Shown here piece after piece: positions 1 to 64,000 of a stretch of 64,000 nt of DNA. The notes beneath the pieces were generated by a model. That model was not told the DNA's origin, ran no database searches, and saw only the letters and a list, made by a program, of their open reading frames with translations. Within the stretch, counting starts at the first letter, position 1. Every line of letters begins with the position of its first letter. Source of the stretch: Thiomargarita sp. (GTDB lineage Bacteria; Pseudomonadota; Gammaproteobacteria; Beggiatoales; Beggiatoaceae). The stretch lies in the NCBI GenBank assembly GCA_020726335.1, contig DYSU01000001.1:26183-90182 (forward strand). The letters are read 5' to 3'. Position numbers and translations under genes: made by a program.

Positions 1-64
1 ATTGTTTGATTGTTTGATTGTTTGATTGTTTGATTGTTTGATTGTTTGATTGTTTGATTGTTTT
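1..64 (-). repeat. 8-bp tandem repeat tract inside the Wzz-like gene
   Basis: On the plus strand the unit ATTGTTTG is repeated seven times perfectly (1-56), followed by an eighth copy with one mismatch at 64. On the coding strand the unit is CAAACAAT. The array starts at the first base of the window, so its true length is unknown. Eight is not a multiple of three, so three units encode eight residues, and gain or loss of one unit would shift the frame. Confidence 0.97.
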
Positions 65-1037
65 CTATCGCTGTATTGTAATGGGAAGTGAGCAAGGAAC
101 GTGATTGAATACCTAAAGCCATGGCAATTTGCAAAGCTTCTTTCAGTTGTTTTATTCTGTCTAAGCGTCGGTCTTTGGCTGTTATTTTTAATGCTTTGAT
201 TTTTTCGGTTATTGAAGCCACTTCTAATTGGTCAGCTTCCGTTAATCTTTGAATTTCAAATTCTCGTGTAATTTTAGCTTTCAATTGCAATGCACTGATT
301 TGTTGTAATAAATCCGCTCTTTTTATCTGGTCTTGCTCCTCTAATTGGGCAATTGTATCCAAACGTTGTTTTTTAGCTTGGGTTTTAAGCCGTACAATTT
401 TCCGCTCCAACGTTTTGATGATCTCTGTTTTTTGGCTGTTGGCTTCAACAATCAGATTATCCAAGGTTTTTTGCAAGGCAAAATCAGCAAACCCATTGAT
501 ATAGCTTGCTAAAAATTCAGGCGGACTGCCTTGCAGCACCACGGCCACTTGTTCTATTTTCTCTTCTGTTTTTTTGTCTTTGCTGAATTTAATCAATTCC
601 ACATCAATGGCTTTATTAATCCCATCGAAAACAGCGGCTTTATTGGCCGTTTCCCGCCCTGAAGTTGTCATGATTTCATCAAGCAAGCCTGATTTTTCAA
701 AAAAAGTTTTGCGGTTGCCTCTCGAACGCAAGTTGCTGATCAATGAATCATAAACCCCTGCAACCGTGAACGCATTGATGTTTTCGCGGTTGAATAAGGC
801 AATATCAGCGGCTAAAGGTGGCAAAAAAACAGCGTTGGCTTCATAGGTGCGCGGCAATAACAGCACCACCAGCACTGCCAACAAGGTGATGATGGTTGTG
901 GTGGCGGCAATGAAATATTTCTTTTTAGCCAGCATCAGCCATAAATCAGCCAAATTGATTTCATCTTCGGCCATGGCATAAGGGGGATAAACGGGATAAG
1001 GGGCAGGAGAATTGTTTTTGTTTTCAGTCGGGCGCAT
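1..1037 (-). CDS. Wzz-like polysaccharide chain-length determinant (3' end outside window)
   Basis: The frame is open from an ATG at 1037 to the left edge, giving 345 visible residues with no stop. The N-terminus carries the Wzz-type DEINLADLWLML box (about 25-36), then a membrane helix (about 41-61), then a long charged, coiled-coil-like periplasmic segment ending in the sequence ALQIAMALGIQ, which is typical of this family. The second C-terminal membrane helix is not reached. Wzz proteins are inner-membrane co-polymerases that set O-antigen or exopolysaccharide chain length. From about residue 326 the protein becomes a repeat (NQTIKQSN) encoded by an 8-bp DNA repeat that reaches the window edge. 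It lies just downstream of glf on the same strand. The family call is confident. Whether the frame stays open beyond the window is unknown. Confidence 0.8.
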   Translation of the reverse strand, partial: MRPTENKNNSPAPYPVYPPYAMAEDEINLADLWLMLAKKKYFIAATTTIITLLAVLVVLLLPRTYEANAVFLPPLAADIALFNRENINAFTVAGVYDSLISNLRSRGNRKTFFEKSGLLDEIMTTSGRETANKAAVFDGINKAIDVELIKFSKDKKTEEKIEQVAVVLQGSPPEFLASYINGFADFALQKTLDNLIVEANSQKTEIIKTLERKIVRLKTQAKKQRLDTIAQLEEQDQIKRADLLQQISALQLKAKITREFEIQRLTEADQLEVASITEKIKALKITAKDRRLDRIKQLKEALQIAMALGIQSRSLLTSHYNTAIENNQTIKQSNNQTIKQSNNQT

Positions 1038-1089
1038 CGAAGCATCTCAATCGCTAAAAGTTTAAAAAAGCCATTATAAGGTGAAAATT

Positions 1090-2226
1090 TTATTTTGCAC
1101 TGTTTTTTATCGCATTGATTTGTTTGTCAAATAAATGCAATGCCCGCGCAACCGCTTGATCCATATTGTAATATTGATAGTCGCCCAAGCGGCCAGCAAA
1201 CAATACTTTATTCTCTATAAGTTGAGCATCGGCCAGGTATTTTTTATAAAGCTGGCGGTGTTTTTCTTGTGGAATGGGGTAATACGGGTCATTTTTGCCG
1301 CGTTGATAAGCTTGCGGGTATTCTTCAACCCATGTTGTGCCGTGATGGCGTTGCCCCGTCATGTGTTTAAATTCGGTGATGCGGGTATAATCAAAATCGT
1401 TGGGGTAATTGACGGTGGCCACGCTTTGTTTGTTGCCTTGCTGGTGGAAAAATTTGAAATCCAAACTGCGATAAGGCAATGCGCCGTGACGGTAACTGAA
1501 AAACGTATCAATACAACCCGTATAAACCAAGCCTTGGCATTCAATCTCGCGGGCGATGTCGTGATAATCGGTGTTCAACAGCAGGCGAATATTGGGGTGT
1601 GCCAACAGCCGCTGAAACAGCGCGGTGTAGCCGTGTTGGGGCAGACCTTGATAGGGGTCTTGAAAATAGCGGTTGTCGCGGCTGAGGTAAATCGGCACCC
1701 GCCCTGTCACGCCTTTGCCCAGTTCTTCGGGCGTTAAATTCCATTGCTTTTTGGTGTAACGATGAAACACGTTTTCATAGATATAATCAGCTAAAAATTT
1801 TAAATCGCCACTGCTTTGTTCGCGCAATTTTAAAATCGGCGTTTTTTCGCCAAAGCCAAAAGTATCCAACAATTGTTGTTCCAAACTTTTGGCATAGGCG
1901 GCGGGAAAAAGTTGATATAATGTATTGAAATTAAACGGCAATGGCACTTGCTGGCCGTCAATCACTGCCAACACATGGTGGGCATAAGGATGCCACTGGG
2001 TGAATTGGCTGAGATAATCCCAAACGGTTTTCATGTGGGTGTGGAAAATATGCGGTCCATATTGATGCACCAAAACGCCGTGTTCATCGTAATAGTCATG
2101 GGCATTGCCGCCGATGTGGTTGCGTTTATCGACCAGCAACACTTTTTGATTTAATTGACTGGCGATGCGTTCGGCCAACACCGCCCCCGTAAAACCTGCA
2201 CCAACGATTAACCAATCTACTTTCAT
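1090..2226 (-). CDS. glf: UDP-galactopyranose mutase
   Basis: This flavoenzyme converts UDP-galactopyranose to UDP-galactofuranose, the donor for galactofuranose in surface glycans. The N-terminus shows the dinucleotide-binding loop GAGFTGAVLAERIA followed by the GGNAHDYYDEHG flavin motif. Later come the family segments GPHIFHT, KQWNLTPEELG, RVPIYLSRDNRYF and, near the end, FAGRLGDYQYYNMDQ. The length (378 residues) is normal for Glf. ATG codons lie at 2229 and 2226; I prefer 2226 because AGGA sits six bases upstream. It is probably co-transcribed with the small gene upstream and the Wzz-like gene downstream. No lesions were seen. Confidence 0.95.
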   Translation of the reverse strand: MKVDWLIVGAGFTGAVLAERIASQLNQKVLLVDKRNHIGGNAHDYYDEHGVLVHQYGPHIFHTHMKTVWDYLSQFTQWHPYAHHVLAVIDGQQVPLPFNFNTLYQLFPAAYAKSLEQQLLDTFGFGEKTPILKLREQSSGDLKFLADYIYENVFHRYTKKQWNLTPEELGKGVTGRVPIYLSRDNRYFQDPYQGLPQHGYTALFQRLLAHPNIRLLLNTDYHDIAREIECQGLVYTGCIDTFFSYRHGALPYRSLDFKFFHQQGNKQSVATVNYPNDFDYTRITEFKHMTGQRHHGTTWVEEYPQAYQRGKNDPYYPIPQEKHRQLYKKYLADAQLIENKVLFAGRLGDYQYYNMDQAVARALHLFDKQINAIKNSAK

Positions 2227-2236
2227 CATCAATCCT

Positions 2237-2605
2237 TTAAAGCAAAGCGGCGGCAAATTTTAGCACATAGCCTGCGGTTTTGACCGCAGCTTTGCCACTT
2301 TTGTAATTTTTTACCGCTTTGTTTAAATTGGCAATTGCTTCGTCAATTTCAGCTTGCGTTAAATCGGTGCGCTTGGATTCTGCCCCCGCTTGACGCGCCA
2401 ACGCATCAAACAGCGCGTTGCTGGCGGCCACATTGCCCGTTTGCAATAATTCCAGTTGGGTTTGTAAGTTGATGATTTCTTTGGCTTGAAAAGCGACCAA
2501 CTTCATTAATTGTTGGGTCACTTCCCAATGGGGGTCGGCTTCAGGGCCTTGTTGTTTTAAGGCTTCTTCAAAGGTTTTGATTTGTTGGGCGGTGAGATGT
2601 TTCAT
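2237..2605 (-). CDS. small helical protein of unknown function
   Basis: A 122-residue protein I do not recognise. It is rich in Gln, Ala, Leu and Lys, and the middle (about 45-60, AKEIINLQTQLELLQ) looks like a short amphipathic or coiled-coil helix. The C-terminus (about 105-122) is hydrophobic and could be an amphipathic tail rather than a full membrane span. A good ribosome site (AAGGAT, about seven bases upstream) supports the ATG at 2605. It ends just before the glf start, so it probably shares a transcript with glf and the Wzz-like gene. A polysaccharide role would be guilt by association only. Confidence 0.7.
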   Translation of the reverse strand: MKHLTAQQIKTFEEALKQQGPEADPHWEVTQQLMKLVAFQAKEIINLQTQLELLQTGNVAASNALFDALARQAGAESKRTDLTQAEIDEAIANLNKAVKNYKSGKAAVKTAGYVLKFAAALL

Positions 2606-2655
2606 GGGTTATCCTTCGACAAATAAACGCAGTTTAACATCTCACATTGCGCGGG

Positions 2656-3336
2656 TCAGTTGATTTTTTCTGCAATGCGATTGGGTTCATCGGCGCGCAA
2701 ATAAGCCAATTCTTCATCGCTCAATTCCACATCGTCATAACCTGTGACCATCGGTTTGATATGGTCAATAAAAGAATGTCCTGTGGTCAGCAAATACACA
2801 TGGGCGATGACGAACATCACGATGGCGATGGCCGCAAAGGTGTGAACCGTGGCGATGCAGGCCGTGCAGTCAATGCCCAAACCGCTGATTAAATCTTTAA
2901 AACCAAAGCTGATGAGCAAATAGGCGATGCCTGAAATCCAAATGGCAGGAAATATCACGATTTTGACCAGCAAATAAGTCAAGGCTTGCAAGGGGTTATG
3001 TTTGCGCCTATAGGTTTTGATGTAAGGGTGGTGTTCACCGTGAAAAATGCCAAGCGCATAATAACGCGCCACTTGAATAAAATTTTTAGCGGTGGGCATA
3101 TAATGCCGCCATTCGCCTGTGGTAAACAGCCAAAAAGTGGCAAACGCCCAAATCAGCAATAAAATCAACGCTGCCCATGTGTGCAACATCACCGCCGTGT
3201 CAAAATGAATCCATTCATGCATGCCGTGAACCCTGAAACCTGTAAAAATCAAGGTAAAAATCAAGACCATTTGACTCCAATGCCAGAGTCTTTCAAAACG
3301 TTTGAAAACGTGTAACTTAACGATATGATTAGCCAT
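2656..3336 (-). CDS. b-type cytochrome membrane subunit paired with octaheme cytochrome
   Basis: An integral membrane protein of 226 residues with about four to five helices, resembling the cytochrome b561/hydrogenase b-subunit family that exchanges electrons with the quinone pool. Likely haem-ligand histidines lie in FERLWHWSQ (first helix), LHTWAALILL, and IAHVYLLTTGH near the end. The start is ATG 3336, with GGAG eight bases upstream; this overlaps the stop of the octaheme cytochrome gene by eight bases, which suggests translational coupling. Inference: it anchors the periplasmic octaheme protein and connects it to quinones. The direction of electron flow cannot be read from the sequence. 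Confidence 0.82.
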   Translation of the reverse strand: MANHIVKLHVFKRFERLWHWSQMVLIFTLIFTGFRVHGMHEWIHFDTAVMLHTWAALILLLIWAFATFWLFTTGEWRHYMPTAKNFIQVARYYALGIFHGEHHPYIKTYRRKHNPLQALTYLLVKIVIFPAIWISGIAYLLISFGFKDLISGLGIDCTACIATVHTFAAIAIVMFVIAHVYLLTTGHSFIDHIKPMVTGYDDVELSDEELAYLRADEPNRIAEKIN

Positions 3337-4996
3337 TTGTTTTTCTCCGACGCGTTGCAATTATCCGCAATGTACCGTGACCCAGCACACCGCCTAAAGT
3401 CCCGATTACAGCAAATAAACCGATTAAATCCAACCATTTATTGTCACCACGGGCGGGCAAATAAAAACCTGTCAACTGGCTGATTCGGCCATTTTTAGTG
3501 TGACATTGTTCACACGCCAACGCCTCTTCTTTGGGTGCAACCATGTGATTGATGGGCCAATACGAATACGTTTCAATAAAATCCCATTCGCCGCTGTAGG
3601 GGATGTTGTTTTTGGCCATGCCCGCTTTGATCGCTTTATCAAAACTGTAATTGCCCCACAAGGCGTTCTCATCTTCGCCCCATAAGTGCATGTAAACCAA
3701 GGTGTTATTGCCTTTGTCATAGGGTTGGACGGTGTTCATTTCTTTGAACGGATAAATTTTTGCGTCAGGGTTGTCATAAGAACCTGAAAATGAATTGATT
3801 TTTACGGGTTGCTTGGGGTCAAATTTAGTGTCAATCGTGGTGTAGTGCATGGTGCCATCAAACCATCCATACACAGGTTGCACATTTTCGCCATAAACAA
3901 ACGTGCCTTTGATGGATTTGTAGGTGTGGCGGTGTTCACCATTGCCTTGGGTATAGCCTTCGAGTTTGAAACCTTCGCCATTTTTCAACCGCCCCATGGT
4001 GCGCCAATCCCAAGCGACTTTGGTGGCTACGCCGCCACGGGCAATGGTGGGAATGTGACAGGTTTCGCAAGCAACTTTGGCCGTGTGGCTGTTGAGCTTG
4101 ATGCCTTTGATGCGGGTGAGCGGATGCGGTGTTGCGCTGTGACAACTGACACAAGTGGATGTTTCGCGTGGCATACCCGCTTTGGGCATGGTCTCTGATA
4201 AGGTCATTTGATAGCGACTGCCCGCCCATTCATGGGCTTCACCAACGTGACAGGTGACGCAGCTGTAGTTTTCCCCATCGGCACTCATATGCACATCCAC
4301 CGTTTTGGGTGGATTGAACAGCACCGAAGACAAATCACCGTGCTTCACGTTGTCACCAGCACCCCCATAAAAATGGCAATGGCCGCAGTTGTTGCGGCTG
4401 GGCAAGGTCACGCTTTGCGCCACTTTAGTCCAGTCAATCGGCGGTTTGCCTTTGAACATGACAGAGCAGGCGGTATCACCTGTGGTGGTGGGCGTTTTAT
4501 AATAAGTGCCTGTCGATTCATGACAAACCAAACAATCCATGTTTTCATGGTTGTCAAAATCAAAGTGGCTGTCCGTCATGTTATAGCCTGCGTGACACTG
4601 GGCGCATATGCCTTCATTGCCCAGCGCGTTGGTGCAAAAATTATTGATCAACACCGCTTTGCCCAAATGCTGTCCTGTTTTGGGGTGTTGATAATTCCAT
4701 GTCCAATGCTTGTTGTGTCTGAATTGATCCCCCGCTTTATTGTGACACTGCAAACACGCTTTGGTCACTTCAGGGCCGTTGGCAAACGGTTGTTGCAATT
4801 CTTTGAGTTGTGAATGGTCGGTTGTTGACTTGGATTTTAGCTTAAGTGGTTGTTTTAAAGGATGATTTTCATCAGTTTTTGCGTATTCGGAAATACCCAT
4901 TTCGATTTTATTCTCGCTGGCGACCGTGCCGAAGCTGAACAGCAACAGGAGAAAAATAAAACAGAAGTGTTTTGGACATCGTGGGCATGTGTTCAT
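3329..4996 (-). CDS. octaheme c-type cytochrome, tetrathionate reductase (Otr) family
   Basis: A 555-residue exported multiheme cytochrome. The start is ATG 4996, with GGAGG six bases upstream; it gives a clean signal peptide (hydrophobic FCFIFLLLLFSFG, then VASE). Eight CXXCH motifs are visible: CLQCH, CAQCH, CLVCH, CGHCH, CVTCH, CVSCH, CETCH and CEQCH. A C-terminal membrane helix (LIGLFAVIGTLGGVLGHG) probably anchors it. Order and spacing match the Otr family, whose members can reduce tetrathionate, nitrite or hydroxylamine in vitro; the physiological substrate here is unknown. After the second haem the sequence reads GYNMTD where I remember GYGWKD in relatives, so a lysine appears to be missing. 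The overlapping downstream gene encodes its likely membrane partner. Confidence 0.88.
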   Translation of the reverse strand: MNTCPRCPKHFCFIFLLLLFSFGTVASENKIEMGISEYAKTDENHPLKQPLKLKSKSTTDHSQLKELQQPFANGPEVTKACLQCHNKAGDQFRHNKHWTWNYQHPKTGQHLGKAVLINNFCTNALGNEGICAQCHAGYNMTDSHFDFDNHENMDCLVCHESTGTYYKTPTTTGDTACSVMFKGKPPIDWTKVAQSVTLPSRNNCGHCHFYGGAGDNVKHGDLSSVLFNPPKTVDVHMSADGENYSCVTCHVGEAHEWAGSRYQMTLSETMPKAGMPRETSTCVSCHSATPHPLTRIKGIKLNSHTAKVACETCHIPTIARGGVATKVAWDWRTMGRLKNGEGFKLEGYTQGNGEHRHTYKSIKGTFVYGENVQPVYGWFDGTMHYTTIDTKFDPKQPVKINSFSGSYDNPDAKIYPFKEMNTVQPYDKGNNTLVYMHLWGEDENALWGNYSFDKAIKAGMAKNNIPYSGEWDFIETYSYWPINHMVAPKEEALACEQCHTKNGRISQLTGFYLPARGDNKWLDLIGLFAVIGTLGGVLGHGTLRIIATRRRKTNG

Positions 4997-5142
4997 TGTC
5001 ATCCTCCATTGCATATTAATATAACATCGCTGAATTACAATTTTATTTTAATCCATCCAACTGAAAAATTGTGAGAAATTTTCGATAGGGCTTGTATGCT
5101 TGTTGCATCAGGGAGCGATACTTTTAACCTGACGACCTGCCC

Positions 5143-6636
5143 ATGCCTTTTGAAGAAAATTATCAACGCACATGCCCCGTTGAACCCATTAAACCTGACG
5201 AAAAAGCCCGCCAAACGGCTTATGGTGAAGACTGGGCAAGCGATGGCAAATTAAAATCCACCTTGATTTTCATCAGCTTACCCGCGATTTTTATTGCGGT
5301 CAATATGATGGTGGGCGGTTTGCCCAAGTGGTTTTTTTACAGTTTTTTTGTGGGCTACGCGCTCACCTTGGTGGTCGTCAGTTTGGATGATGTCGAAAAA
5401 CTGCTGGCCGTTTTCATCCTGTATGTGCCGTTGTCGCTGATGTTTCCGTTGTTGTTCGTGCCTAAATTAAACGGCACCAATTTGATGTTGCTCGCTTTGC
5501 TGTTCATGTGGTTTTATCACAACCGCAAAGCGCAAGCCACGGGGTTTGTGCGCTTGCTCAATGTCAATTTGGTGTCGCTGTGGTTGTTGGCCAGCTTTGT
5601 TTCATTGCTGACCAATATCGTGATTGAAGGTGGCACAGGCTATTTTATGGAAATTCTTTTAGAATTCAAAGAATGGCTGGATCAATTCATTATTTTCTTT
5701 GCTTTCATTAACTTAATTCGAGATGGCCCCATGGCGCGGCGGGTCATCGTTTATCTGATGGTCGGCACGATGGGCGTGGCGTTTTTTGGCATGGAAGAAG
5801 CCATAGACCGCGATGGCCGTTCTTCCATGGACGATTCGCGTGTATCAGGGCCACAAGGCCAACCCAATGATTTTGGAGCGTTTATTGTCTACAACGCCGC
5901 TTTGTTCATCGGGGTGTTGAGCGTGTATTTACCCCATGTTTATGTTTGGCCCCTGCTTCCTTATGTATTCATTTGGGTCAAATTGTTGTTGGTCAGCTAT
6001 TCACGCGGCGCGTATTTGGGTTTTGCCGCCATGTTGTCAATCGCAGGTTATGCGCGGGGCAAATTGTTTGTCACCGTCGTTGGGGTTGTAGGCTTGGGTT
6101 TTTTACTGATTTTTCCACAGTTTATCCCGGGTTCCATCACCAGCCGCTTAAATGACACCCAAAAACACAGCGCAGGCACCACCGAAACCAAAGTGGATGC
6201 CAGTTCCCAAACCCGCTTAATTTTATGGAAAGCCGCCAGCCAAATCATCTTAGAACACCCTGTTTTTGGCGTGGGTTTCAAACGTTTTCAACGGGTTAAA
6301 GCTGAGTACACCGAAGCCGACGTACATGAAAGCGACACCCACAACATGTATTTTTGGATTGCCACCCAATTGGGTTTGCCTGCGCTGGGGGTGTTTGCGC
6401 TGATATTCATCCAAACCTATTTTGTGGGGGTGCGCCTTGCCCGCCGCCATCCCGAGCCGTTTGCCCGTGCGATGGGCGTGGCCGCCGCAGGCATGATGGC
6501 AGGCATTGCCGTGGTCAATATTTTTGGTTCGCGCATGACCAGTGTCGCTGTCTATTGTTATGTCTGGATATTTCTCGCCGCGTTTGCCCATCTTCATGCT
6601 GAATTGTTGCGCATTGAAGCCGACAAAGATGGATAA
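5143..6636 (+). CDS. O-antigen ligase/polymerase-like membrane protein
   Basis: A 497-residue polytopic membrane protein of the Wzy_C/O-antigen-ligase superfamily with about ten hydrophobic helices. The large periplasmic loop lies around residues 330-420 and includes ASSQTRLILWKAASQII, the GVGFKRF segment and the conserved histidine motif DTHNMYFWIATQLGLPALG. Such proteins transfer or polymerise lipid-linked glycans, onto lipid A, protein or exopolysaccharide. It is divergent from the octaheme gene, with about 145 bases between them. No strong ribosome site precedes ATG 5143, so the start is less certain than the family. Ligase versus polymerase cannot be told from sequence alone. Confidence 0.82.
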   Translation: MPFEENYQRTCPVEPIKPDEKARQTAYGEDWASDGKLKSTLIFISLPAIFIAVNMMVGGLPKWFFYSFFVGYALTLVVVSLDDVEKLLAVFILYVPLSLMFPLLFVPKLNGTNLMLLALLFMWFYHNRKAQATGFVRLLNVNLVSLWLLASFVSLLTNIVIEGGTGYFMEILLEFKEWLDQFIIFFAFINLIRDGPMARRVIVYLMVGTMGVAFFGMEEAIDRDGRSSMDDSRVSGPQGQPNDFGAFIVYNAALFIGVLSVYLPHVYVWPLLPYVFIWVKLLLVSYSRGAYLGFAAMLSIAGYARGKLFVTVVGVVGLGFLLIFPQFIPGSITSRLNDTQKHSAGTTETKVDASSQTRLILWKAASQIILEHPVFGVGFKRFQRVKAEYTEADVHESDTHNMYFWIATQLGLPALGVFALIFIQTYFVGVRLARRHPEPFARAMGVAAAGMMAGIAVVNIFGSRMTSVAVYCYVWIFLAAFAHLHAELLRIEADKDG

Positions 6637-6682
6637 TCCACCACATCGGTTATAAAATACCACTATTTGATAGGATGCTCAC

Positions 6683-7078
6683 ATGGAAATCTCCGTTCGC
6701 TTTGCCCAAGGTATGCAAGTCAATGCTTTTTTTGAGAATTTCACCGTCAAAACCGACCAAGCCAAAACCAATGGCGGCGATGAAACCGCCCCCGACCCTT
6801 ATGCCTATTTTCTCAGCAGTTTAGCCACTTGCGCAGGTTTTTTTGTGTTGCGTTTTTGCCAAAGCCGCCAACTGCCCACCGATGGCATTGAATTGACGTT
6901 GGACAACGATTGGAATCCGCAAAAAGGCTGTCCCGACAACATCAATATTCACATCAAATTGCCGCCCGAATTTCCTGAAAAATACCAGCCCGCGTTGATT
7001 CGCGCCACCCATGAATGCGGTGTCAAAAAAACCCTGCTCAATCCGCCCGCCATCAACATCAGCACCCAACAAGGCTAA
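6683..7078 (+). CDS. OsmC-family protein
   Basis: A 131-residue protein of the OsmC/Ohr fold family, members of which reduce peroxides with a pair of reactive cysteines. The [23 protein letters not shown] segment contains the first cysteine at the start of the central helix, and [13 protein letters not shown] carries the second. Family members outside the Ohr and OsmC cores are often uncharacterised, so the substrate is open. The gene ends one base before the guaA ATG, so the two are almost certainly co-transcribed. The start follows a TAGGATG ribosome site a few bases upstream. Confidence 0.85.
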
Positions 7079-7079
7079 C

Positions 7080-8651
7080 ATGAACATTCATCAACAACGC
7101 ATTTTAATTTTAGATTTTGGTTCCCAATACACCCAATTGATTGCGCGGCGCATCCGCGAAGCGGGGGTGTATTGCGAAATTCACGCTTACGACATGGCCA
7201 AAAGCGATATTCAAGCCTTCAAACCCAACGGCATTGTGCTGTCAGGCGGGCCTGAATCGGTTTATGCCGACAGCCAAGTGCGCGCCCCCGCTTGTGTGTT
7301 TACCTTGGGTGTTCCCGTGTTGGGTATTTGCTATGGAATGCAAACCATGGCGATTCAATTGGGTGGCCACGTCGAAGCCGCCGATGCCCATGAATACGGT
7401 TACGCTTGTGTGCGCGCCCGTGGCCACAGTGGTTTGCTCAACGACATTGAAGACCACATCACCCCCCAAGGCCATGCACTGCTGGATGTGTGGATGAGCC
7501 ACGGCGACCATGTCACCGCCTTGCCCAAAGGTTTTGTCTGTATTGCGTCCAGCGACAACGCACCGATTGCCGCCATGGCCAATGAACAAACGGCACACTA
7601 TGGCGTACAATTTCATCCCGAAGTCACCCACACGCCCCAAGGTCAGCGCATCATCAAACGCTTTGTTCACGAGATTTGCGGCTGTGGCCATTTGTGGACA
7701 GCCGAAAACATCATTGCCGACAGCATCCAAGCCGTGCGCCAACAAGTCGGCACTGACCACGTCATTTTAGGCCTGTCAGGCGGGGTGGATTCTTCCGTGG
7801 TCGCCGCCCTGTTACACCGCGCCATTGGCGATCAACTCACCTGCGTGTTTGTCGATAACGGCTTGTTGCGCCTCAACGAAGCCCAACAAGTGATGGCCAC
7901 GTTTGCCCAACACATGGGGGTGAAAGTCATCCACGTCAATGCCGAAGCCCGCTTTTTGGCTGCGTTGGCAGGCAAAACCGATCCCGAACAAAAACGCAAA
8001 ATCATCGGCAATCTGTTCATTGAAATTTTTGAACAACAAGCGGCCAAACTCACCGATGCCCGTTGGCTGGCGCAAGGCACGATATACCCCGATGTCATTG
8101 AATCGGCGGGCGCAAAATCAGGCAAAGCCCAGGTCATCAAATCCCACCACAACGTGGGCGGCTTGCCTGAAAACATGCGGCTTAAATTGGTTGAACCCTT
8201 GCGCGAACTGTTCAAAGACGAAGTGCGAAAACTGGGCGTGGAATTGGGCTTGCCGCCCGAAATGGTCTATCGCCATCCCTTCCCCGGCCCGGGTTTGGGC
8301 GTGCGCATTTTGGGCGAAGTCAAAAAAACCCATGCCGACATCTTGCGCCAAGCCGATGCCATCTTTATCGAAGAGTTGTATCAATCAGGTTGGTACGACA
8401 AAGTCAGCCAAGCGTTTGCCGTGTTTTTGCCCGTCAAATCCGTGGGCGTGGTCGGCGATGCACGCCAATATGATTACGTCATCACCTTGCGCGCCGTGGA
8501 AACCATTGATTTCATGACCGCCCGTTGGGCGCGTTTGCCCTATGAACTGCTTGAAACCCTTTCCACCCGCATTATCAACGAAGTTGACGGCATTTCACGC
8601 GTTGCCTACGACATCTCAGGCAAACCCCCCGCCACCATTGAATGGGAGTAG
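7080..8651 (+). CDS. guaA: GMP synthase (glutamine-hydrolysing)
   Basis: GuaA converts XMP, ATP and glutamine to GMP in purine synthesis. The protein has 523 residues, the usual length. The N-terminal class I glutaminase domain shows the nucleophile in [11 protein letters not shown] (Cys84) and the catalytic His/Glu in GVQFHPEV. The ATP-pyrophosphatase loop LSGGVDSS follows at about 230. The C-terminal dimerisation domain ends with PPATIEWE. I chose ATG 7080 because it begins the conserved sequence [20 protein letters not shown]. An in-frame ATG at 7011 would run inside the osmC-like gene. Only one base separates the osmC stop and this start. Confidence 0.98.
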
Positions 8652-8762
8652 AGCTTATTATCTAAAAAGATACCCAGAATATAACACAAAATGGAATGAT
8701 AAAAGGGTTGCATCATTATATTAAAGACGCGAGTTGTATTTTTAAAAAAGTTGCTGGTTGTG

Positions 8763-8791
8763 TTGACTCTAAATAAGTAATGGTCTATAGT
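8763..8791 (+). promoter_or_regulatory. sigma-70 type promoter for the small gene at 8825
   Basis: TTGACT (8763-8768) and TATAGT (8786-8791) are separated by exactly 17 bases, one mismatch from consensus in each box. The site lies 34 bases before the next ATG and gives the small gene its own promoter after guaA. Confidence 0.65.
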
Positions 8792-8824
8792 GATGTTTTT
8801 TATAACTCTAACAGGAGACCAACA

Positions 8825-9214
8825 ATGGGATTCTTTGATACCTACGGCAAACCAGCAAACGTTAAAAAAGTAGACAAAAAGCTAAGCGCAGAAGAAATGC
8901 TTAAGAAAGGAATCGAACAACAAGAAAAATTGCTCAACGGCGAACAAGTTTTGAACGCAAAAGGCAAGACCATAAGAAGCTGGTTTAGAGATGGACGCTT
9001 TATACCGAGCGTTGGCGTATTTGGTTTGTTTGATGGGAAGGCGTATTCGTTCAAAAAAGGCGATGAAAAAGAGATGCTGTCTGGTTTTAAAATAAGTTTT
9101 GAAGCGGGAGAATTTGCTGGGTATATAAAAGTGCTTGACAAGCGGCGTGAAGAGAACACGGCCAAGTTGATATATGCCAAAAAAGCCAATAAAGAATTGA
9201 AGTTGACGAAATAG
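8825..9214 (+). CDS. small hypothetical protein of atypical composition
   Basis: A 129-residue protein I do not recognise. It is strongly basic, with lysine-rich N- and C-termini, and has no signal peptide or membrane helix. The middle (GRFIPSVGVFGLFDGKAYSF) may form a small beta-rich core. The start is ATG 8825, preceded by AGGAGA; an upstream GTG/ATG-type start at 8780 would read through the promoter. Codon use differs from its neighbours: many AAG, AGA, CTA and ATA codons and an A-rich coding strand. With its isolated promoter this suggests recent acquisition. It faces the ntrX-like gene tail-to-tail, with 138 bases between them. Confidence 0.7.
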   Translation: MGFFDTYGKPANVKKVDKKLSAEEMLKKGIEQQEKLLNGEQVLNAKGKTIRSWFRDGRFIPSVGVFGLFDGKAYSFKKGDEKEMLSGFKISFEAGEFAGYIKVLDKRREENTAKLIYAKKANKELKLTK

Positions 9215-9352
9215 ACTTTGAAACAGATCAAAAATTACTTTTGAAAAAGGATGCTTTTTATAGACTGGGTCATTAATGCGCATGGTGTTGTTTGCCGTGT
9301 GCGGCATGTTTCCAACGGCCATCATGCGCTTAGTTGTTGTTTTATCTCTTCT

Positions 9353-10711
9353 TTATTTCTTGGTTTGTTTGGGGTCGATGTCTAGCGCACGCAATTTGCG
9401 GTATAAATGGGTGCGCTCTAGGCCAACGCGATGGGCCACTTTGCTGACATTGCCGCCCAAATTCTGCAATTGATGCTCTAAATAGGCGCGTTCAAATTGC
9501 TCTCTGGCTTCACGCAAGGGCAGGTCAAAAATCGGCAAACTGCCTTTGGACACCGCCCGCTGTTGGGTGTTGAGCGCAGGCTCGATTTCCTCTGGACCAA
9601 TCTCGGTGTTTTTACCCAAAATCAACAAGCGTTGCACCAAGTTTTTGAGTTCGCGCACGTTGCCCGGCCAATGGTAGTTGCGCAAGCGGTTTTGTGCGGC
9701 AACAGTGAAGCGACGGTAAGGCAAGTTTTCGCGGGCGACAAACAAATTGATATAAAAATCCAACAGTTCTGGTACATCTTCGCAGCGCTCACGCAAGGGC
9801 GGAATGCGCAGTGGCACAATATTGAGGTGGTAATATAAATCTTCGCGCAACCGTCCTGCACTGACCACATGGTCTAAATCGTGGGCAGTGGCGGCGATGA
9901 TGCGCACGTTCAGTGGAATGGTTTGGCTACCGTCTTCGCGCAAAAAAGCTTTGTTTTCAAAACTGCTGAGCAACCGCGCTTGAACGTTGTTGGCGATGTC
10001 GGCGATGTCTTTGACGAACAGCGTGCCGCCTTGGGCTTGTTCTAAGCGCGATGGCTCATGGCTTCTTTCCAGCCCAAACAGCTCGGCCATTTGGTTTTCA
10101 GCCGACATGCCTGCCACGCGCAGGTTGATAAACGGTTTGTCATGGCGGTTGCTGTGGTTGTGAATGTATTGGGCAAATAAGGCGCGGCCTGTGCCTGATT
10201 CGCCGACAATTAACATGGGTGTGTCGTGATGTACCATGCGTTTGACTTGTTCGCGTAAATCGCTGATGGCTTTGCTTCTACCCAAAGGCTCCAACAATGG
10301 CAATAAGTTTTGTTTTAAGCCTGTGTTTTCTTGCTTGAGATTGGACATTTCCAAGGCGCGTTGAATGGTCAACAGCAGTTTTTGCAAGGCAATGGGTTTT
10401 TCAATGAAATCATAAGCACCCAAGCGGGTGGCTTCAACTGCGGTTTCAACCGTGCCGTGGCCTGACATCATGATGACAGGAATATCCAATAAACCGCGCT
10501 CTTGCCATTCTTTGAGCAAAGAAATGCCGTCCATGTCGGGCATCCAAATGTCCAATAACACCAAATCAGGCCGCTGTTCTTGGCGAATTTTGCGCGCTTC
10601 ATTGGCGTTGGCGGCGGTGCTGACGCTAAATCCTTCATCTTCCAATATTTCTTCCAACAAGGAGCAAATATCAGGCTCATCATCGACAATCAATAGATGT
10701 GCATTTGTCAT
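9353..10711 (-). CDS. NtrX-like response regulator with degenerate AAA+ motifs
   Basis: A 452-residue protein with an N-terminal receiver (acidic residues DDE at 10-12, phospho-acceptor Asp54, Lys105), a central AAA+ sigma-54-activator-like domain, and a C-terminal Fis-type helix-turn-helix (GLERTHLYRKLRALDID) typical of NtrX. The central domain is unusual. Walker A reads GESGTGR (Arg176 for Lys). The GAFTGA loop that contacts sigma-54 is replaced by GLERSHEPS. Walker B reads LFVKDI instead of LFLDEI. It probably binds DNA but is unlikely to hydrolyse ATP or open sigma-54 promoters. No ntrY-like sensor gene lies next to it. The start is ATG 10711; an upstream TTG at 10723 is less likely. The gene is divergent from purE. 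Confidence 0.88.
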   Translation of the reverse strand: MTNAHLLIVDDEPDICSLLEEILEDEGFSVSTAANANEARKIRQEQRPDLVLLDIWMPDMDGISLLKEWQERGLLDIPVIMMSGHGTVETAVEATRLGAYDFIEKPIALQKLLLTIQRALEMSNLKQENTGLKQNLLPLLEPLGRSKAISDLREQVKRMVHHDTPMLIVGESGTGRALFAQYIHNHSNRHDKPFINLRVAGMSAENQMAELFGLERSHEPSRLEQAQGGTLFVKDIADIANNVQARLLSSFENKAFLREDGSQTIPLNVRIIAATAHDLDHVVSAGRLREDLYYHLNIVPLRIPPLRERCEDVPELLDFYINLFVARENLPYRRFTVAAQNRLRNYHWPGNVRELKNLVQRLLILGKNTEIGPEEIEPALNTQQRAVSKGSLPIFDLPLREAREQFERAYLEHQLQNLGGNVSKVAHRVGLERTHLYRKLRALDIDPKQTKK

Positions 10712-10761
10712 GTTTAGTACCAAACTTCATTATTTTTATGCAAAGAAAAACACTTTATGAC

Positions 10762-10780
10762 GTGCAGTTTATCACTGCAC
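10762..10780. promoter_or_regulatory. inverted repeat in the ntrX-like/purE divergent region
   Basis: GTGCAGT (10762-10768) and ACTGCAC (10774-10780) form a perfect seven-base inverted repeat with a five-base spacer. It may be an operator or a small hairpin. No known regulator is recognised. Confidence 0.45.
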
Positions 10781-10822
10781 TGGGTCAAAGTCTCTGCAAA
10801 TCAGTGCGTGGGGATAAATTTC

Positions 10823-10860
10823 TTGCTCACTGGATTTTTGAACGTGAGCAAACGTATAAT
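10823..10860 (+). promoter_or_regulatory. purE promoter region with overlapping inverted repeat
   Basis: A perfect eight-base inverted repeat, TTGCTCAC (10823-10830) and GTGAGCAA (10844-10851), lies directly before a consensus -10 box TATAAT (10855-10860), which is 30 bases before the purE ATG. The -35 position overlaps the repeat and is weak, so a protein bound to the repeat could control the promoter. The repeat does not match the PurR consensus I know. Confidence 0.5.
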
Positions 10861-10890
10861 CTGGCTTGAGTTGATTTTCAGGAGTGCAGT

Positions 10891-11394
10891 ATGAGCAAAG
10901 CTTTTGTGGCGGTGTTGATGGGTTCAGATTCTGATTTACCCTTGATGCAAGCGTGTTTGGATGTTTTAACGCAATTGGCCGTGCCATTTGAAGTCAAAAT
11001 CACCTCTGCCCATCGCACCCCAGCGGCCACCCACCGTTATGTTAAAGCGGCGGAACAGCGCGGTTGTGCGGTGTTTATCGCCGCCGCTGGTTTGGCCGCT
11101 CATTTGGCAGGCGCGGTGGCAGGTTTGACTTTAAAACCTGTGATCGGTATACCCATTGATGCAGGCGCATTAAAAGGCTTGGACGCGCTGTTGTCTACGG
11201 TACAAATGCCCGCAGGGATTCCCGTTGCCTGTGTCGCCATCGGCAAAGCGGGGGCGAAAAATGCGGCTTATTTGGCGGCACAAATGTTGGCTTTAAGCGA
11301 TGGCGCGTTGGCTGAGCGCATTGTGGCTGAACGTGCGGCCAATGCCCAAGCGGTGTTGGATAAAGATGCCGCCTTGCAACAGCGTTTCGCCTGA
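10891..11394 (+). CDS. purE: N5-carboxyaminoimidazole ribonucleotide mutase
   Basis: PurE moves the carboxyl group of N5-CAIR to give CAIR in purine synthesis. The 167-residue protein shows the family signature from the start: VLMGSDSDLPLM, SAHRTP around 45, and FIAAAGLAAHLAGAVAG around 70-85, with the class I (bacterial mutase) length. The expected partner purK is not adjacent in this window. AGGAG six bases upstream supports ATG 10891. The stop codon overlaps the start of the next gene by one base (TGATG), implying translational coupling with tsaC. Confidence 0.95.
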   Translation: MSKAFVAVLMGSDSDLPLMQACLDVLTQLAVPFEVKITSAHRTPAATHRYVKAAEQRGCAVFIAAAGLAAHLAGAVAGLTLKPVIGIPIDAGALKGLDALLSTVQMPAGIPVACVAIGKAGAKNAAYLAAQMLALSDGALAERIVAERAANAQAVLDKDAALQQRFA

Positions 11395-11948
11395 TGTCGC
11401 CTTGGCTGTTGTATCAAGTTTGCCATTGTCTCGCGCAAGGTGGGGTGATTGCTTATCCCACCGAAGCGGTCTATGGCTTAGGCTGTGACCCTGATAATTT
11501 CACCGCTGTGTTGCGCTTGCTTGACATCAAACAACGCCCGTGGCGAAAAGGGCTGATTTTATTGGGGGCTGATTTAGCGCAGTTTTCGCCGTATATTTTG
11601 CCGTTGTCGGCTGACAAGGTGCAAAAAATCACGGCACCCCGCCAACGACCTGTCACTTGGTTGGTGCCTGCGCGCATGGATGCACCGTATTGGCTGACGG
11701 GGGAATCCGATTTATTGGCGGTGCGGGTTGCACAGCATCCTGTGGCCAGCCGCTTGTGTCGGCTGTGGGGAAAGCCGCTGGTGTCCACCAGTGCCAATCG
11801 TGCGGGTTTGCCTGCGTTAAAGACCGCAACGCAAGTGCGCCACCAATGGGGACAGCGGTTGGATTGGATTGTCAACGCGCCTGTGGGTGGACAAAACCGC
11901 CCCAGTGAAATTCGCAACGTGCTGAGCGATGAAATCATCCGTTATTAA
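11394..11948 (+). CDS. tsaC: threonylcarbamoyl-AMP synthase (YrdC/Sua5 domain)
   Basis: A 184-residue YrdC-fold protein that makes threonylcarbamoyl-AMP from threonine, bicarbonate and ATP for the t6A modification of ANN-decoding tRNAs. Conserved pieces are IAYPTEAVYGLGCDP (about 18-32), the KQRPWRKGLI segment (about 45-55), and LVSTSANRAGLP (about 130-140). The short single-domain length matches TsaC rather than the longer Sua5. The gene overlaps the purE stop by one base and is read with it. Confidence 0.93.
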   Translation: MSPWLLYQVCHCLAQGGVIAYPTEAVYGLGCDPDNFTAVLRLLDIKQRPWRKGLILLGADLAQFSPYILPLSADKVQKITAPRQRPVTWLVPARMDAPYWLTGESDLLAVRVAQHPVASRLCRLWGKPLVSTSANRAGLPALKTATQVRHQWGQRLDWIVNAPVGGQNRPSEIRNVLSDEIIRY

Positions 11949-12013
11949 ACTTAAAGTTTATCGCGCCGTTATTTCTTGTTAAAATCATTGTCTTTTACCC
12001 GTGTCTAGCCATT

Positions 12014-12373
12014 GTGTCAGAGCCATTACCCCCTTTATTAGATTATTCAACCTTGAGTACACTGCATGGTGTATTCGGTGCAAAATTGGTGTTGTTGATT
12101 GACCAGTTTATTTTGCACACCGATACTTTGCTGAGCGACATTACGGCGGCCATTGATAAAGCCAATGCGGAAGATTTGTATTTTAAAGGACAGCAATTTA
12201 AAGGCACCAGTTTGCAAATGGGTGCCAGCCAAGTGGGCAAACGTTGTGCTGAACTGGAATTGTTGGCGGAACACCAGCAAATGCAACACACGGTTTTGTT
12301 GCTGGAAAAGTTGAAACAAGAAGTCAACGCCACCAACCAAGCATTGATCCATTTTAAACAAAAACTGACTTAA
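12014..12373 (+). CDS. HPt-like domain protein lacking the phospho-histidine
   Basis: A 119-residue, all-helical protein that resembles histidine-phosphotransfer (HPt) domains: an N-terminal helix pair, then GQQFKGTSLQMGA (59-71), which matches the HPt core AHxLKGSSxxxGA, then a final helical pair. The residue at the histidine position is Gln60, and no other histidine fits, so it cannot carry phosphate in the normal way. It may be a structural decoy or an anti-phosphotransfer protein (inference). The start is a GTG at 12014 with no clear ribosome site. It lies between tsaC and rnfA, 48 bases before rnfA. Confidence 0.7.
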   Translation: MSEPLPPLLDYSTLSTLHGVFGAKLVLLIDQFILHTDTLLSDITAAIDKANAEDLYFKGQQFKGTSLQMGASQVGKRCAELELLAEHQQMQHTVLLLEKLKQEVNATNQALIHFKQKLT

Positions 12374-12421
12374 GCTTTGACTTTTGTTATAGTATTACAT
12401 CTCATCACGCTATTGATTCTT

Positions 12422-13000
12422 ATGAACGAATATCTTTTGATTTTTATCGGCACGGTGCTGGTCAACAACATCATTTTGGTCAAGTTTTTAGGCTTGTGTC
12501 CGTTCATGAGCGTTTCGACCAAATATGAAACTGCGTGGGGCATGGGCTTGGCCACCATGTTTGTGTTGACCTTGTCCTCTATTTGCAGTTATTTGTTGCA
12601 TCGGTATTTATTGGTGCCATTTGAATTGGAATATCTGCGCATCATCGGCTTTATTTTGGTCATCGCCTCGGTGGTGCAGTTTACCGAAACCGTGCTTCAT
12701 AAAACCAGCCCGTTGTTGCACCAAGTATTGGGCATTTTTCTGCCCTTGATCACGGTCAACTGTGCAGTATTGGGCGTGGCGTTGTTGAACATTCAGCAAC
12801 AGAACAATCTATTGCAGTCTGCTGCCTTTGGTTTGGGTGCAGCCGCAGGCTTCACTTTGGTGTTGGCCTTGTTTGCCGCGATGCGCCAAAGACTGAACGC
12901 CGCCGATGTACCATGGGCCTTCAAAGGCGCGCCGATTGCGTTGATTACCGCAAGTTTTATGGCAGTGGCTTTCAGTGGTTTCAGTGGTTTGGTCAAATAA
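12422..13000 (+). CDS. rnfA: Rnf electron transport complex subunit A
   Basis: A 192-residue integral membrane subunit with six predicted helices. The start sequence [32 protein letters not shown] is diagnostic; its Cys ([14 protein letters not shown]) and a second one in [11 protein letters not shown] belong to the membrane-embedded iron-sulfur site shared by RnfA and RnfE. The complex couples electron transfer between ferredoxin or NADH and other carriers to ion movement, or, as RsxABCDGE, keeps SoxR reduced. I chose ATG 12422 over a GTG/ATG-type codon at 12377 because the family begins here. It starts the rnfABCDG run. Confidence 0.97.
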
Positions 13001-13013
13001 CAGAGAAAACAGC

Positions 13014-13568
13014 ATGATAACGGCAATTACCAGTATGGCGGGGCTGGCTCTGATTTTCGGGCTGATTTTAAGCTATGCTGCGTTTCGCTTCAAAGTTGAA
13101 GGCAATCCTGTGGTGGAAAAATTGGACGAGCTGTTGCCGCAAAGCCAATGCGGTAAATGCGGATACCCCGGTTGCAGACCCTATGCCGAAGCCATCATCA
13201 ACGCCAACGCGCTGATTAATTTATGTTCACCCGGGGGCGAAAACACCGTTCATTCGATTGCCGATTTATTAAACCGCGATTTTGTGCCGCTTGACCAAAG
13301 TACAGTGGTTGACAACAGAAAAACATGGGCAGTGATTGATGAACAAAAATGTATCGGTTGCACTTTGTGCATTCAAGCCTGTCCTGTCGATGCGATTGTC
13401 GGTTCTGCCAAACAAATGCACACCGTCATCACCGCCGAATGCACAGGCTGTGAAAAATGTTTGCCGCCTTGTCCTGTGGCCTGCATCACCATGGTCAAAG
13501 AAACCCCCTCACTGGCTTTGTGGCATTGGCCTTTGCCATGTGGCGCAATCTCACAAAAGGCGGCCTGA
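13014..13568 (+). CDS. rnfB: Rnf complex iron-sulfur subunit B
   Basis: The protein has 184 residues. A single N-terminal membrane helix (about 5-25) is followed by the CGKCGYPGC cluster motif (about 43-51) and two ferredoxin-type 4Fe-4S motifs, [12 protein letters not shown] and [12 protein letters not shown]. RnfB is the cytoplasmic entry point that passes electrons toward RnfC/RnfD. The C-terminal extension after the last cluster is short. The ATG at 13014 lies 13 bases after the rnfA stop. The rnfC ATG begins one base after its own stop. Confidence 0.97.
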
Positions 13569-13569
13569 C

Positions 13570-15138
13570 ATGTTATGGACATTTCACGGTGGTTTGCATT
13601 TAGACGACCATAAAGCCCTCAGTGCCAACAAAGCACAAATACCCATGCTGTTGCCTGACGTTTTGATTTTACCCTTGCAACAACACATCGGCCTGCCCGC
13701 CACGCCATTCATTCAAGTGGGCGACAACGTGCTAAAAGGCCAGATGATCGCCCATTGTGGCAGTCGTTTTACCCCCCATCCGCGCAGTGCGCCGATTCAC
13801 GCCCCCACCTCTGGCACGGTGTTGGCGATTGAAGACCATCCCGTGTTACATCCTTCAGGTTTAAGCGCGCCCTGTGTGGTGATTCAAACCGATGGCCAAG
13901 AACAATGGCGCGAACGCCAGCCCATTGATGATTTTCTCCATGCAGAACGCGCTGTATTGCACCGCGCCGTGATGAAAGCGGGGATAGTCGGATTGGGCGG
14001 CGCGGGTTTTCCATCGCATTTAAAGCTTGAACCCAACAGCATAGACACCTTAATCATCAACGGTGCAGAATGTGAGCCGTATATCACCTGCGATGACCAT
14101 TTGATGCAACATAACAGCGATGAAGTGGTGCAAGGTGCGTGCATCTTCGCCCGCATTATCGGCGGCGTGAAACGCTGTATCATTGCGATTGAAGACAACA
14201 AACCGCAGGCATTGGCGGCGATACAGCAGAGCGTGGCACAACTGCAATGCAAAACGCCCATTGTAGTCATCGCCATACCCACACTATACCCCACGGGCGG
14301 CGAACGCCAGTTGATCAAAGTGTTGACGGGCAAAGAAGTGCCGCTGGGCAAAATTCCCGCCCACTTGAACATCATCATGCACAACGTCGCCACCAGCGCG
14401 GCGGTCTATCGCGCCGTGGCCAAAGATGAACCCATGATAGCGCGGCTGGTGACGGTTACAGGCAAAGCCGTGAAAAACGCGGGCAATGTGTCGGTGTTGC
14501 TTGGCACGCCAATTGACTCGCTTTTGCGCCACTGCGGCTGTGACCGCCAAAACGCGCCCGTGATGATAGGCGGCCCCATGATGGGAATGCAGGCCACCAC
14601 CGCCATGCCCGTGATCAAAACCACCAATTGCATTTTGGCTTATGATTCAACCGAAATGCCCGCCCAACAGCAAGCCCGTGCGTGCATACGCTGTGGTCGT
14701 TGCGCCGATGTTTGCCCCGTACAATTGTTGCCGCAACAACTGTATTGGTACACAAAAACCAAAGATTTCAATCAATTAGAACAACATAACCTGAATGCCT
14801 GCATAGAATGCGGTTGTTGTGCCTATGTTTGTCCCAGCCATATCCCCTTGGTACAATACTATCGCCATGCCAAAAGCGGGGTGCGGCAAAGAGCTGTGGA
14901 CAAAAAAAACGCGGAAATCGCCAAACGGCGCAATGAATTCAAACTGTTCCGTTTGGAACGGGAAAAAGCCGAACGCCAAGCCCGCCATGAAGCCAAGAAA
15001 GCCCGCACATTGAACAAAACCGAAAAACCCGAAGATAACAGCGATAAACAAGCGTTGATTCAAGCGGCCATCGCCCGTGCCAAAGCAAAAAAAGCCGCCC
15101 AACAAGCCCAGCAGAATCAGGATAACACCGCCTTATGA
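13570..15138 (+). CDS. rnfC: Rnf complex subunit C (NADH/flavin/4Fe-4S subunit)
   Basis: A 522-residue peripheral subunit. The start MLWTFHGGLHLDDHK is typical of RnfC. The glycine-rich nucleotide/FMN-binding segment AGIVGLGGAGFPSHLKL lies at about 136-152. The SLBB-like region follows, and two 4Fe-4S motifs, CIRCGRCADVCP and CIECGCCAYVCP, lie at about 375-430. The C-terminal 90 residues are Lys/Ala/Glu/Gln-rich and low in complexity, as in many gammaproteobacterial RnfC proteins. An in-frame ATG at 13336 lies inside rnfB and is not the start. The stop overlaps the rnfD start (ATGATG). Confidence 0.97.
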   Translation: MLWTFHGGLHLDDHKALSANKAQIPMLLPDVLILPLQQHIGLPATPFIQVGDNVLKGQMIAHCGSRFTPHPRSAPIHAPTSGTVLAIEDHPVLHPSGLSAPCVVIQTDGQEQWRERQPIDDFLHAERAVLHRAVMKAGIVGLGGAGFPSHLKLEPNSIDTLIINGAECEPYITCDDHLMQHNSDEVVQGACIFARIIGGVKRCIIAIEDNKPQALAAIQQSVAQLQCKTPIVVIAIPTLYPTGGERQLIKVLTGKEVPLGKIPAHLNIIMHNVATSAAVYRAVAKDEPMIARLVTVTGKAVKNAGNVSVLLGTPIDSLLRHCGCDRQNAPVMIGGPMMGMQATTAMPVIKTTNCILAYDSTEMPAQQQARACIRCGRCADVCPVQLLPQQLYWYTKTKDFNQLEQHNLNACIECGCCAYVCPSHIPLVQYYRHAKSGVRQRAVDKKNAEIAKRRNEFKLFRLEREKAERQARHEAKKARTLNKTEKPEDNSDKQALIQAAIARAKAKKAAQQAQQNQDNTAL

Positions 15139-16199
15139 TGAATGCGTTGCCCACCAGTTCCCCTTTTGTTCACAGCGATAACCAAGTGCAATCCCTCATG
15201 TTGCAGGTGTTGGCCGCGCTGTTGCCCGGTCTTATGGCCTATATTTATTTTTTCGGTTGGGGGGTGCTGATTAACCTGTGCTATGCTTCAGTGCTGGCGT
15301 TGGCTTTGGAAGCTTTAATGCTGTGGTTGCGTCGTCGTCCGCTGTTGACCACGTTAAGCGATGGCAGTGTGTTAGTCACTGCATCGTTGTTGGCTTTGGC
15401 TTTGCCGCCGCTGGCACCGTGGTGGTTGCTGTTCATCGGTTTGATTTTCGCTGTGGTGTTTGCCAAACATTTATACGGCGGTTTGGGGCAAAATTTATTC
15501 AACCCCGCGATGGTGGCTTATGCGGTGCTGTTGATTTCCTTTCCCGCGCAAATGAGCTTTTGGCCTGTGATTGCAGAACTCAGCCATTATCAGCCCAGCT
15601 TTATCGACAGCTTCAAATTGATTTTTTTTGAAACCCTGCCCACAGGTTTTGGTTTGGACGCGCTGACTTCGGCCACGTCGTTGGACACCATGAAAAACTT
15701 GCTCGATCAAGCACAAAACATTGCGATGATTAAAAAAGAACCGATTTTTGGCGACTTTGGCGCGAAGGGTTGGGAATGGATTAATAACGGTTATTTATTG
15801 GGCGGATTGTGGTTGATTTATCGCGGCGTGATTCGCTGGCATATTCCTGTTGCGGTGTTGGGCAGCTTGTTTTTGACCGCCACTTTGTTTTTCTTTTTGG
15901 ATTCGGATGTTCACCCCTCGCCTCTGTTTCATATGTTCAGCGGCGCGGCCATTTTAGGGGCATTTTTCATTGCCACCGACCCCGTCACAGCGGCCACATC
16001 AACCAAAGGCAAGCTGATTTTCGGCTTTGGCATCGGGGTGTTGATTTACGTCATTCGCACATGGGGCAGTTATCCCGATGCCGTGGCTTTTTCGGTTTTA
16101 ATCATGAATATGTTTGTTCCCATGCTGGATTATTACAGCAAACCACGGGTGTTTGGCACCACAAACCACCCGATGAAGAATGATGACCATGCCGTATAA
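15135..16199 (+). CDS. rnfD: Rnf complex membrane subunit D (FMN-binding)
   Basis: A 354-residue membrane protein with about nine helices. The covalent FMN site is the threonine in TSAT (178-181, GFGLDALTSATSLDTM), matching the [ST]xAT flavinylation motif used by ApbE. Other family segments are GGLGQNLFNPAMVAYAVLL and the ATDPVTAATS loop. ATG codons at 15135 and 15138 overlap the rnfC stop. A gene for the ApbE enzyme needed to load the flavin lies 3.1 kb downstream on the other strand. Confidence 0.96.
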   Translation: MMNALPTSSPFVHSDNQVQSLMLQVLAALLPGLMAYIYFFGWGVLINLCYASVLALALEALMLWLRRRPLLTTLSDGSVLVTASLLALALPPLAPWWLLFIGLIFAVVFAKHLYGGLGQNLFNPAMVAYAVLLISFPAQMSFWPVIAELSHYQPSFIDSFKLIFFETLPTGFGLDALTSATSLDTMKNLLDQAQNIAMIKKEPIFGDFGAKGWEWINNGYLLGGLWLIYRGVIRWHIPVAVLGSLFLTATLFFFLDSDVHPSPLFHMFSGAAILGAFFIATDPVTAATSTKGKLIFGFGIGVLIYVIRTWGSYPDAVAFSVLIMNMFVPMLDYYSKPRVFGTTNHPMKNDDHAV

Positions 16200-16800
16200 A
16201 ACTATTTTCAATACCAGTTTAACTTTGATGTTGTTTGCCATTGTGGGCAGCGGTTTGGTGGCATTCAGTTATCAACAAACCGAAAGTCAAATTGAACGCA
16301 ATCAACGCCAAGCGTTGTTGAATACTTTGACGGATTTAATCCCCACGGGGTTGTATGATAATGATTTAATTCAAGATACCATTGAAGTGGCCAACGTCGG
16401 CCAATTGGGTAGCCATGAACCCGTTGCCCTTTATCGCGCTCGTATGAACGGCCAGCCTGTGGCGGTGGCGTTTAAACCGACGGCCCGCGATGGCTACAGT
16501 GGCGACATTCAATTGTTGGTTGCCATCCACTATGATGGCCGTTTGTTGGGCGTGCGGGTGTTGAGCCATCAGGAAACCCCGGGTTTGGGCGATAAAATTG
16601 AGTTGCGCCGTTCTAATTGGCTGTTGGCTTTTAATGACAAATCACTCAACCAACCGTCTGAAGATTTGTGGAAAGTCAAGCGCGATGGGGGTGTGTTTGA
16701 CCAATTCACGGGCGCGACCATCAGCCCGCGTGCAGTGGTCAAAGCCGTCAAATTAAGTTTGGATTTTTTTCAAGTCAACCGTGATAAGTTGTTTCAATGA
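16180..16800 (+). CDS. rnfG: Rnf complex periplasmic-facing subunit G (FMN-binding)
   Basis: A 206-residue single-pass protein: N-terminal helix (about 11-31), then an FMN-bind domain with QETPGLGDKI (131-140) and the flavinylation motif TGAT (177-180, FTGATISPRAVV). FMN is joined to Thr180 by ApbE. ATG codons occur at 16180, 16183 and 16189, all overlapping the rnfD end; 16189 gives the most typical N-terminus, but the choice is not decided by the sequence. RnfG is normally followed by RnfE. Here a lipoprotein gene overlaps its stop instead. Confidence 0.96.
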   Translation: MMTMPYKTIFNTSLTLMLFAIVGSGLVAFSYQQTESQIERNQRQALLNTLTDLIPTGLYDNDLIQDTIEVANVGQLGSHEPVALYRARMNGQPVAVAFKPTARDGYSGDIQLLVAIHYDGRLLGVRVLSHQETPGLGDKIELRRSNWLLAFNDKSLNQPSEDLWKVKRDGGVFDQFTGATISPRAVVKAVKLSLDFFQVNRDKLFQ

Positions 16801-17312
16801 TGGCAAACAGGGCGTTATCCAAATTCATCACGTTGCTGGGCATATTGGCCATGAGCAGTGCCTGTATTCCCACTTCTGTCCAAGATGAAAATAAAATCAT
16901 TGCAGTGCCTGACAAGGCAACCGTCAAGATCATAACCACCGATGGCTACAGTTTTTCTTCAGGCTGGGTGAACCCCGATTGGCTTGAAATTCCGCAACAA
17001 GGCTGGACGCGCACCGAAATCATCCATGCCAGCACGCAAATGCGCGCCGCCTATCCTGTTGAAGTCAATGTGGTGGTGCAAGGCTTGTTGCACCATTGCG
17101 AACAAATCCAAGCCATTTATGACCAACAACATGACGGCTTGTTTTCTCTGGCGGTTTTCAGCGGCAAAGAGGGCGGAAAAGACGATTGCCCTGTGGAAAA
17201 ATTTGAAATCATGGTGCCATTAGACCTGTCTTTTGCGCGTTCGGGTTTTTATCATGTTGAAGTCAACAGCCAAGTCACTTGGTTTGAATTATTGGTTGAC
17301 AATCAGTTATGA
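16797..17312 (+). CDS. lipoprotein in the rnfE position of the rnf operon
   Basis: A 171-residue protein with a lipoprotein signal peptide: positive N-terminus, hydrophobic ITLLGILA, then lipobox MSSAC with Cys23 as the lipidated residue. The mature part has no motif I recognise; short stretches such as WTRTEIIHASTQMRAAYP and the C-terminal beta-like segment suggest a small globular periplasmic domain. Its ATG overlaps the rnfG stop (ATGA), so it is translated with the Rnf genes. It takes the place where rnfE would be expected but is not related to RnfE, which is a polytopic membrane protein. Its 3' end overlaps the convergent lytic transglycosylase gene by ten bases. A role with Rnf is inference. 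Confidence 0.8.
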   Translation: MMANRALSKFITLLGILAMSSACIPTSVQDENKIIAVPDKATVKIITTDGYSFSSGWVNPDWLEIPQQGWTRTEIIHASTQMRAAYPVEVNVVVQGLLHHCEQIQAIYDQQHDGLFSLAVFSGKEGGKDDCPVEKFEIMVPLDLSFARSGFYHVEVNSQVTWFELLVDNQL

Positions 17313-17764
17313 ACCGACCCCGCCATGATTTTTTGCACATAAATTTGCGTTTCAACAAAACGTGGACAACGTTTGCCCAAACTGCGCACCCGCGCAGCCC
17401 CCGCATTATAAGCGCACAAGGCCAGTTTAACTTGCTTAAACTCCTGTAAATGCTTGGTCAAATGATACGCGCCGCAGTCTAAATTTTTGGTTGGGATATA
17501 ACGCTCTTGTTCGCTGATGCCGCAATCTTTGGCCGCCGCAGGCATGATTTGCGCCAAACCCACCGCGCCTTTGATTGAAACCGCATGGGGATTCCAGCCC
17601 GATTCTTGTTTAATCAACGCCCGAAACAAACGAACGTTCAAACGGTATTTCACAGCGGTTGTATCGGCCAATTGATACAAGGCCACGCGCTCTAAACCGT
17701 GTTTTAACACGAGCGTGCAAAATAAACAAAAAGCCAGCAACCAAGCGAAGGTTTTAATAGTCAC
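17303..17764 (-). CDS. lytic transglycosylase, SLT domain
   Basis: A 153-residue protein with an N-terminal membrane anchor or signal (about 5-20) and a single Slt-type catalytic domain. The catalytic glutamate is in ALIKQESGWNPHA. The family motifs KGAVGLAQIMP and LALCAYNAGAARV follow. Such enzymes cut murein between MurNAc and GlcNAc, releasing anhydro-muropeptides. There is no cell-wall-binding module, and the enzyme is about as small as an active SLT protein can be. Its 3' end overlaps the convergent lipoprotein gene of the rnf operon by ten bases. Confidence 0.9.
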   Translation of the reverse strand: MTIKTFAWLLAFCLFCTLVLKHGLERVALYQLADTTAVKYRLNVRLFRALIKQESGWNPHAVSIKGAVGLAQIMPAAAKDCGISEQERYIPTKNLDCGAYHLTKHLQEFKQVKLALCAYNAGAARVRSLGKRCPRFVETQIYVQKIMAGSVHN

Positions 17765-17821
17765 GGTCCATCAGTTTGCAGTTGAAAAAGCCCAAAAACA
17801 CCCCGTTATTTTACAACAAAC

Positions 17822-18838
17822 TCAGCCCTTGCGGGTGTCCATCGCTTCGCGTAAAGCTTCGCCAATAAAAATCAACAACACCAGCGTTCCAACCAACACC
17901 GAAAAAGTGCTTAACGACAACCACCATGAGCTGATGTTTTCTTTGCCTTGTGCCAGCAATTCGCCCAAGCTGGGGGTAGAAGGCGGCACACCCAGACCCA
18001 GATAATCCAAGCTGGTCAACGCGATGATGGCACCGCTGATGCGAAAGGGCAAAAACGTGATGACAGGGGTCAGGCCATTGGGCAATAAATGGCGAAACAT
18101 GATGGTTAAATTGGACACACCCAACGCCCGCGCAGCGGTGACATAATCCATGTTGCGGCCACGCAAAAATTCAGCACGAACATAATCAGCCAAGCCCATC
18201 CAACCGAACAATGACAATAAAATGAGCAATAACAACACGCTGGGCTGGAAAATAGAGGCGAAAATAATCAGCAAATACAGCTCAGGCATAGACCCCCAAA
18301 CTTCGATAAAACGTTGCATCAACAAATCAAACCGTCCGCCCCAATAGCCTTGAAACGCGCCCGCCAACACCCCAACCAACACGCCGATGACCGTCAAAGC
18401 CAAGGCGAACAACACCGACAGGCGAAAACCATAAATCAACCGCGCCAACACATCACGGCCACGGTCGTCTGTACCCAAAATATTTTGTTTTGACGGCGGT
18501 GCGGGATTGGCCACCGCATTATAATAATTGATGCTGTCATAATAATAGGGATTGGGCGCATACCAGATTTTATTGCCGTTGCGGGTTAATTGGCTTTGAA
18601 TAAAAGGGTCGCTGTAATCGGCTTCGGTCGCAAAATCACCGCCAAAGGCTTGTTCTGAATAGGTTTTGACCAATGGAAAATAATAATTGCCCTGATAATA
18701 AATCAACAACGGTTTGTCATTGCTCAAAACTTCCGCCAACAAACTCAAGCAAAACAACAACATAAACAGCCATAAACTGAAATAGCCGCGTTTATTGGCT
18801 TTAAAGCGCGCCCATGCCCGAAGCCCTGCCGTCATCAA
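17822..18838 (-). CDS. yejE: peptide/microcin C-type ABC transporter permease (YejE-like)
   Basis: A 338-residue permease of the DppC/OppC type. A long periplasmic loop after the first helix (about 45-125) is characteristic of YejE: PNPYYYDSINYYNAVANPAPPSKQNILGTDD. The NILGTDDRGRDVLARLIYG segment and the EAA loop (AARALGVSNLTIMFRHLLPNG) that contacts the ATPase are intact. YejABEF imports peptides. The matching fused ATPase gene (yejF) is about 22 kb away at 40393 and is on the other strand. Genes for YejA and YejB are not in the window. It lies 47 bases after dut and is probably in the same transcript. Confidence 0.9.
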   Translation of the reverse strand: MMTAGLRAWARFKANKRGYFSLWLFMLLFCLSLLAEVLSNDKPLLIYYQGNYYFPLVKTYSEQAFGGDFATEADYSDPFIQSQLTRNGNKIWYAPNPYYYDSINYYNAVANPAPPSKQNILGTDDRGRDVLARLIYGFRLSVLFALALTVIGVLVGVLAGAFQGYWGGRFDLLMQRFIEVWGSMPELYLLIIFASIFQPSVLLLLILLSLFGWMGLADYVRAEFLRGRNMDYVTAARALGVSNLTIMFRHLLPNGLTPVITFLPFRISGAIIALTSLDYLGLGVPPSTPSLGELLAQGKENISSWWLSLSTFSVLVGTLVLLIFIGEALREAMDTRKG

Positions 18839-18884
18839 CCTTTCTCCCCTAAGCTCATCGCGCCATTATAGCGGAATGTCGGGC

Positions 18885-19346
18885 TTAAGCTAAACCCGTA
18901 TGTCCCAAGCCGCCTGTGCCACGCACCGTGGTTTGACTGAAATCAGCCACCACAGTCAACGCCACTTGCACCACAGGCATGAACAACAGTTGACAAATTC
19001 TATCTCCTTGATTTATCAAAAAATCTTCTGCACTGCGGTTAAACAAACCCACTTGGATTTCACCTTGATAACAGGAATCAATCACGCCAATATTGTTGCT
19101 CAAAATAATGCCGTGTTTAATGCCCAAACCCGAACGCGGCGCGAGAATGGCACACAAATTTTTATCGTGAATGCTCAGAGCAAAGCCCGCGGGAATAATC
19201 AAGCCGTGGCGCGCTTTCAGCACAACCGCTTCATCAATACAGGCGCGAATGTCCATGCCCGCCGCACCCTCGGTGGCATAGTCAGGCAGTGGAATTTTGT
19301 TGCCTATCAAAGGGTTGAGAATTTTGGTTTCAATGCGCGGTTTCAT
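18885..19346 (-). CDS. dut: dUTP diphosphatase
   Basis: A 153-residue homotrimeric dUTPase that hydrolyses dUTP to dUMP and keeps uracil out of DNA. The five conserved motifs are visible: AGMDIRA, APRSGLGIKHGI, GVIDSCYQGEI, RICQLLF, and the flexible C-terminal arm RGTGGLGHTG. The start is ATG 19346; earlier in-frame starts would extend into apbE and lack a family counterpart. It still overlaps the apbE 3' end by 17 bases. In many gammaproteobacteria dut is next to coaBC; here it sits in an RDD-apbE-dut-yejE order. Confidence 0.96.
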   Translation of the reverse strand: MKPRIETKILNPLIGNKIPLPDYATEGAAGMDIRACIDEAVVLKARHGLIIPAGFALSIHDKNLCAILAPRSGLGIKHGIILSNNIGVIDSCYQGEIQVGLFNRSAEDFLINQGDRICQLLFMPVVQVALTVVADFSQTTVRGTGGLGHTGLA

Positions 19347-20394
19347 AATCGGCCAATTGAGTAATGGATAAATCTTGGGTATAAAATTCAATTCGCTCAG
19401 CCATTGCGGAGCTTAAATACACATCGCCCTTTTTGGTCATCAATAAATAGGCTTTAATCCCCATTTTAGCGGCAATGCGGGGTGCATCGGCAACGCCTGC
19501 GATGGACAAGGCCGTGGATGCGGCATCTGCCACCGCGCCATTTTGATGAATCACCGTAACCGCCGTGATGTCTTTGATGGGATAACCTGTTTTTGGGTTG
19601 ATGATGTGCGCATAACGCTTGCCTTGGTATTCGTGGTAACGTTCATAATCGCCTGAGCTGAAAAGCATTTCATGCCCATTGGTGTTGATGGCGGCCAATA
19701 TATCTTGGCCATTGGGGTGGCGAATGCCGATATGCCACGGTGTGGTGTGCCAAAAACGGCGTTGTTTACAGCCCATCACACCCAAATTGCCGCCCGCATT
19801 GACAATCGCGTCTTCAATGCCTTGTTTTTTAAGGTAATGTAAAGCGATGTCCACCGCATAGCCTTTGGCAATGCCGCCAAAATCCAATTTAACCGCACGG
19901 TTTTTACTGCTGACCCAATCGCTTTCCAATGATAAATCAGACATTTGCGGGTGTTTGGCCAACAATTGTTGTACTTGGGCATCGCTCAAGGGTCGCCAAT
20001 TTTTATCCTCCGCACCGTGAAATCCCCATGCGGCAATCAATTGGCTGATGGCGGGATTGAATAAACCTTCACTTTGTGCGGACAATTTTTGTGATCTGTG
20101 AATTAAATACAACAAATCTTCGCTGACTTGTTGGCTTTTACCTTCGGCAATCGCTTGATTTAAATCAGATAATTGACTGGGTTGCCATGCGTGCCAGCTT
20201 TGGTGCATGTTTTGATAATCTTGGGCAATTTGATTGATGGCGGTGCGCGCTTGGGTTTCGCTGGCGTTGGCGATGCTGATTTCAACTGCGGTGCCAAACA
20301 CCCAGAAAGTTTGTTGATAGAGGGAAGGGGCTTTCGCGCCTAAGGCTAAAATGGCGATAAAAATGGCGGCCAGCCCGATGCGCTTGAGGGTCAT
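19330..20394 (-). CDS. apbE: FAD:protein FMN transferase
   Basis: ApbE covalently attaches FMN to threonine residues of RnfD, RnfG and Nqr proteins. The protein has 354 residues with an N-terminal membrane anchor (about 5-22, no lipobox cysteine). It shows VFGTAVEI, the KLDFGGIAKGYAVD segment, VNAGGNLGVMG, and the metal-binding ITAVTVI...VADAASTALSIAG region near 270. Rnf genes with intact target motifs lie 3.1 kb away. It overlaps the RDD-protein gene by four bases (ATGA) and dut by 17 bases, so all three are probably one transcript. No lesions seen. Confidence 0.96.
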   Translation of the reverse strand: MTLKRIGLAAIFIAILALGAKAPSLYQQTFWVFGTAVEISIANASETQARTAINQIAQDYQNMHQSWHAWQPSQLSDLNQAIAEGKSQQVSEDLLYLIHRSQKLSAQSEGLFNPAISQLIAAWGFHGAEDKNWRPLSDAQVQQLLAKHPQMSDLSLESDWVSSKNRAVKLDFGGIAKGYAVDIALHYLKKQGIEDAIVNAGGNLGVMGCKQRRFWHTTPWHIGIRHPNGQDILAAINTNGHEMLFSSGDYERYHEYQGKRYAHIINPKTGYPIKDITAVTVIHQNGAVADAASTALSIAGVADAPRIAAKMGIKAYLLMTKKGDVYLSSAMAERIEFYTQDLSITQLADYETAH

Positions 20395-20870
20395 TGTTTT
20401 TTGCGGATGACCAATTCAGTTTCAGAATATTTATCCTGCCAACCCTCGTGGTTTTTATCCCACAAAGGCCAAGAAAAAATAACCAGCCCCGCCAATACAC
20501 TGACAGCCGCAGGCCATGGATAATGGCTTTGCCACCCATAAAAACCCAGCCCCCAAAAAAACATCGGCACAACAGCGACCATAAAGCGCAATAAAGTGTG
20601 TGTCCATTGCACGGGCTGGCGGTCAAGGGTTTGCAAACGAATTTTCCACGCCAACATGCCAACGGTGGAACCGCCTTTTTTCCATGAAAAAGCAAAATAA
20701 AAATAGCTGATAAAAAACAAATACATGCTATACCATGGGTTGTTTTGGCCGTGGGTCAATGGCAGAGCCAAAAAACCTGCAAAAAACAACACGGCAAACA
20801 ACAGCAAACTGTCGTAAGCCATGGCGGCCAAACGGCGTAAAAAGCTGATTTTTATAGAAGTTTCCATCAT
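20391..20870 (-). CDS. RDD-family membrane protein
   Basis: A 159-residue membrane protein with three to four helices. The RDD-family features are RRLAAMAYDSLLL at the start (usually RR..A...D), and KKGGSTVGMLAWKIRLQ in the middle (the usual G.T.GK...KLRV segment). The family is widespread and mostly of unknown function; some members act in ion transport or as assembly factors. It starts 30 bases after the sat stop, past a strong hairpin, and overlaps apbE by four bases. Confidence 0.87.
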   Translation of the reverse strand: MMETSIKISFLRRLAAMAYDSLLLFAVLFFAGFLALPLTHGQNNPWYSMYLFFISYFYFAFSWKKGGSTVGMLAWKIRLQTLDRQPVQWTHTLLRFMVAVVPMFFWGLGFYGWQSHYPWPAAVSVLAGLVIFSWPLWDKNHEGWQDKYSETELVIRKKQ

Positions 20871-20876
20871 GAGAAA

Positions 20877-20893
20877 GCCCCCCGTTAGGGGGC
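20877..20893 (-). terminator. Rho-independent-type hairpin after sat
   Basis: On the minus strand GCCCCC (from 20893) and GGGGGC (to 20877) form a perfect six-base all-GC stem with a five-base loop, followed by TTTCT. It lies seven bases past the sat stop and before the RDD-protein start, so it should end most sat transcripts. Confidence 0.7.
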
Positions 20894-20899
20894 ATGGGT

Positions 20900-22087
20900 T
20901 TAGTCTTGGGTGCTTTGGTAGTAATCCATTAAGATTTGTGCCACTTCTGGACGTGAAAATTCAGGCGGTGGGGCTTTGCCTTCGCTCAACATCGTGCGCA
21001 CGGCTGTGCCTGACAATAAAATAAAATCTTCTTTGGTGTGGTCTGGCACGTCACGCATCATCACCACTTTGTTCAGTTTTTTGGAATAGGCCGTGTGGTC
21101 AGCGCGGTAAATTTCAATGTCCAATGTGCCTTCAAGCAAGCTGTCGAAAATGGTTTGCGCCTCGAACGCCCCATAATAATCGCCCACACCCGCGTGGTCG
21201 CGCCCAATGATGAAATGGGTGCAACCGCAATTTTGCCGAAACAGCGCATGTAACACGGCTTCGCGTGGGCCTGCATAGAGCATATCAAAGCCATAACCTG
21301 TGATCATCACTGTATTGGCAGGAAAATAATTTTCCACCATGGTGCGAATCGCCGCATCACGCACGGGCGCGGGGATGTCGCCTTTTTTCAATTTGCCCAA
21401 CAACATATGAATTAAAATGCCATCGGTGTTCAAGTCTTTTTGTGCCATGCGACACAATTCTTCATGGGCGCGGTGCATGGGGTTGCGGGTTTGAAACGCC
21501 ACAGTGCTTTGCCAACCGCGTTCTTTGATTTCATTGCGAATTTCCACCGCAGTGCGGAAAGTATCAGGAAAATCTTGTTGAAAATAGCTGAAATTCAACA
21601 CTTGAATGGGGCCTGAAATGACGTATTTACCCAAATCTTTGAAAGTGGCCACGCCGATGTGGTCGCTGTCCGTGGTGCCATAGACTTTTTGACAAATGGT
21701 TTCAATTTGTTCATCGGTTAATTCTTCAATCGCTTCAACATGTTGAATCGCCAATACGGGGTTGCCTTCTTCATTGGGGTCAAGCAACGCGATGCGGGGC
21801 GCACCTGCAATGGCACTGACATCATCGGTGATGTTGGCCACAGGCACAGGAAAAAACACGCCGCCGCAGGTGTGCATGTTTTCAGCCGTTCCCATGATGT
21901 CAGCCACGTTCATAAAACCTGTCAAGGGATTAAAATAGCCGCCGCCCAACATCACTGCATTGCCAGCGGTTGCAGATTTAACCACGATGGAAGGCAGGTT
22001 TTGCGCTTCTTTTTGTAAAGCGTGGTGTTTATCCACATCATAAACGAACAAAGGATTGAGCTTATCTGAACCATGGGGTTTAATCAC
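20900..22087 (-). CDS. sat: sulfate adenylyltransferase, dissimilatory type
   Basis: A 395-residue homo-oligomeric ATP sulfurylase (single-chain Sat, not CysDN). In sulfur oxidisers it runs in reverse, making ATP and sulfate from adenosine phosphosulfate (APS) and pyrophosphate. The catalytic QTRNPMHRAHE motif is at about 205, with GRDHAGVGDYYG and the C-terminal SGTAVRTML segment downstream. The CGC and CGG cysteine clusters seen in sulfur-oxidiser Sat proteins are present (HTCGGVFFP, RQNCGCTHF). No apr or sox genes lie nearby. It appears to be a single-gene transcript with its own terminator. Confidence 0.96.
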   Translation of the reverse strand: MIKPHGSDKLNPLFVYDVDKHHALQKEAQNLPSIVVKSATAGNAVMLGGGYFNPLTGFMNVADIMGTAENMHTCGGVFFPVPVANITDDVSAIAGAPRIALLDPNEEGNPVLAIQHVEAIEELTDEQIETICQKVYGTTDSDHIGVATFKDLGKYVISGPIQVLNFSYFQQDFPDTFRTAVEIRNEIKERGWQSTVAFQTRNPMHRAHEELCRMAQKDLNTDGILIHMLLGKLKKGDIPAPVRDAAIRTMVENYFPANTVMITGYGFDMLYAGPREAVLHALFRQNCGCTHFIIGRDHAGVGDYYGAFEAQTIFDSLLEGTLDIEIYRADHTAYSKKLNKVVMMRDVPDHTKEDFILLSGTAVRTMLSEGKAPPPEFSRPEVAQILMDYYQSTQD

Positions 22088-22244
22088 GGATTGTCTCCTG
22101 AAATATGACGAAAGAAATCGGCTAACACAAAATGCGGGCGATTATACCGCATTCTTGAAATGACCATAATTTTTATAAACTTGGGCTGTGATATAAAATT
22201 TTTATTACATAAAAATGTATTTTGTAAAAAAAACAACAATAACG

Positions 22245-22259
22245 GACGCAAATTGCGTC
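22245..22259. promoter_or_regulatory. 15-base palindrome upstream of the secreted-protein gene
   Basis: GACGCAA-A-TTGCGTC is a perfect seven-base inverted repeat around one central base. It sits about 100 bases before ATG 22357 and about 160 bases before the divergent sat start, in an A+T-rich stretch. It is a plausible operator. No regulator is assigned. Confidence 0.45.
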
Positions 22260-22356
22260 AACCTGCTGTGGTCTCTCATTCCAATAAGCTTGTTTATACC
22301 CAAGGGATTTGCTAATATTTTTTTTGGGTATTCTTTTATCAAAGAGGAAGTTAATC

Positions 22357-23262
22357 ATGTCCATAAAATACATTACCGCAGGTAAAGCCGTCGCCTTGGT
22401 GGCTGCGGGCAAATTAGCCATCAGTTCAAATGCCGTTTTGGCCAACGGCAAAGATGCCGAATTTGTGCAAGCCGAGCAACCCCCATTGCACTTAAACGAA
22501 ATTGGCACACCGCTGAGCATTTTACAGCCGCCGGGCGAAGAATTTAAAGATGATTTGGCAGGCATCAATGTCATTGACAGCTATACAGACTCTGGCAGTA
22601 AAAACACCAGCGGCGGTAGCGATGATACAGGCGGCAAAACCACCCGCACCAGCCGCGCCACGGGCGGCAAAACCGACCCCAAAGCGTTAGCTCCAGACCA
22701 ACAATTGCAAACTGCTTTTGACCCAGAAGGGGTTATTTTTGCAGGTGAAATCCAAAAAAACTTAAATAATAAGATATTACCGCATGTCAGTTTCATTGTC
22801 AGCGGTATTCCCAACAAACCGTCTATGGTCTTTTTGGCTTACAGTTTGAAAAAAGGTGAGCCTGCTTTTTGGGAAAACCAATTTGGCAAGATTAAAGCGG
22901 GAAAAATTGGTTTGGCCCTTGATTTCAAATTATTGGCAGGCATCCAAATTGAGCCTGAAACCCGTTTGCCCACGGCCAATGATGTCGGTGAAATCGCCAC
23001 CAAAACCCGTTCTGCGGTGATTGATATCGCGCTGAAAAAAATCGCCGAATTACCCAGCAACATGATTCACTTTCAAGCGGTGACTTTACCCGCAGGGGCA
23101 GAACTGGATTTTTCTAATGCCCAAGCCTCTGAAATTGATAGCTTTTTTATTGTCAAACCCCCGAAAGATGCCCAAGGCAATTATTTGCCCAACGGTGGTT
23201 CAAAACAAGACAGCTACAACACGGGCGGTGTGGTCAAACCCAAAACCCCCTACAATCCTTAA
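22357..23262 (+). CDS. secreted protein of unknown function with Gly/Ser/Thr-rich linker
   Basis: A 301-residue protein I do not recognise. The N-terminus looks like a signal peptide (AGKAVALVAAGKLAISSNAVLA, with a likely cleavage after about 30). Residues about 75-110 are a low-complexity Gly/Ser/Thr/Lys linker (SGSKNTSGGSDDTGGK). A probable globular domain follows (about 120-270). The C-terminus is again low in complexity (GGSKQDSYNTGG). The start ATG 22357 has GAGGAAG eight bases upstream. The acetyltransferase gene begins 12 bases after its stop, so they may be an operon. A palindrome lies upstream. Export is likely; function is unknown. Confidence 0.75.
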   Translation: MSIKYITAGKAVALVAAGKLAISSNAVLANGKDAEFVQAEQPPLHLNEIGTPLSILQPPGEEFKDDLAGINVIDSYTDSGSKNTSGGSDDTGGKTTRTSRATGGKTDPKALAPDQQLQTAFDPEGVIFAGEIQKNLNNKILPHVSFIVSGIPNKPSMVFLAYSLKKGEPAFWENQFGKIKAGKIGLALDFKLLAGIQIEPETRLPTANDVGEIATKTRSAVIDIALKKIAELPSNMIHFQAVTLPAGAELDFSNAQASEIDSFFIVKPPKDAQGNYLPNGGSKQDSYNTGGVVKPKTPYNP

Positions 23263-23273
23263 GCCCCAAACCC

Positions 23274-23996
23274 ATGGCCTTGGCAGCTCATCTTGTTGGG
23301 TATGAAACTTTGCACGGTCGCAAGGTGAGCTTGTTGCGCGTCATACCTGAATACACCTCCTTTTTACATCAATGTTATCAAAATCATGGCTTTATGGATT
23401 TATACCGTTTGGCTCAAAATCGCTATCAAAGCGAAACCCAGTTGCGCGCCCAACTCTTGGAAAACAGCCAATACACGCCCGAACAATTGCGAAAATTTGA
23501 ATGGGTGGTGCATAAACGTCAAGCAAACGGTAAAATCGGCCAACCGATTGGCTTGGCCGCTGTGGCCGATTATATGAAAAGCCATCAACGCGCTGAATTT
23601 CTCATCGGCATTGTTGACCCCAATGAACGCAAAGCAGGGGTTTCATTGGAAGTCACTTTGTTGGTTTTAGATTTTGCTTTCAACCATCTGAAATTAAATA
23701 AATTATTGATGTTGGTCTATGAACACAATCTGGTTGCCCACCAAACCGCGTTGCATTTTGGTTTTAAGCCCGAAGGTTTTTTTCCACAACACCTGTATTA
23801 CCCTGATAAAGGCTTTATCGGTTTGTATCAAGATGCGTTTTTGGCGCAAGATTTTTTTGCCCATCCACGCCTTCGCCGTTGGTCATTAAAACTGTTGGGG
23901 CGTGACATCAGTCAAAAATTCGCTTCAGCCAGCCGCGTGTTCTCTGATGCAGAATTATTGCAATTAACTGAACAACTTAACTCAATAAAAAACTGA
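23274..23996 (+). CDS. GNAT-family acetyltransferase-like protein
   Basis: A 240-residue protein whose middle half resembles RimJ/RimL-type GNAT N-acetyltransferases: acceptor-side helices (about 25-70), a beta-rich core (WVVHKRQ, IGLAAVADY, AEFLIGIVD), then the acyl-CoA region followed by VYEHNLVAHQTALHFGFKPEGF, which fits GNAT motif B. The pyrophosphate-binding loop is not a clean Q/RxxGxG/A, so CoA binding should be tested. A C-terminal helical extension (about 190-240) is not part of the standard domain. It lies 12 bases after the secreted-protein gene. The substrate is unknown. Confidence 0.7.
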   Translation: MALAAHLVGYETLHGRKVSLLRVIPEYTSFLHQCYQNHGFMDLYRLAQNRYQSETQLRAQLLENSQYTPEQLRKFEWVVHKRQANGKIGQPIGLAAVADYMKSHQRAEFLIGIVDPNERKAGVSLEVTLLVLDFAFNHLKLNKLLMLVYEHNLVAHQTALHFGFKPEGFFPQHLYYPDKGFIGLYQDAFLAQDFFAHPRLRRWSLKLLGRDISQKFASASRVFSDAELLQLTEQLNSIKN

Positions 23997-24126
23997 TTTC
24001 ATCCTCGACAAGCTTGTGTGCTGATTGCAATGGCAGGCATAGAGAGATTGCCCAAAACAAGGTATAATGCCGACAACATTGCCAATGCAGTGTGGGGCAA
24101 AATGGGGCGACTTTGATTAAATTATT

Positions 24127-24777
24127 GTGATTACTGAAGTTTTTTTATGGGGACTTTTGTTCCTGATTCCAACGGTTTTATTGACACTGTGGCTGGTGAT
24201 GCGGCAAAAACACAACCATGCGTTGGATTCGACTTTGTATACCGAAGACGTGGATGAAGCGCGCATCCATGAAGAAATCAATACGTTCAATGACAGCCCA
24301 AGCCAACCGCTTGCGCCCAATCCCTCAAAAACACCCGATTTGCCTGAATTAATCATTTATGTGGTGATAAAAGCTGAAACAGATCAATCTTTTTCAGGCA
24401 CAGAAATCATGCTGTTGATGGATGATTTGGCCTTGGAATACGGGGAAATGCAGGCATTTCATCATTATGGCTTGGCTGAAAATACTCAACAAAAACCTGT
24501 GTTTAGCGTGGTCAACATGCTAGAACCCGGTAGCTTCGATTTAAATAATATGATTGACTTTAGCACGTCAGGCTTGATTTTATTCATGCGTTTGCCCGGT
24601 GTTTTAGATGGCCGTGTGGCGTTTGAATTGATGTTAAACCATGCGCAAAACATCAGCCAACGCCTGCATGGCCGTTTGGAAAATGACAAAGGTCAGGTGC
24701 TTGGCATGCCCCAAGTGGCTCTTTTGCGTGAGCGTATCAGTGACTATGAGCAAAAAATCGCTAAAATTTTGCAATGA
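24127..24777 (+). CDS. zipA: cell-division protein ZipA
   Basis: A 216-residue ZipA: N-terminal membrane helix (about 5-25), a short linker of about 45 residues (E. coli has over 100), and the C-terminal FtsZ-binding domain starting near residue 75 (LIIYVVIKAETDQSFSG, then GEMQAFHHYG and MLEPGSFDLNNM, which is characteristic). ZipA tethers FtsZ to the membrane at the division site. The start is a GTG at 24127. In many gammaproteobacteria zipA precedes ligA; here it precedes pheA. Confidence 0.9.
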   Translation: MITEVFLWGLLFLIPTVLLTLWLVMRQKHNHALDSTLYTEDVDEARIHEEINTFNDSPSQPLAPNPSKTPDLPELIIYVVIKAETDQSFSGTEIMLLMDDLALEYGEMQAFHHYGLAENTQQKPVFSVVNMLEPGSFDLNNMIDFSTSGLILFMRLPGVLDGRVAFELMLNHAQNISQRLHGRLENDKGQVLGMPQVALLRERISDYEQKIAKILQ

Positions 24778-24793
24778 AGACGGGCGGCAATTC

Positions 24794-26122
24794 ATGTTGT
24801 GTGTGACCCAACACGACGACGTGAGCCAATCGCTGTTGGATTTTTTTGATGTTTCCATGGCCGATGACAACCACTACCACACAGGCATTTGCTGTACCGT
24901 GGCACAATTTTTGGCAGATGATGCCGAGAAAGACAGCACGTTGGCACGCTTGCATCACGAAAGTTTGCCGATGTGGGGTATTAATCAAACCGAATTAGCA
25001 CAAATTAAACATTGGTTAAAAGAATTGATGAAGATGGCACAACCTTCAGAGCTGGACAGCGTGCGGGCGCAAATTGACGCATTGGACATTCAAATTCAAG
25101 ATTTAATCACCCAAAGGGCGTTATTGGCGGAGGATGTGGCCAAAGCCAAGCGAGCGGTGGAAGCCAAGCCCCATTTTTATCGCCCTGAGCGCGAAGCGCA
25201 AGTGGTGCAAATGGCCATTGCGCGCAACCAAGGCCCTTTGTCCGATGAAACCATTCAACAGTTGTTTCGCCATATCATGTCCGCTTGTTTGGCATTGCAA
25301 CAACCGTTGAGCGTGGCCTATTTAGGCCCTAAAGGCACTTATTCCCAAGCGGCGGCGGAAAAACATTTTGGTCAATCTATTGAACAAAAACCTGTGCGCA
25401 GCATTGAATCGGTGTTTCAAGCGGTGTTGAAAGGCCAAGCGAATTATGGCGTTGTGCCTGTGGAAAATTCCAGCGAAGGCGGGGTGAACACCACGCTGGA
25501 TACTTTAGTGACCACTTCATTGCAATTGTGTGGCGAAGTCGAATTGCCGATTCACCATTATTTGCTCAGCCATGCGCCCGATTTAGCCCAAATCAAACGG
25601 GTGTATTCCCATCAACAATCTTTAGGGCAATGTCAGCACTGGCTTAATGAAAATCTGCCACACGCTCAATTGTTGGCGGTGGTCAGCAATGCCGATGCCG
25701 CACAACGCGCCCGCATTGAACCTGATGTCGCCGCCATTGCAGGTGAAACGGCGATGCAATTTTATCGTTTGCCCGCTTTGGCACAACAGATTGAAGACCA
25801 CCCTAGAAACACCACCCGTTTTGTGGTTTTAGGGCAATACCAAACCCAACCGACGGGCCATGATAAAACGTCATTGGTGTTGTCCAGTGCGGATGCCGAT
25901 CACGCGGGCGATTTATACCGCATTTTAAAACCGCTGGCCAAAGCCAACATCAACATGACCAAAATTGAATCGCGCCCCTCGCACCAAAGCAATTGGAATT
26001 ATGTGTTTTTTATCGACATTGAAGGCCATCAATTGGATGACAAACTGCGACGGGTGTTGCAGAAATTGCGGCAACGCTGTGCGTTTTTCAAAATTTTAGG
26101 CTCTTATCCGCGTGTGGGCTGA
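24794..26122 (+). CDS. pheA: bifunctional chorismate mutase/prephenate dehydratase with N-terminal extension
   Basis: The P-protein for phenylalanine synthesis. From ATG 25034 (MAQPSELDSVRAQIDALDIQ) it is a standard PheA of 362 residues: chorismate mutase AroQ domain (LITQRALLAEDVAKAKR), prephenate dehydratase domain (AYLGPKGTYSQAAA, VPVENSSEGGV, NTTRFVVL), then an ACT domain with ESRP. The same frame is open without a stop further upstream, giving about 80 extra residues from ATG 24794, or more from 24746 inside zipA. The extension (MLCVTQHDDVSQSLLDFFD...) looks like real protein, not random translation, but I do not recognise it. The start is therefore uncertain. hslR follows after two bases. 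Confidence 0.88.
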   Translation: MLCVTQHDDVSQSLLDFFDVSMADDNHYHTGICCTVAQFLADDAEKDSTLARLHHESLPMWGINQTELAQIKHWLKELMKMAQPSELDSVRAQIDALDIQIQDLITQRALLAEDVAKAKRAVEAKPHFYRPEREAQVVQMAIARNQGPLSDETIQQLFRHIMSACLALQQPLSVAYLGPKGTYSQAAAEKHFGQSIEQKPVRSIESVFQAVLKGQANYGVVPVENSSEGGVNTTLDTLVTTSLQLCGEVELPIHHYLLSHAPDLAQIKRVYSHQQSLGQCQHWLNENLPHAQLLAVVSNADAAQRARIEPDVAAIAGETAMQFYRLPALAQQIEDHPRNTTRFVVLGQYQTQPTGHDKTSLVLSSADADHAGDLYRILKPLAKANINMTKIESRPSHQSNWNYVFFIDIEGHQLDDKLRRVLQKLRQRCAFFKILGSYPRVG

Positions 26123-26124
26123 CC

Positions 26125-26523
26125 ATGTCTGTTGAATCCACACAAAAACTGCGTTTGGATAAATGGCTGTGGGCAGCGCGTTTTTTTAAAACCCGCAGTT
26201 TGGCCACCGATGCCATCAACGGCGGCAAAGTGCATGTCAATCAACAGCGGGTCAAACCTGCCAAAGCGGTTAAAATCGGTGATCAATTGACCATACGCAC
26301 GGGTTTTTCGGAACGAACCGTGCTTGTCAAAGCCCTTTGTGACCGCCGCCATCCCGCCAGTGAAGCGGTTTTATTGTATCAAGAAACAGCCGAAAGCCTT
26401 GCCAAACGTGAACAAGCGGCGGCTTTGCGCCGTGCAGAACATGCCCTGCGTAATACAGGTGCGGGACGACCGACTAAAAAAGAGCGGCGGCAAGTGCAAC
26501 ATTTTACCCAAAAGGACACATGA
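26125..26523 (+). CDS. hslR: heat-shock protein 15, ribosome-associated S4-domain protein
   Basis: A 132-residue basic protein with an S4 RNA-binding domain (LRLDKWLWAARFFKTRSLATDAINGGKVHVNQQRVKPAKAV, about 9-48) and a Lys/Arg-rich C-terminus (GRPTKKERRQ), the Hsp15 pattern. Hsp15 binds 50S subunits that carry a stalled nascent chain and helps recycle them after heat stress. It starts two bases after the pheA stop and overlaps the transporter gene (ATGATG), so it is in the zipA-pheA-hslR-NSS-ratA-rnfH chain. Confidence 0.94.
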   Translation: MSVESTQKLRLDKWLWAARFFKTRSLATDAINGGKVHVNQQRVKPAKAVKIGDQLTIRTGFSERTVLVKALCDRRHPASEAVLLYQETAESLAKREQAAALRRAEHALRNTGAGRPTKKERRQVQHFTQKDT

Positions 26524-27875
26524 TGCAAAAAGCAGTGAAAAATCAATGGTCTTCGCGCTGGATGTTTATTTTAGCGGCCACAGGTTCAGCAGTCGGCTTG
26601 GGCAATATTTGGAAATTCCCGTATATCACGGGGGAAAATGGTGGCGGCGCGTTTGTCTTGGTGTATTTGCTGTGTGTCGCGTTGATCGGCATTCCTGTGA
26701 TGATGGCGGAAATCATGCTGGGGCGACGCGGCGGAGGCAGTCCGATTAACACCATGCGCGTGTTGGCCAAAGAAGCCAAACGCCACCCAATTTGGGGCTT
26801 GCTCGGTTGGATGGGGATGTTGGCAGGGATTATCATTTTATCCTATTACAGCGTGATTGCTGGTTGGACATTGGCATATATTCCGTTGATGGCCAGCGAT
26901 CATTTTCACGGCATGGATGCCCAAGCGGTGGCGGATACGTTTGACGCATTTACAGGCAATCCATGGTGGTTGCTGTTGTGTCACACGGCCATTATCTTTC
27001 TCACTTTGATGGTGGTGGCTAAAGGTGTATGTGGGCTAGAAAAAGCAGTGCGTTTTTTAATGCCCGCTTTGTTTTTGATTTTGTTGATTTTAGACGGCTA
27101 TGCTTATAGCAGGGGTGCTTTTTCACAAGGCTTGGATTTTTTATTTGCCTCTGATTTCAGCAAACTTTCCGCTAACAGCGTATTGATTGCCATGGGTCAT
27201 GCGTTTTTCACTTTAAGTTTGGGCATGGGGGCGATTATGGTGTATGGTGCGTATTTGCCCAAAGAAGTGTCTATCACGCAAGTCTCCATCACCATTGCTG
27301 CCGCGGATACTTTGGTCGCGTTATTGGCGGGCATCGCTATTTTCCCCATCGTGTTTGCCAATGGTTTGCCCGCTGATTCAGGGCCGGGCTTGATTTTCAC
27401 CACTTTGCCGCTGGCGTTTTCGCACATGGCAGGCGGCGCAGTGTTTGGCAGTTTGTTTTTTGTTTTGCTCTTGTTTGCGGCATTGACTTCCACCATTTCC
27501 TTGGTTGAACCTGCCGTGGCATGGTTGGGTGAAAGCAAAGGCATGAGTCGAAAAAACGCCGCCATTTTGTGCGGTATATTCAGTTGGGCTTTGGGTTTGT
27601 TGACCGTGTTTTCATTCAACAAGTTGTCAGATGTTAAACCTTTGTTTGACAAAACATTTTTTGATATTTTCGATTATCTTGCCGCCAATATTCTGTTGCC
27701 ATTAGGTGGTTTGGCCATTGCTGTTTTTGCCGCATGGAGTTTAGACCACCACATGCGGCATGATGAACTCAACACCCAACACGATTGGTTTGTATGTTGG
27801 TTGTTTGTTTTGCGTTATATCACGCCAATTGCTATCTTTATCATTTTTCTCCATGCCATTGGGATTTTTGCATGA
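26520..27875 (+). CDS. sodium-dependent transporter, NSS (neurotransmitter:sodium symporter) family
   Basis: A 451-residue membrane protein with about 12 helices. The N-terminus shows the NSS signature SRWMFILAATGSAVGLGNIWKFPYITGENGGGAF, including the unwound helix 1 region that binds sodium and substrate. Helix 6 and helix 8 regions (LSLGMGAIMVYGAY, FAALTSTISLVEP) also match. These transporters bring in amino acids or related solutes with sodium. The substrate cannot be predicted. ATG codons at 26520 and 26523 overlap the hslR stop; the 3' end overlaps ratA (ATGA). Confidence 0.93.
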   Translation: MMQKAVKNQWSSRWMFILAATGSAVGLGNIWKFPYITGENGGGAFVLVYLLCVALIGIPVMMAEIMLGRRGGGSPINTMRVLAKEAKRHPIWGLLGWMGMLAGIIILSYYSVIAGWTLAYIPLMASDHFHGMDAQAVADTFDAFTGNPWWLLLCHTAIIFLTLMVVAKGVCGLEKAVRFLMPALFLILLILDGYAYSRGAFSQGLDFLFASDFSKLSANSVLIAMGHAFFTLSLGMGAIMVYGAYLPKEVSITQVSITIAAADTLVALLAGIAIFPIVFANGLPADSGPGLIFTTLPLAFSHMAGGAVFGSLFFVLLLFAALTSTISLVEPAVAWLGESKGMSRKNAAILCGIFSWALGLLTVFSFNKLSDVKPLFDKTFFDIFDYLAANILLPLGGLAIAVFAAWSLDHHMRHDELNTQHDWFVCWLFVLRYITPIAIFIIFLHAIGIFA

Positions 27876-28315
27876 CGGTGATTTATAAAACAGCTTTGGT
27901 GCCGTATAAACCGCGACAAATGTTTGATTTGGTTGATGATGTGTTGTCTTATCCACAGTTTTTGCCGTGGTGCAAACACACGACGGTCATTGAGCGCGTT
28001 GAAAATGAACTCAAAGCCAGCATCACCTTGGCCAAAGGTGGAATTGAGCAAACGTTTAGCACCCACAACCGCAATATCCCTGCCGAGCAAATCAAAATCA
28101 GTTTGCTTAAAGGGCCGTTTACACACCTCAACGGGGTGTGGCAGTTTGAGCCGTTGGGTGATGTGGGCAGTAAAATTTCGCTCAACATCCAATTTGATTT
28201 TTCCAGCCGTTTATTGCGCCTCAGTTTAGGCCCTGTGTTCACTTATATCGTCACCACCTTGGTCGATGCGTTTGTCAAACGGGCGCAACAACTTTATGGG
28301 TCATCCTTATTATGA
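27872..28315 (+). CDS. ratA: RatA/Coq10-type START-domain protein
   Basis: A 147-residue START-like protein. The segment YKPRQMFDLVDDVLSYPQFLPWC is the family signature, with the C-terminal FVKRAQQLYG helix. Family members include yeast Coq10, which binds ubiquinone, and E. coli RatA, which was reported to block 70S ribosome assembly. Which role applies here is open. The start ATG 27872 overlaps the NSS stop (ATGA); the gene overlaps rnfH by four bases. The ratA-rnfH pair is common in gammaproteobacteria; smpB, often nearby, is absent. Confidence 0.92.
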   Translation: MTVIYKTALVPYKPRQMFDLVDDVLSYPQFLPWCKHTTVIERVENELKASITLAKGGIEQTFSTHNRNIPAEQIKISLLKGPFTHLNGVWQFEPLGDVGSKISLNIQFDFSSRLLRLSLGPVFTYIVTTLVDAFVKRAQQLYGSSLL

Positions 28316-28602
28316 CAAAGCCAATTCATGTTGAAGTGGTTTACGCCACGCCCACCCAACAACTGCTGTTATCGTTGAATCTTATCCCGCCGATTACCCT
28401 TGAACAAGCGATTGTCCAATCGGGTATTTTAGCCCAATGTCCAGAAATTGATTTGACTCAAAATAAAGTGGGAATTTTTAGTAAAATCAGCCAATTAGAC
28501 CAGATTTTGCGTGACAATGACCGTGTGGAAATTTACCGCGACTTGATTGCTGACCCCAAAACTGCGCGCAAAAAACGCGCAGCCCAAAAGGATGAAGATT
28601 AA
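28312..28602 (+). CDS. rnfH: RnfH-family ubiquitin-fold protein
   Basis: A 96-residue UPF0125 protein with a beta-grasp ubiquitin-like fold: [30 protein letters not shown], then NKVGIFSKI and a C-terminal [21 protein letters not shown]. The name comes from location in some rnf clusters; no biochemical function is established. Here it is far from rnfABCDG (15 kb) and paired with ratA instead. Its last four bases overlap the 3' end of the convergent epimerase gene. Confidence 0.92.
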
Positions 28603-29606
28603 ACGTGATAATAGTCTTTATACCACGCGACAAAACGGGCAATGCCGTTTTCTGTGGTCGTTGCGGGTTTGAAGTCAACCGCTTGTTGTAAATCGTCAAC
28701 ATCGGCATAAGTGGCGACCACATCGCCTGCTTGCATGGGCAATAAATTCATGGTCGCTTTTTTGCCCAACGCATTTTCTAAAATTTCAATATAACGCAGT
28801 AATTCAACAGGTTGGTTATTGCCGATGTTGTACAATCGATACGGCGCGGAGCCGCTGCTGGGGTCGGGGTGGTCGCCTGACCAATCAAGGTTGGGCTGTG
28901 GCACGGTATCCAACACCCGTTTAACCCCTTCGACAATGTCATCAATATAGGTGAAATCGCGTTGCATTTGGCCACGGTTGTATACGTCAATCGGTACGCC
29001 TGCTAAAATCGCTCGGGTGAATTTGAACAACGCCATGTCAGGCCGTCCCCAAGGGCCATAAACGGTGAAAAAGCGCAAACCTGTGGTGGGAAGATTGAAC
29101 AAATGGGAATAAGTGTGTGCCATCAATTCATTGGCTTTTTTGCTGGCGGCATACAATGAAATGGGGTGATCGACATTGTGATGTACGGAAAATGGCAGGG
29201 TGGTGTTTAAACCATAAACCGAGCTGGATGACGCATAAACCAAATGTTTAACGCCATTGTGACGACAACCTTCCAATAAATTGACGAAGCCGACAATGTT
29301 GCTGTCAACATAGGCGTGCGGATTTTCAATGGAATAACGCACCCCCGCTTGAGCGGCAAGGTTGACCACTTTATCAAAATGGGAACGGGCAAACAATTCA
29401 GCAATGGCAGGACGGTCTTCTAAGTTGAGGTTAATCCAAGTGAATTTGGCATCCGTTTGCAACCGTGCCAAGCGCGCTTTTTTTAACTGGACATCATAAT
29501 AATCGTTTAAGTTGTCTAAACCGATGACTTCATCACCGCGTGCCAACAGCACTTGAGCCAAATGCGAACCAATAAAACCTGCCGCGCCTGTGATCAATAC
29601 TTTCAT
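28599..29606 (-). CDS. UDP-glucuronate 4-epimerase-like NAD-dependent epimerase
   Basis: A 335-residue short-chain dehydrogenase/epimerase. The NAD loop GAAGFIGSH is at 7-15; the catalytic SSSVYG and YAASK (Tyr, Lys) lie at about 125-160. The pattern [50 protein letters not shown] and [16 protein letters not shown] is that of UDP-GlcA 4-epimerases such as CapI/WbnF, which make UDP-galacturonate for capsule or LPS. The substrate call is by similarity to motifs I remember. Its 3' end overlaps rnfH. It is divergent from the next small gene. Confidence 0.88.
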
Positions 29607-29638
29607 AACAATCCTTTGTAATTAAACGGAAAAATACC

Positions 29639-29905
29639 ATGCAACCACTGAACATCCAATTTGACACCATTGACTTCAACCAAGCCCATGCGTTGGCTCA
29701 AGCCAATGCCGATGTGTTGTTGGGCGATAACATGGGCTTGTCGTGGTATGACCAAGACCGTGATTTAGAATCGCCGCGCAACGCCAGTGAATGCCATGCA
29801 CATTGCGCCACCCCCGCTTACATTGATTATGCCAATTATCGCGGGGCAGAATTGATGGTCAACATCAACAACGGGCGATTTGTTTTTTGTTTCAAGCAGT
29901 TATGA
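29639..29905 (+). CDS. small conserved protein resembling DUF5619/AF1514
   Basis: An 88-residue protein. The central segment WYDQDRDLESPRNASECHAHC...PAYIDYANYRGAELMVNINNGRFVFCF resembles, as far as I remember, a small uncharacterised family (AF1514/DUF5619-like) found in sulfur and sulfate-reducing bacteria. Two close Cys/His pairs (ECHAHC) could bind metal. No signal peptide. It lies between the epimerase and dacB, reading toward dacB; the two stop codons touch (29905/29906). Function is unknown. Confidence 0.7.
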   Translation: MQPLNIQFDTIDFNQAHALAQANADVLLGDNMGLSWYDQDRDLESPRNASECHAHCATPAYIDYANYRGAELMVNINNGRFVFCFKQL

Positions 29906-31450
29906 TTATTTGTGCTGATGCAAAGCCACGGTTTGATAATTTTCTTGGGGTGATTGAATCGGGGCTTGCGTGGCAACGGCGGGTGCAGGCGTAAATTGAC
30001 TGCTGCTGACCGCCACAGGTGCGCCATAACGATAAATGGCTTCAACCACTTGATCTTCAACGTTATCTGCACCCTGATTGCCACAACTGTTGTTATTGAG
30101 CATGATGGCATAAGCGTATAATTGCCCTTGTTCGCTTGGCACATAACCTGCCAGATTGCTGACTTTATACAAAGTGCCGGTTTTGGCGCGGACTTTGGCG
30201 CGGGCAGGTGAATCGCTTAAACGGTGGGTATTGACCCCTTGCGCGCCAAACACCCTCAACGTGGCCAGAAAATCGGGGCCAATATCAAAACGAGCCAGCA
30301 TTTTGGTCAATAAGTCGGTCATCGCTTGCGCGGTGAATTGATTTTGCCGCGACAAACCCGAACCATCGGCCAAAACCACGCCTTCACTGCGGATGTTCAA
30401 TTGATTTAAAAACTGTTGCACCAAGCGCAAACCCGCTTCATGACTGCCGCGTTCGCCTGTTTGGGTGGCGGCGATGGTTTTGATCAAATGCTCGGCAATC
30501 ATGTTGTTGGAATAAGTGTTCAACTCTTTCAAAATCACCGACAAGGGTTCTGATTTGTATTGATGCAACAATTTGGCCGATGCAGGGGTCACACCTGTGG
30601 CGGTGTCGCCCAAAACATCAATGCCCAGTTTGGTCAAATAACTTTTGAAGGTTTCAATCGTATAGCGGGTGGGGTTGTCGACGGTCAAAAACACCGCCCG
30701 TTCGCGGTCATTCACCCGCACCGCGCCTTTGACTTTAATGATCGTTTGCCCGTTGTCCTCCAACCGTTGCGCCCATATGCTTTGTTTTTTGCCTTTGCCC
30801 GTGGTTTGTGCGGCAATATCCAATAAAATATGCGCAGGCGCGGGGTCTAACCACGCTTGTGCAGGTTCACCCACTTGTTCACTGGGTGCGATATGCACGG
30901 CAATGGTGTTTAAATTCAATGACAACGCGCCAATTTTGGCATCGTGTGGCCGTTGACTGTGGTTGACCACCCAATTGGGTGAACGGTCGTAATCATCAAA
31001 AAAACTCACATCCGCATAAATTTGGCCGTTGATTTTTTCAATGCCCTTTTGTCTCAATTGATTGCTGATGTACCATAAATTTTCTGATGACAAAGTGGGG
31101 TCGCCTTCGCCTTTCAAATAGACATCCCCTTCAATCACGCCATTGTCAAATGCGCCTGTGTGGTACACTTTGGTTTTAAAGCGGTATTCAGGCCCTAAAT
31201 AATTCAAGGCAGCCGCCGTGGTGGCAAGTTTTAAAATGGAGGCAGGCAATAAAGGGGTGCTGGCATTTTTGTTGTACACAGCTTGACCATCAGGCAGGCG
31301 CACAATGCTCACAGCGGTTTGTTTTGAAGCCAAGCAATGTTTGTTCAAGGTGTCATCAACCGCTTGTTGCAACTGCATTTCATCAGCAACAGCCGATAAA
31401 CTCAATGAAATCAACAAGGCAGATAAGCCGTATTTTTTTACCGTGTGCAT
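29906..31450 (-). CDS. dacB: D-alanyl-D-alanine carboxypeptidase/endopeptidase (PBP4 type)
   Basis: A 514-residue exported serine peptidase of the S13 family. Signal peptide about 1-23 (LSALLISLSLSAVA). The three catalytic motifs are present: SILK (Ser71-Lys74), SNN in YSNNMIAEHL (about 305), and KTG in VRAKTGTLYKV (about 420). A C-terminal extension (about 475-514) is rich in Gln, Ala, Pro and Ser. PBP4 trims or cuts peptide cross-links in murein. Its 3' end abuts the small convergent gene without a spacer. It is divergent from the methyltransferase gene, 78 bases away. Confidence 0.94.
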   Translation of the reverse strand: MHTVKKYGLSALLISLSLSAVADEMQLQQAVDDTLNKHCLASKQTAVSIVRLPDGQAVYNKNASTPLLPASILKLATTAAALNYLGPEYRFKTKVYHTGAFDNGVIEGDVYLKGEGDPTLSSENLWYISNQLRQKGIEKINGQIYADVSFFDDYDRSPNWVVNHSQRPHDAKIGALSLNLNTIAVHIAPSEQVGEPAQAWLDPAPAHILLDIAAQTTGKGKKQSIWAQRLEDNGQTIIKVKGAVRVNDRERAVFLTVDNPTRYTIETFKSYLTKLGIDVLGDTATGVTPASAKLLHQYKSEPLSVILKELNTYSNNMIAEHLIKTIAATQTGERGSHEAGLRLVQQFLNQLNIRSEGVVLADGSGLSRQNQFTAQAMTDLLTKMLARFDIGPDFLATLRVFGAQGVNTHRLSDSPARAKVRAKTGTLYKVSNLAGYVPSEQGQLYAYAIMLNNNSCGNQGADNVEDQVVEAIYRYGAPVAVSSSQFTPAPAVATQAPIQSPQENYQTVALHQHK

Positions 31451-31528
31451 AGTTTTGCCCTTTGGTTAAAACAATATGAGAAAAGAGAGAGAAGTTCGCC
31501 GCAAAAACCATGCGCACAATAATATATT

Positions 31529-32233
31529 ATGGATTCTTTTTATCAAAATTTAGCTCAATGGTATCAAACGCCATTGGGGCGTTATCTGGCACAGACCGAG
31601 CGGCAACAAACGCAACCCATGTTACCACAATTAGACCGTGCGCGGATATTACAAATAGGCCAACTGGGAACAGAAAAATTGTGGCCTTTAGAGCAGAAAA
31701 TGAATAAATTTTATCAAATTCAATTGACCCCCATCGCCCACAACCCATTATCAACCCATCATAATCTTTTGCTTGCCCAAGCGGAGGCCTTGCCTTTTTA
31801 TGCCCACCAATTCAAGCTTTGTATTGCACCGCATGTATTGGAATTTACCGCCCAGCCACAGCAAGTGTTGCGTGAAATTAACCGCGTTCTATGCGATGAT
31901 GGCCATCTTTTGCTTTCAGGTTTTAACCCTTTGAGCTTATGGGGTTTACGCCGTTGTTTTACCAGCGATATGCCTTTTTGTGGCCGATTTCGCAGTTTTT
32001 TTCGACTCAAAGATTGGCTCAATCTGCTGACTTTTGAGATTATCAGCATTCGTTATGCCGCTTTCAATCTGCCGTTGCAAGCCAACCCTTTGTACAGCGA
32101 TTGGCTGGATAACGCGGGACAAAAATGGCAGTGGCAAAGCGGTGGCGTTTACATCATTTTGGCACAAAAACGCCGCTATCCCATGAATTTAATCAGTGAA
32201 CTGTCGTATCGTGCCATCATGGTACATTCTTAA
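31529..32233 (+). CDS. SAM-dependent methyltransferase-like protein
   Basis: A 234-residue protein of the type 11 methyltransferase family: RILQIGQLGTEKLWPL at the SAM-binding position (about 38-53, divergent from the GxGxG pattern), LLLAQAEALPFYAHQFKLCIAPHVLEF (motif II/III-like), and LREINRVLCDDGHLLLSGFNPLSLWGLRR. The glycine loop is weaker than in active family members, so catalysis is not certain. Genes of this kind often lie beside gloB and rnhA in gammaproteobacteria; neither is here. A hairpin lies past the end. Confidence 0.78.
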   Translation: MDSFYQNLAQWYQTPLGRYLAQTERQQTQPMLPQLDRARILQIGQLGTEKLWPLEQKMNKFYQIQLTPIAHNPLSTHHNLLLAQAEALPFYAHQFKLCIAPHVLEFTAQPQQVLREINRVLCDDGHLLLSGFNPLSLWGLRRCFTSDMPFCGRFRSFFRLKDWLNLLTFEIISIRYAAFNLPLQANPLYSDWLDNAGQKWQWQSGGVYIILAQKRRYPMNLISELSYRAIMVHS

Positions 32234-32249
32234 AATGACAGGAAATAAA

Positions 32250-32280
32250 CGCAAAAAAAGCCACCTTCATAGAAGGTGGT
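32250..32280 (-). terminator. bidirectional hairpin terminator between methyltransferase and cytochrome pseudogene
   Basis: CCACCTTC (32261-32268) and GAAGGTGG (32272-32279) form a perfect eight-base stem with a three-base loop. The minus-strand side is followed by a run of T residues (from AAAAAAA at 32253-32259), so it is best placed to end the cytochrome transcript. Confidence 0.8.
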
Positions 32281-32297
32281 TGTTCTTGGATTATGGG

Positions 32298-33576
32298 TTA
32301 TTTGGCGTAACGGGCTTTGAATTCATCCGCCGCTTTTTTGCGGGCTGCGCCTTCTTTTTCGTCCAATTTGCCTAAAAACCATTTGTGGTCATCGGTGCTT
32401 AACACTTTGTCAATGACTTGGCGTAAGTTTTTGGCTGCTTTGACTTTTTCAGGGTCTTTGGCTTCTAAATTGGCTTCAACCAGTTCTTCTAACGCGGGAA
32501 TCATTTCGGTGTAGAAATTTTTCGCCAAGTCATAAGTGCCGTGCCAATGGGTGTAATCAGGTCCCATCATTGATGCAGCGTGACGTACGCGCCGACCTTC
32601 GTGATGCCAGAGTTCAAACCAAACAAAATCCAATTTGGTTGAGAATTCAATCGGATTTTTCAAAGGTTTGGCCGCTTCCATCAATTCTTGACCGGGTTTG
32701 GCAAATTTATTGTTGTACAAGTCAATGATGCCGTCATATTGGATGTAAAACGCATCCACATATTCTTCATTATGGCAAGCGGCGCAGACATCACGCATGT
32801 TGGCGCGACGTTCTTCCCAATTGACTTTAGCCCCCTGCCAAGCCCATTTTTTCGTCTGATTTTTCAGGCCTTACAGACACAGGTGGGCGGTTGTTCCATG
32901 AAATGCGCATACCGACATCGTGGGTCACTTCTTGTTTGACGGTTGCACCCATGTGGCAAGTGGAGCAAGTGGGGGCTTCAAAATAATCTTCGCCCGGAAT
33001 CCATTTTTTACCATCTAAGCGCATTTGGTGTTTGTTGGCTTGGAAAGCAATGCCGTGTTTGGATTCGTTGACATTTAACACTTTCACTTCAGCACCATGG
33101 CATTGCCAGCAACCACTGACAGCGGCCGCTGAAACGCCTTCGGGAAAGCCTTATGTGACCAAACCACGGTTGCCTTCAATCACTTCAGCCAATAAGTTGT
33201 CTAAAGAACCGATGATACGACCCGCTTTGGCATGGTGTGATTCCGTCATTTGTTTGACTTCATTTTCATGACAATTGGCGCAGTCTTTGGGGGAAACAAT
33301 GATTGAAATATTGACTTTAAGGCTTTTGCCATCATGTTCAAAAGCATCTTTAGCCCCTTTGTCTGCTTTATGGCATTCATAACAACCCACTTTCGCACGG
33401 TAATGCGCACTGTCACCCCATTGTTATACAATGCCAGGCTCATGTTTTTTATGGCATTTAATACATTCTTTGGTTTCTTTAGAAAATGCAGTCGGTGCTT
33501 TATCAACCGAAGCCATGGCGACATGGCCTATCAGCAGGGCAAACCCCACCAATAACAACCTCCACTTAAGTTTCAT
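32298..33576 (-). pseudogene. broken hydroxylamine-oxidoreductase-like octaheme cytochrome
   Basis: The remains of a periplasmic multiheme cytochrome of the HAO-like (multi-haem, NrfA/HAO) group. Start ATG 33576 has GGAGAGA upstream and a good signal peptide (LLLVGFALLIGHVAMA). Read through, it has six CXXCH motifs: CIKCH, CYECH, CANCH, CWQCH, CSTCH and CAACH. Lesions: TAA at 33424-33426 (PGIV*QW), TAA at 33151-33153 (GLVT*GFPEG), and a frameshift in a G5 tract (plus 32831-32835) after which the frame must move by one to reach NMRDVCAACH. Between VKVL and NESKHGIAF (about 33060-33080) a segment seems deleted that in intact relatives carries the two missing haems. The 3' end (FELWHHEGRRVRHAASMMGPDYTHWHG) is well preserved. 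Sequencing error could explain one lesion, hardly all of them. Confidence 0.88.
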
Positions 33577-33753
33577 GGCCTCTCTCCTTTAGATGGCATA
33601 ATAAAATGAATTGAAACAGATTTGTCAATAAAGCGCAGTTTTTCACACTTTACCGCTAAAGCCTGTTTTATTATAACCAAACCAATAAAGATAAAACCCA
33701 TTTTCAACATTATTTCATTATCACTTTCTGTATTTTAATATATAAGCTAAAGT

Positions 33754-34212
33754 TTACTGAAAAACTTGGTCAGGATTTTTCATCTGCTGCAACAAATCTA
33801 GCTGAGAAGAACAGCCTTGTCGCTCAAACCATGCACTGATGTCATTATAATTTTTAAGCGTATTAGGCAATTGATTTACGCTTAATGTGCTAAAATTATC
33901 ACCGCTTTGAATTAAATAAGCCGCGTTTGAAAGCAACGGCATTTGTTTATTTGGCCAAACCAACACGTTTTGTTTGCTCGGCCAACGCAACCGCAATTTA
34001 CGTTGGTGTTTTCTATTGGTGATCAACAAAGCTTGTGGTTCAGACGCATCTGACCGCCACAAAGCCACTTGATGGCTGTGTTGATAACAAAAATCGCCTG
34101 TGCGCGTGACATCTATCATCCATAATCCGGGCCATTGGGCCATTTTCTCTGCCGCAGTGGCCGTGGATAAACAACACGCGCCACAAATTATGATTAATGC
34201 GTTTAATTTCAT
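33754..34212 (-). CDS. small secreted protein of unknown function
   Basis: A 152-residue protein I do not recognise. Start ATG 34212 (AAAGG upstream) gives a signal peptide ALIIICGACCLSTATAA, with likely cleavage before EKMAQ. The mature part has two cysteines (DFCYQH and QGCSS) that could form a disulfide, and a WPGLWMIDVTRTGDF segment. It is not a lipoprotein (the cysteines in the signal are not at a lipobox end). It lies between the cytochrome pseudogene and the divergent receiver-kinase gene. Confidence 0.72.
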   Translation of the reverse strand: MKLNALIIICGACCLSTATAAEKMAQWPGLWMIDVTRTGDFCYQHSHQVALWRSDASEPQALLITNRKHQRKLRLRWPSKQNVLVWPNKQMPLLSNAAYLIQSGDNFSTLSVNQLPNTLKNYNDISAWFERQGCSSQLDLLQQMKNPDQVFQ

Positions 34213-34402
34213 CGTTAAACCTTTTGAAACAGTTGATATTAAAGATTTTATCACTTATCTGGTTAAATAGAATCTAAAAAATTGATAATACGGGCCATTG
34301 TTCTCGCAAAACACCCACAAGCAATATCAATCCATGTTGGATGATGGTATCATTTACCCTCAAGCTTTTTTTAATAACCTGCGTGCAGCGACCCATGCCG
34401 TT

Positions 34403-35539
34403 ATGACAGACGAACCAGCCACTTTATTGATTGTTGATGATATTCAAGAGAATATCGCTCTATTATATCATGTACTTACCCGCGCTCACTTCAAGGTATT
34501 TGTGGCATCGGATGGTAAAAGCGGCCTAAATCAAATTAAGTCACAAAAAATTGATTTAATTTTACTGGACATTATGATGCCTGAAATGGACGGTTTCACC
34601 GTTTGCCAGCACTTAAAAAGTGACCCACAAACCCGCCATATTCCAGTGATTTTCATGAGTGCGCTGGCGGATACCGTGGATAAAGTGCGCGGTTTTAGCG
34701 TGGGCGCGGCTGATTACATCACCAAACCGTTCCAAACCGCTGAAGTTTTGGCGCGCATCAACACCCATTTAAATTTATCCAAGCTACAACAACAACTTAA
34801 AATACAAACCCAAGCCTTAGAAAAACGCAATTTAGAACTGGATGCTTTTGCCCACACCGTTGCCCACGATTTGAAAAATCCCTTAAGCATTGTATTATCG
34901 TGCAAAAAATTGCTGTACAGCACGTTGCCTGAGGAGCTGAAACAAGATGAAAACATCGCTTATGCCATTTCGCTGATTTTGCGTGCGGGGCAAAAAATGG
35001 AAGCGATTATCAAAGGGTTGCTGTTGTTGGCGGGCGTTTCCCAGACCGACAGCCAACAAAATCGCTTGCAACACAGTTTCATTAATATGCGTCAATTGGT
35101 GGAACAAACCTTGGAACAGCAATTAATCACCTTGATTCAACAAACCCAAGGCCAAATCATCATTGATGACAACCTGCCCAATATTCACAGCTACGCCCCT
35201 TGGTTAGAAGAAGTGTGGGCCAACTACCTCAGCAATGGCTTAAAATACGGCGGTACGCCGCCAGTTTTGCGGGTTGGCGGGGAAAAACTGGCGCAAAATA
35301 AAATTCGCTTTTGGGTTAAAGACAACGGTCAAGGTTTAAACCACAGTGCGCAACAGCGGATTTTCACCCCGTTCACCCGCCTGCATCAAAATATTCAACG
35401 CAGTGACAGCGATGGTCTGGGTTTGTCGATTGTGCAACAAATCATCCACAAACTGGGCGGCGAAGTGGGGGTTAATAGCCAAGTGGGGCAAGGCAGCACT
35501 TTTTATTTTATATTGACCAATACCATGTCAACACATTGA
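34403..35539 (+). CDS. soluble receiver-histidine kinase hybrid
   Basis: About 378 residues from ATG 34403; the frame is open back to 34298 (TTG) and ATG 34334, so the start is not settled. An N-terminal receiver ([10 protein letters not shown], phospho-acceptor in [13 protein letters not shown], Lys in YITKPF) is joined by a coiled coil ([16 protein letters not shown]) to a HisKA domain ([15 protein letters not shown], phospho-His) and an HATPase domain ([10 protein letters not shown] for the N box, [20 protein letters not shown]). There is no membrane segment, so it is a cytoplasmic phosphorelay protein of the receiver-first type. pfk starts 18 bases later. Confidence 0.9.
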
Positions 35540-35556
35540 AAAAAATGGAGAAACCA

Positions 35557-36678
35557 ATGACAGAGCATATCGGAATTTTAACCGCAGGGGGTGACAGCCC
35601 CGGTTTAAATGCAACCATTCGTGGCATAGGCAAAAGCGCGCTGAATTACCCCAATATGCAGGTTGTCGGCTTTCGTGATGGTTTTCGTGGCTTAGTAGAA
35701 AATCGCACCGTCAGCTTAAACAGTGATTCATTTGCAGGCATCATCTCCCAAGGTGGCACAATTTTAGGCACCAGCCGAGACAAACCGCATAGAATGTTGA
35801 TTGGTGGCACGGTGATGGACATGACCGATGCAATTATTGAAAATTACCATGCCCATCATTTGGATGTATTGGTTTGTTTGGGCGGTGGCGGCACGCAAAA
35901 AAACGCCCTGCATTTACATCAAAACGGCTTAAACGTCATCACCGTGCCAAAAACCATTGACAACGATGTGGCCATGACCGATGTCACCTTTGGTTTTGAC
36001 ACCGCTTTGGGCATTGCCACCGATGCGTTGGACAGATTACACAGCACCGCCCACAGCCATCACCGCATCATTGTGGTGGAAATCATGGGACACCGCGCAG
36101 GTTGGTTGACTTTGGGCGCGGGCATTGCAGGCGGTGCCGATGTGATTTTAATTCCCGAAATTCCCTATGATGTCAACAGCATCGCCGATGCCATTCGCTA
36201 TCGGGTGCGGCGGGGCAAAAAATTCAGCATCGTGGCGGTGGCAGAAGGCGCGATGTCGGTTCAATGTGCCAAAAAATTTTATGCCGCTGAAGACATCATG
36301 CGCAATGCCGACAACAAAAAGGATAAAAAACAAGCCAAAGCCGATTTGGAAGAACTCAAATCAGCCCATGGCAACCATACCTTGGAATTGTCACAACAAT
36401 TGGAAGAATTGACAGGGCTGGAATCCCGCATCACCATTTTGGGTCACTTGCAACGCGGTGGCACACCTTCCGCCGCAGACCGTGTTTTGGCCAGCCGTTT
36501 AGGCACAGCCTGCGTTGATATGATCCAAAACAATCAATTTGGGGTGATGGTGGCTGCGCGTGGTGAAGGAGCAGAAGCCGTGCCTTTAACCGAAGTTGCG
36601 GGCAAACTCAAATTGGTGCCGCTCAATCATCCGTGGATTAAAGCCGCACGGCAGTTGGATACCAATTTAGGGGATTAA
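35557..36678 (+). CDS. 6-phosphofructokinase (ATP or PPi type not settled)
   Basis: A 373-residue phosphofructokinase: [18 protein letters not shown] (1st loop), [12 protein letters not shown] for the nucleotide-binding loop, [13 protein letters not shown], then [19 protein letters not shown] and [21 protein letters not shown]. Position 104 (E. coli numbering) is Gly, an ATP-type residue, while the Lys in PKTIDND is a PPi-type residue. Such mixed forms occur in both groups, so phosphoryl donor must be measured. GGAG seven bases upstream supports ATG 35557. It follows the receiver-kinase gene closely, which may place it in the same transcript. Confidence 0.9.
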
Positions 36679-36999
36679 AAAAATATCTACAGAGAACAAC
36701 GCCCATGATGTTATCTGTAGATAAATCAGTATTAAAGAGGAGAAATGGTTGATTGATAAGCTCAAACATCATTCAGCCATACGTTGATTGATGATCAATC
36801 AATCACCGCGCTTTGGTTATCGCAAGTGCAGTGCCAACCCAATCCATTGGGGGTATTAAATTAAAAACAAGTTAAAAATCAAAGTATTATACTTAAATGT
36901 ACGCCTTTTTATCCCTGTAACTTTAAATTGATAACTAAAATGTGCTTGCATTCAGCCACTGGACGCATTTTGCATGGTTAGTTAAAAAAGAATATTCTC
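36679..36999. other. non-coding region between pfk and pilR with inverted repeats
   Basis: This 321-base A+T-rich stretch has no convincing gene. It holds a ten-base inverted repeat, TATCTACAGA (36684-36693) and TCTGTAGATA (36714-36723), a direct copy of TTGATTGAT at 36749-36757, and a 19-base palindrome at 36784-36802. A good ribosome-site-like AAAGAGGAG (36734-36742) precedes a possible short leader: ATG-GTT-GAT-TGA at 36745, or TTG at 36749 reading 12 codons to a stop inside the palindrome. Confidence 0.6.
36784..36802. promoter_or_regulatory. 19-base palindrome (candidate operator) upstream of pilR
   Basis: TTGATTGAT-G-ATCAATCAA is a perfect inverted repeat with a one-base centre. A third copy of the half-site TTGATTGAT occurs at 36749-36757, 35 bases upstream in direct orientation. 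It is about 200 bases before the pilR ATG. It fits a dimeric regulator site, but I cannot name the regulator. Confidence 0.55.
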
Positions 37000-38337
37000 A
37001 TGACAGCGTATTGCTTGGTGGTTGATGACGAACCCGATATTTTAGAATTATTCAGTATCACCTTGGCGCAAATGGGCATTGCCTGCCACACGGCTGGCAA
37101 TCTTCATCAAGCCAAAACCTATTTAACCCAACAAAAATTCCAATTGTGTTTAACCGACATGAAATTGCCCGATGGCAACGGCATTGAATTGGTCAGCCAC
37201 ATCCAACAGCATTATCCCGAATTGCCTGTGGCCATGGTCACCGCCTACGGCAACATGGAAACCGCGATTGCCGCCCTCAAAGCAGGCGCGTTTGACTTTA
37301 TATCCAAACCTGTCGACATTCAAAACATGCGACACATCATTTTGAATGCGTTGAAATTACCTGCGCCTGCGCTGTCCGCCCAAGACAAGAACATGGAATT
37401 GATTGGACAGTCGCCTGCCATCAAACAATTGCGCCGCACTATTGAAAAACTGGCGCGCAGTCAAGCCCCGATTTATATTAACGGCGAATCAGGCACGGGC
37501 AAAGAACGGGTGGCGCAGTTGATTCACAGCCAAGGCGCACGCGCTGACCAGCCGTTTATCCCCGTCAACTGTGGTGCAATTCCCACTGAATTGGTCGAAA
37601 GCGAATTTTTTGGCCATAAAAAAGGCAGTTTCACGGGGGCTGTCAGCAATAAACAGGGCTTGTTTCAAGCGGCGCAAGGTGGCACGCTGTTTTTGGATGA
37701 AATCGCTGATTTAATTTTGCCCATGCAAGTTAAACTGTTGCGCGCAATTCAAGAAAAACGCATTCGCCCTGTCGGCGCAGAAATTGAAATTCCCGTTGAT
37801 GTGCGCATTCTCAGTGCCACCCACAAAGATTTGGCTCAATTGGTCAATCAAGGCTTGTTTCGCCAAGATTTGTTTTATCGCATCAATGTGATTGAAGTCA
37901 ATGTGCCGCCATTGCGCGAACGAACTGAAGACATTCCCTTGTTTTGTGACGCGCTGTTGCAACGCATCATCGGCGGCAAAGACAAGGTTTTACCCAAAAT
38001 CAGTCTTCAAGCACATCAAGCGTTGCTCCGTTATGCTTTTCCGGGCAATGTGCGTGAATTGGAAAACATTTTAGAACGTGCCGTCACTTTATGCGAGAAT
38101 CATTGCATTGAAATGAGTGATTTAAAATTGCCACAAACGGTGGTTTTAACTAAAATGGACAATGAGCTGAACGCTGACAGCAATGCAGGCTTAGACCCTT
38201 TGTTGAACACCATTGAAAAAGAAACCATTTTACACGCCTTGGCGCAAGCGCGCTGGAACAAAACCAAAGCGGCTAAATTATTGGGTATCAGTTTTGGTGC
38301 ATTGCGTTATCGATTGCAAAAATTAAAATTAGAATAA
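37000..38337 (+). CDS. pilR: type IV pilus sigma-54 response regulator PilR
   Basis: A 445-residue NtrC-family activator. Receiver: LVVDDEPDILELFSITL, phospho-acceptor Asp53 in LCLTDMKLPDGNGIELV, and the PilR-typical VAMVTAYGNMETAIAALKAGAFDFISKPVD. AAA+ domain: Walker A GESGTGKE, sigma-54 loop KKGSFTGA, Walker B GGTLFLDEIADL. Fis-type HTH: KTKAAKLLGISFGALRYRLQKL. In contrast to the regulator at 9353 all catalytic motifs are intact. It normally works with the sensor PilS, which is not adjacent here. The next gene is a pilin with a sigma-54-like promoter. No strong ribosome site was seen before ATG 37000. Confidence 0.95.
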   Translation: MTAYCLVVDDEPDILELFSITLAQMGIACHTAGNLHQAKTYLTQQKFQLCLTDMKLPDGNGIELVSHIQQHYPELPVAMVTAYGNMETAIAALKAGAFDFISKPVDIQNMRHIILNALKLPAPALSAQDKNMELIGQSPAIKQLRRTIEKLARSQAPIYINGESGTGKERVAQLIHSQGARADQPFIPVNCGAIPTELVESEFFGHKKGSFTGAVSNKQGLFQAAQGGTLFLDEIADLILPMQVKLLRAIQEKRIRPVGAEIEIPVDVRILSATHKDLAQLVNQGLFRQDLFYRINVIEVNVPPLRERTEDIPLFCDALLQRIIGGKDKVLPKISLQAHQALLRYAFPGNVRELENILERAVTLCENHCIEMSDLKLPQTVVLTKMDNELNADSNAGLDPLLNTIEKETILHALAQARWNKTKAAKLLGISFGALRYRLQKLKLE

Positions 38338-38468
38338 TTGTGGATTATCCGCACTATCTGTGCAAAATCAACAAGCTAAAAAGTTCAACATGATCATCCA
38401 TTATCAATTAAACAAAATAAATCAACGACTTACTATACAAGCTGTTGTTATTTATGCGGTTGTTTTAT

Positions 38469-38484
38469 TGGCGCATTTTTTGAA
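38469..38484 (+). promoter_or_regulatory. candidate sigma-54 promoter for the pilin gene
   Basis: TGGCGCATTTTTTGAA has the -24 GG and -12 spacing of TGGCACG-N4-TTGCA. The GG, the T tract and the TTG are right, but the -12 GC is GA, so it is not perfect. It lies about 98 bases before the pilin ATG and just after pilR, which fits known PilR/sigma-54 control of pilA. Confidence 0.45.
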
Positions 38485-38581
38485 ATTTTATTTTTTCATG
38501 CAGTGTGATGAAGTTCCCCATCAAAAGAGCCACCCTGTTCTAAATCCCATGAAATATAACGACAATAGCAAGGGGTATTAA

Positions 38582-39013
38582 ATGAAAAAACAAGGGTTTA
38601 CCATCATCGAATTGATGATTGTGCTGGCCATTGTTGGCGTAATGAGCGCGATGAGTGTGCCGATTCTCCTTGATTATTTATTGCGCAGCAAAGTAGCGGA
38701 AGCCATGTCTTTGCTGTCAGGCACCAAAGGGGTGTTGATGGAATATTACCAAGACCGCAATGTTTGGCCTGCGTTGACCGTTCTGCAAGCCAAAACCATG
38801 GGCAATTATGTTCAACAAGTGTTCACGGGCGGCACTTATCCCGCGTTTTATGTTGAAGCCGTGATGAAAGCCGAGGGCTTGGGCAAAGCCAACGGTTGTG
38901 CTGTGCGCATCATCTTCCATCTGCCTGAGCGCAGTTGGCGTTGCACCACCGAAGGTACAGCCCGTCCTTTACCCGCCAATTTATTGCCCACGTCATGCCG
39001 TGATTCATTCTAA
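38582..39013 (+). CDS. pilA: type IV pilin (PilA-like)
   Basis: A 143-residue prepilin. The short leader MKKQG is cut before Phe by PilD, giving the mature N-terminus FTIIELMIVLAIVGVM with the Glu at +5. The long hydrophobic helix forms the pilus core. Paired C-terminal cysteines (GCAVRII, WRCTTEG, TSCRDSF) could form the disulfide loop; their spacing is not the classic D-region, so this may be a minor pilin. AAGGGG seven bases upstream supports ATG 38582. The pilR gene upstream and the sigma-54-like promoter support it as PilR target. Confidence 0.88.
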   Translation: MKKQGFTIIELMIVLAIVGVMSAMSVPILLDYLLRSKVAEAMSLLSGTKGVLMEYYQDRNVWPALTVLQAKTMGNYVQQVFTGGTYPAFYVEAVMKAEGLGKANGCAVRIIFHLPERSWRCTTEGTARPLPANLLPTSCRDSF

Positions 39014-39140
39014 CGCACCACGCTTGGCAACCCAAGTAAAGCCACGGTATAATGGTTCAGTGATTTTTTAGCCAGCGTCATGGCGTATTCTGGCGTTGCG
39101 CCACAGCCCCAACCACCTTGTTAAATAAAAAACCTGCCCA

Positions 39141-40403
39141 ATGGACAAAACCTTAAGCCAATGGCTCAGCCAACAAATTAAATTACACCCCAAAGAAATT
39201 GATTTAAGTTTAGAGCGTTGTCACACAGTCGCAGCGCGTTTAGATGTGTTAAACCCTTGTTTTCCCACCATTATCGTTGGCGGCACCAACGGCAAAGGCT
39301 CTAGCGTAGCGATGTTGGCCGCCATTTACCATGCGGCGGGTTTCAAAGTGGGCCGTTATATTTCACCCGAAATCATCCACTACAATGAACGCATCAGTGT
39401 CAACCAACAAAACGCCGACGATGCCAGCATTTGTGCCGCTTTTGCTCAAATTGAACAAGCGCGGGCTGCTGTTTCGCTGACCGTGTTTGAATTTGCCACC
39501 TTGGCCGCTTTGCTGATTTTTCACCAGCAAAGTGTCGATGTGGCGATTTTGGAAGTCGGTTTAGGCGGGCGGCTTGACGCGGTGAACATCATCGCCGCCG
39601 ATGTTGCGCTGGTCACGGCGATGGGTTTAGACCACACCGACCGTTTGGGTCTGACTTTGGATCAGATTGCATTTGAAAAAGCCGGCATTTTTCGTCCCCA
39701 CCGCCCCGCCATTTGCAGCAGTACAACCGTGCCGTTGACCTTGATTGACCATGCGACCACGCACAATGCCGATTTGCAGTTATTAACCCGCGATTTTCAT
39801 TATCAGACAACCGATACGGGTTGGCGATGGACAAACCAACATACCACTTATGATTTACCGTTACCCGCATTGCGCGGCGATTACCAATTGCAAAATGCGG
39901 CGGGGGTGTTGCAAGCCGTGACAGCTTTACAGCCGCGCTTGCCTGTGTCACTGGCGGCCATCAAACACGGTTTGCGCCAAGCGCAAATCACAGGGCGGTT
40001 TCAACAACTGTCACAACAGCCTGTTTGTTTGATTGATGTCGCCCACAACCCATTGGCGGCGCAGGTTTTGGCCACGCAATTGCGCCAACAACGCCACGTC
40101 AAACGCTGGCGGGCGTTGGTTGGCATGTTGAAAGACAAAGATATTTTGGCCACGTTCGCGCCCTTGGCCGACATCATCAGCGAATGGCATTTGTTGGCGT
40201 TGACAGGCGAACGCGCCGCACCCACAGCCTTGCTCGAACAAAACCTGCATCAACTGGGTTTGCGCGCAACGGGCGTGCATCAACATGGCCAAAGTGCGTA
40301 TCAAGCATTAAAAAACGCCTTGTCTGCTGATGAAGGCTTGATTGTTTTTGGTTCATTTCATACCGTGGCCGCTGTGTTGCGCAAGGATCAACATGTCATC
40401 TAA
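39141..40403 (+). CDS. folC: bifunctional dihydrofolate/folylpolyglutamate synthase
   Basis: A 420-residue Mur-ligase-fold enzyme that adds glutamate to dihydropteroate and to folates. The ATP loop GGTNGKGSS is at about 48-56, with YISPEIIHYNERI and the GLDHTDRLGLTLDQIAFEKAGIF segment, and LIDVAHNPLAAQVLA in the C-terminal domain. The accD gene often upstream of folC is absent. Its last 11 bases overlap the start of yejF. Confidence 0.95.
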   Translation: MDKTLSQWLSQQIKLHPKEIDLSLERCHTVAARLDVLNPCFPTIIVGGTNGKGSSVAMLAAIYHAAGFKVGRYISPEIIHYNERISVNQQNADDASICAAFAQIEQARAAVSLTVFEFATLAALLIFHQQSVDVAILEVGLGGRLDAVNIIAADVALVTAMGLDHTDRLGLTLDQIAFEKAGIFRPHRPAICSSTTVPLTLIDHATTHNADLQLLTRDFHYQTTDTGWRWTNQHTTYDLPLPALRGDYQLQNAAGVLQAVTALQPRLPVSLAAIKHGLRQAQITGRFQQLSQQPVCLIDVAHNPLAAQVLATQLRQQRHVKRWRALVGMLKDKDILATFAPLADIISEWHLLALTGERAAPTALLEQNLHQLGLRATGVHQHGQSAYQALKNALSADEGLIVFGSFHTVAAVLRKDQHVI

Positions 40404-42009
40404 ACCTTTGTTATCCATTGAAAATTTATCGTTAGAAATGGGTCGTTTTGCCCCGCGCAACCCAGTAACCCATAAGGTCAATTTGCACCTTCATGCGGGC
40501 GAAAAAGTGGCCTTGGTCGGTGAATCAGGCTCGGGCAAGTCGGTCACGGCGTTGTCGGTATTGCGTTTGCACGACAAGCAAACCTGTCATTATGCCAGCG
40601 GCTCATGTTGGTTTTCGGGCAAAGATTTGTTGGCTTGCTCTGACAGCGCGTTGCGCCAGATTCGCGGCAAAGACATTGCGATGATTTTTCAAGAGCCGAT
40701 GACTTCACTCAACCCCGTTTATCCGATTGGCACGCAGGTGATGGAAGCGTTGTTGTTGCATGAAAACATCAGCAAAAGCCAAGCGCGCCAACGGGCGATT
40801 GAATTATTGCAACGCACAGGCATTGACCATGCTGAAAAACGCATGGCCGCGTTTCCGCATATGTTGTCGGGCGGCCAACGTCAGCGGGTGATGATTGCCA
40901 TGGCTTTGGCCTGTCAGCCTAAATTATTGATTGCCGATGAACCTACCACGGCATTGGATGTCACCATTCAACTACAAATCATTGAATTGCTTGAAGATTT
41001 ACAAAAAGAAACGGGAATGGCGGTGCTGTTGATTAGCCATGACTTGAATGTGGTGCGCCGTTTTGCCGAGCGCATTTATGTGATGCAAAACGGTGAAATA
41101 GTGGAAGAAGCGCAAACTGAACAATTGTTCAACGCGCCCAAACACCCTTATACCCAACGTTTGTTGCACAGCCGTCCACAACCTTGTGTGGATTTGCCTG
41201 TGGTCAATCCGAAAAACAAAGCCCCGTTGTTGCAGGCGGAAGGCTTGACCTGCCATTTTTCGCTCAAACAAGGTTTTTTCAAGCGGGTGGTGGGCGAAGT
41301 GCGGGCGGTGGATGATGTGACGCTGGCTTTATACGAAGGCGAAACCTTGGGCATTGTCGGTGAATCAGGTTCAGGCAAAACCACATTGGGTTTGTGCCTG
41401 TTGCGCTTGCAAGCGTGTACAGGTCAAATTCAATTTGAAGGCTGCCCGTTACATCAGCGCAATCAACAACAATTACGCCCGTTGCGCAAATTTTTTCAAG
41501 TGGTGTTTCAAGACCCGTATTCTTCGCTGTCGCCACGGATGACGATTGAAGACATCGTGGGCGAAGGTTTGAAAATTCATTTTCCCCAACTCAACAAAGC
41601 CCAGCGGCGTGAACGAATTATTGAGATATTACAAGAAGTTGGTTTAAGTGCCGCTATTTTAAGCCGCTATCCACATGAATTTTCAGGCGGTCAACGCCAA
41701 CGCATTGCGATTGCGCGGGTGGTGATTTTAGAGCCAAAATTGATTTTGCTGGATGAACCGACCAGCGCGCTGGATGTGTCGATTCAAAAACAAGTGCTTG
41801 AATTATTGCGTAAATTACAGCGCAAACACCAAATCAGCTATTTGTTCATCAGCCATGATTTGGCGGTGGTGCGCGCCATGGCACATCGGGTGATTGTGAT
41901 GCAACACGGCCAGTTTGTCGAACAAGGTCCAACCGAAGAGCTGTTTTTGCGCCCCAAACAGCCTTATACCCGCACGCTGTTGCAAGCGTCGCTGGTCAAC
42001 GTTGTTTGA
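40393..42009 (+). CDS. yejF: peptide ABC transporter ATP-binding protein, fused dual-domain (YejF type)
   Basis: A 538-residue protein with two complete ATPase domains. First: Walker A GESGSGKSVTAL, signature LSGGQRQRVMIA, Walker B LLIADEPT. Second: GESGSGKTTLGL, FSGGQRQRIAIA, LILLDEPT. Both end with the Opp/Dpp C-terminal motif (APKHPYTQRLLHSRP; RPKQPYTRTLLQAS). This fused form is typical of YejF and GsiA. The matching yejE-like permease is 22 kb away, on the other strand. ATG 40393 overlaps the folC stop by 11 bases. Its 3' end overlaps the convergent coiled-coil gene by 14 bases. Confidence 0.93.
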   Translation: MSSKPLLSIENLSLEMGRFAPRNPVTHKVNLHLHAGEKVALVGESGSGKSVTALSVLRLHDKQTCHYASGSCWFSGKDLLACSDSALRQIRGKDIAMIFQEPMTSLNPVYPIGTQVMEALLLHENISKSQARQRAIELLQRTGIDHAEKRMAAFPHMLSGGQRQRVMIAMALACQPKLLIADEPTTALDVTIQLQIIELLEDLQKETGMAVLLISHDLNVVRRFAERIYVMQNGEIVEEAQTEQLFNAPKHPYTQRLLHSRPQPCVDLPVVNPKNKAPLLQAEGLTCHFSLKQGFFKRVVGEVRAVDDVTLALYEGETLGIVGESGSGKTTLGLCLLRLQACTGQIQFEGCPLHQRNQQQLRPLRKFFQVVFQDPYSSLSPRMTIEDIVGEGLKIHFPQLNKAQRRERIIEILQEVGLSAAILSRYPHEFSGGQRQRIAIARVVILEPKLILLDEPTSALDVSIQKQVLELLRKLQRKHQISYLFISHDLAVVRAMAHRVIVMQHGQFVEQGPTEELFLRPKQPYTRTLLQASLVNVV

Positions 42010-42919
42010 CGGTCAATAATTTGTTTTCCAGCCGTTCAATCGCTTTGCGTTCGCGTTCAGCCGCGCTTTCGGCTTTTATCACCCGTTGGCGTAAATCGTG
42101 AAGCTCGCTTTTGCTGGTTTTTAATTCAGTCTCTAATTGTTTGATGTTTTTCTGATAGAAGCTGACTTGCATCTCCGCTTGGGTTTGCAAATTGCTGATG
42201 CGTTTGTTGGCTTCTTCTAGGTTTTTTTGCAGGCCTTCGGTTTTTTCTTGCGCTGATTTTAAATGGCCTTTGAGTTGAATCACTTCATGAAAAGCCTGTT
42301 CTTTTTGATTTTGCACTTCAGTGGACAAGGTTTCCGCCACCGTGGCTTTGTGGGTTTCCATTCGCAATTGGTTGCTGACTTTGGCCAATTCTTCTTCTAA
42401 ATGTTGAATTTCTTGTTCATTTTGGCGGTTGTGGTATTGTTGCAACTGAAGTGCTTGTTGCACGTTTTGTAAGCGGTCTTGTTCATCTTGGGCTTGTAAA
42501 TGGTCTTTTTCAATTTGTTTTTGCAATAAATTGCGGTGTTCAGTTATCCGCCCTAAATCTAAAGTCAACTGCTTGATTTCGTCCAAAAATTTGCTGTTTT
42601 TAGCATTCAATTCCGCTTGTTGTTGTTGGCTGGCGCGTAAATCACTGGAACGCTGTTCAATGCTTTTTTCCAACAGTTGATTGGCTTTATCCAATTGATT
42701 GTAATCGGCCACCAACAGATTGTATTTTTCTTTTAAGCTCTCTAATTCATTGAATATAATATCATATTTTTTGCTTAAGGTGTTTTGCTCGCGTTCCCAA
42801 TGGTTTTTTATTTCTGCACGGTTCTCAGCCAATATTCGTTCAACTTCAGCCCACATCGCTTGCAACAGATTGTCGTGTTGTTCGGTGATTACTTCAGGAA
42901 TTTTAAATTTCTGTGCCAT
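41996..42919 (-). CDS. coiled-coil protein of unknown function beside pilU
   Basis: A 307-residue protein that is almost entirely coiled coil (heptads from about 30 to 300, very rich in Gln, Glu, Lys and Leu). No signal peptide, membrane helix or DNA-binding domain was recognised; the first 25 residues (KFKIPEVITEQHDNLLQAMW) may be a short globular or docking piece. It follows pilU by nine bases on the same strand, so a role in pilus or motility machinery, or in cell-pole organisation, is possible but not shown. Confidence 0.75.
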   Translation of the reverse strand: MAQKFKIPEVITEQHDNLLQAMWAEVERILAENRAEIKNHWEREQNTLSKKYDIIFNELESLKEKYNLLVADYNQLDKANQLLEKSIEQRSSDLRASQQQQAELNAKNSKFLDEIKQLTLDLGRITEHRNLLQKQIEKDHLQAQDEQDRLQNVQQALQLQQYHNRQNEQEIQHLEEELAKVSNQLRMETHKATVAETLSTEVQNQKEQAFHEVIQLKGHLKSAQEKTEGLQKNLEEANKRISNLQTQAEMQVSFYQKNIKQLETELKTSKSELHDLRQRVIKAESAAERERKAIERLENKLLTVKQR

Positions 42920-42928
42920 AAAAGCGTC

Positions 42929-43987
42929 CTAGCCAAAATTAATACGGGCTTCCAAATTGGTGCGTGAATCGGCGTTATTCAAAGCGGCCTCAAGGCTGAT
43001 TCTACCCTCTTTATACAAGGTATGCAAAGCTTGATCGAAGGTTTGCATCCCCGCCGCGCCGCTGTTTTCCATCGCTTCTTTAATGGAATTGATTTCCCCT
43101 TTTAAAATCAAATTGGCGATGTGCGGTGTATTCAGCATCACTTCAATGGCCGCGCAACGTTTGCCTTTGACATCAGGCACCAAGCGTTGCGACAACACGG
43201 CGCGCAAATTGAGCGATAAATCCATGAACAATTGTTTGTGCATTTGCATTGGAAACATGTTGATCACCCGTTCCATCGCTTGGTTGGCGTTGTTGGCGTG
43301 CAAAGTGGACACCGCCAAATGGCCGGTGTTGGACAGCTCCAACGCCGCTTCCATGGTTTCACGTTCTCGAATTTCGCCGATTAAAATCACGTCAGGGGCT
43401 TCGCGCAAAGATGATTTAAGCGCGCTGGCATAGCTTTCAGTGTCCACCCCCACTTCACGCTGGTTGACCACTGCCATTTGATGGGGATGATAAAATTCCA
43501 CAGGGTCTTCAATGGTCAAAATGTGGTCAGGCGATTGGGCATTGCGGTGGTTGAGCATCGCCGCCAAAGTGGTGGATTTGCCCGAGCCTGTCCCACCCAC
43601 CATCAAAATCAGCCCGCGCTTTTGCATGATTAAATCCAGCAACACGGGCGGCGTTCCCAATTGGGCGGCGGTGGGAATTTTAGAAGGAATTAAGCGCAAC
43701 ACCATGCCGACAAAGCCTTTTTGATAAAAAGCATTGACCCGAAAACGGCCACTGTCGTCAGGCATACTGATGGCAAAATCCAAGTCACGACGGTCTTCAA
43801 ATTGCTCAATTTGTTCTTCATTCATGATGCCATAAGCGGCGGCTTTGGTCGCTTTTGGTGTGAGCAATTCTTTGCCTAAGTTTTTGATTTTGCCATCTAT
43901 TTTAACTTTCACATGGGCATTGACTGAAAAAAACAAATCTGAGCAATCATTTTTAATCATGTATTTCAGATAAGGGATAATGTCCAT
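42929..43987 (-). CDS. pilU: type IV pilus retraction ATPase, PilU type
   Basis: A 352-residue secretion-type ATPase. Walker A GGTGSGKSTTLAAML, ILTIEDPVEFYH (Asp box), VILIGEIRERETMEAAL (Walker B) and the His box HLAVSTLHANNA are all present. The C-terminal EGRISLEAALNNADSRTNL and the length favour PilU over PilT. PilU works with PilT to pull pili in; pilT is not in this window. Nine bases separate it from the coiled-coil gene downstream. ATG 43987 lies eight bases after the alpha-2-macroglobulin stop, so both may be on one message. Confidence 0.9.
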   Translation of the reverse strand: MDIIPYLKYMIKNDCSDLFFSVNAHVKVKIDGKIKNLGKELLTPKATKAAAYGIMNEEQIEQFEDRRDLDFAISMPDDSGRFRVNAFYQKGFVGMVLRLIPSKIPTAAQLGTPPVLLDLIMQKRGLILMVGGTGSGKSTTLAAMLNHRNAQSPDHILTIEDPVEFYHPHQMAVVNQREVGVDTESYASALKSSLREAPDVILIGEIRERETMEAALELSNTGHLAVSTLHANNANQAMERVINMFPMQMHKQLFMDLSLNLRAVLSQRLVPDVKGKRCAAIEVMLNTPHIANLILKGEINSIKEAMENSGAAGMQTFDQALHTLYKEGRISLEAALNNADSRTNLEARINFG

Positions 43988-43995
43988 TAGAATCC

Positions 43996-46900
43996 TTAAG
44001 GCCTGACAATCAGTTTTTGCGGTAAACTGATGCCATATACATCGGGTTCATACATTTCTTCTGCATGGGTGGGCATGATGCTGAATTCGCCCAAGGCCAT
44101 GGCTTGCGCGGTATAAGCCAGATGGTAATTGCCTGCGGGTAAATAATCGGCATAGAAAATCGCTGCGTGGTGGCGCAATTCTTGGTGATAAAAATTCCAA
44201 AACGATGCGCCATATTCTTGCCAATCGTTGTGGTTGAACCAGAATGAACCGCCTGCATAATCGCCATTGGCTTTGTCGGCATCCACTTTTGAGGCGGTGG
44301 CCAAATCGCGGTTGACAGGCTCTAAGCCACCGGGAACGGGGTCGTTGACAACGACAAAGTTGCGTGCGGTGGGCAAGGACAAGAACAAATCGACTTTGAC
44401 CAATTCACCTGTTTTCAGCGACAGCGGCGAAGTCAACAACAGCCATTGGCCGTCGCGCTCTACGCTGTATTCGCGGCGCACATCCATGCCTGCGTTAATC
44501 GCTTCGGCGTGATCTTGTTTGCTGGCATAGGCCATTCTCACCCCGTAATACAAGCGACCTTGGCCCGTTTTGGTCAAGGCCACCGTCGCTTTGCTTGCGA
44601 GGTCTTGGGCGGTGATATTGCGTTTGAAGCTGACTTCAGGTTGATTGGCTTGGTTAAACGCGGTTTTGCCCAAAGACGTTTGATTGAACCACGCTTCAAC
44701 TTCCATATTCGGCCTGTCTTTTTCATACACTTTGGCATAGTCAATCAGCGCATTCATGCAAAACATGTTTTCTTGGGTGTTTTCCCAATGGTCACGGTTT
44801 TTGCGGCTTGCACTGATGGCGCGCACCATTTTCATCGGTATATCCAAAGCTTTCGGTTGTGACAGCAAACTGCTCAACACCGCGCAGTTGTCGCGCAAGC
44901 TCGAAGCTAAAATCCGATCATAGCCATCGTCCAATGTTTCATTGAAGGTGACTTTGCCGCCGCTTTGCACCGCTTTGTTCAAAATGGTTTGCAATATCTC
45001 GGCTTGAATTTTTGCTGTGCCTTTGATTTGTCGCGCCGCCGTTAAAAACTGCGCTTGGCCGAATAAACTCATCTGTGGCACATGGGGCGCGTAACGTTGG
45101 ATGTCGGCCAGTCCCACTTGCTGACGTTGTGCCAACGCCGCCAATGCCACGGCGCGCACGGTAGCCGTCATACCTTGGCTGTAAAAATCGGGCAACACAT
45201 CTTTGCGCAACAGGTTTTTTAAATAATCGTGCAACCTGGCTTCCGCTTGAATCGGAATTTCATGGCCTGCATCGCGCAACCACACAAAAGCCAAGGCGGT
45301 ATACGCGCTCAAATACGGGCCGACCCGCTCATCTTGGGGAACAAAATAGGCCATGCCGCCATTGGGGGCTTGGTATTCGCTGACCCATTTTAAGGTGTCT
45401 TGAGGCAAAGTCACGCTGTCTTCCCATTCAATATGGTCACTCAACCAAGGTTTTAATCGCTGATAATGCGAAGCCATCACCGCTTTGCTCAATTTTTGTT
45501 CCCAACACATGTACGGATAATCGCGCATATAGGCAAACGCGCCATCGACATTATTGATCACCGTTGGGGCAACCGTTACGCTGACATCGCCTGTGTCGGG
45601 GTAAATGTCTTTGGGAAACGCTAAAGATTCAGTCACTTGCGCTTCATTTGTGGAACCGTAAGTGGCCGCAGTTTCCAACGCACGCCGAGGATAAACCGTC
45701 AATTCTTTTTGCAAACGGTCGGTTTGTTTGTCGTCTGCTTCCAAAGTTTCGGCTTTGGCGGTGAAGCGAATCAACCCCGTTTTGTCTGCGCTGATGGGCA
45801 AAACCACAGGATAACGTTGAAACGGCAAAGTGTCCAAAGTTTGTTCGACAAATAAATTGTCGTGGGTTTCCAACCGTACTTTGATTTTGCGGGTTTTGTC
45901 AGTGCGGTTCATGATCATAAACCGCGCTTGAAATTGATCACCCACCATCACTTGATTGGGTAAAGCTGAACTCAATTGAACGAGTTGATTGACTTTAAAA
46001 TTGTAATCGCTCAAACCCATCAAATCGTTGGCCGTGACCGCCATCGCCAATACGCGCCAACCTGTTAAATTATCAGGCAATTGGAAGCTGACTTGGGCTT
46101 TGCCTGCGGCATCGGTTTTGACCGCAGGATTCCAATAGCTGACATATTTGAACAACGAACGCATACTCAAATGACTGCCGCCATCGCCTGCGGGGTTTGC
46201 GCCTTTTTTGGCAAACAATTGGCGACCGACCAACTGGGTCAATAAATTGAAGTTTTTAACATCCAAACCATCCAACTGATAAAAACCTTGGTAGGGGTCA
46301 AAATAATCTTTGCCGCCTTGAATCAAATCAAAGACCGCTTCATCCAACACCACCACGGCCAATTCCATGGGTTCGGCTTGTGGTTTGGCTGTCGCGGGTT
46401 TTGGCGTGGCGGTTTTAACCGTGGTCGCTTTTGCAACCTGTTCGGATTTTACCGGCTCTGCCGCTTTGGCAGGCACAGGTTTAAGCGCAGGTTTGCGAAT
46501 TATTTTTCGTTTGGCGACAAAATTCAAAGTCACGGTGTCGCGGGGTTTGTAGGTCGCTTTGTCTGAGGTGATGTTAACCACCAGCGTTTTGTCGTCATCG
46601 TTGACTTCTGTTTTGACATAACCTATGCGAAACGCGGGTTTACCCAAATCAATTTGGTTGTTGTCCAAGGGTTTAGCCACCCGTGGCGACATGAGCATCA
46701 CCGATAAATAAAACCCAGGGATGTGTTCAGGTTTAATATCAAATTCAATCACTTCCACGCTGTTTGCCAAGGTTTTTGTCCAATGCTGCAACACACCGTT
46801 GCGTTCAATGCTGATTAACGCGCTCGCATTGGGATAAGGGTTTTGCACCAGATAGCGCGCTTTGTCGCCGACTTTATAGCGATTGCTTTCCGCCACCAAC

Positions 46901-49896
46901 GGCAAGCGGTTATTTTCGGGGCTTTCCCAAACCACCTCCCCTACACCCGAAGCCCATTGGTTGAGAATGGTTTGCTGTAAACGGTTTTTGCTGTCATGAA
47001 TGCGGGCCACCAGACGATATACACCCGCTGATTTCGGGGTGAATTCACAGACCACAACCGCATCCGCCCGCGAAGTCAACGCGCATTCGCTTTCGCTTTG
47101 CCATTCGTGATGGTATTGGCTCAAATAAGCATTGCCCGCGCCTTTGACTTTGGCCGTTCTGGTCACGCGCCGTTCCACTTTGATGTTAATTGCACTGTTG
47201 GCCACAGGTTTGCCTTGGGCATCGAGCACCAGCGCGTTGACTTGGGCCAACTGGCCTTGTTGCAACAGCCATTGGGTCGCTTTCAAACCGACAAAACGAT
47301 CACGGCCAACATAAGCTGCGTTTTGAGTGCTGGCGACATTTTTGCCACGGTCATCTTGCACCGCGCTTTCCACCATTAATTGGCCATATAACACTTTGGG
47401 CAAATTCAGTTTGAATTCGCTGGTCAACTCGCCTTGTTGATTGATTTTGCTGTCATAATTAAACACGCTTTCCGTGCCGTTGTGTTCGGGGTCTAAGACA
47501 TCAAATTGGAAATTTTTGGCCAACGGATGCTCGGGATAAAAGCTTTGGGGTTGTACTTCAGCATGGATGCGGGTGGTGGCATCGGCATAAGGGCCGCCTG
47601 CGTGCAGTTTGGCCAAGGTGGTGACTTTAACGGTATCGCCATCGTGGAACAATTTGCCATTGAGTTCGGTGCTGACTTTAAACGGCGAGGGGGTGAAGTC
47701 ACTGACCAATACTTTCAACGGTGTCCATGTTCTGCTTTCAGTAAAATCAGCGGTTAAATTGAAATAATACCAGCCAACAGCGGCGGTTTTGGGCAAGGCA
47801 AATTCACCGTCTAACCCACCAAAAGCGGACAAAACCAATTCTTTGGCTTCATAAACCACTTTTCCGCTGGGATCGGTGACTTGCAATTGATAATTTTTGC
47901 TGGGCGCAGGAATCAAGTTTTTATTGTTTTCATTGCGGACATAAATTTTATATTGAACGGTGTCGCCAACTTTGTACACGCCTTGCGCCGTGGTTCCCCA
48001 CGCTTTGATGTGACCGTATTTTTGCTGGATGTCGCTGTGAACAGAATAATCTTCAGAAAAATCATAGATTGACATTTCAAAATGGTAATCTAAAGGCAAT
48101 AACGCCATGTCATCGCCTTTATCAGCACGCAAAAACAACATGGATTCATCGCCATAGCCGAACAACAATTTCAATTTGGGGTCAAGCTCTTTCAGACCTT
48201 TTAATTTGGCAATGCCGTTGGCATCGGTCACCGCTTCCACCAAGGCAACAGGATTTTGCGCTAAGTTTTTGTAATTGTTTGAAAAAATTTGGACAGCCAC
48301 GTCGGCAACGGGTTGGCCTGTGGCCAAATCGGTCACCCACACCAAACTGTTGTGGTGGCCTAATTTAACTTGGATATTGAATGGGGTGACTTGGGCAAAA
48401 AACGATTCTTGGCGGGGTTGCTGGTCATAATCGGTGATTTGCGGCGTGGTGTTGAACTCACCGAAAACCACGCCTGTTTCATGGTTCAATAATTGGCGCA
48501 TACCCAGCGGCATTTTAAAGGTGACATCTTGCGCTTTGGCCACGGGGAGGTTTTTTTGCTGTTGTGTTTTAACCTCTTTAGGGGTCAATGTGGTGTAGTT
48601 GAAATGCAGTTGCGCTAAATTGGTGACCATAATCGGCACTTCGCTGTCCACGCCTTTTTCCAAAACGCTGTAGGCGTGTTCAAAACTGTAATTGGGCAAG
48701 CGGTGGTCTGTGGCAAATTGCATCGTTTCGTTTTGCGTCAACGGGCGGCCAAATTCGTCTTTTAATGACCCTGCGGCCAGTTGTAGCGCATAGTTTTGAT
48801 AGGCTTTTAAATAAACAGGCAGCCATAGGATGTATTTTTCATTGCGTTCATGGGGCGCGTCTAGGCGGTCATAATCATCGGCATTTTTCCATGGGTCAAC
48901 CCCTTTGCCATCGCCTGCCAAAGCGGGTTTTAGCTCTAAAGCTTGTTTTAAAGCTTGATAGCTGACGGGGCTGGAAAAACTCAAACCCACGCCTTGCAAT
49001 GGATTACAACGGGAAAAGGTTTCATTGCTTTGCACGGGAATGAACACTTCTTTATCGGTGTTATCGGTACAATTCACGCCCAAAAACTTAAAGGCGGGAA
49101 AAGTGTGGAAAGCAACCACGGTGCGTTTTTCAATGCCACGTTCAGGCCCAGATTTCGCCTGTAGATTGGGTTGGATTTTTAATTCAATCGCCAAATTGTT
49201 GCCCAACAATTCGGTGGGGGAGATTAACCAAACATCGTTGAATTTGGGCAACGGTTTTTTCAAAGATTGGGCGTTTAACACCAAATCATTATTGTTTTCA
49301 GTGTCTTGCTGGACAAAAACGCTGATTCTTTTGCCCGTGGCACTGCGAAAATACACACTTTTGGTTACTGAATCAGGGCTGACAGCTTGGTTAAATTTAA
49401 GCCGCACAAACGGCATGTCGGGGGCTTTCCATGTTTTAAAGCTGGCCCAATCGAGCACAGGGCGTTCGGTAATAAAAGTGTGTCGCTGGGCTTCAGCCAA
49501 AGTTTGGCCATTTTCGGTTTGAAAACCTTTATTAATCAACAGGTGATAACGGGTGGCTTGTTTTGCTTTATCTTTCTCCGTGAGCTGACAGGCCAGCGAT
49601 GAGGTGTTCAGCCATCGCCATTGACAGTTTAACGCAGGGGTGATGGTGACAGGAATGTCTTTTGCGTCGCGCTCCATTTTACCCACAGGCACCACAGGTT
49701 GATTAAATTGCAATACAATCTGTCTCGTTGCAGGCACGTCTTTGCCCTCGGGCGTAACGCGTATGATTTTTAATGATTGCGTGTTCTGATTAAATTTGGC
49801 AGAATCAAACGCTTGTTTGGGCGGGATGTCTTGCGCTTGCAAGGATAAACTCAACAAGCTAAAAAACAATATGGGTATCAGTCTAGCGGTGTGCAT
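43996..49896 (-). CDS. large alpha-2-macroglobulin-family periplasmic protein
   Basis: A 1966-residue protein. Start ATG 49896 has AGGAGA upstream and a signal peptide (LIPILFFSLLSLSLQAQ); there is no lipobox cysteine, in contrast to E. coli YfhM. The N-terminal MG domains, bait-region part and thioester domain can be followed: FVKYVSYWNP...GKAQVSFQLPDNLTGWRVLA marks the A2M core, and the thioester motif is CWEQ (Cys1464, Gln1467). A Pro/Ala/Lys-rich linker (KPVPAKAAEPVKSEQ region) interrupts the middle. Such proteins trap proteases and guard the cell; bacterial ones usually accompany pbpC, which is absent. The long in-frame part upstream (to 50061) has no family features. Confidence 0.88.
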   Translation of the reverse strand: MHTARLIPILFFSLLSLSLQAQDIPPKQAFDSAKFNQNTQSLKIIRVTPEGKDVPATRQIVLQFNQPVVPVGKMERDAKDIPVTITPALNCQWRWLNTSSLACQLTEKDKAKQATRYHLLINKGFQTENGQTLAEAQRHTFITERPVLDWASFKTWKAPDMPFVRLKFNQAVSPDSVTKSVYFRSATGKRISVFVQQDTENNNDLVLNAQSLKKPLPKFNDVWLISPTELLGNNLAIELKIQPNLQAKSGPERGIEKRTVVAFHTFPAFKFLGVNCTDNTDKEVFIPVQSNETFSRCNPLQGVGLSFSSPVSYQALKQALELKPALAGDGKGVDPWKNADDYDRLDAPHERNEKYILWLPVYLKAYQNYALQLAAGSLKDEFGRPLTQNETMQFATDHRLPNYSFEHAYSVLEKGVDSEVPIMVTNLAQLHFNYTTLTPKEVKTQQQKNLPVAKAQDVTFKMPLGMRQLLNHETGVVFGEFNTTPQITDYDQQPRQESFFAQVTPFNIQVKLGHHNSLVWVTDLATGQPVADVAVQIFSNNYKNLAQNPVALVEAVTDANGIAKLKGLKELDPKLKLLFGYGDESMLFLRADKGDDMALLPLDYHFEMSIYDFSEDYSVHSDIQQKYGHIKAWGTTAQGVYKVGDTVQYKIYVRNENNKNLIPAPSKNYQLQVTDPSGKVVYEAKELVLSAFGGLDGEFALPKTAAVGWYYFNLTADFTESRTWTPLKVLVSDFTPSPFKVSTELNGKLFHDGDTVKVTTLAKLHAGGPYADATTRIHAEVQPQSFYPEHPLAKNFQFDVLDPEHNGTESVFNYDSKINQQGELTSEFKLNLPKVLYGQLMVESAVQDDRGKNVASTQNAAYVGRDRFVGLKATQWLLQQGQLAQVNALVLDAQGKPVANSAINIKVERRVTRTAKVKGAGNAYLSQYHHEWQSESECALTSRADAVVVCEFTPKSAGVYRLVARIHDSKNRLQQTILNQWASGVGEVVWESPENNRLPLVAESNRYKVGDKARYLVQNPYPNASALISIERNGVLQHWTKTLANSVEVIEFDIKPEHIPGFYLSVMLMSPRVAKPLDNNQIDLGKPAFRIGYVKTEVNDDDKTLVVNITSDKATYKPRDTVTLNFVAKRKIIRKPALKPVPAKAAEPVKSEQVAKATTVKTATPKPATAKPQAEPMELAVVVLDEAVFDLIQGGKDYFDPYQGFYQLDGLDVKNFNLLTQLVGRQLFAKKGANPAGDGGSHLSMRSLFKYVSYWNPAVKTDAAGKAQVSFQLPDNLTGWRVLAMAVTANDLMGLSDYNFKVNQLVQLSSALPNQVMVGDQFQARFMIMNRTDKTRKIKVRLETHDNLFVEQTLDTLPFQRYPVVLPISADKTGLIRFTAKAETLEADDKQTDRLQKELTVYPRRALETAATYGSTNEAQVTESLAFPKDIYPDTGDVSVTVAPTVINNVDGAFAYMRDYPYMCWEQKLSKAVMASHYQRLKPWLSDHIEWEDSVTLPQDTLKWVSEYQAPNGGMAYFVPQDERVGPYLSAYTALAFVWLRDAGHEIPIQAEARLHDYLKNLLRKDVLPDFYSQGMTATVRAVALAALAQRQQVGLADIQRYAPHVPQMSLFGQAQFLTAARQIKGTAKIQAEILQTILNKAVQSGGKVTFNETLDDGYDRILASSLRDNCAVLSSLLSQPKALDIPMKMVRAISASRKNRDHWENTQENMFCMNALIDYAKVYEKDRPNMEVEAWFNQTSLGKTAFNQANQPEVSFKRNITAQDLASKATVALTKTGQGRLYYGVRMAYASKQDHAEAINAGMDVRREYSVERDGQWLLLTSPLSLKTGELVKVDLFLSLPTARNFVVVNDPVPGGLEPVNRDLATASKVDADKANGDYAGGSFWFNHNDWQEYGASFWNFYHQELRHHAAIFYADYLPAGNYHLAYTAQAMALGEFSIMPTHAEEMYEPDVYGISLPQKLIVRP

Positions 49897-50043
49897 GGTG
49901 GTCTCCTGAGCCTTTTCTTGCCGCAACGCGCAAAAAATTAGAAAAATCATCATAACAAAAACTGTGCGGGATGAAAATAGACGATAAATCAAGCCAATCA
50001 AATAATGTGGCTTCACAAAATCATGGCTTGATCGCTTTGGCTG

Positions 50044-51615
50044 ATGCCGGATAAAAACCACTTGATATTATACCGCGATTTTATGCCGCAAGGCCATATT
50101 CTCATTGTCAGCGACAATGGGGATGACATTTTTTATCTGACATTATTGTTGAAAAAACAGGGGTTTGCTGTGGATGAAGCGCGCACGCCTGACATCGCTT
50201 GGGAAAAAATTGAGCAATGTATGCCTGATGTGATTTTACTCACCCCTTTTTTTCAAAAAAAACCCACCGCCTCTTTGTGTCAAAAACTGCATCAACAAGC
50301 CAACACCGCCCATATTCCGCTGTTGTACCTGCTCAGCTCGTTGGAATTGAAACAATATCAGTTATTTAAACAGAGCATGGCCGATTATTTGCTCAAGCCG
50401 TTTCAAGCGGAAGAAGTCATCAACCGTTTGCAAAATTACTGTTATTTGAGTCAACTGTTGCATAAACTGCCTGCATTACAAGCCGATGAAACCTTGGCAG
50501 CGTACAGTTTTACCCAAAATAAAAAAATTGAACAGATGTTGACTCAATTGTTGATAGAAAATCAATCCTTAAAAAAACAGCTTAATAAACAGTCGTTTAC
50601 AGACATATCCACCGCTCATGGCGACCTTGGACAATTGTTGTTACAAAATCAAACCTTAGAAGAGCAACTGGAAGAACGCAATCTCAAAGTAGAAAAACTC
50701 AACACCATGTATGAATGCTTTGTGCCGCGTGAGTTTTTAGACCATTTGGGTAAATCCAGCATTGTGGAGGTGCAACCGGGGGATCAAATTCAAAAGAAAA
50801 TGAGCATCATTTTTCTGGATATTCGAGAGTTCACCAGTTTATCGGAAAAAATGTCGCCACAAGAAAATTTCAGTTTTCTCAATGAATATTTAAGTTATAT
50901 CAGCCCCGTGGTACGCCAACACAGTGGTTTTATTGATAAATATATCGGTGATGCCATCATGGCGTTGTTTCCAAACGATCCCGAAGATGCGCTGAAAGCG
51001 GCGATTGGCATCCGCCAAGCGTTAAGTCAATTCAATATTCAACAGCGCATTAAAGACACCAGCGACATCAGTCAAGGTATAGGCCAAAAACGCAAACAAG
51101 CGTTTAAACCGATCACCATTGGCATTGGCATTCACACAGGCAACATGATTTTGGGTGTGATTGGTGAAAAAGGGCGAATGCAAAGCACGGTGATTTCTGA
51201 TGCGGTCAATCTGGCTTCGCGGTTGGAAGGTTTGACCAAAATTTATGGCGCGACCATTATCATCAGTTTACAGGCTTTGGAATTGACCCATAAAGCGCAA
51301 TACCGTTCGCGTTATATCGGTCGCATCCAAGTCAAAGGCAAGAAAAAACCTGTTTCGGTGTACGAAATTTTTGATGGCGATTCCGCCCCCATCATGGCGT
51401 TGAAGATGAAAACCCGCAACACATTTGTCAAAGCATTGGAAAATTATCAACACAAAAAAATTGGCGAAGCGGCCACTTTGTTCCGTCAAGTTTTGGACAT
51501 CAATCCCAATGACAAAGCGGCAAAACTTTATCTTAACCGCATTTCCACTTTGGTCAACCTCAGCAGCGAAGCACTCAACGCTTGGGAGCCGATTGAAGTT
51601 TTAGACCACAAATAG
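50044..51615 (+). CDS. degenerate receiver-class III adenylate cyclase
   Basis: A 523-residue protein (alternative start ATG 50083). The N-terminus is a receiver-like domain (ILIVSDNGDD, DVILLTPFF, YLLKPFQAEEV), where the phospho-acceptor Asp is Thr67 and one acidic-pocket residue is Ser. A coiled coil (about 165-225) leads to a class III nucleotide cyclase domain: metal Asp in IIFLDIREFTSLSEKM and GDAIMALFP, adenine-selecting Lys in GFIDKYIGDA with Asp in VISDAVNLASRLEGL. So it should make cAMP, without phosphorylation control in the usual way. A C-terminal TPR-like segment (ALENYQHKKIGEAATLFRQVLD) follows. The gene is divergent from the alpha-2-macroglobulin gene. Confidence 0.87.
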   Translation: MPDKNHLILYRDFMPQGHILIVSDNGDDIFYLTLLLKKQGFAVDEARTPDIAWEKIEQCMPDVILLTPFFQKKPTASLCQKLHQQANTAHIPLLYLLSSLELKQYQLFKQSMADYLLKPFQAEEVINRLQNYCYLSQLLHKLPALQADETLAAYSFTQNKKIEQMLTQLLIENQSLKKQLNKQSFTDISTAHGDLGQLLLQNQTLEEQLEERNLKVEKLNTMYECFVPREFLDHLGKSSIVEVQPGDQIQKKMSIIFLDIREFTSLSEKMSPQENFSFLNEYLSYISPVVRQHSGFIDKYIGDAIMALFPNDPEDALKAAIGIRQALSQFNIQQRIKDTSDISQGIGQKRKQAFKPITIGIGIHTGNMILGVIGEKGRMQSTVISDAVNLASRLEGLTKIYGATIIISLQALELTHKAQYRSRYIGRIQVKGKKKPVSVYEIFDGDSAPIMALKMKTRNTFVKALENYQHKKIGEAATLFRQVLDINPNDKAAKLYLNRISTLVNLSSEALNAWEPIEVLDHK

Positions 51616-51681
51616 CCGCGCTTGAATTATCGCGGCACAGCACCACATTCATGGAATATTCTACCTATTGAAGGTTTTACA

Positions 51682-54114
51682 ATGACAGAAGAGCAAACCA
51701 CAATCATTCCGATTTTACCCCTACGCGATGTGGTGGTTTATCCCCATATGGTGATTCCTTTGTTTGTCGGTCGAGAAAAATCCATTCACGCGCTGGAAGA
51801 AGCCATGGGGCGCGACAAGAAAATTTTGTTGGTCACGCAAAAACAAGCGGGCGATGACGACCCGTTGACCCAAAATTTACACCCCGTGGGGACAGTGGCA
51901 ACCATTTTACAGTTATTGAAACTGCCTGATGGTACAGTCAAATTATTGGTTGAAGGCGTGCAACGGGCGCATATTTTAGAGTTTATCACCACCCAAGATT
52001 ATATCAGTGCGCGTTTCGGGTATTTGTTTGAAGGCGTGCCGAATGAACGCGAAGCCGACGTTTTAAGCCGATCAGCGATCAATCAATTTGATCAATACAT
52101 CAAACTCAATAAAAAAATTCCCCCTGAAATTTTGGCTTCATTGAACAGCATCAATGATGTGAGCCGTTTGGCCGACACCATTGCGGCACACATGAACATC
52201 AAAATTCAAGAAAAACAAAAAGTGTTGGAAATCGCCGACGCATTGCCGCGTTTGGAATACTTAATTGCCTTAATGGAAACCGAGCTGGATTTATTGCAAG
52301 TAGAAAAACGCATTCGCAAACGGGTCAAAGGCCAGATGGAAAAAAGCCAGCGCGAATATTATTTGAACGAACAAATCAAAGCGATTCAAAAAGAGCTGGG
52401 CGAACACCATGAACAAGACGGCGCGCCCAATGAAATTGAAAAACTGGCCGAGCGCATCAAGCAATCAGGCATGTCCAAAGAAGCGGAAACCAAAGCCACA
52501 GCAGAATTAAACAAGCTTAAAATGATGTCGCCGATGTCATCAGAAGCGACAGTGGTGCGCAATTACATTGATGTGATACTGGGTGTGCCGTGGAAAAAAA
52601 CCACCAAAATCAGCACCGATTTGAACAAAGCCGAGCGCATTTTGGAAAGCGAACACTATGGCTTAGAAAAAGTCAAAGAGCGGATTTTGGAATATTTGGC
52701 CGTACAACGGCGGGTGAAAAAACTCAAAGGCCCGATTTTGTGTTTGGTCGGCCCACCCGGCGTGGGTAAAACCTCGTTGGGGCAATCCATTGCCAAAGCC
52801 ACCAACCGCAAATTTATTCGCATGTCGTTGGGCGGGGTGCGCGATGAAGCTGAAATTCGTGGCCACCGACGCACTTATATCGGCTCAATGCCGGGCAAAA
52901 TCATTCAAAATTTGAGCAAAATCGGCACTAAAAATCCGTTTTTCTTGTTGGATGAAGTGGATAAAATGTCCATGGATTTTCGCGGCGACCCCTCTTCTGC
53001 GTTATTGGAAGTGTTAGACCCTGAACAAAACAACACGTTTAACGACCATTATTTGGAAGTGGATTATGATTTGTCGGACGTGATGTTTGTTGCCACCGCC
53101 AACAGTTTGGATATTCCACCGCCGTTGTTGGACAGAATGGAAGTGATTCGTCTGTCGGGTTATACCGAAGATGAAAAACTCAATATTGCCAAAAAATACT
53201 TATTGCCCAAGCAGTTAAAAGCCACGGGCTTAACGCCCAAAGAAATCACCTTGGGTGACAGCGCGTTGCGCGACATCGTGCGCTACTACACCCGTGAAGC
53301 GGGTGTGCGCAGTTTAGAGCGGGAAATTTCCAAAATCTGCCGCAAAGTGGTCAAACATTTGGGCAATGAAGACAACAGCCATAACAAAGTTATTGTTTCT
53401 TCACGCAATTTAGACAAATATTTGGGCGTGCGTCATTTCAATTATGGCAAAGCTGAAAGTGAAGACCGCGTGGGACAAGTCACAGGCTTGGCATGGACGC
53501 GGGTGGGCGGCGAGCTGTTGACCATCGAATCAGCCGTGATGCCGGGCAATGGTAAACTGACCCACACAGGTAAATTAGGCGAAGTGATGCGTGAATCCAT
53601 TCAAGCGGCGTTTACCGTGGTGCGCGGGCGGGCGGAAAGCTTGGGGATTGATAAAGATTTTTATCAAAAACACGATGTGCATATTCATGTGCCTGAAGGC
53701 GCAACCCCGAAAGACGGCCCCAGTGCGGGGGTTGGCATGTGTACCGCCTTGGTGTCGGTATTGACCAATATTCCCGTGCGCGCTGATGTGGCGATGACGG
53801 GCGAAATCACCTTGCGTGGCGAAGTGTTGCCCATCGGTGGCTTGAAAGAAAAATTGTTGGCCGCCATGCGTGGCGGTATTCGTTTGGTGTTAATTCCTGA
53901 TGAAAATCAAAAAGATTTGGCGGAAATCCCCGCTAAAATCAAAGACTATTTAGAGATTAAACCCGTCAAATGGATCGAAGAAGTGTTGGAATTGGCATTA
54001 AAAACCCGCCCCATACCGAAAACCCGCAACAATGAGGATGAAGCGGCTGTAAAGCCCGTGTTATCGACTGAAAAAAACACAGACAACAAACAAAATACGG
54101 TGCAAACCCATTGA
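51682..54114 (+). CDS. lon: ATP-dependent protease Lon
   Basis: An 810-residue Lon: N-terminal LAN domain ([28 protein letters not shown]), coiled coil, AAA+ domain ([24 protein letters not shown]) and the Ser/Lys protease ([20 protein letters not shown]; Lys in [14 protein letters not shown]). Lon degrades misfolded and some regulatory proteins. Starts upstream of ATG 51682 (frame open to 51622) precede a conserved MTEEQTT-like start and are unlikely. hup follows, the usual gammaproteobacterial order lon-hupB-ppiD. The extra C-terminal tail after about 775 is low in complexity. Confidence 0.97.
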
Positions 54115-54163
54115 GATATTGTTGAAAATCTGCAATCATAAGCAACTGGGGTACAGATAAGAG

Positions 54164-54183
54164 GCAAATAAACCATTATTTGC
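54164..54183. promoter_or_regulatory. eight-base inverted repeat between lon and hup
   Basis: GCAAATAA (54164-54171) and TTATTTGC (54176-54183) form an A+T-rich stem with a four-base loop. No T run follows, so it is not a clear terminator. Confidence 0.4.
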
Positions 54184-54211
54184 TCTTGGCTTTAGGCCAT
54201 GACCTTTCAGT

Positions 54212-54240
54212 TTGCTGGTACAAAGCAGGCTTGGTTTATA
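54212..54240 (+). promoter_or_regulatory. candidate sigma-70 promoter for hup
   Basis: TTGCTG (54212-54217) and TTTATA (54235-54240) are 17 bases apart, 25 bases before the hup ATG. Both boxes are off consensus by two bases. It would let hup be expressed separately from lon. Confidence 0.4.
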
Positions 54241-54264
54241 TTTACAAGATAAAATGGGGGTAAA

Positions 54265-54540
54265 ATGAATAAGACTCAACTTGTTCAAACCGTTGCAAAA
54301 CATGCTGACATCACCAAAGCCCAAGCAAGTAAAGCCGTTGATAGCGCATTGGAAACCATCGCGGCTGCTTTAGTAGAGGGCGAACAAATTACTTTAATTG
54401 GTTTTGGTACGTTTGCCGTGCGTGAACGTGCTGCCAGAGCAGGACGCAATCCACAAACAGGCAAACCAATAGAAATTCCAGCCGCCAAAGTACCGACTTT
54501 TAAACCTGGAAAATCTTTAAAAGATGCGGTCAACACATAA
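54265..54540 (+). CDS. hupB: HU-type DNA-binding protein
   Basis: A 91-residue histone-like protein. The HU signature is complete: [25 protein letters not shown], then [54 protein letters not shown] binds and bends DNA as a dimer. GGGGG upstream supports ATG 54265. The lon-hup-ppiD order is conserved in gammaproteobacteria. A strong terminator follows 20 bases after the stop. Confidence 0.97.
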
Positions 54541-54560
54541 TAACCCTGTAACCCAAAAAG

Positions 54561-54597
54561 CCGTTTGTTGTGACCAAACAAACGGTTTTTTATTTTT
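54561..54597 (+). terminator. Rho-independent terminator after hup
   Basis: CCGTTTGTT (54561-54569) and AACAAACGG (54577-54585) form a nine-base stem with a seven-base loop, followed by TTTTTTATTTTTT. This is the clearest terminator in the window. ppiD starts 24 bases beyond its stem. Confidence 0.92.
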
Positions 54598-54608
54598 TCG
54601 AGACCCTT

Positions 54609-56483
54609 ATGTTCATACAAAGTATTCGTAATCGCGCTCAGGGTTGGCTGGCGTGGCTTGTCGTTGGCTTAATCAGCATCCCCTTTGCTTTATGGGGTAT
54701 CAACTCTTATCTAGCCCCCCAGCCGCAAACGGCGGTGGCTGAAGTTAATGGAATTGAAATCAGTCAACAAGCTTTTCAAGGTCTGTTGCAACAACAACTG
54801 CAACAGATGCAAGCCCAATTTCCCAATCAAGATTTTGCCAGCATGGAAAGTTTTTTTAAAAATCAATTGCTTAACAACATGATCAATGAAGAAGTGTTGG
54901 TACAAACCGCAATGGCTTCAGATATGCGGGTTGGCAATGATTTATTGGCAGGCTATATTCACAGTCTGGACGATTTCAAAAAAGACGGCGTGTTTTCCCA
55001 AAGCAAATACAAAGAATTATTAAGCCAAGCTGGCTACAGCCCTGCGTTGTTTGAAACACGAATTAAGCGTGATTTGCTCACTGAACAATTGCGCAACGGG
55101 GTAGAATATTCCACTTTTGTCACCGACCGAGAACAAAAACAATATGAACAACTGAAACAACAACAACGTTTGATCAGTCATGTGCTGATTGCGCCTGAAA
55201 AATTTACCGTCAAAGCCACTGAAGCCGAAATCAAAAAATATTACACTGACCATCAAGCCGACCACTTCACCCCCGAAAAAGTCAGCGTCAATTATATTGA
55301 ACTCAAAGCGGCTGATTGGGTGAGCGATACAGCCGTTGATGACAGCGTACTCAAACAACGTTATGCAGAGCAAAAAGCCAGCTTTACCATTCAACCCCAA
55401 TGGCGGGCGCGCCACATTTTGTTTGATACCAAAGACCAAACCAAAGCCAAAGCCATTCTGGGCAAAGCCAAAGCAGGCGAAGATTTCGCCGCGTTGGCCA
55501 AAGCACATTCACAAGACAAAGGCTCTGCCAGCAAAGGCGGCGATTTAGGCTTTTTCGGCAAAGGGCAAATGGTCAAAGAATTTGAACAAGCCACTGCAAA
55601 ATTAAAAGCGGGTGAAATCAGCGACTTGGTCAAAAGCTCCTTTGGTTATCACATCATCAAACTGGAAGAAACCAAACCTGAATCCATTCAACCCTTTGCC
55701 GAGGTGCGCGAACAACTGCGCACGGCTTACTTGAAAGAACAAGGCGAATCGGTCTTTTATGAACAGCGCGACACCTTTGCCAACTTGGCCTTTGAACACC
55801 CTGACAGCTTGGATTTATTGGCCAAAAACCTCAAACTAAAAGTCCAAACCAGCCCGCTGTTTGAGCGCAACCAAGGCGAAGGCATCAGCAAAGAAGAGAA
55901 AGTGCGCCAAGCCGCTTTTAGCGATGGAGTATTGCGCGAAGGCAAAAACAGCGAAGTGCTTGAGCTGGGCGAACAACACATCATGGTGTTGCGCATCAAA
56001 GACCATCAAACAGCCAAAGCCAAACCGCTGGCCAGCGTCAAGGCCGAAATTAAAACTTTACTGCAACAACAAAAACAACAAAAAGAAGCTGAGAGCTTGG
56101 GCGAAAAATTATTGGCCGCATTGCGGGCAGGGAAAAACCCTGACAGCATCATGGCTGAACAACAATTGCAATGGCAGGCGGCGCAATGGATTGGCCGCGA
56201 CAGCCGCGACATTGAACCTGCGGTCTTGGTTGGCGTGGCATTCCAATTGCCTGCGCCCGAAAAAGACAAGGCCTTATACCATGGTTTGAGCGTGGCCAAT
56301 GGCTATGCCATCATGGCTTTATTGGAAATAAAAACGCCTGAAATCAAAAACATCCATGAAAATGAATCGTTTTATGCCAAAGATGTTAGTCGGCTGGAAT
56401 ACCAAACCCTACAAGCGGCATTGCAAGCGGCGGCTAAAATCAAGCGTTTTAATCTCGGCAACAACAGCGACACAGGCGGTTAA
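54609..56483 (+). CDS. ppiD: periplasmic folding chaperone PpiD (parvulin-type)
   Basis: A 624-residue SurA_N/parvulin protein anchored by an N-terminal helix (about 10-35, [23 protein letters not shown]). The SurA-like chaperone region (about 45-230) precedes one rotamase domain ([63 protein letters not shown], about 265-330). PpiD works with SecYEG on emerging outer-membrane proteins. In E. coli its parvulin domain is inactive; activity here is unknown. Start ATG 54609 is preferred over 54570, which lies in the terminator. Confidence 0.93.
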
Positions 56484-56484
56484 C

Positions 56485-56802
56485 ATGAAAAGTCTTGCCA
56501 AATTAATGCAACAAGCGCAAGAAATTCAACAAAACTTGCAAAAAACCCAACAAGAATTGCAAGATATGGAGGTGGTGGGACAAGCAGGTGGCGGCATGGT
56601 CAGCGTCACCATGACGGGTCGTCACGACGTGCGCGCTGTCAACATTGATAACGCTGCGATGTTGGACAAAGACATGCTACAAGATTTAATCGCCGCCGCC
56701 ATCAACGATGCCGTGCGACGGGTGGAAAAAACCAGCAAAGAGAAAATGGCCGATGTGACGGGCGGTATCGAATTGCCTGCAGGCTTCAAACTGCCGTTTT
56801 AG
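56485..56802 (+). CDS. nucleoid-associated YbaB/EbfC-family protein
   Basis: A 105-residue DNA-binding protein: long N-terminal helix (MKSLAKLMQQAQEIQQNLQKTQQELQ), then GMVSVTMTGRHDVRAVNID and the C-terminal TGGIELPAGFKLPF. It forms a tweezer-like dimer and binds DNA with low specificity. It starts one base after the ppiD stop, so is co-transcribed. recR, which often follows it, and dnaX, which often precedes it, are absent here. Confidence 0.93.
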   Translation: MKSLAKLMQQAQEIQQNLQKTQQELQDMEVVGQAGGGMVSVTMTGRHDVRAVNIDNAAMLDKDMLQDLIAAAINDAVRRVEKTSKEKMADVTGGIELPAGFKLPF

Positions 56803-56894
56803 TCCACACTTTTACCAAAGCACGCCTTTTGGATTAACCGCCACCACATCGGTGAATGTACCGCCGCGGTCAATTCAAAATAACCCTTTTTCAT

Positions 56895-57152
56895 TCATTT
56901 AACCAACAGGATTGTATTGATATTGGGTGTGTACATGTTGAGTTTTTGTGCTTTTTCTTTGATTTTATTAGGAATTAACCACGCACTTTGCTCTAATTGT
57001 AATTGTCCCCACACCACATCCAATTGATCGCGCTGTTGGCAAATTTCTTGAATTTGCATAAATAATAAGCGGCTTTCATGGCGAACCAAAATTAATTCAC
57101 CCGCTGATACAAACACACTGATGGCCAGAATAAATAAAATCAATTTTTGCAT
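56895..57152 (-). CDS. ftsL: cell-division protein FtsL
   Basis: An 85-residue bitopic division protein: short N-terminus, one membrane helix (about 3-22), then a periplasmic leucine-zipper coiled coil. The segment RDQLDVVWGQLQLEQSAWLIPNKIKEKAQKLNMYTP matches the FtsL consensus (RDxLDxEWxxLxLEQ... A..L.M..P). FtsL forms the FtsQLB complex. In almost all gammaproteobacteria it sits in the dcw cluster between rsmH and ftsI; here neither neighbour is present. Its ATG overlaps the stop of the upstream small gene (TGATG). Confidence 0.85.
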   Translation of the reverse strand: MQKLILFILAISVFVSAGELILVRHESRLLFMQIQEICQQRDQLDVVWGQLQLEQSAWLIPNKIKEKAQKLNMYTPNINTILLVK

Positions 57153-57445
57153 CAGGATTGACAAGCCAATGCGGCAATATCCAATTGATTTATACCACAT
57201 TTCTTTTTATTTTCACCAATACACCATGGTTTTTTTTCTTCTTCCCATAAGCTGATGTCGCGTTGTGAACCATCGGCGCAATACACTTTATATAAGGTGT
57301 ATTTTTTACCCAAAAATGACTGGCCTTTTTTAATATAGCTGATGTTGACAGGTGGATTGTTTTTGTCAGCCGAAGCCACATTGAGGAACGTAGGCAATGA
57401 CAAACCCAAAAACATTGTCAATAATATGGCACAAGAGTGTTTCAT
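57152..57445 (-). CDS. small secreted protein fused by overlap to ftsL
   Basis: A 97-residue protein I do not recognise. Signal peptide about 1-26 (CAILLTMFLGLSLPTFLNVASA). The mature part is basic with four cysteines (VYCADGS, PWCIGE, KKCGIN, ALACQS), which may form disulfides. It ends with the stop TGA overlapping the ftsL start, so ftsL depends on its translation. No link to division is known. A short stem lies in the 160-base region between it and cca. Confidence 0.72.
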   Translation of the reverse strand: MKHSCAILLTMFLGLSLPTFLNVASADKNNPPVNISYIKKGQSFLGKKYTLYKVYCADGSQRDISLWEEEKKPWCIGENKKKCGINQLDIAALACQS

Positions 57446-57605
57446 AATAAACCCTTTACGGAAAAAATTTTGTTTATCAGACAGTTACAGACTCTTATTT
57501 TTACAATAAGGGAGTAACAGCACAAACTGCACCAAATAAAACGAATGGTATACGGTGATAAAAACCCGTATTATAGCAAGCCCGTTTTAGCATGTTCAAT
57601 TTTCT

Positions 57606-58748
57606 ATGACAACTTCAATAAAGCCACCAAAAGTTTATCTGGTGGGCGGCGCGGTGCGTGATAAATTGCTCCATCTGACGGTCAAAGACCAAGATTGGTT
57701 GGTGGTCGGTGCCACAGCAGATGACTTGCTGGCTTTGGGATACAAACCCATTGGCCAAGATTTTCCTGTGTTTTTGCACCCCAAAACCCAAGAAGAATAC
57801 GCACTGGCGCGCACTGAACGCAAAACAGGCAAAGGCTATGCGGGGTTTCAATTTCATGCCGCCCCTGATGTCAGTTTAGAGCAAGATTTACAACGGCGCG
57901 ATTTAACCATCAACGCCATGGCTGAAGATGAAAACGGCCAGATTATTGACCCATTCCATGGCCAAGATGATTTGGCCGAGGGTGTGTTGCGCCATGTTTC
58001 GCCCGCGTTCAGCGAAGACCCTGTGCGTATTTTGCGTGTTGCCCGTTTTGCCGCCCGTTTTGGTTTTAGGGTGGCCGATGAGACATTGCGGCTTATGTGT
58101 ACTATGGTCAATAACGGCGAAGTTGATGCGTTAGTCGGTGAACGCGTTTGGCAAGAATTATCCCGCGCATTGGGTGAGCCGCAGCCTGAAAAATTCTTTT
58201 CTGTGTTGTTCGATTGTGGTGCATTGGCGCGGTTATTTCCCGCATGGCAACCGTTGTTCGTTTGTGACAAACAGCAAACATCGCGGGCAGTGGTTTATTT
58301 GCAACAAGCGGCGGCACAAGGGCTTGATGGCGCACAACGTTTTGCCGGGTTTAATGCCGCATTGTTGGATTATTATGCACCTGATGACGCACTGCGGCAA
58401 CTGCAACCGCTTTGCCAACGCTATAAAGTGCCAAAAAGTTATCAGATTTTAGCCCAAACCGTTTTGCGCTGGCACAAGGCATTGCCTGAAAAAAAACAGG
58501 CGGATAAAATTTTAACCTTGTTGGAAAACCTTGATGCGTATCGTCGTCCTCCCTTGTTGGCTGATTTTATTCAGGTTTGTTATTGTATAACCCGCAATCC
58601 CTCATGGGTATGGTTGAGCCAAGCTTTTGAATTGACCCAAAAGCTCAATGCCCGCGCTTGGGTCGCACAAGGCTTAAGCGGTGTAGCTGTGGGTCAAGCT
58701 ATACACCAACAACGGCAAGCGCAACTTCAGCAACACGGTTTTGCTTGA
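57606..58748 (+). CDS. cca: CCA-adding tRNA nucleotidyltransferase (no HD domain)
   Basis: A 380-residue class II nucleotidyltransferase that adds or repairs the 3' CCA end of tRNA. The catalytic segments are VYLVGGAVRDKLL (about 10-22), VKDQDWLVVGA (with metal Asp pair DQD) and QRRDLTINAMAEDENGQIIDPFHGQDD (about 95-125), followed by SEDPVRILRVARFAARFGF and ERVWQELSRAL. The C-terminal HD phosphatase domain present in E. coli Cca is absent, as in many gammaproteobacteria. It follows ftsL's operon in divergent direction. Confidence 0.95.
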   Translation: MTTSIKPPKVYLVGGAVRDKLLHLTVKDQDWLVVGATADDLLALGYKPIGQDFPVFLHPKTQEEYALARTERKTGKGYAGFQFHAAPDVSLEQDLQRRDLTINAMAEDENGQIIDPFHGQDDLAEGVLRHVSPAFSEDPVRILRVARFAARFGFRVADETLRLMCTMVNNGEVDALVGERVWQELSRALGEPQPEKFFSVLFDCGALARLFPAWQPLFVCDKQQTSRAVVYLQQAAAQGLDGAQRFAGFNAALLDYYAPDDALRQLQPLCQRYKVPKSYQILAQTVLRWHKALPEKKQADKILTLLENLDAYRRPPLLADFIQVCYCITRNPSWVWLSQAFELTQKLNARAWVAQGLSGVAVGQAIHQQRQAQLQQHGFA

Positions 58749-58841
58749 CAAGCCGCAGTTTGGTTGTTTAACCGTGTAATAGCGGGTAAAATGCAGACTC
58801 GGCGTTGCCTGTGCTTTCAATAAAAATAAAGGAGTTTTTCT

Positions 58842-59297
58842 ATGTTAGTCAAAGATGTGATGACCACATCCATTCGCACTACCACGGTGGACAGCAGTGT
58901 GTTGGAAGTGGCTTCATTAATGTGTTTGTATCGTTTAAGCGGGTTGCCTGTGGTCGATGACAACCACAAATTGATTGGCTTTATCGCTGAAAAAGACGTG
59001 TTGCATCATATGTTTCCCACGTTGGAAGATTTAATGGCAGGCAACATGGGTGCAATTGATTTGGATGCAATGATGGATAAATACGGTGAAATTTCAACGC
59101 TGAAAGTTTCTGATTTAATGACTAAAAATGTCATCACCGTGTCGCCCGACATGCACATTTTACGCGCCACCACCGTGATGGTGCGCAACCGTTTTCGCCG
59201 CATTCCTGTGGCTGAAAACGGTATTCTCAAAGGCATTTTGAGTTTGGGCGATGTCCACAAAGCGATTTTTCACCACAGCATTTCCAAAATTAAATAA
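58842..59297 (+). CDS. CBS-domain pair protein
   Basis: A 151-residue protein formed by two CBS domains: VKDVMTTSIRTTTVDSSVLEVASLMCLYRLSGLPVVDDNHKLIGFIAEKDVL and VSDLMTKNVITVSPDMHILRATTVMVRNRFRRIPVAENGILKGILSLGDVHKA. There is no other domain. CBS pairs bind adenine nucleotides or SAM and regulate partners. The partner is unknown. It lies between cca and ribD, six bases before ribD, so is probably expressed with it. AAAGGAG gives a strong ribosome site. Confidence 0.9.
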   Translation: MLVKDVMTTSIRTTTVDSSVLEVASLMCLYRLSGLPVVDDNHKLIGFIAEKDVLHHMFPTLEDLMAGNMGAIDLDAMMDKYGEISTLKVSDLMTKNVITVSPDMHILRATTVMVRNRFRRIPVAENGILKGILSLGDVHKAIFHHSISKIK

Positions 59298-59303
59298 TCC
59301 CTC

Positions 59304-60419
59304 ATGAACCACGCCGACCATTTAATGTCCCATGCTTTACGTTTGGCCGAAAAAGGCTTGTGGTCAACCCATCCCAATCCGCGTGTCGGTTGTGTCTTGG
59401 TTAAAAACGGGGGCGTGGTGGGTGAAGGTTGGCATCAAATCGCAGGCCAAGCCCACGCTGAAATCAATGCGTTGGCTCAAGCAGGCAAAAAGGCGCAAGG
59501 GGCAGATTGTTATGTCACCTTAGAGCCTTGTTGCCACCACGGCAAAACCCCACCTTGTACGGATGCGCTGATTCAAGCGGGGGTTAAACGGGTGTTTGTC
59601 GCGTTACAAGACCCCAATCCCTTGATGGCGGGTCAGGGGATTCAAAAACTACAAGCGGCGGGAATCAAAGTGCATGTGGGCTTATTGCAGAGCCAAGCGG
59701 CGGCATTGAATATTGGCTTTCTCCAGCGGATGCAACACGGGCGGCCTTATATCCGTTGCAAAATGGCCATGAGCTTGGACGGTCGCACGGCGATGGCTTC
59801 AGGTGAAAGCCAATGGATTACCCATGCCCATGCGCGCCGTGATGTTCAAACATTGCGCGCCCGCAGCAATGCAATCATGACGGGCGCAGGCACGGTGCTG
59901 GCGGATGACCCTTCATTGACCGTGCGTTTGGGCGATTTGCCCGACACCCATCCACGCCCTGACAGCATTGAACAACCGTTGCGGGTGATTATTGATCAAA
60001 ATTTAAGCGTCAGTGACCAAAGCCGGCTGTTTAAATTGGCGGGCGATACCCTTATTTTTACCGCCAGCGATGACGATGAAGCACGTGAACGGCTAGAGCA
60101 AGCGGGGGCGCGCATCCTTTATTTGCCCAACAACGAAGGTGGGGTGAATTTGCTCAAAGTTTGTCAAGAGCTGGCGCAATGGGAAGTCAATGAAGTGTTG
60201 CTGGAAAGCGGCGCAACGTTGAGCGGCGCAATGCTCAGCGCAGGCTTGATTGACGAATTTATAATCTACCTTGCGCCCACGTTGCTGGGACATTTGGCGC
60301 GGCCCCTGTTCCATTTGCCTTTACAACAGATGAGCGAACGCCTGTTTTTAACCATTGATGATATTCGCGCTGTTGGCCAAGATTGGCGCATCAGTGCGCA
60401 TTTACAAAATCCGCTTTGA
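59304..60419 (+). CDS. ribD: bifunctional riboflavin biosynthesis protein RibD
   Basis: A 371-residue enzyme with an N-terminal deaminase (HAEINAL; zinc ligands in PCCHHGKTPPC) and a C-terminal reductase domain (RPYIRCKMAMSLDGRTAMASGESQWIT, then EVLLESGATLSGAMLSAGLIDEF). It converts the first pyrimidine intermediate in riboflavin synthesis. The flavin made downstream is what ApbE loads on Rnf. No FMN riboswitch was recognised upstream. nrdR, often in front of ribD, is absent. Confidence 0.95.
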   Translation: MNHADHLMSHALRLAEKGLWSTHPNPRVGCVLVKNGGVVGEGWHQIAGQAHAEINALAQAGKKAQGADCYVTLEPCCHHGKTPPCTDALIQAGVKRVFVALQDPNPLMAGQGIQKLQAAGIKVHVGLLQSQAAALNIGFLQRMQHGRPYIRCKMAMSLDGRTAMASGESQWITHAHARRDVQTLRARSNAIMTGAGTVLADDPSLTVRLGDLPDTHPRPDSIEQPLRVIIDQNLSVSDQSRLFKLAGDTLIFTASDDDEARERLEQAGARILYLPNNEGGVNLLKVCQELAQWEVNEVLLESGATLSGAMLSAGLIDEFIIYLAPTLLGHLARPLFHLPLQQMSERLFLTIDDIRAVGQDWRISAHLQNPL

Positions 60420-60440
60420 CGATCACTTGAGAGAACGACA

Positions 60441-60728
60441 ATGAACAACAATTTGAAACAACATTTATTCAACAGCAACACATGGTTACGCGGCTTTTTT
60501 ATGCTGTTGTATGTCCTGATTTATTGCGTGGTCAAAGTGGTGGTTGGCGCAGTGGTGTTATTTCAATTTGGCACCCTGCTGGTCACAGGCGATTTAAACC
60601 CCCGTTTATTGGCATTTGGCCAAACTTTAAGCCTGTATACCTATCAAATCATGCAATACATCACCTATAACAACGACTATAAACCTTTTCCGCTCAATCC
60701 ATGGCCAAAAGAAACCGACAATCCCTAA
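60441..60728 (+). CDS. DUF4389-family membrane protein
   Basis: A 95-residue protein with two hydrophobic helices (about 17-40, FMLLYVLIYCVVKVVVGAVVLF; and about 44-60), and a C-terminal YTYQIMQYITYNNDYKPFPLNPWP, which is the DUF4389 signature. Function is unknown. It starts 21 bases after ribD, and its stop is ten bases from the convergent AAA-ATPase gene. Confidence 0.82.
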   Translation: MNNNLKQHLFNSNTWLRGFFMLLYVLIYCVVKVVVGAVVLFQFGTLLVTGDLNPRLLAFGQTLSLYTYQIMQYITYNNDYKPFPLNPWPKETDNP

Positions 60729-60737
60729 ACACCGCAG

Positions 60738-63700
60738 TTAGACGGGATTGATGCGTTGTTTTTCTTTAAACAACCGCTCCTCAATCCCCTTTAAACTATC
60801 TGAAATATTTTTGACCCGATGCCAAAGCACCAAATCTAACCGCGATTTACGTTCAAAATTATGCACAACGGGCAACAAGGTTTGGTCTATCATGCCCACC
60901 AATTCTTTAACCACCGATTCCAAACTGTCGCTGGCTTGATGAATGACTTCAACTTTTGGCGGTTGTTGTGCAACACTCCACAACTGCGACAATTGAGCGA
61001 TAGAGAGATTGTATTTATCCCATTGTTGTTGCTGTTGTTTTTGTCCTGATTGGTATTGTTTACCCAAAGATTGCAACCATTGTTGGATATTGCCCAACAT
61101 CGGTTGTAATTGGCTGAAATCCATTGATTTTTCTTGAGTTTTATCGCCAACATCGGCCAAAGCGTGGTGAATATTGCCCAATTGTTCCGTCACCAAACTC
61201 AATTGATTGATGACTTTAAGCGTGGGGTCTTGGTCGTTGCCGCCCAAGTTGCGTTTTCGGGTATAGGTTTTTTTAATCTCCAGCCAGCGTTTTTTTTGTG
61301 CATCAGTTTGTATGCCGCGCAATTCAGCCAATTTGAGCCAATTTTCTTCCGCGCCCGTGGTCAAAGTTTGCGCTTCGCCTTGGTAATGATCGCTGATAAG
61401 TTGTTGTAGTTCCTCATTATTCATCACGGTCACCACTTTTTCCGCCATTTTATTCATGTTGCGGTAACTGCCTTGCAGTTTAAACGGCGGCTCAGTGCGA
61501 TAGTCCTCTTTTTGTGCCGCCGATAAAATATACTGCTGATTGACTTTCAAAACAACCGATTGAATTTTAAATAATTTTCTTAATATTTGCGTGATTTCAT
61601 TCAAATCGCTGCTGCTGTAGTTGTGGTCAAAATCACTGCGGGCAATGTCTTCGCCTTGAGCCAAACGGATGAGTTTATAAACATCTTGTTGACCACGGTT
61701 GGCCAGCGGCGCAAGCACGGCGTTGGAAGTCAAACAGTTTTCGATATAGCTCAGGGCAAAAACCGCTTGTTTGCCGCCCAACACATCACCAAGGTTATAG
61801 ATGTCTGCGCGGTTGGCCAGCATGTCAGGGATTTTAAACGCTTCGCCCGATTCGGTGTACGGATTGCCCGCCATGGCGATGCAAAAGCGTTTGCCGCGCA
61901 AGTCGTAGGTTTGGGTTTTGCCGCGCCATATACCTTCAATGCGCCGTTGGCCGTCGGCCAAGGAAATGAATTTTTGCAAAAATTCGGGGTTGCTGTGCTG
62001 GATGTCGTCAAGATACAACATCACATTGTTGCCCATTTCCAACGCCAAATTGAGTTTGTCCAATTCTTGTCGGGCGGTGGCGTTGGGGGCTTCGCTTGGG
62101 TCAAGCGAAATCACACGCTGGCCAATGGTCGGACAGTTGATTTTGACGAAAATCAAGCCCAGCCGTTGCGCCAAATACTCCATCAACGTGGTTTTGCCAT
62201 AACCGGGGGGAGAAATCAGCAACAACATGCCCATCAAATCGCTGCGTTTATTTTCGCCCGCACTGCCCATTTGCTTGGCGAAATTATCGCCGATTAACGG
62301 CAAATAAATTTCATTAATCAATTGGTTGCGTACAAAACTGGTCAGCGGGCGCGGTTTAAATTCGTCCAAGCGCAATTGGCCATATTCGCGCTGAATAATT
62401 TGTTGGCGCAATTTGCGATAGGCTTTAAACGCAGGCACAACGGTTTGCCTGTGATGCGCAAGGCGGCGCATGAATTCATCCAAGCGGACAACAAGCTGGC
62501 GTTGGGCAATCTGCGGATGTTGCCCCAGCAAACCATGGATGCTGGTTTCAGTCACCGCAGAGCTGACTTGGCGATTGAGTTCTTTGCCCGTCAATAAAAT
62601 CACCGCCGCTTCCAAATTATAACGGTTGTCTTCAGTTTGATAGCCGTTTAACCAAGCCAAAACCAAGGCCAAGCGTTTGGTTAAGTGGTTGTTCAAGTGT
62701 AAATCTTCACTGAATTCGCGCCGTTTGTTGTGTTGTTCCAAATACGTCCAAAAATTTTTCGCCAACTGGCTGGCTTCAAAAGCCGTGCTGAAGCGCGGAT
62801 TTTTGGCTTTGAGTTCTTCAAGCAAATAATCGCTGATTAAACAGGGATTCTGCCCGCTGTTGCCCGCTTCAAATGCGATAAAAGCCTGCTGTATATCATC
62901 CATGGTGTATTGTTTGAACGCTTGCCAGCCATGGGCAAATAAATCCTGCAATTGCTGTAAACTTTGCGCCGCCTTCGCCCATGCTTCTTTGCGCTCGCGT
63001 TCGGGATAAAACGCCCAGAACAATTGCGCCATCGCCCGCGTGTCGGGACTGAAGCGCAATAAACCCGCTTCGTTGTACAACGGCAATAATTTTTCCAAAA
63101 TCAACGCCGCATCGGCATCATGCACCCCGCGTTCATAGCCTTCATCAAAGCGTTGTGCCGCCGCTTGGCGGGTGAGTTTTAATAAGCCGTTTTTTTCTAA
63201 GGTTATTTTAAGCAAATCTGATGCTTTTTCAGCATCAAATAATAATGTTGCGGCCAAATATTCGGCGCGATAAACGTGATCGGTTTCGGATAATAAACTT
63301 TGTTGCCAATAGGCCTGGGTTTGATTTAAGGCTTCATCTTCAATCACTGAAAAAAAATCTGTGCCTGTCAGATGCACCATCATCGCATCATTACGCGGCA
63401 ACAAGGTCAAATCCAATTCTTGGGTATTGACGCTGAACGCATGGTTGCCCAGTTTAATCACCTTGCCGCCCGCGCTGAACAATTCTTTTTGATCCCGCAA
63501 TTCACGCCCTGCTTGATCGCTAATCGCTTTTAACTTGGCTTCGATGTCACCCGCTTTGACGCTGTCGCCCAAGTCAAAAAGCTGTTGCACCAAATCGCGT
63601 ACTTTCAATACCATGGCATCGGCGGCAAAATAAGCGTTTTGTTCGTCCAAGTCGGCAAAATGCGCACCGCGCCGTTGAATGCCTTGTAAAATGCGGTCAG

Positions 63701-64000
63701 CGGTTGTGCTGATGTTCAGTGCGCGCCGTTGACGTTGCTCCAATAAGGCTTGCTTGTGGCTGTCAAAACTGCTGTACACTTCTTCGCGCTTGTCGGCGAT
63801 TTTGGCCAAAAATTCATCGTCGCTAAAACGGGCATCTAAATCTTCCAATTGCGCCATGATGCGCGCCGTCGCTTCATCCACTTTTTCAGGCGTATCGGCT
63901 TGACTGATGGCACTGGTCACGCTTTGCGAGAAAAGTTTGAATTGGGCGGCAAATTCTTGCACGGCTTCACCCGACAAGACCGCTTTTTTCTTTAACGTCA
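60738..64000 (-). CDS. large AAA ATPase of the DUF3686 'DNA repair ATPase' type (5' end outside window)
   Basis: The visible part is at least 1080 residues; the frame is open to the right edge, and the TTG near 63977 is not a convincing start. An N-terminal helical part (DUF3686-like, about 1-550) precedes an AAA domain with Walker A SPPGYGKTTLMEYLA (about 595), NVMLYLDDIQH as Walker B, and FCIAMAGNPYTESGEAFKIPDMLANRADIYNLGDV, a sensor and second-region pattern. The C-terminus is coiled coil. Proteins of this type are annotated as DNA repair ATPases, but I know of no proof. Its 3' end is ten bases from the convergent DUF4389 gene. Confidence 0.8.
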   Translation of the reverse strand, partial: TLKKKAVLSGEAVQEFAAQFKLFSQSVTSAISQADTPEKVDEATARIMAQLEDLDARFSDDEFLAKIADKREEVYSSFDSHKQALLEQRQRRALNISTTADRILQGIQRRGAHFADLDEQNAYFAADAMVLKVRDLVQQLFDLGDSVKAGDIEAKLKAISDQAGRELRDQKELFSAGGKVIKLGNHAFSVNTQELDLTLLPRNDAMMVHLTGTDFFSVIEDEALNQTQAYWQQSLLSETDHVYRAEYLAATLLFDAEKASDLLKITLEKNGLLKLTRQAAAQRFDEGYERGVHDADAALILEKLLPLYNEAGLLRFSPDTRAMAQLFWAFYPERERKEAWAKAAQSLQQLQDLFAHGWQAFKQYTMDDIQQAFIAFEAGNSGQNPCLISDYLLEELKAKNPRFSTAFEASQLAKNFWTYLEQHNKRREFSEDLHLNNHLTKRLALVLAWLNGYQTEDNRYNLEAAVILLTGKELNRQVSSAVTETSIHGLLGQHPQIAQRQLVVRLDEFMRRLAHHRQTVVPAFKAYRKLRQQIIQREYGQLRLDEFKPRPLTSFVRNQLINEIYLPLIGDNFAKQMGSAGENKRSDLMGMLLLISPPGYGKTTLMEYLAQRLGLIFVKINCPTIGQRVISLDPSEAPNATARQELDKLNLALEMGNNVMLYLDDIQHSNPEFLQKFISLADGQRRIEGIWRGKTQTYDLRGKRFCIAMAGNPYTESGEAFKIPDMLANRADIYNLGDVLGGKQAVFALSYIENCLTSNAVLAPLANRGQQDVYKLIRLAQGEDIARSDFDHNYSSSDLNEITQILRKLFKIQSVVLKVNQQYILSAAQKEDYRTEPPFKLQGSYRNMNKMAEKVVTVMNNEELQQLISDHYQGEAQTLTTGAEENWLKLAELRGIQTDAQKKRWLEIKKTYTRKRNLGGNDQDPTLKVINQLSLVTEQLGNIHHALADVGDKTQEKSMDFSQLQPMLGNIQQWLQSLGKQYQSGQKQQQQQWDKYNLSIAQLSQLWSVAQQPPKVEVIHQASDSLESVVKELVGMIDQTLLPVVHNFERKSRLDLVLWHRVKNISDSLKGIEERLFKEKQRINPV

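Follow-up and report, generated by a model that had tools for sequence, protein, structure and literature searches.

The window, a 64,000-nt stretch of the Thiomargarita genome, begins inside wzz, a polysaccharide chain-length determinant gene read on the minus strand as an open reading frame of 345 codons (1037..3) that is open at the window edge. The features considered here are as follows, with coordinates in the window except where another locus is named.

1..1037, minus strand: N-terminal part of wzz, comprising TM1, the Wzz base domain, the ascending alpha6-type arm and the start of L4
1..63, minus strand: octanucleotide array, AAACAAT(CAAACAAT)7, 63 bp, 7.9 perfect units
64..114, minus strand: start of the L4 loop ahead of the array, QSRSLLTSHYNTAIENN, 17 aa
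114..410, minus strand: three ascending-arm modules of 33 aa each, residues 210-308
L007:11511-12083 (contig C13:25510-26082), minus strand: remainder of wzz, outside the window, with the descending arm, KPKR motif, TM2 and stop
1090..2229, minus strand: glf, UDP-galactopyranose mutase (Pfam PF03275, 239 bits), upstream of wzz
5143..6636, plus strand: Wzy/O-antigen-ligase-like membrane protein (PF04932, 72.5 bits, cut-off 31.7)

The glf start was set by choice at the later ATG, and the Wzy/ligase-like protein is a possible polymerase partner of Wzz. TM1 and the Wzz base domain match Pfam PF02706 with 37.6 bits against a cut-off of 25.5, which bears out the identification of the gene as a chain-length determinant in the earlier note, made from the sequence alone. 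The C-terminal part matches PF13807 (32.7 bits, cut-off 27.7). Class 2a Wzc proteins carry a tyrosine kinase domain, whereas the Thiomargarita wzz frame ends approximately 10 residues past TM2 and the cytoplasmic kinase domain is absent; the protein is therefore a class 1 co-polymerase. A second clear wzz, intact, is present in the same genome on contig C57. Downstream of wzz is a subtilase gene whose first ATG overlaps the end of wzz by 20 bp (L007:11511-11530) and whose second ATG is directly past the wzz stop. Translational coupling of the two genes is possible, and an out-of-frame wzz might also reduce subtilase translation.

The octanucleotide array and the adjoining gap

What is the repeat at the edge of the window, and what lies beyond it? 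Tandem Repeats Finder (TRF) reports 7.9 copies of ATTGTTTG (CAAACAAT on the coding strand) with 100% matches at positions 1-63; the repeat tract described in the earlier note within a Wzz-like frame is thus real, although it ends at position 63 and not 64. Both 63 bp and 7.9 units are minimum values, a 100-N gap adjoining window base 1. These are perfect short tandem units far over chance expectation, inside a coding frame, and of a unit size that is not a multiple of three. Approximately 2e-27 runs of this length and period would be expected per 2.1 Mb, and a chance product is excluded. Elsewhere in the window, period-8 runs reach 16 bp at most. Across the 346 kb of the Thiomargarita genome that was scanned, the longest of the other perfect short-unit arrays measures 26 bp, and apart from 9-bp homopolymers each of these others has a unit size divisible by three; the idea that the genome is rich in tracts of this kind was rejected on that sample. 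The wzz array is the genome's sole (CAAACAAT)n site. It encodes the peptide QTIKQSNN in all frames, so slippage alters only the length of the loop and the frame downstream of it.

Exactly 100 N lie directly to the left of window base 1, and the sequence resumes beyond them on contig C13. The sampled contigs contain four internal gaps, each of exactly 100 N, and tandem repeats border three of them, for which reason the gaps are most likely scaffold gaps of indefinite length where short reads failed. Two more 100-N gaps in this genome (L061:6839-6938 and L067:3083-3182) have tandem repeats on both sides, and other repeat genes of Thiomargarita are thus likewise incompletely assembled. Reading the wzz frame straight across its gap was rejected, the 100 N being a placeholder.

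Past the gap on the same strand, one frame runs for 190 residues and ends with the proline-rich motif and a glycine-containing TM2, IKPKRTLIVAVAFVLGLFLAIFAALVVG, a short tail and a stop, while the remaining two frames close after 8 and 2 codons. The far side of the array agrees with the earlier note: a Wzz C-terminus with the KPKR motif and a membrane helix lies on the same strand, and the frame that reaches it does not end soon after the array. Given where the other two frames stop, slippage by one or two units would probably cut off that second membrane helix, although the gap hides the join; slippage by three would preserve the frame, with eight residues gained or lost. If the visible 63 bp were joined directly to the far contig the two halves would be out of frame. 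In the hypothetical case that the gap contains further units only, the full frame would be regained by 2, 5, 8 and so on extra units.

The L4 cap loop and the helical arms

In an alignment with homologs, the array is flanked by the end of the ascending helix (ALGI) on one side and by PLYLMG, the descending-arm tip motif, on the other. When the family profile was compared with solved Wzz chains, its match to WzzE ended at residue 242, and the L4 loop of WzzE comprises residues 238-256 (PMC10397196). Judged from these two alignments, the array is located in L4, the loop that caps the Wzz bell. A structure model of the window fragment, computed from its single sequence, is weak overall (mean pLDDT 63); it predicts one long helix over the ascending arm (pLDDT 79-95 by block, residues 201-330) and carries this helix on through the array at lower confidence, so that the modelled fragment speaks neither for nor against a loop at this position.

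Among homologs, L4 varies more in length and sequence than any other part of the protein. It is 13-28 aa long in 14 homologs and at least 56 aa in Thiomargarita Wzz, a count of the known residues only, with more in the gap; a comparable array was found in the L4 of none of the 14. One wzz homolog (L095) has a perfect 9-bp tandem array of 31 bp, TGTCCAGGG, in its N-terminal part, where a change in unit number causes no frame shift because 9 bp is a multiple of three. In WzzB, WzzE and FepE, L4 is a flexible loop (PMC7809406, PMC10397196, PMC13161533) for which no DNA repeat is reported, whereas the Thiomargarita loop has at least double the length found in the homologs compared. In characterised Wzz proteins long chains require L4, and in WzzB it contributes a Gln-rich pore (PMC7809406); in FepE an extended L4 raises the ceiling of the cavity (PMC13161533); and mutations in TM2 or the periplasmic domain of WzzE disrupt regulation (PMC13432762).

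The arms of the hairpin that L4 caps are built from repeated modules, of 33 residues in the ascending arm and 32 in the descending arm, and for either arm 0 of 300 shuffles reached the observed self-similarity. Thiomargarita Wzz is a 3+3 protein, with three 33-aa ascending modules and three 32-aa descending modules, the latter outside the window. We compared Thiomargarita Wzz, L010, L046, L093, L098, L105 and nine one-module homologs, and in all 15 proteins the number of modules is the same in both arms: 1+1 in nine, 2+2 in three, 3+3 in two (Thiomargarita Wzz and L105) and 4+4 in one (L098). Ascending/descending arm lengths are 58-59/66-67, 92-93/98, 125/130-134 and 158/162, and their correlation (r = 0.9994) is descriptive only, since the proteins share ancestry and their arm boundaries were placed manually with sequence anchors as guides. 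To judge from these sequences, Wzz proteins of this kind lengthen both arms in lockstep, from 1+1 to 4+4. No description of such lockstep extension was found in the open-access literature. The matched modules might serve as a ruler for the height of the co-polymerase bell, and the range of arm lengths provides a natural series in which to test whether bell size sets chain length, a long-standing question on which work with FepE favours size (PMC13161533).

Proposed slippage in wzz and its alternatives

The array is probably a slippage-prone repeat in L4, the tip loop of a tall Wzz with modular arms, and one that switches or tunes the protein; we hold this reading with modest confidence. Replication slippage would change the number of units. 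Any change other than by a multiple of three units would truncate Wzz at its tip, with loss of the descending arm and TM2, and the truncated protein would represent an OFF state in which chains are short or unregulated. If three units were gained or lost, the cap loop would lengthen or shorten by eight Gln/Asn-rich residues and the protein would stay ON, possibly with a different modal chain length. The earlier note missed the position of the array in the cap loop, owing to which such three-unit steps may matter too. The array could act as an on/off switch plus a loop-length tuner. Taken further, a single repeat would provide two heritable variations, an on/off frameshift and a graded retuning in which the cap loop grows or shrinks by 8 residues at a time, atop a bell with a height determined by the modules; this fuller proposal is unlikely. 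If unit number does vary, one population would contain regulated, unregulated and differently tuned surface chains, and interactions with phage and surfaces would be affected.

Switching is favoured by the perfect 8-bp units, which form the sole non-triplet array in 346 kb apart from the homopolymers, and by the fact that only one downstream frame, of 190 aa, encodes TM2. The position of the array in L4, the unusual length of this loop beside array-free homologs, the part that L4 plays in chain length in WzzB and FepE, and the effects of the WzzE mutations also speak for this reading. Tracts that act as on/off switches are less usually positioned late in a gene than near its start, and the late position of the wzz array argues against switching, as do the occurrence of the same octamer outside genes in other bacteria and the lack of a second such tract in the sampled part of a genome that is not tract-rich. 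One alternative is neutral expansion, in which a chance microsatellite grew in an insertion-tolerant loop and the frame was kept by selection with no switching role. The variability of L4 among homologs and the octamer stretches outside genes in unrelated bacteria fit that account, and the array flank GAAAACAAT, which differs from a unit by one base, is a plausible seed. Where an array is retained for its peptide, the unit length in bp is usually divisible by 3, as in the other arrays of the genome sample, whereas an 8-bp unit makes most length changes damaging; furthermore, long and perfect tracts such as this one usually vary. Neutral expansion is somewhat unlikely.

Could the array instead have broken the gene already, leaving the work to the paralog on contig C57? 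That second wzz is intact, and the frame is off when the visible 63 bp meet the far contig directly, but the gap may hold any length, which weakens the argument from direct joining. Apart from this, both halves of wzz look intact and conserved: their 327 + 190 codons contain no stop and their modules match (3+3). A dead gene is unlikely. The matched modules also argue that the halves on either side of the gap are one gene. An assembly artefact or a wrong scaffold join, bringing together an array and a far half from different genes, is very unlikely, even though the array stops at the gap, the far contig starts without array sequence, and the two other repeat-flanked gaps carry repeat on both sides, unlike the gap in wzz. 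Against such an artefact, the two halves complement each other on one strand and have three modules each, this assembly commonly has gaps at tandem repeats, and the far contig begins with CAAA, which weakly resembles a partial unit.

The earlier note had also suggested that phase variation of polysaccharide length might be undescribed, and this does not hold. In Salmonella, opvAB mediates heritable switching of O-antigen chain length, although by an epigenetic mechanism (Dam methylation and OxyR) that acts through separate small membrane proteins, with no DNA repeat in wzz (PMC3350482). Closer to the slippage reading of Thiomargarita wzz is Amuc_1413 of Akkermansia muciniphila, a Wzz-domain, Wzc-like gene with a slipping G9 tract, in which a frameshift truncates the protein and phase variation has been proposed (PMC13055324). 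Both genes have a slippage tract within a Wzz-domain gene, but Amuc_1413 is a protein of the kinase type (Wzc), and its tract, a homopolymer close to the N-terminus, is always on/off (PMC13055324), while the Thiomargarita tract is an octamer in the L4 of a kinase-free Wzz in which three-unit steps keep the protein. The contingency loci of Haemophilus influenzae contain short tandem units whose slippage shifts the frame or the promoter spacing; those tracts are mostly tetranucleotides, and in the parts of the account consulted the octanucleotide ones lie between or upstream of genes, with none mentioned in wzz (PMC2651432). No report of a repeat tract in L4 was found in the open-access literature, most subscription journals being outside that scope. 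What is new is the location of the array, assigned by homology to the L4 cap loop, and not chain-length phase variation, which is already known.

The octamer in other genomes

The octamer array is absent from 39 relatives and from the other genomes of a 369-genome class sample, and the octamer was rejected as a lineage feature on these grounds. Under the slippage reading, the array would be recent in the Thiomargarita lineage. Among 84,980 species genomes, 32 stretches with at least four units were found, mostly in Bacteroidota MAGs; many are outside genes and a few are inside conserved genes. Since these stretches are intergenic or are associated with many kinds of gene, within or close to them, the octamer as a marker of polysaccharide genes is not supported.

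In Paraferrimonas haliotis (NZ_NRRB01000001.1; L035:3232-4041, minus strand), a perfect 114-bp array, (CAAACAAT)14 (14.2 units), starts immediately behind an ATG and shares its frame with a stretch resembling a signal peptide, while the other two frames end after 17 and 0 codons. With its ATG-array-signal peptide layout, this gene looks like a textbook phase-variable secreted protein, and by analogy only it backs the reading of the Thiomargarita array as a switch. Four loci, mostly from rumen MAGs (L018, L023, L037 and L039), have (CAAACAAT)n arrays of 34-38 bp in frame within long, conserved-looking ORFs that by eye are RnfC-like, amidohydrolase-like, peptidase-like and DXS-like, with the arrays placed as if inserted in surface loops. 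The Bacteroidales MAG RGIG3228 (L032, L033 and L036) contains many octamer arrays, some with drifting unit sequence, and this genome may be rich in octanucleotide tracts.
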